Below, in pieces: positions 1-6,904 of a DNA stretch of 6,904 nucleotides. Location of the stretch: positions 1 to 6,904 of the forward strand of contig JAUSNQ010000116.1 in assembly GCA_030655595.1 (NCBI GenBank), read 5' to 3'. Position numbers and translations under genes: made by a program. Position 1 is the stretch's first letter, and every line of letters starts with the position of its first letter. Below the pieces are notes generated by a model that worked only from the letters and a program-made list of their open reading frames with translations, had not been told where the DNA came from and did no database searches. This DNA comes from Paludibacter sp. (lineage in GTDB: Bacteria; Bacteroidota; Bacteroidia; Bacteroidales; Paludibacteraceae).

Positions 1-730
1 TTGATTTTCCCGCTAAATGATAAAAAACCTCCTGCATATTTTTCGCCTGATAATTTCTTTTCAAATTTTCAGGGGTGTCAAGTGCTTCAATACGACCATA
101 TACCAAGATGGAGACCCGGTTACAATATTACGCTTCATCCATATAATGTGTGGTGACAAAAACCGTTATACCACGGTCGGCAGCTTCATATATCATTTCC
201 CAGAAAGTCCGACGTGTAACGGGGTCTACTCCTCCGGTAGGTTCATCTAAAAAAACAATAGCCGGTTCATGAAAGATGGCCACAGAAAATGCCAGTTTCT
301 GTTTCCAACCAAGCGGTAAAGCCTGAACCAGGGAATTTCTTTCATTCGCTAAACCTAACTTCAACAATAATTCATCCGACTTTGCAGCAATATCTTTGTG
401 TTTCATACCATAAATACCAGCATATAAGCGAATATTCTCCCATACCTGCAAATCCTCATACAAAGCAAATTTCTGACTCATATAGCCGATATTCTTTTTC
501 ACGAATTCGGGCTTTGTGGTCACATCATATCCCGCAACCAAGGCTTTTCCCGAGGTCGGTTTACTCAAACCACACAAGATGCGCATGGCAGTGGTTTTAC
601 CGGCACCATTGGCACCGAGAAAACCGAAAATTTCTCCTTTCTCCACCTCAAAAGAGATGTCGTCCACGGCAGTGAAATGCCCGAATTGCTTCGTCAGATG
701 CTCTGCTATAATGATTTTTTCTTTTGACAT
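1..730 (-). pseudogene. ABC-2-type exporter ATPase (YbhF C-terminal-half type), interrupted by an in-frame stop; 3' end beyond window
   Basis: ATP-binding subunit of an ABC-2-type efflux pump, cytoplasmic and membrane-associated. From the ATG at 730 the protein has Walker A GANGAGKTT (residues 39-47), Q-loop Gln86, a signature in the variant form LPLGWKQ (138-144), Walker B IVFLDE (158-163), D-loop, and H-loop His195. Codon 201 is TAA (128-130), right after HYMDEA. In the same frame, translation continues from 127 to the edge with YCNRVSILVYGRIEALDTPE and a later MQEVF, which is the normal family C-terminus. The family usually reads DEAEYC here, so a single GAA-to-TAA change is the simplest explanation; no frameshift is needed. 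The gene starts 3 nt after the stop of the upstream ATPase, so the two are co-translated partners. The short form (128-730, 200 aa) keeps all nucleotide-binding motifs and could conceivably still fold. Family assignment is firm; pseudogene status is uncertain because a read error cannot be excluded. Confidence 0.85.
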
Positions 731-733
731 GGC

Positions 734-1630
734 TTAAGATAAGTCCATAAAACAAGCCTCCACTCCAGGCTCAATCACTTGAATGACAAGCTTTTCGTGA
801 TTTATTTCTGATAAATACTTTTCTAAAGCTGCAGGCGTAAACTGATTATCAGCAATTGTTACATGATGACAATCTCCAAAAGCATACGCACTTTTTATCT
901 GAGGATGCTTTCTCAAATCTTTCAGCAGTGCAGACCTATCTTTACCCATCACCGACCACAAAACATGGGGATACTGTTTGACGATATTTTCGGGTGTGTC
1001 GATGGTCAGGAATTTTCCTTGTTGAATCAATGCAATCCGGTCACATAACGCTGCTTCATCCATATAAGGCGTTGAAACAAGCATGGTGATTCCCTGTTCC
1101 TTCAGTTTTCTCAACATCCCCCAAAATTCTTTTCTGGATATGGGGTCAACACCGGTAGTCGGCTCGTCTAAAAACAAAACAACCGGTTTATGTATTAACG
1201 CACAACTCAAGGCTAATTTTTGCTTCATACCTCCCGAAAGTTTGCCTGCACGGCGCTTTTTGAATGGTTCAATATGACTGTAAATATCTTTTACCAACTC
1301 ATAATTTTCTTCGAGAGAGGTATTAAAAACTGTTGCAAAGAAATTGATATTTTCTTCAACCGTTAAATCCTGATACAGAGAGAATTTTCCAGGCATATAG
1401 CCAATGATGTTTCTGATGAGTCTGTATTTTTTAACTACATCATAACCATTTACTGTAGCAGTTCCTTCATCAGCCAGCATCAGTGTCGTGAGGATGCGAA
1501 AAAGTGTGGTTTTGCCAGCTCCGTCGGGACCGATGATGCCAAAGATCTCCCCCTTCCCGACTTCAAACGAAACATTTTTCAATGCCTCAACTTTGCCGTA
1601 TGACTTACTGATTGAATGACAACTGACCAT
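734..1630 (-). CDS. ABC-2-type exporter ATPase (YbhF N-terminal-half type), degenerate nucleotide site
   Basis: ATP-binding subunit, 298 aa, expected to pair with the ATPase encoded immediately downstream to power an ABC-2-type permease. Visible motifs are Walker A GPDGAGKTT (34-42), canonical signature LSGGMKQ (131-137), Walker B VLFLDE (151-156) and D-loop GVDP. Two switch residues are absent: the Q-loop reads YMPGKF, with Gly81 where Gln is usual, and the H-loop reads STPYMDEA, with Pro188 in place of His. Residues from about 225 to 298 form a C-terminal extension beyond the ATPase core. The partner has the opposite defects (non-canonical signature, intact His), so the pair would form one competent and one degenerate ATP site. 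The ATG at 1630 lies inside the last codons of the adaptor gene (26-nt overlap), which suggests translational coupling. E. coli YbhF carries both halves in one polypeptide; here they are separate genes. No signal peptide or membrane segment is present. Confidence 0.93.
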   Translation of the reverse strand: MVSCHSISKSYGKVEALKNVSFEVGKGEIFGIIGPDGAGKTTLFRILTTLMLADEGTATVNGYDVVKKYRLIRNIIGYMPGKFSLYQDLTVEENINFFATVFNTSLEENYELVKDIYSHIEPFKKRRAGKLSGGMKQKLALSCALIHKPVVLFLDEPTTGVDPISRKEFWGMLRKLKEQGITMLVSTPYMDEAALCDRIALIQQGKFLTIDTPENIVKQYPHVLWSVMGKDRSALLKDLRKHPQIKSAYAFGDCHHVTIADNQFTPAALEKYLSEINHEKLVIQVIEPGVEACFMDLS

Positions 1631-2507
1631 ACATACCTATTTTCAGGAATCCGTCGTTTTGCACCAGCACTTTGACTGCATATACCAAATTGGCACGTTC
1701 ATCCCGTGTCTGTATTGTTTTGGGTGTAAATTCTGATTTTGAGGAGATCCAGGTGATGACACCTTCGTATGTTTTGTAATCATCACTCCCCGAATCTGCA
1801 AGCACTTTTACCTTTTGCCCGGTTTTTACAGACAAAAGTTGGGAGGCAGTAACATAAACCCGTAGGATCATCTTTCGTGTATCAGCAATTTTAAAAAGAG
1901 GCTTACCGATAGTAGTAATTTCACCTTGTTGTGCATATTTTACCAATACCGTTCCGTCAACAGGACTCGTCACCGAACATTTTTTAAGTTGATCTTCAAC
2001 CTGCGCAATTTGTATACGTACCGATTCTTCTTCGTTTTGCATACTTGCCAGGGTGCTTGCCAAGGTAGATTTTAAAGCAATAATTTGCTTTTCCAGCATG
2101 GCAATCTGAGCATTGACATCATCGAGTTGCTTTTGATTGACGGCTTCTGCTTTTACCAAATTCTCTACCCGTTTTTTTTCTTTGAGAGCTGTTTGGTGCT
2201 GTTGTTCTAAAGCAGCAAGTTGCTTCTTCGTATCAGGTTGCTTGCTTTGAATTGCCCTGGCTGCTGCCATCAATTGTTGCTTTTTGAGGTGAAGTTGTGT
2301 GCTGTCGATGATAGCCGTAATATCTCCGGCTTTTAGCTCCTGCCCTTCTTCTATTGAAAATTGGATGATTTTCCCGCTACTCTCAGCAGCAACCATCACT
2401 TCTGTTGATTCAAAAACACCGGAAGCATCAGAGTTGTTATCCGACAACTTACAAGAAGGTGTCAACATCAACACCAGTATTGCGGAAAGAAAAAATAATT
2501 TGTCCAT
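1605..2507 (-). CDS. HlyD/YbhG-family efflux adaptor (membrane fusion protein), probable lipoprotein
   Basis: Periplasmic adaptor, 300 aa, joining an inner-membrane ABC exporter to a TolC-type channel. The N-terminus is a short basic/hydrophobic signal ending MLTPSC. Cys19 is a likely lipidation site, although Pro at -2 makes the lipobox imperfect. Residues about 36-68 form the first half of the biotinyl-lipoyl domain (AAESSGKI ... EEGQELKAGD). Residues about 72-176 are a Gln/Lys/Ala/Leu-rich antiparallel coiled-coil hairpin. The second lipoyl half follows (SVTSPVDGTVLVKYAQQGE, about 178-196), then a beta-barrel region to the C-terminus. The hairpin tip matches the TolC-contact pattern R-x3-L-x6-S in spacing (Arg113, Leu117), with Asn124 in place of Ser. 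The gene lies 33 nt after the channel gene and overlaps the first ATPase gene by 26 nt, the order expected of a ybhG-ybhF-like exporter. Confidence 0.93.
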   Translation of the reverse strand: MDKLFFLSAILVLMLTPSCKLSDNNSDASGVFESTEVMVAAESSGKIIQFSIEEGQELKAGDITAIIDSTQLHLKKQQLMAAARAIQSKQPDTKKQLAALEQQHQTALKEKKRVENLVKAEAVNQKQLDDVNAQIAMLEKQIIALKSTLASTLASMQNEEESVRIQIAQVEDQLKKCSVTSPVDGTVLVKYAQQGEITTIGKPLFKIADTRKMILRVYVTASQLLSVKTGQKVKVLADSGSDDYKTYEGVITWISSKSEFTPKTIQTRDERANLVYAVKVLVQNDGFLKIGMYGQLSFNQ

Positions 2508-2540
2508 ATATGTATGTTTTGCACAAGTAGCATGCGAATG

Positions 2541-3821
2541 TTATTGATTTAATGTCAATTTATACTGATAGGCTGTCATCAATAATTGTATTTCGTGCAT
2601 GATGCTTGTTTGTTTAGCTGTATTTTCCGCATTGATATCCCGTAGAAGTTCGGTGACCGTCAAGGTTCCGTTCTCAACTTTTGCCTTGGAACTTCCCACA
2701 ATACTGCTGCGAAGTCGAATAATTTCCTGATCATTTTGCATAACATTTTTAAGCCTTTCAATTTCGTTTTTCTGTTGTTCGGTCAACAACGATGTATTAA
2801 AAAGGAAAGTCTCCTTTGAAGTCTCAATCTGTTTAATCCCAAGATTGATTTTCTCAAGATTGTTCTTTTGAGCATAATAGCCACTGATATTCCACGATAA
2901 TCTGACCCCTCCTATATAAAGCGTTGAGAATTCGTTGCTCAGCATATTCAAGCCGGGCTTTCCATAACCACCCTGAACAAACAATCCAAGTTTAGGCAAA
3001 TTCGCAGTCTGAATCAAGCTTCTCTGACTATTCAACACATCCGACTGCGCATTGAAAAAATACATTTCGGGACGTTTATTCTCCTCTTGATTACTAAAAA
3101 GCGGTAAAAGTGGTTTTTCAAATATGGAGTTTTCAGTGATAGATAGCTTTGTAAAAGCCGAGAGCATGGCAAAATAGGACTTTCTTTTAGCTGATAAATC
3201 CAGTTCCTGTTGTTTCAACTGGAGTAACTCAACTTGTATTAAATCGTGATCAGATTTTGAGGCGATACCGTTTTGAACAAGGCTTTCAACTTTCAATAAA
3301 TTGCGTTGTAATTCATCATGCAACATAGCAGTCTGGCTGATTTGCTCATTCAACAATAGAATTCCAAAGAAAAGGTTCACCACCCTTTCATTCAATGAAA
3401 ACAAATCAATTTCCAGTTTTTGCTTCTCGGCAGCTGCCGATGCTTTGATATTTACCTTTTGCGCACTGGTAACACCGCCGTCCCACAACACCTGATTGAC
3501 ATCAATTGTGGCTGCATATTGATCTTTGCTCAACTCCGGAATAGGGATAGGGATAGAAGCAGGTAAACTAACCACATCCGATTGATAAGTTGCCCGGGCG
3601 TTCAACGACAACTGGGGCAAATAAGCTTTTCCTGCATTTGACAGGTTATACTCTAGTGTTTTTTCAATCAAACCATATTGCTTAATCAGCGGATAATTCT
3701 CTCTGGTTTTCTCCAAACACAAATCTAAAGTTATGTGCTGAGGAAGTACCAATAAATTGAAAAGAAGGAGAATCGTTGTTAAGATACTTTTTATCATTGT
3801 ATTTGTATTTCTGAAATACAT
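2541..3821 (-). CDS. TolC-family outer membrane efflux protein
   Basis: Outer-membrane channel/tunnel protein of the OEP (TolC) family, 426 aa, a normal length for the family. It should trimerise and receive substrate from the adaptor encoded just downstream. After the signal peptide comes ITLDLCLEKTRENYPLIKQY, the characteristic first helix. Long amphipathic Gln/Leu/Asn-rich helices alternate with short strands such as YLPQLSLNARATYQS and LPKLGLFVQGGYGKPGLN, giving the two-repeat pattern of the family. The ATG at 3821 overlaps the nnr stop by one base (TAATG). An internal Met9 (ATG ending at 3797) gives a cleaner signal peptide, MIKSILTTILLLFNLLVLPQ, and may be the true start; the 3821 start would rely on coupling to nnr. 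The substrate cannot be inferred. Confidence 0.93.
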   Translation of the reverse strand: MYFRNTNTMIKSILTTILLLFNLLVLPQHITLDLCLEKTRENYPLIKQYGLIEKTLEYNLSNAGKAYLPQLSLNARATYQSDVVSLPASIPIPIPELSKDQYAATIDVNQVLWDGGVTSAQKVNIKASAAAEKQKLEIDLFSLNERVVNLFFGILLLNEQISQTAMLHDELQRNLLKVESLVQNGIASKSDHDLIQVELLQLKQQELDLSAKRKSYFAMLSAFTKLSITENSIFEKPLLPLFSNQEENKRPEMYFFNAQSDVLNSQRSLIQTANLPKLGLFVQGGYGKPGLNMLSNEFSTLYIGGVRLSWNISGYYAQKNNLEKINLGIKQIETSKETFLFNTSLLTEQQKNEIERLKNVMQNDQEIIRLRSSIVGSSKAKVENGTLTVTELLRDINAENTAKQTSIMHEIQLLMTAYQYKLTLNQ

Positions 3822-5332
3822 TAATTTCCCTGTAAATATTTGAAAGCTTTACCCAAACCTGCAACAATATCTCCTGCAGTCATAGATTCTTCCGATTCAG
3901 TATCCAATGCCAGGTCGGCCGATAGACCATGCAGAAAAACACCTAATTTGGAGGCGTTTTCAGGCGAATAACCTTGTGCCAATAAAGATCCGAGAATTCC
4001 TGTGAGCACATCGCCTGATCCGGCAGTTGCCATACCCGGATTACCAGAACTATTGATAAATACCTTACCTTCAGGTGTAATGATTTTAGTATTTGCTCCC
4101 TTTAAAACAATATAAATCTGATGACGAGAAGCCATTTTCATCGCCCTCAAAACCATGTAAAAAGAATTTTCGCAAACCCCAAAAAGGCGTTCGAATTCCT
4201 TTGGATGTGGTGTTAGGATACAACCAGGAGGAATGAGCTTCAATAGCTGTTTTTTGACTGCAATAATATTCAAGGCATCAGCATCCAATACACAGGGCAT
4301 CTTCAAAGTTAGCAACAAGCGCTGCAACATCTCCACAGTAACTGTTTGCGTACCAATTCCGGGACCGATAGCAATCGCATCGTATTTTTCGGCATGAAAA
4401 AACCGGGTAATACAATCCTGATCCTGATCGGCTTCATAGATGACTTCCGGTGAGATGGTCTGCAAAATACAACGATTCCCTTCCGGTCCGTGTACGGTAA
4501 GCAGTCCTACTCCACTTCTTAAAGCAGCTTTAGCAGAGAGGATTGAAGCCCCGGCCATTCCTTTGCTACCGGCAAGTAATACTAAATGTCCAAAAGAACC
4601 TTTATGAGCAAACTTTTCACGTTTCTTATGCAGTAATCGCAAATCATCTATTTCTAAAAAATAAAAATCAGTTTTCATTTCGGCAATAGCTTGCTGATGG
4701 ATTTGAATGTCGAGCACCGACCAGGAACCGACAAATCTATCATTTTCAGATATAAAAAAAGCTATTTTTGGAAATTGAAAGCTGAAAGTATAATCAGCTT
4801 TTACAGTCGGTTCGGCCATGCGATGATAAGTATCTCCATGCAAACCCGATGGGATATCAATAGCAACTACCGTATTTTCAGATTCGTTGATAAAATCTAC
4901 TACCTCTGCAAATACTCCCGATAATGGCCGACTTAAACCCGAACCAAATAGTCCATCAATCAACACCGTATTGGCTGCAATTTGAAAAGCAACAAATTCA
5001 TCGTTATGCTCCTTCAATACTTTAGGATATGCATGCAGCAAACGAGTTTTATTAATTTCACAATCTTTGGACAAAGGAACGTTCGATATGAGATGTACCT
5101 GAACCTCACGTTCATTTTCTTTAAGTTTTCGTGCCAGCGCCAAAGCATCTCCACCATTATTGCCTGGTCCGGCAAAAACACAAAAACCTACTTCTTTAGC
5201 GGGAAACAATGTAATCAGTTTATCAAAAAGCGCATCAGCAGCACGTTCCATCAAGTTGATGGAAAGAATTGGCTCATGCTCAATCGTATATTGGTCGAGT
5301 TGGCGAATTTGGGGTGTTGTGAATACTTTCAT
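3821..5332 (-). CDS. nnr: Bifunctional NAD(P)H-hydrate epimerase / ADP-dependent NAD(P)H-hydrate dehydratase
   Basis: Cytoplasmic metabolite-repair enzyme, 503 aa, the usual length of the fused form. The N-terminal YjeF_N domain (about 1-215) epimerises R- and S-NAD(P)HX. Its marks are AGPGNNGGD (54-62), LIDGLFGSGLSRPLSG with Asp126, and AIDIPSG with Asp159. The C-terminal YjeF_C ribokinase-like domain (about 228-500) dehydrates S-NAD(P)HX using ADP. Its marks are HKGSFGHLVLLAGSKGMAGA (243-262), AIGPGIGT, VLDADALN, LTPHPKEFERLFG, and NPGMATAGSGD with the catalytic-type Asp441. All key motifs look intact. The ATG at 5332 is supported by a full N-terminal domain and by a promoter whose -7 box ends 12 nt upstream of it. 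The gene heads the minus-strand operon and its stop overlaps the channel gene's start by 1 nt. I see no functional link to efflux beyond co-transcription. Confidence 0.97.
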   Translation of the reverse strand: MKVFTTPQIRQLDQYTIEHEPILSINLMERAADALFDKLITLFPAKEVGFCVFAGPGNNGGDALALARKLKENEREVQVHLISNVPLSKDCEINKTRLLHAYPKVLKEHNDEFVAFQIAANTVLIDGLFGSGLSRPLSGVFAEVVDFINESENTVVAIDIPSGLHGDTYHRMAEPTVKADYTFSFQFPKIAFFISENDRFVGSWSVLDIQIHQQAIAEMKTDFYFLEIDDLRLLHKKREKFAHKGSFGHLVLLAGSKGMAGASILSAKAALRSGVGLLTVHGPEGNRCILQTISPEVIYEADQDQDCITRFFHAEKYDAIAIGPGIGTQTVTVEMLQRLLLTLKMPCVLDADALNIIAVKKQLLKLIPPGCILTPHPKEFERLFGVCENSFYMVLRAMKMASRHQIYIVLKGANTKIITPEGKVFINSSGNPGMATAGSGDVLTGILGSLLAQGYSPENASKLGVFLHGLSADLALDTESEESMTAGDIVAGLGKAFKYLQGN

Positions 5333-5344
5333 AGATTTCTACTG

Positions 5345-5376
5345 CAAATTTATAAAATAATTTGATAGCAGCGCAA
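5345..5376 (-). promoter_or_regulatory. Bacteroidota-type promoter for the nnr-efflux operon
   Basis: On the minus strand a TTG (5374-5376) is followed by 21 bp and then TAAATTTG (5345-5352). This fits the Bacteroidota sigma factor consensus TTTG / TAnnTTTG with 19-21 bp spacing, except that the -33 element is TTG only. The nnr ATG starts 12 nt after the -7 box, so the predicted 5' leader is only about 5-10 nt. No Shine-Dalgarno sequence is visible, as is common in this phylum. Confidence 0.6.
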
Positions 5377-5451
5377 TGGAACTGTCACCAACAAAGATAT
5401 TTTTTGAATTTCAGTGAAAAAATCAGTGTAGCCGGAAAGGTTGTAAATAGC

Positions 5452-5480
5452 GAGAGGGCACCCTTTACGGATGCCCTCTC
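5452..5480 (-). terminator. GC-rich hairpin, probable 3' end of the large noncoding RNA
   Basis: A perfect 9-bp inverted repeat (5452-5460 with 5472-5480, GAGAGGGCA / TGCCCTCTC) flanks an 11-nt loop. It lies at the end of the noncoding stretch and before the nnr promoter, where a terminator is expected. No U-tract follows on the minus strand (GCTATTTAC), so it is not a textbook intrinsic terminator. It could instead be a 3'-protecting or processing stem, or a leaky terminator that lets transcription continue into nnr. Confidence 0.55.
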
Positions 5481-6344
5481 TGAACACAAATGTTTATGCT
5501 GTATCTTTTAATACTGAATATATCTTATTGAGTTATTGATTCTTATTGGTTTGATAAACCGGTTATTCACCAGCCTATCCGCTGTTCTTCCTGTTTTGGA
5601 AACTCATTTCTGTCTGATTCACCTGTTGGACTTTTGTAACAGAGTAATTAAAACTATTCTGAACGCTTGTCGCATTGGTATACCCGATAAATCGGGAGAG
5701 GTTACACCAAATGGTTTTGGACTATTTGCATAATTCAAATTGGCATTACCCTTCATTCGGATTGTTTTTCCATTTTGGTCGGACAACTGAACCCTTAGGA
5801 CTCATTTCACTCTCGTCAACTGTTTAGCCTATTCTTCCTCTTGGTGTAGAGGGTGATGCTGGCAAATCGGGCAAACTTTCCTTTGCAATTGCTTGCTCCG
5901 GAGTCGTCTTACGGTGTTACCCGTTCGACTGAAATTTCCCTGAATACCTAACGCCGTGACTATAATTTTTTTGTGCTGCATCGCCTGGAATTGAAGGTCG
6001 TGATTTCGAAAACTTTGCAGTTTTCAGTTACGCTACCCGGAACGCATGAAAGCGACGAATCACCTCCGATTGTATTCCCATTCCTGACTACCCGGCTTCC
6101 CTGTCTGCTATAGACAAGCTGCGTTTTATTCAAACGCCCAATAGATTTTGAGTCTGACACAAAAAAAGAACTATCTTTCGACAAACCGCTTAAACCATGC
6201 ACTTTGCAAATCACTCCACCATTCACTTGCGCTCACGGTTAAAAGATGATCGTTCATTACAGGCCTTCAGCTCTCTGCACAAAACACGCATTCAATTTTC
6301 ACATCCGGTGTTCAGTTTCAACTTATGACTTTTAGATTGATCAG

Positions 6345-6357
6345 TATTTCAAAGAAC
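6345..6357 (-). promoter_or_regulatory. boxA-like antitermination element (NusB/NusE type)
   Basis: The minus strand reads GTTCTTTGAAATA, which fits the general boxA consensus GYTCTTTRANA at every position. It lies about 40 nt downstream of the predicted transcription start, as in rRNA leaders. In bacteria boxA recruits NusB-NusE to prevent premature, notably Rho-dependent, termination of long untranslated transcripts. Its presence supports the downstream stretch being a functional untranslated RNA. Confidence 0.6.
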
Positions 6358-6399
6358 GTTCAACATATTCATTTATGTTTTGAGCCGAAACTCATGGTG

Positions 6400-6432
6400 C
6401 AAATATATATCAGTAAACATATATGCTCCAAA
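6400..6432 (-). promoter_or_regulatory. Strong Bacteroidota-type promoter for the noncoding RNA
   Basis: On the minus strand TTTG (6429-6432) is followed by 21 bp and a perfect TAnnTTTG, TATATTTG (6400-6407). Spacing equals that of the nnr promoter. The sequence upstream (about 6433-6570) is AT-rich, as in UP-element-like regions of stable-RNA promoters. Predicted transcription start is about 6393-6395, next to a small hairpin (TGAG-TTTCGG-CTCA, 6381-6394). Confidence 0.7.
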
Positions 6433-6904
6433 TTTTTTGACCTGTATATATCAACAACTTTTAAACACAAGTTATAAACAGGTTAAATGATTGATAATCA
6501 AATACGCGTTTTCAGAATTGTTGATAAGTGCAATTAAAGAAAGTTTATTGTATAACCTTTAGACTAACAAACAGAAACCTTTGTCGTTTGAGATTTGAAG
6601 TCAGACACATCTTATCTCCGGCTTGTCAATGCTGAACGATGTACATCGTCCGATCAAAACGTAATTCATCGTCAGGATAAAACGATGTATATCGTTCAGT
6701 ACCTGCTATTGGAAGTATGGATACTGCGACATGATAACAAGCAAACCGACAGCATTTCAGTATACGACCGGGTTCACCAAAGGCGTGGCTGTACGTGGAA
6801 GGTATTAATGACCGGTCCGATATGCGCTCCTCCCCTGATAACCACATTGGCTTCTTCCATTTTTCGCCGGAAAGAAGCTAAGGGTGTAAACTGCAATTCA
6901 ATTT
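6433..6904. other. Stretch without a recognisable gene
   Basis: About 470 bases upstream of the noncoding RNA promoter. The part at 6433-6600 is AT-rich, with a partial inverted repeat (CCTGT...AACTT at 6441-6460 against AAGTT...ACAGG at 6470-6482) and no coding signal. The part at 6621-6712 holds the 23-bp-period array listed separately. At 6774-6902 the minus strand has an open frame entering from the right edge, 42 codons including RRKMEEANVVIRGGAHIGPV, which could be the degraded end of a gene. An overlapping frame (6626-6847) is also open, and I recognise neither. Confidence 0.5.
6621..6712. repeat. 23-bp-period repeat array with palindromic cores, possible multi-site operator
   Basis: The 14-bp perfect palindrome ACGATGTACATCGT lies at 6636-6649. 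A near copy, AACGATGTATATCGT (6681-6695), matches 6635-6649 at 14 of 15 bases exactly 46 bp away, which is two 23-bp periods. Between them, at the 23-bp register, sits a half-site TTCATCGTC (6665-6673). CATCGTC-5nt-AAAACG recurs at 6644 and 6667. The spaced palindromes suggest cooperative binding of a dimeric regulator. The array lies about 200 bp upstream of the noncoding RNA promoter; the regulated gene is unknown. Confidence 0.55.

Follow-up and report, generated by a model that had tools for sequence, protein, structure and literature searches.

The window analyzed here, a stretch of 6,904 nucleotides of Paludibacter DNA, has on its minus strand a region of about 943 nt (5452-6394), in which the original prediction had seen a large structured noncoding RNA with its own promoter, a boxA and a 3' hairpin, yet no credible protein. 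To our knowledge, bacterial noncoding RNAs this large outside the ribosome are few, and the roles of most of them are open. The locus raises the questions of whether the region specifies a conserved RNA, whether such an RNA is a version of a known class, and how it might be made. Its homologs, a fold that predicts pairing in copies outside the training set, and the lack of any Rfam match all support the structured RNA reading. We consider it likely that the region is a member of an autonomous, very large structured noncoding RNA family of Paludibacter-like bacteria, which would be made and tied off in the manner of an rRNA precursor.

Landmarks, coding potential and distribution

The proposed outer boundaries, 5452 and 6394, coincide with conserved landmarks, and the promoter, boxA and 3' hairpin could each be located on the minus strand. 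The promoter (6400-6432) is comprised of TTTG (6432-6429) and TATATTTG (6407-6400), and is of the Bacteroidota type; TATATTTG is invariant in all 25 aligned leaders, and a promoter of the form TAnnTTTG is common to all 25 full copies. Transcription would start near 6394, at a first hairpin, TGAGTTTCGGCTCA (6381-6394), two pairs of which are exchanged together in G161 (CAAG..CTTG); a 5' hairpin is likewise common to the full copies. This is followed by the 5' strand of a closing helix, P1 (6333-6380), which includes the boxA-like GTTCTTTGAAATACTGA (6341-6357) with a core, TCTTTGAA, that is invariant in 25/25 leaders. The GCAA-capped stem noticed earlier lies at 6218-6239 and is retained with changed pairs in relatives. 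Beyond it is a conserved core (5973-6139) with hairpins at 6137-6121, 6118-6100, 6065-6050 (with a UUCG loop) and 6025-6008, and the motif AAGCCGGGTAGTC at 6098-6086. The 3' strand of P1 (5482-5526) precedes a terminator-type hairpin, AGAGAGGGCATCC...GGGTGCCCTCTC (5452-5481), and such a hairpin ends all 25 full copies; its T tract is weak in the window and better in some relatives, such as G161. A generic sigma-70/terminator scanner, which has no model for the Bacteroidota promoter type, reported neither promoter nor terminator for the window RNA.

The absence of a credible protein was borne out: the longest stop-free run in the window is 90 codons, which 31 of 60 shuffles equal or exceed. Six of eight copies examined have stop-free runs no different from those of shuffles; open stretches of 132 codons in G037 and 135 codons in G161 were matched in length by 0/60 and 3/60 shuffles, respectively. 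By the rule used, eight of the 25 copies, including that of the window, have no overlapping ORF of 70 codons. None of the 75 ATG frames of at least 40 codons in 17 long-type copies is common to more than seven of them in place and frame, and the most widely shared are antisense. Five pairs of long-form sequences differ by 96 indels, 94 of which have lengths not divisible by three, and their substitutions are evenly spread over the three phases.

Relatives were reached via the neighboring enzyme, whose best matches are mostly in metagenome-assembled genomes named Paludibacter or Bacteroidales. DNA searches matched 6 of 13 genomes, five of them genuinely, a 29-nt match in G009 being dropped for its length only, and recovered the RNA in 18 of 200 genomes. 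Within one family (Paludibacter and its kin), the 1.4-kb G004 copy matched 29 of 358 genomes when used as query. After inspection of the matches, 26 of these 358 genomes carry the RNA besides the window, the matches in G315, G123 and G077 having been dropped upon reading. A covariance model of the leader detected 30 of the 358 genomes at E<=0.01. The 25 strong matches (E<=1e-11) are the DNA-search set without G177, where the 5' part is a run of N. The weak ones comprise a 16S rRNA operon leader in G152, an apparent chance match in G029, and a different leader-like sequence in G300, G301 and G287. The latter sequence, similar to GATCTTTGAAATACTGATATAATAACTAAAT in G300 (L206), G287 (L207) and G301 (L209) and with the version CTCTTTGACATACTG in G315 (L159), resembles the boxA leader and lies near genes that by eye resemble those for secreted or surface proteins.

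In wider samples, the leader model found only the known carrier G004 in a sample of 393 genomes of the order, and G004 along with G941 among 395 of the class, the match in G941 being a coding region; stricter filters were applied to both samples, so weak distant members could be missed. No match to the RNA was found in phage and plasmid collections with two queries, or in viral contigs with two exact-pattern scans. One locus per genome was found. The 25 full copies come from 24 genomes and the window (G182, at a contig edge, and G177, with its run of N, are left out of all full-length counts) and are mostly about 1.4 kb long, with extremes of about 650 nt in G203 and 1720 nt in G356; the window copy is hence a short form.

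A conserved fold closed from end to end

The minus strand of the window folds at -269.4 kcal/mol, as against -232.1 +/- 7.6 for 20 dinucleotide shuffles (z -4.9), and the plus strand scores z -4.3 in the same test; folding of a single sequence thus barely separates the strands. Alignments were more discriminating. The first 486 columns in 20 sequences gave -117.7 versus -53.8 +/- 5.4 in 30 column shuffles (z -11.9; opposite strand -10.2), with the window group of four alone at z -3.4 (opposite strand -3.0), while the last 965 columns in 12 long-form sequences gave -244.7 versus -92.9 +/- 6.2 in 16 shuffles (z -24.6; opposite strand -14.6, also with 16 shuffles). In both the 486- and the 965-column alignment the scores favor, as the RNA, the strand that is minus in the window. 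The 5'-domain alignment leaves out G186, G203, G037, G113 and G064, which by eye are too divergent there, and the 965-column alignment leaves out G356, G186, G084, G138, G101, the window group, G203, G037, G113 and G064. When all 25 copies are aligned over their full length (mean identity 58%), the consensus fold is weak, at -36.5 kcal/mol with a few hairpins, which we attribute to misalignment; this alignment was too poor to be used for structure.

In the core, 95.9% of 665 cells are paired across 20 sequences (19 distinct), as opposed to 30-47% for slid pairings, and 15 of 35 pairs show changes on both sides versus 4.8 +/- 1.5 in 500 shuffles. As this structure derives from the same alignment, prediction out of sample is the cleaner test. 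When the fold of 13 long-form copies is placed on the four window-type copies, pairing is seen in 436 of 559 cells (78%; slid 31-46%) and in 64 of the 84 doubly changed cells (76%; slid 29-48%); for the window alone the values are 113/141 (80%; slid 34-46%) and 13/18 (72%; slid 21-56%). With the training reversed, from the window group to the 13 long-form copies, 1188 of 1674 cells (71%; slid 34-40%) and 169 of 267 doubly changed cells (slid 30-53%) are paired. For G084, G138 and G101 the prediction holds for 315 of 418 cells (slid 33-43%), but at 42/81 the doubly changed cells do no better than the best slid control (22/42, 52%). A full-length fold trained on 12 copies pairs 293 of 410 cells in G356, 270 of 384 in G186 and 799 of 1217 (slid 36-40%) in G084, G138 and G101; in the 3' part of the last three, 77 of 161 doubly changed cells are paired (48%), versus 30-44% when slid. 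In a home-made G-test with a phylogeny-preserving null, none of all possible pairs reached E<=0.1 and one of 133 structural pairs had E<0.05; we read this as low power with few clades, and neither this outcome nor the weak full-length consensus counts in favor of the fold. Of the compensatory changes expected in homologs, their presence and their predictive value out of sample stood, but the stringent all-pairs test did not reach significance.

The ends of the RNA are joined by P1, in which the 5' leader, including the boxA, pairs with the 3' tail ahead of the terminator-type hairpin. The duplex of each of the 25 copies with its own tail ranges from -23.8 to -35.7 kcal/mol (mean -29.6), whereas shuffled tails give -11.4 +/- 3.1 and those taken from other clades -21.7; the own duplex beats every other-clade tail in 14 copies but not in the other 11. 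In a two-strand alignment of the 25 sequences, 684 of 809 cells of the 33 inter-strand pairs are paired (85%, versus 36-42% slid), and 9 of the 33 pairs show changes on both sides (3-7 slid). The helix was derived from the alignment that scored it, and it exceeds the slid controls chiefly in pairing and to a lesser degree in double changes. The unconstrained fold of the window RNA contains P1 as well, as does the consensus folded without constraints from 12 long-form copies.

Genomic setting and a proposed ribosomal RNA-like mode of production

In the window the RNA is followed on the same strand by a gene for an NAD(P)H-hydrate repair enzyme (YjeF_N + Carb_kinase) and, further downstream, by those for an outer-membrane efflux protein, an HlyD-type protein and two ABC ATPases. 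Between genomes the neighbors of the RNA vary, and those downstream differ in kind and strand. When 88 flanking proteins were gathered, at most four from each genome, no group was shared more widely than an RNA (uracil-5)-methyltransferase-like gene, which is seen in six genomes, four of which form one clade in the tree of the neighboring enzyme, with the other two absent from it. A Pfam scan of 40 of the 88 assigned families to 37, which are diverse and mostly ordinary chromosomal-looking genes, with no phage structural genes among them; a PHROGs scan of 10 flanking proteins gave four matches, none of them structural. The G001 copy (L104, on a 3.7-kb contig) has transposase pieces as both upstream ORFs and DUF4372, which we take to be a transposase-linked domain, downstream. 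Its sister G091 has a hydrolase upstream of the RNA instead, and we therefore read the setting in G001 as a local insertion. Several palindromes of the CGATGTACATCG type are closely spaced at about 6630-6700 of the window, upstream of its RNA, and similar palindromes are also seen upstream of the G073 copy (L110).

The tree of the neighboring enzyme, with a midpoint root for drawing only, holds 22 of the 27 carriers (G101, G138, G203 and G360 lacked a match and G177 had a fragment) and 11 of 30 non-carriers searched. The 22 carriers, including the window, and four non-carriers form one group (94/62), within which window-type and G037-type copies have their own supported clades, and carrier and non-carrier labels require five changes on the tree. 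In the four non-carriers, G003, G007, G008 and G014, even a sensitive search for the leader returned nothing below E 0.15, which implies that the RNA is dispensable at least somewhere, unless assembly gaps are responsible. This distribution fits vertical inheritance with losses.

The leader also resembles those of ribosomal RNA operons. The 16S operon leader of G152, matched weakly by the RNA leader model (E 0.0097), has TTTGCA and GATCTTTGAAAGACTG, and both 16S operon leaders of G037 have TTTGCA and GTTCTTTAGA; a 16S gene was found in one of six carriers for this comparison. The RNA thus resembles an rRNA-type unit in its boxA-type leader, by sequence likeness only, and in its leader-trailer helix, which is a likeness in the mode of working rather than membership in the class. 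In Escherichia coli, boxA forms an antitermination complex, and the formation of active 30S requires the leader-trailer helix (excerpts of PMC10250234). By analogy, the RNA may be transcribed and closed by the logic of an rRNA precursor, and among the steps that we propose such rRNA-like biogenesis would be the best supported. The boxA would probably recruit NusB/S10, enabling RNA polymerase to cross the untranslated kilobase without Rho termination. P1 could, somewhat more tentatively, be cut by RNase III by the same analogy, leaving a compact body. As for that body, the chances appear about even that it would serve as a scaffold or ribonucleoprotein instead of base-pairing with targets.

Upstream of the promoter lies a further conserved block (6441-6480, minus strand) with motifs similar to DnaA boxes. 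With up to one mismatch, TTATCCACA/TTATCAACA motifs occur 86 times within 200 nt upstream in the 25 sequences versus 4.9 expected from shuffles, with at least two in each and three in the window; the chromosome background is about 1.1 per kb. Judged from their sequence, they are candidate DnaA boxes that might bind DnaA. The upstream block is the densest 250-nt window in 189 kb of G073:C28, ties with two others for the densest in about 600 kb of samples from G037, and lies outside the six densest windows in G004:C35. We considered the RNA locus as a replication origin and rejected it on account of the skew in these three. In G037 the third-position skew changes sign near 2.0-2.1 Mb and again near 0.35-0.5 Mb; at the RNA (2.623 Mb) it is positive, and in a single 20-kb sample there it falls to about zero without flipping; no flip occurs at the RNA in the long contigs G004:C35 or G073:C28. 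By the sign of the skew the RNA is on the presumed leading strand in G037, G073 and, weakly, G004. The region of G037:C1 where skew places the origin (2.00-2.16 Mb) has at most three such motifs per 250 nt, versus four upstream of the RNA. That the motifs tie expression of the RNA to DnaA is possible, if rather doubtful. We regard as speculative the fuller picture of a DnaA-timed giant RNA, in which DnaA boxes would control the promoter, boxA would provide antitermination and the leader-trailer helix would release a kilobase-sized, non-ribosomal ribonucleoprotein via the ribosome assembly line.

Alternative explanations and comparison with known systems

When the whole window was compared with 4227 Rfam families, seven matches had E values of 5 or lower, all of them outside the RNA region; at 17 loci with relatives, two matches had E values of 1 or lower, both of them off the RNA. 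A DUF805 RNA (RF03081, E 1.1e-10) is seen at 2249-2318 of L124, shortly downstream of the G002 copy. As the original prediction had it, no sign of RNase P RNA, tmRNA, SRP RNA, rRNA or a group II intron emerged from these scans. The RNase P, SSU and LSU rRNA and group II intron models match the RNA neither in the window nor at the 17 loci, and neither ARAGORN nor Rfam found a tRNA or tmRNA in the window. Ordinary RNase P RNA is present elsewhere in seven of eight carriers tested, G203 being without. OLE, GOLLD, ROOL, raiA and HEARO likewise went unmatched among the 4227 families, HEARO presumably also having an Rfam profile. Profiles of GOLLD, ROOL and OLE exist in Rfam and one for raiA was built separately (excerpts of PMC12286853). 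No description of the RNA was recognized among the matches listed from the open-license literature, and the portions of PMC11109978 and PMC2864571 covered by a term search do not name Paludibacter. The RNA is hence, as predicted from sequence, a conserved and very large family that has no Rfam match and was not recognized in the open-license literature reached. Of the outcomes that would have contradicted it (a match to a protein, a known RNA or a decayed element) none appeared.

Large RNAs diverge fast, and this, along with the comparable scale and ornate look, would be in line with a divergent OLE, GOLLD, ROOL, raiA, HEARO or group II intron that escaped the covariance models; with the RNA unmatched in Rfam even at thresholds of E<=5 for the window and E<=1 for the 17 loci, and no shared ORF within the copies, such an origin is quite unlikely. 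A long antisense or sponge RNA that base-pairs with mRNAs or small RNAs might account for some conserved A-rich stretches that are unpaired in the consensus, but conservation is largely of helices with exchanged pairs and the body varies from about 650 to 1720 nt, making this function unlikely.

The DnaA-box-like cluster upstream in 25/25 sequences, together with its density in G073:C28 and in the G037 samples, could instead point to a chromosomal DNA element, either an origin or a DnaA-titrating site, with incidental transcription. Yet conservation of the fold is biased toward the RNA strand, the skew speaks against an origin in all three genomes, though not against a titrating role, and the G004:C35 block is not among the densest, leaving this decidedly improbable. 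We also find it very improbable that the locus is a relic of a decayed gene or dying mobile element: variable length, patchy presence and the G001 copy between transposase-type genes would agree with decay, but the promoter and boxA core are retained in 25/25, as are P1 and the terminator-type hairpin, exchanged pairs are conserved, no coding signature is apparent, and the copies occur at one locus per genome, group by host tree and are unmatched in phages, plasmids or, for two exact patterns, viral contigs. The same-strand gene downstream in the window brings to mind a cis-acting leader or riboswitch, which is hardly credible for an RNA that has its own terminator-type hairpin and whose downstream genes vary in kind and strand.

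The autonomous structured RNA thus favored would add to the large RNAs a Bacteroidota family, mostly of about 1.4 kb, with 25 full copies and a predicted multi-domain fold, and raises the question of whether the antitermination and processing machinery of rRNA is used for another RNA. With its candidate DnaA boxes the locus is reminiscent of datA and DARS, which are clusters of DnaA boxes away from the origin; the cluster described here differs in lying at the promoter of a conserved predicted RNA, and DnaA would be its presumptive ligand. GOLLD and ROOL frequently have a phage or prophage setting, whereas phage and plasmid collections, two exact patterns in viral contigs, and the flanking proteins scanned (40 of 88 with Pfam, 10 with PHROGs) revealed none for the present family. 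It shares with OLE, GOLLD and ROOL the character of long, intricate and apparently noncoding RNAs (excerpts of PMC12286853), and differs from them in having no Rfam match, Bacteroidota hosts, no phage match found, and an rRNA-type boxA leader with an end-to-end helix; OLE is moreover about 600 nt according to abstracts, versus mostly about 1.4 kb here. The closest parallel is with pre-16S and pre-23S rRNA, where a boxA likewise lies near the start and a long leader-trailer helix encloses a folded body (excerpts of PMC10250234). In the E. coli pre-16S the helix strand follows the boxA (same excerpts), whereas here the boxA is inside P1, the enclosed body is not rRNA, and the whole is a unit of one RNA with its own terminator-type hairpin.
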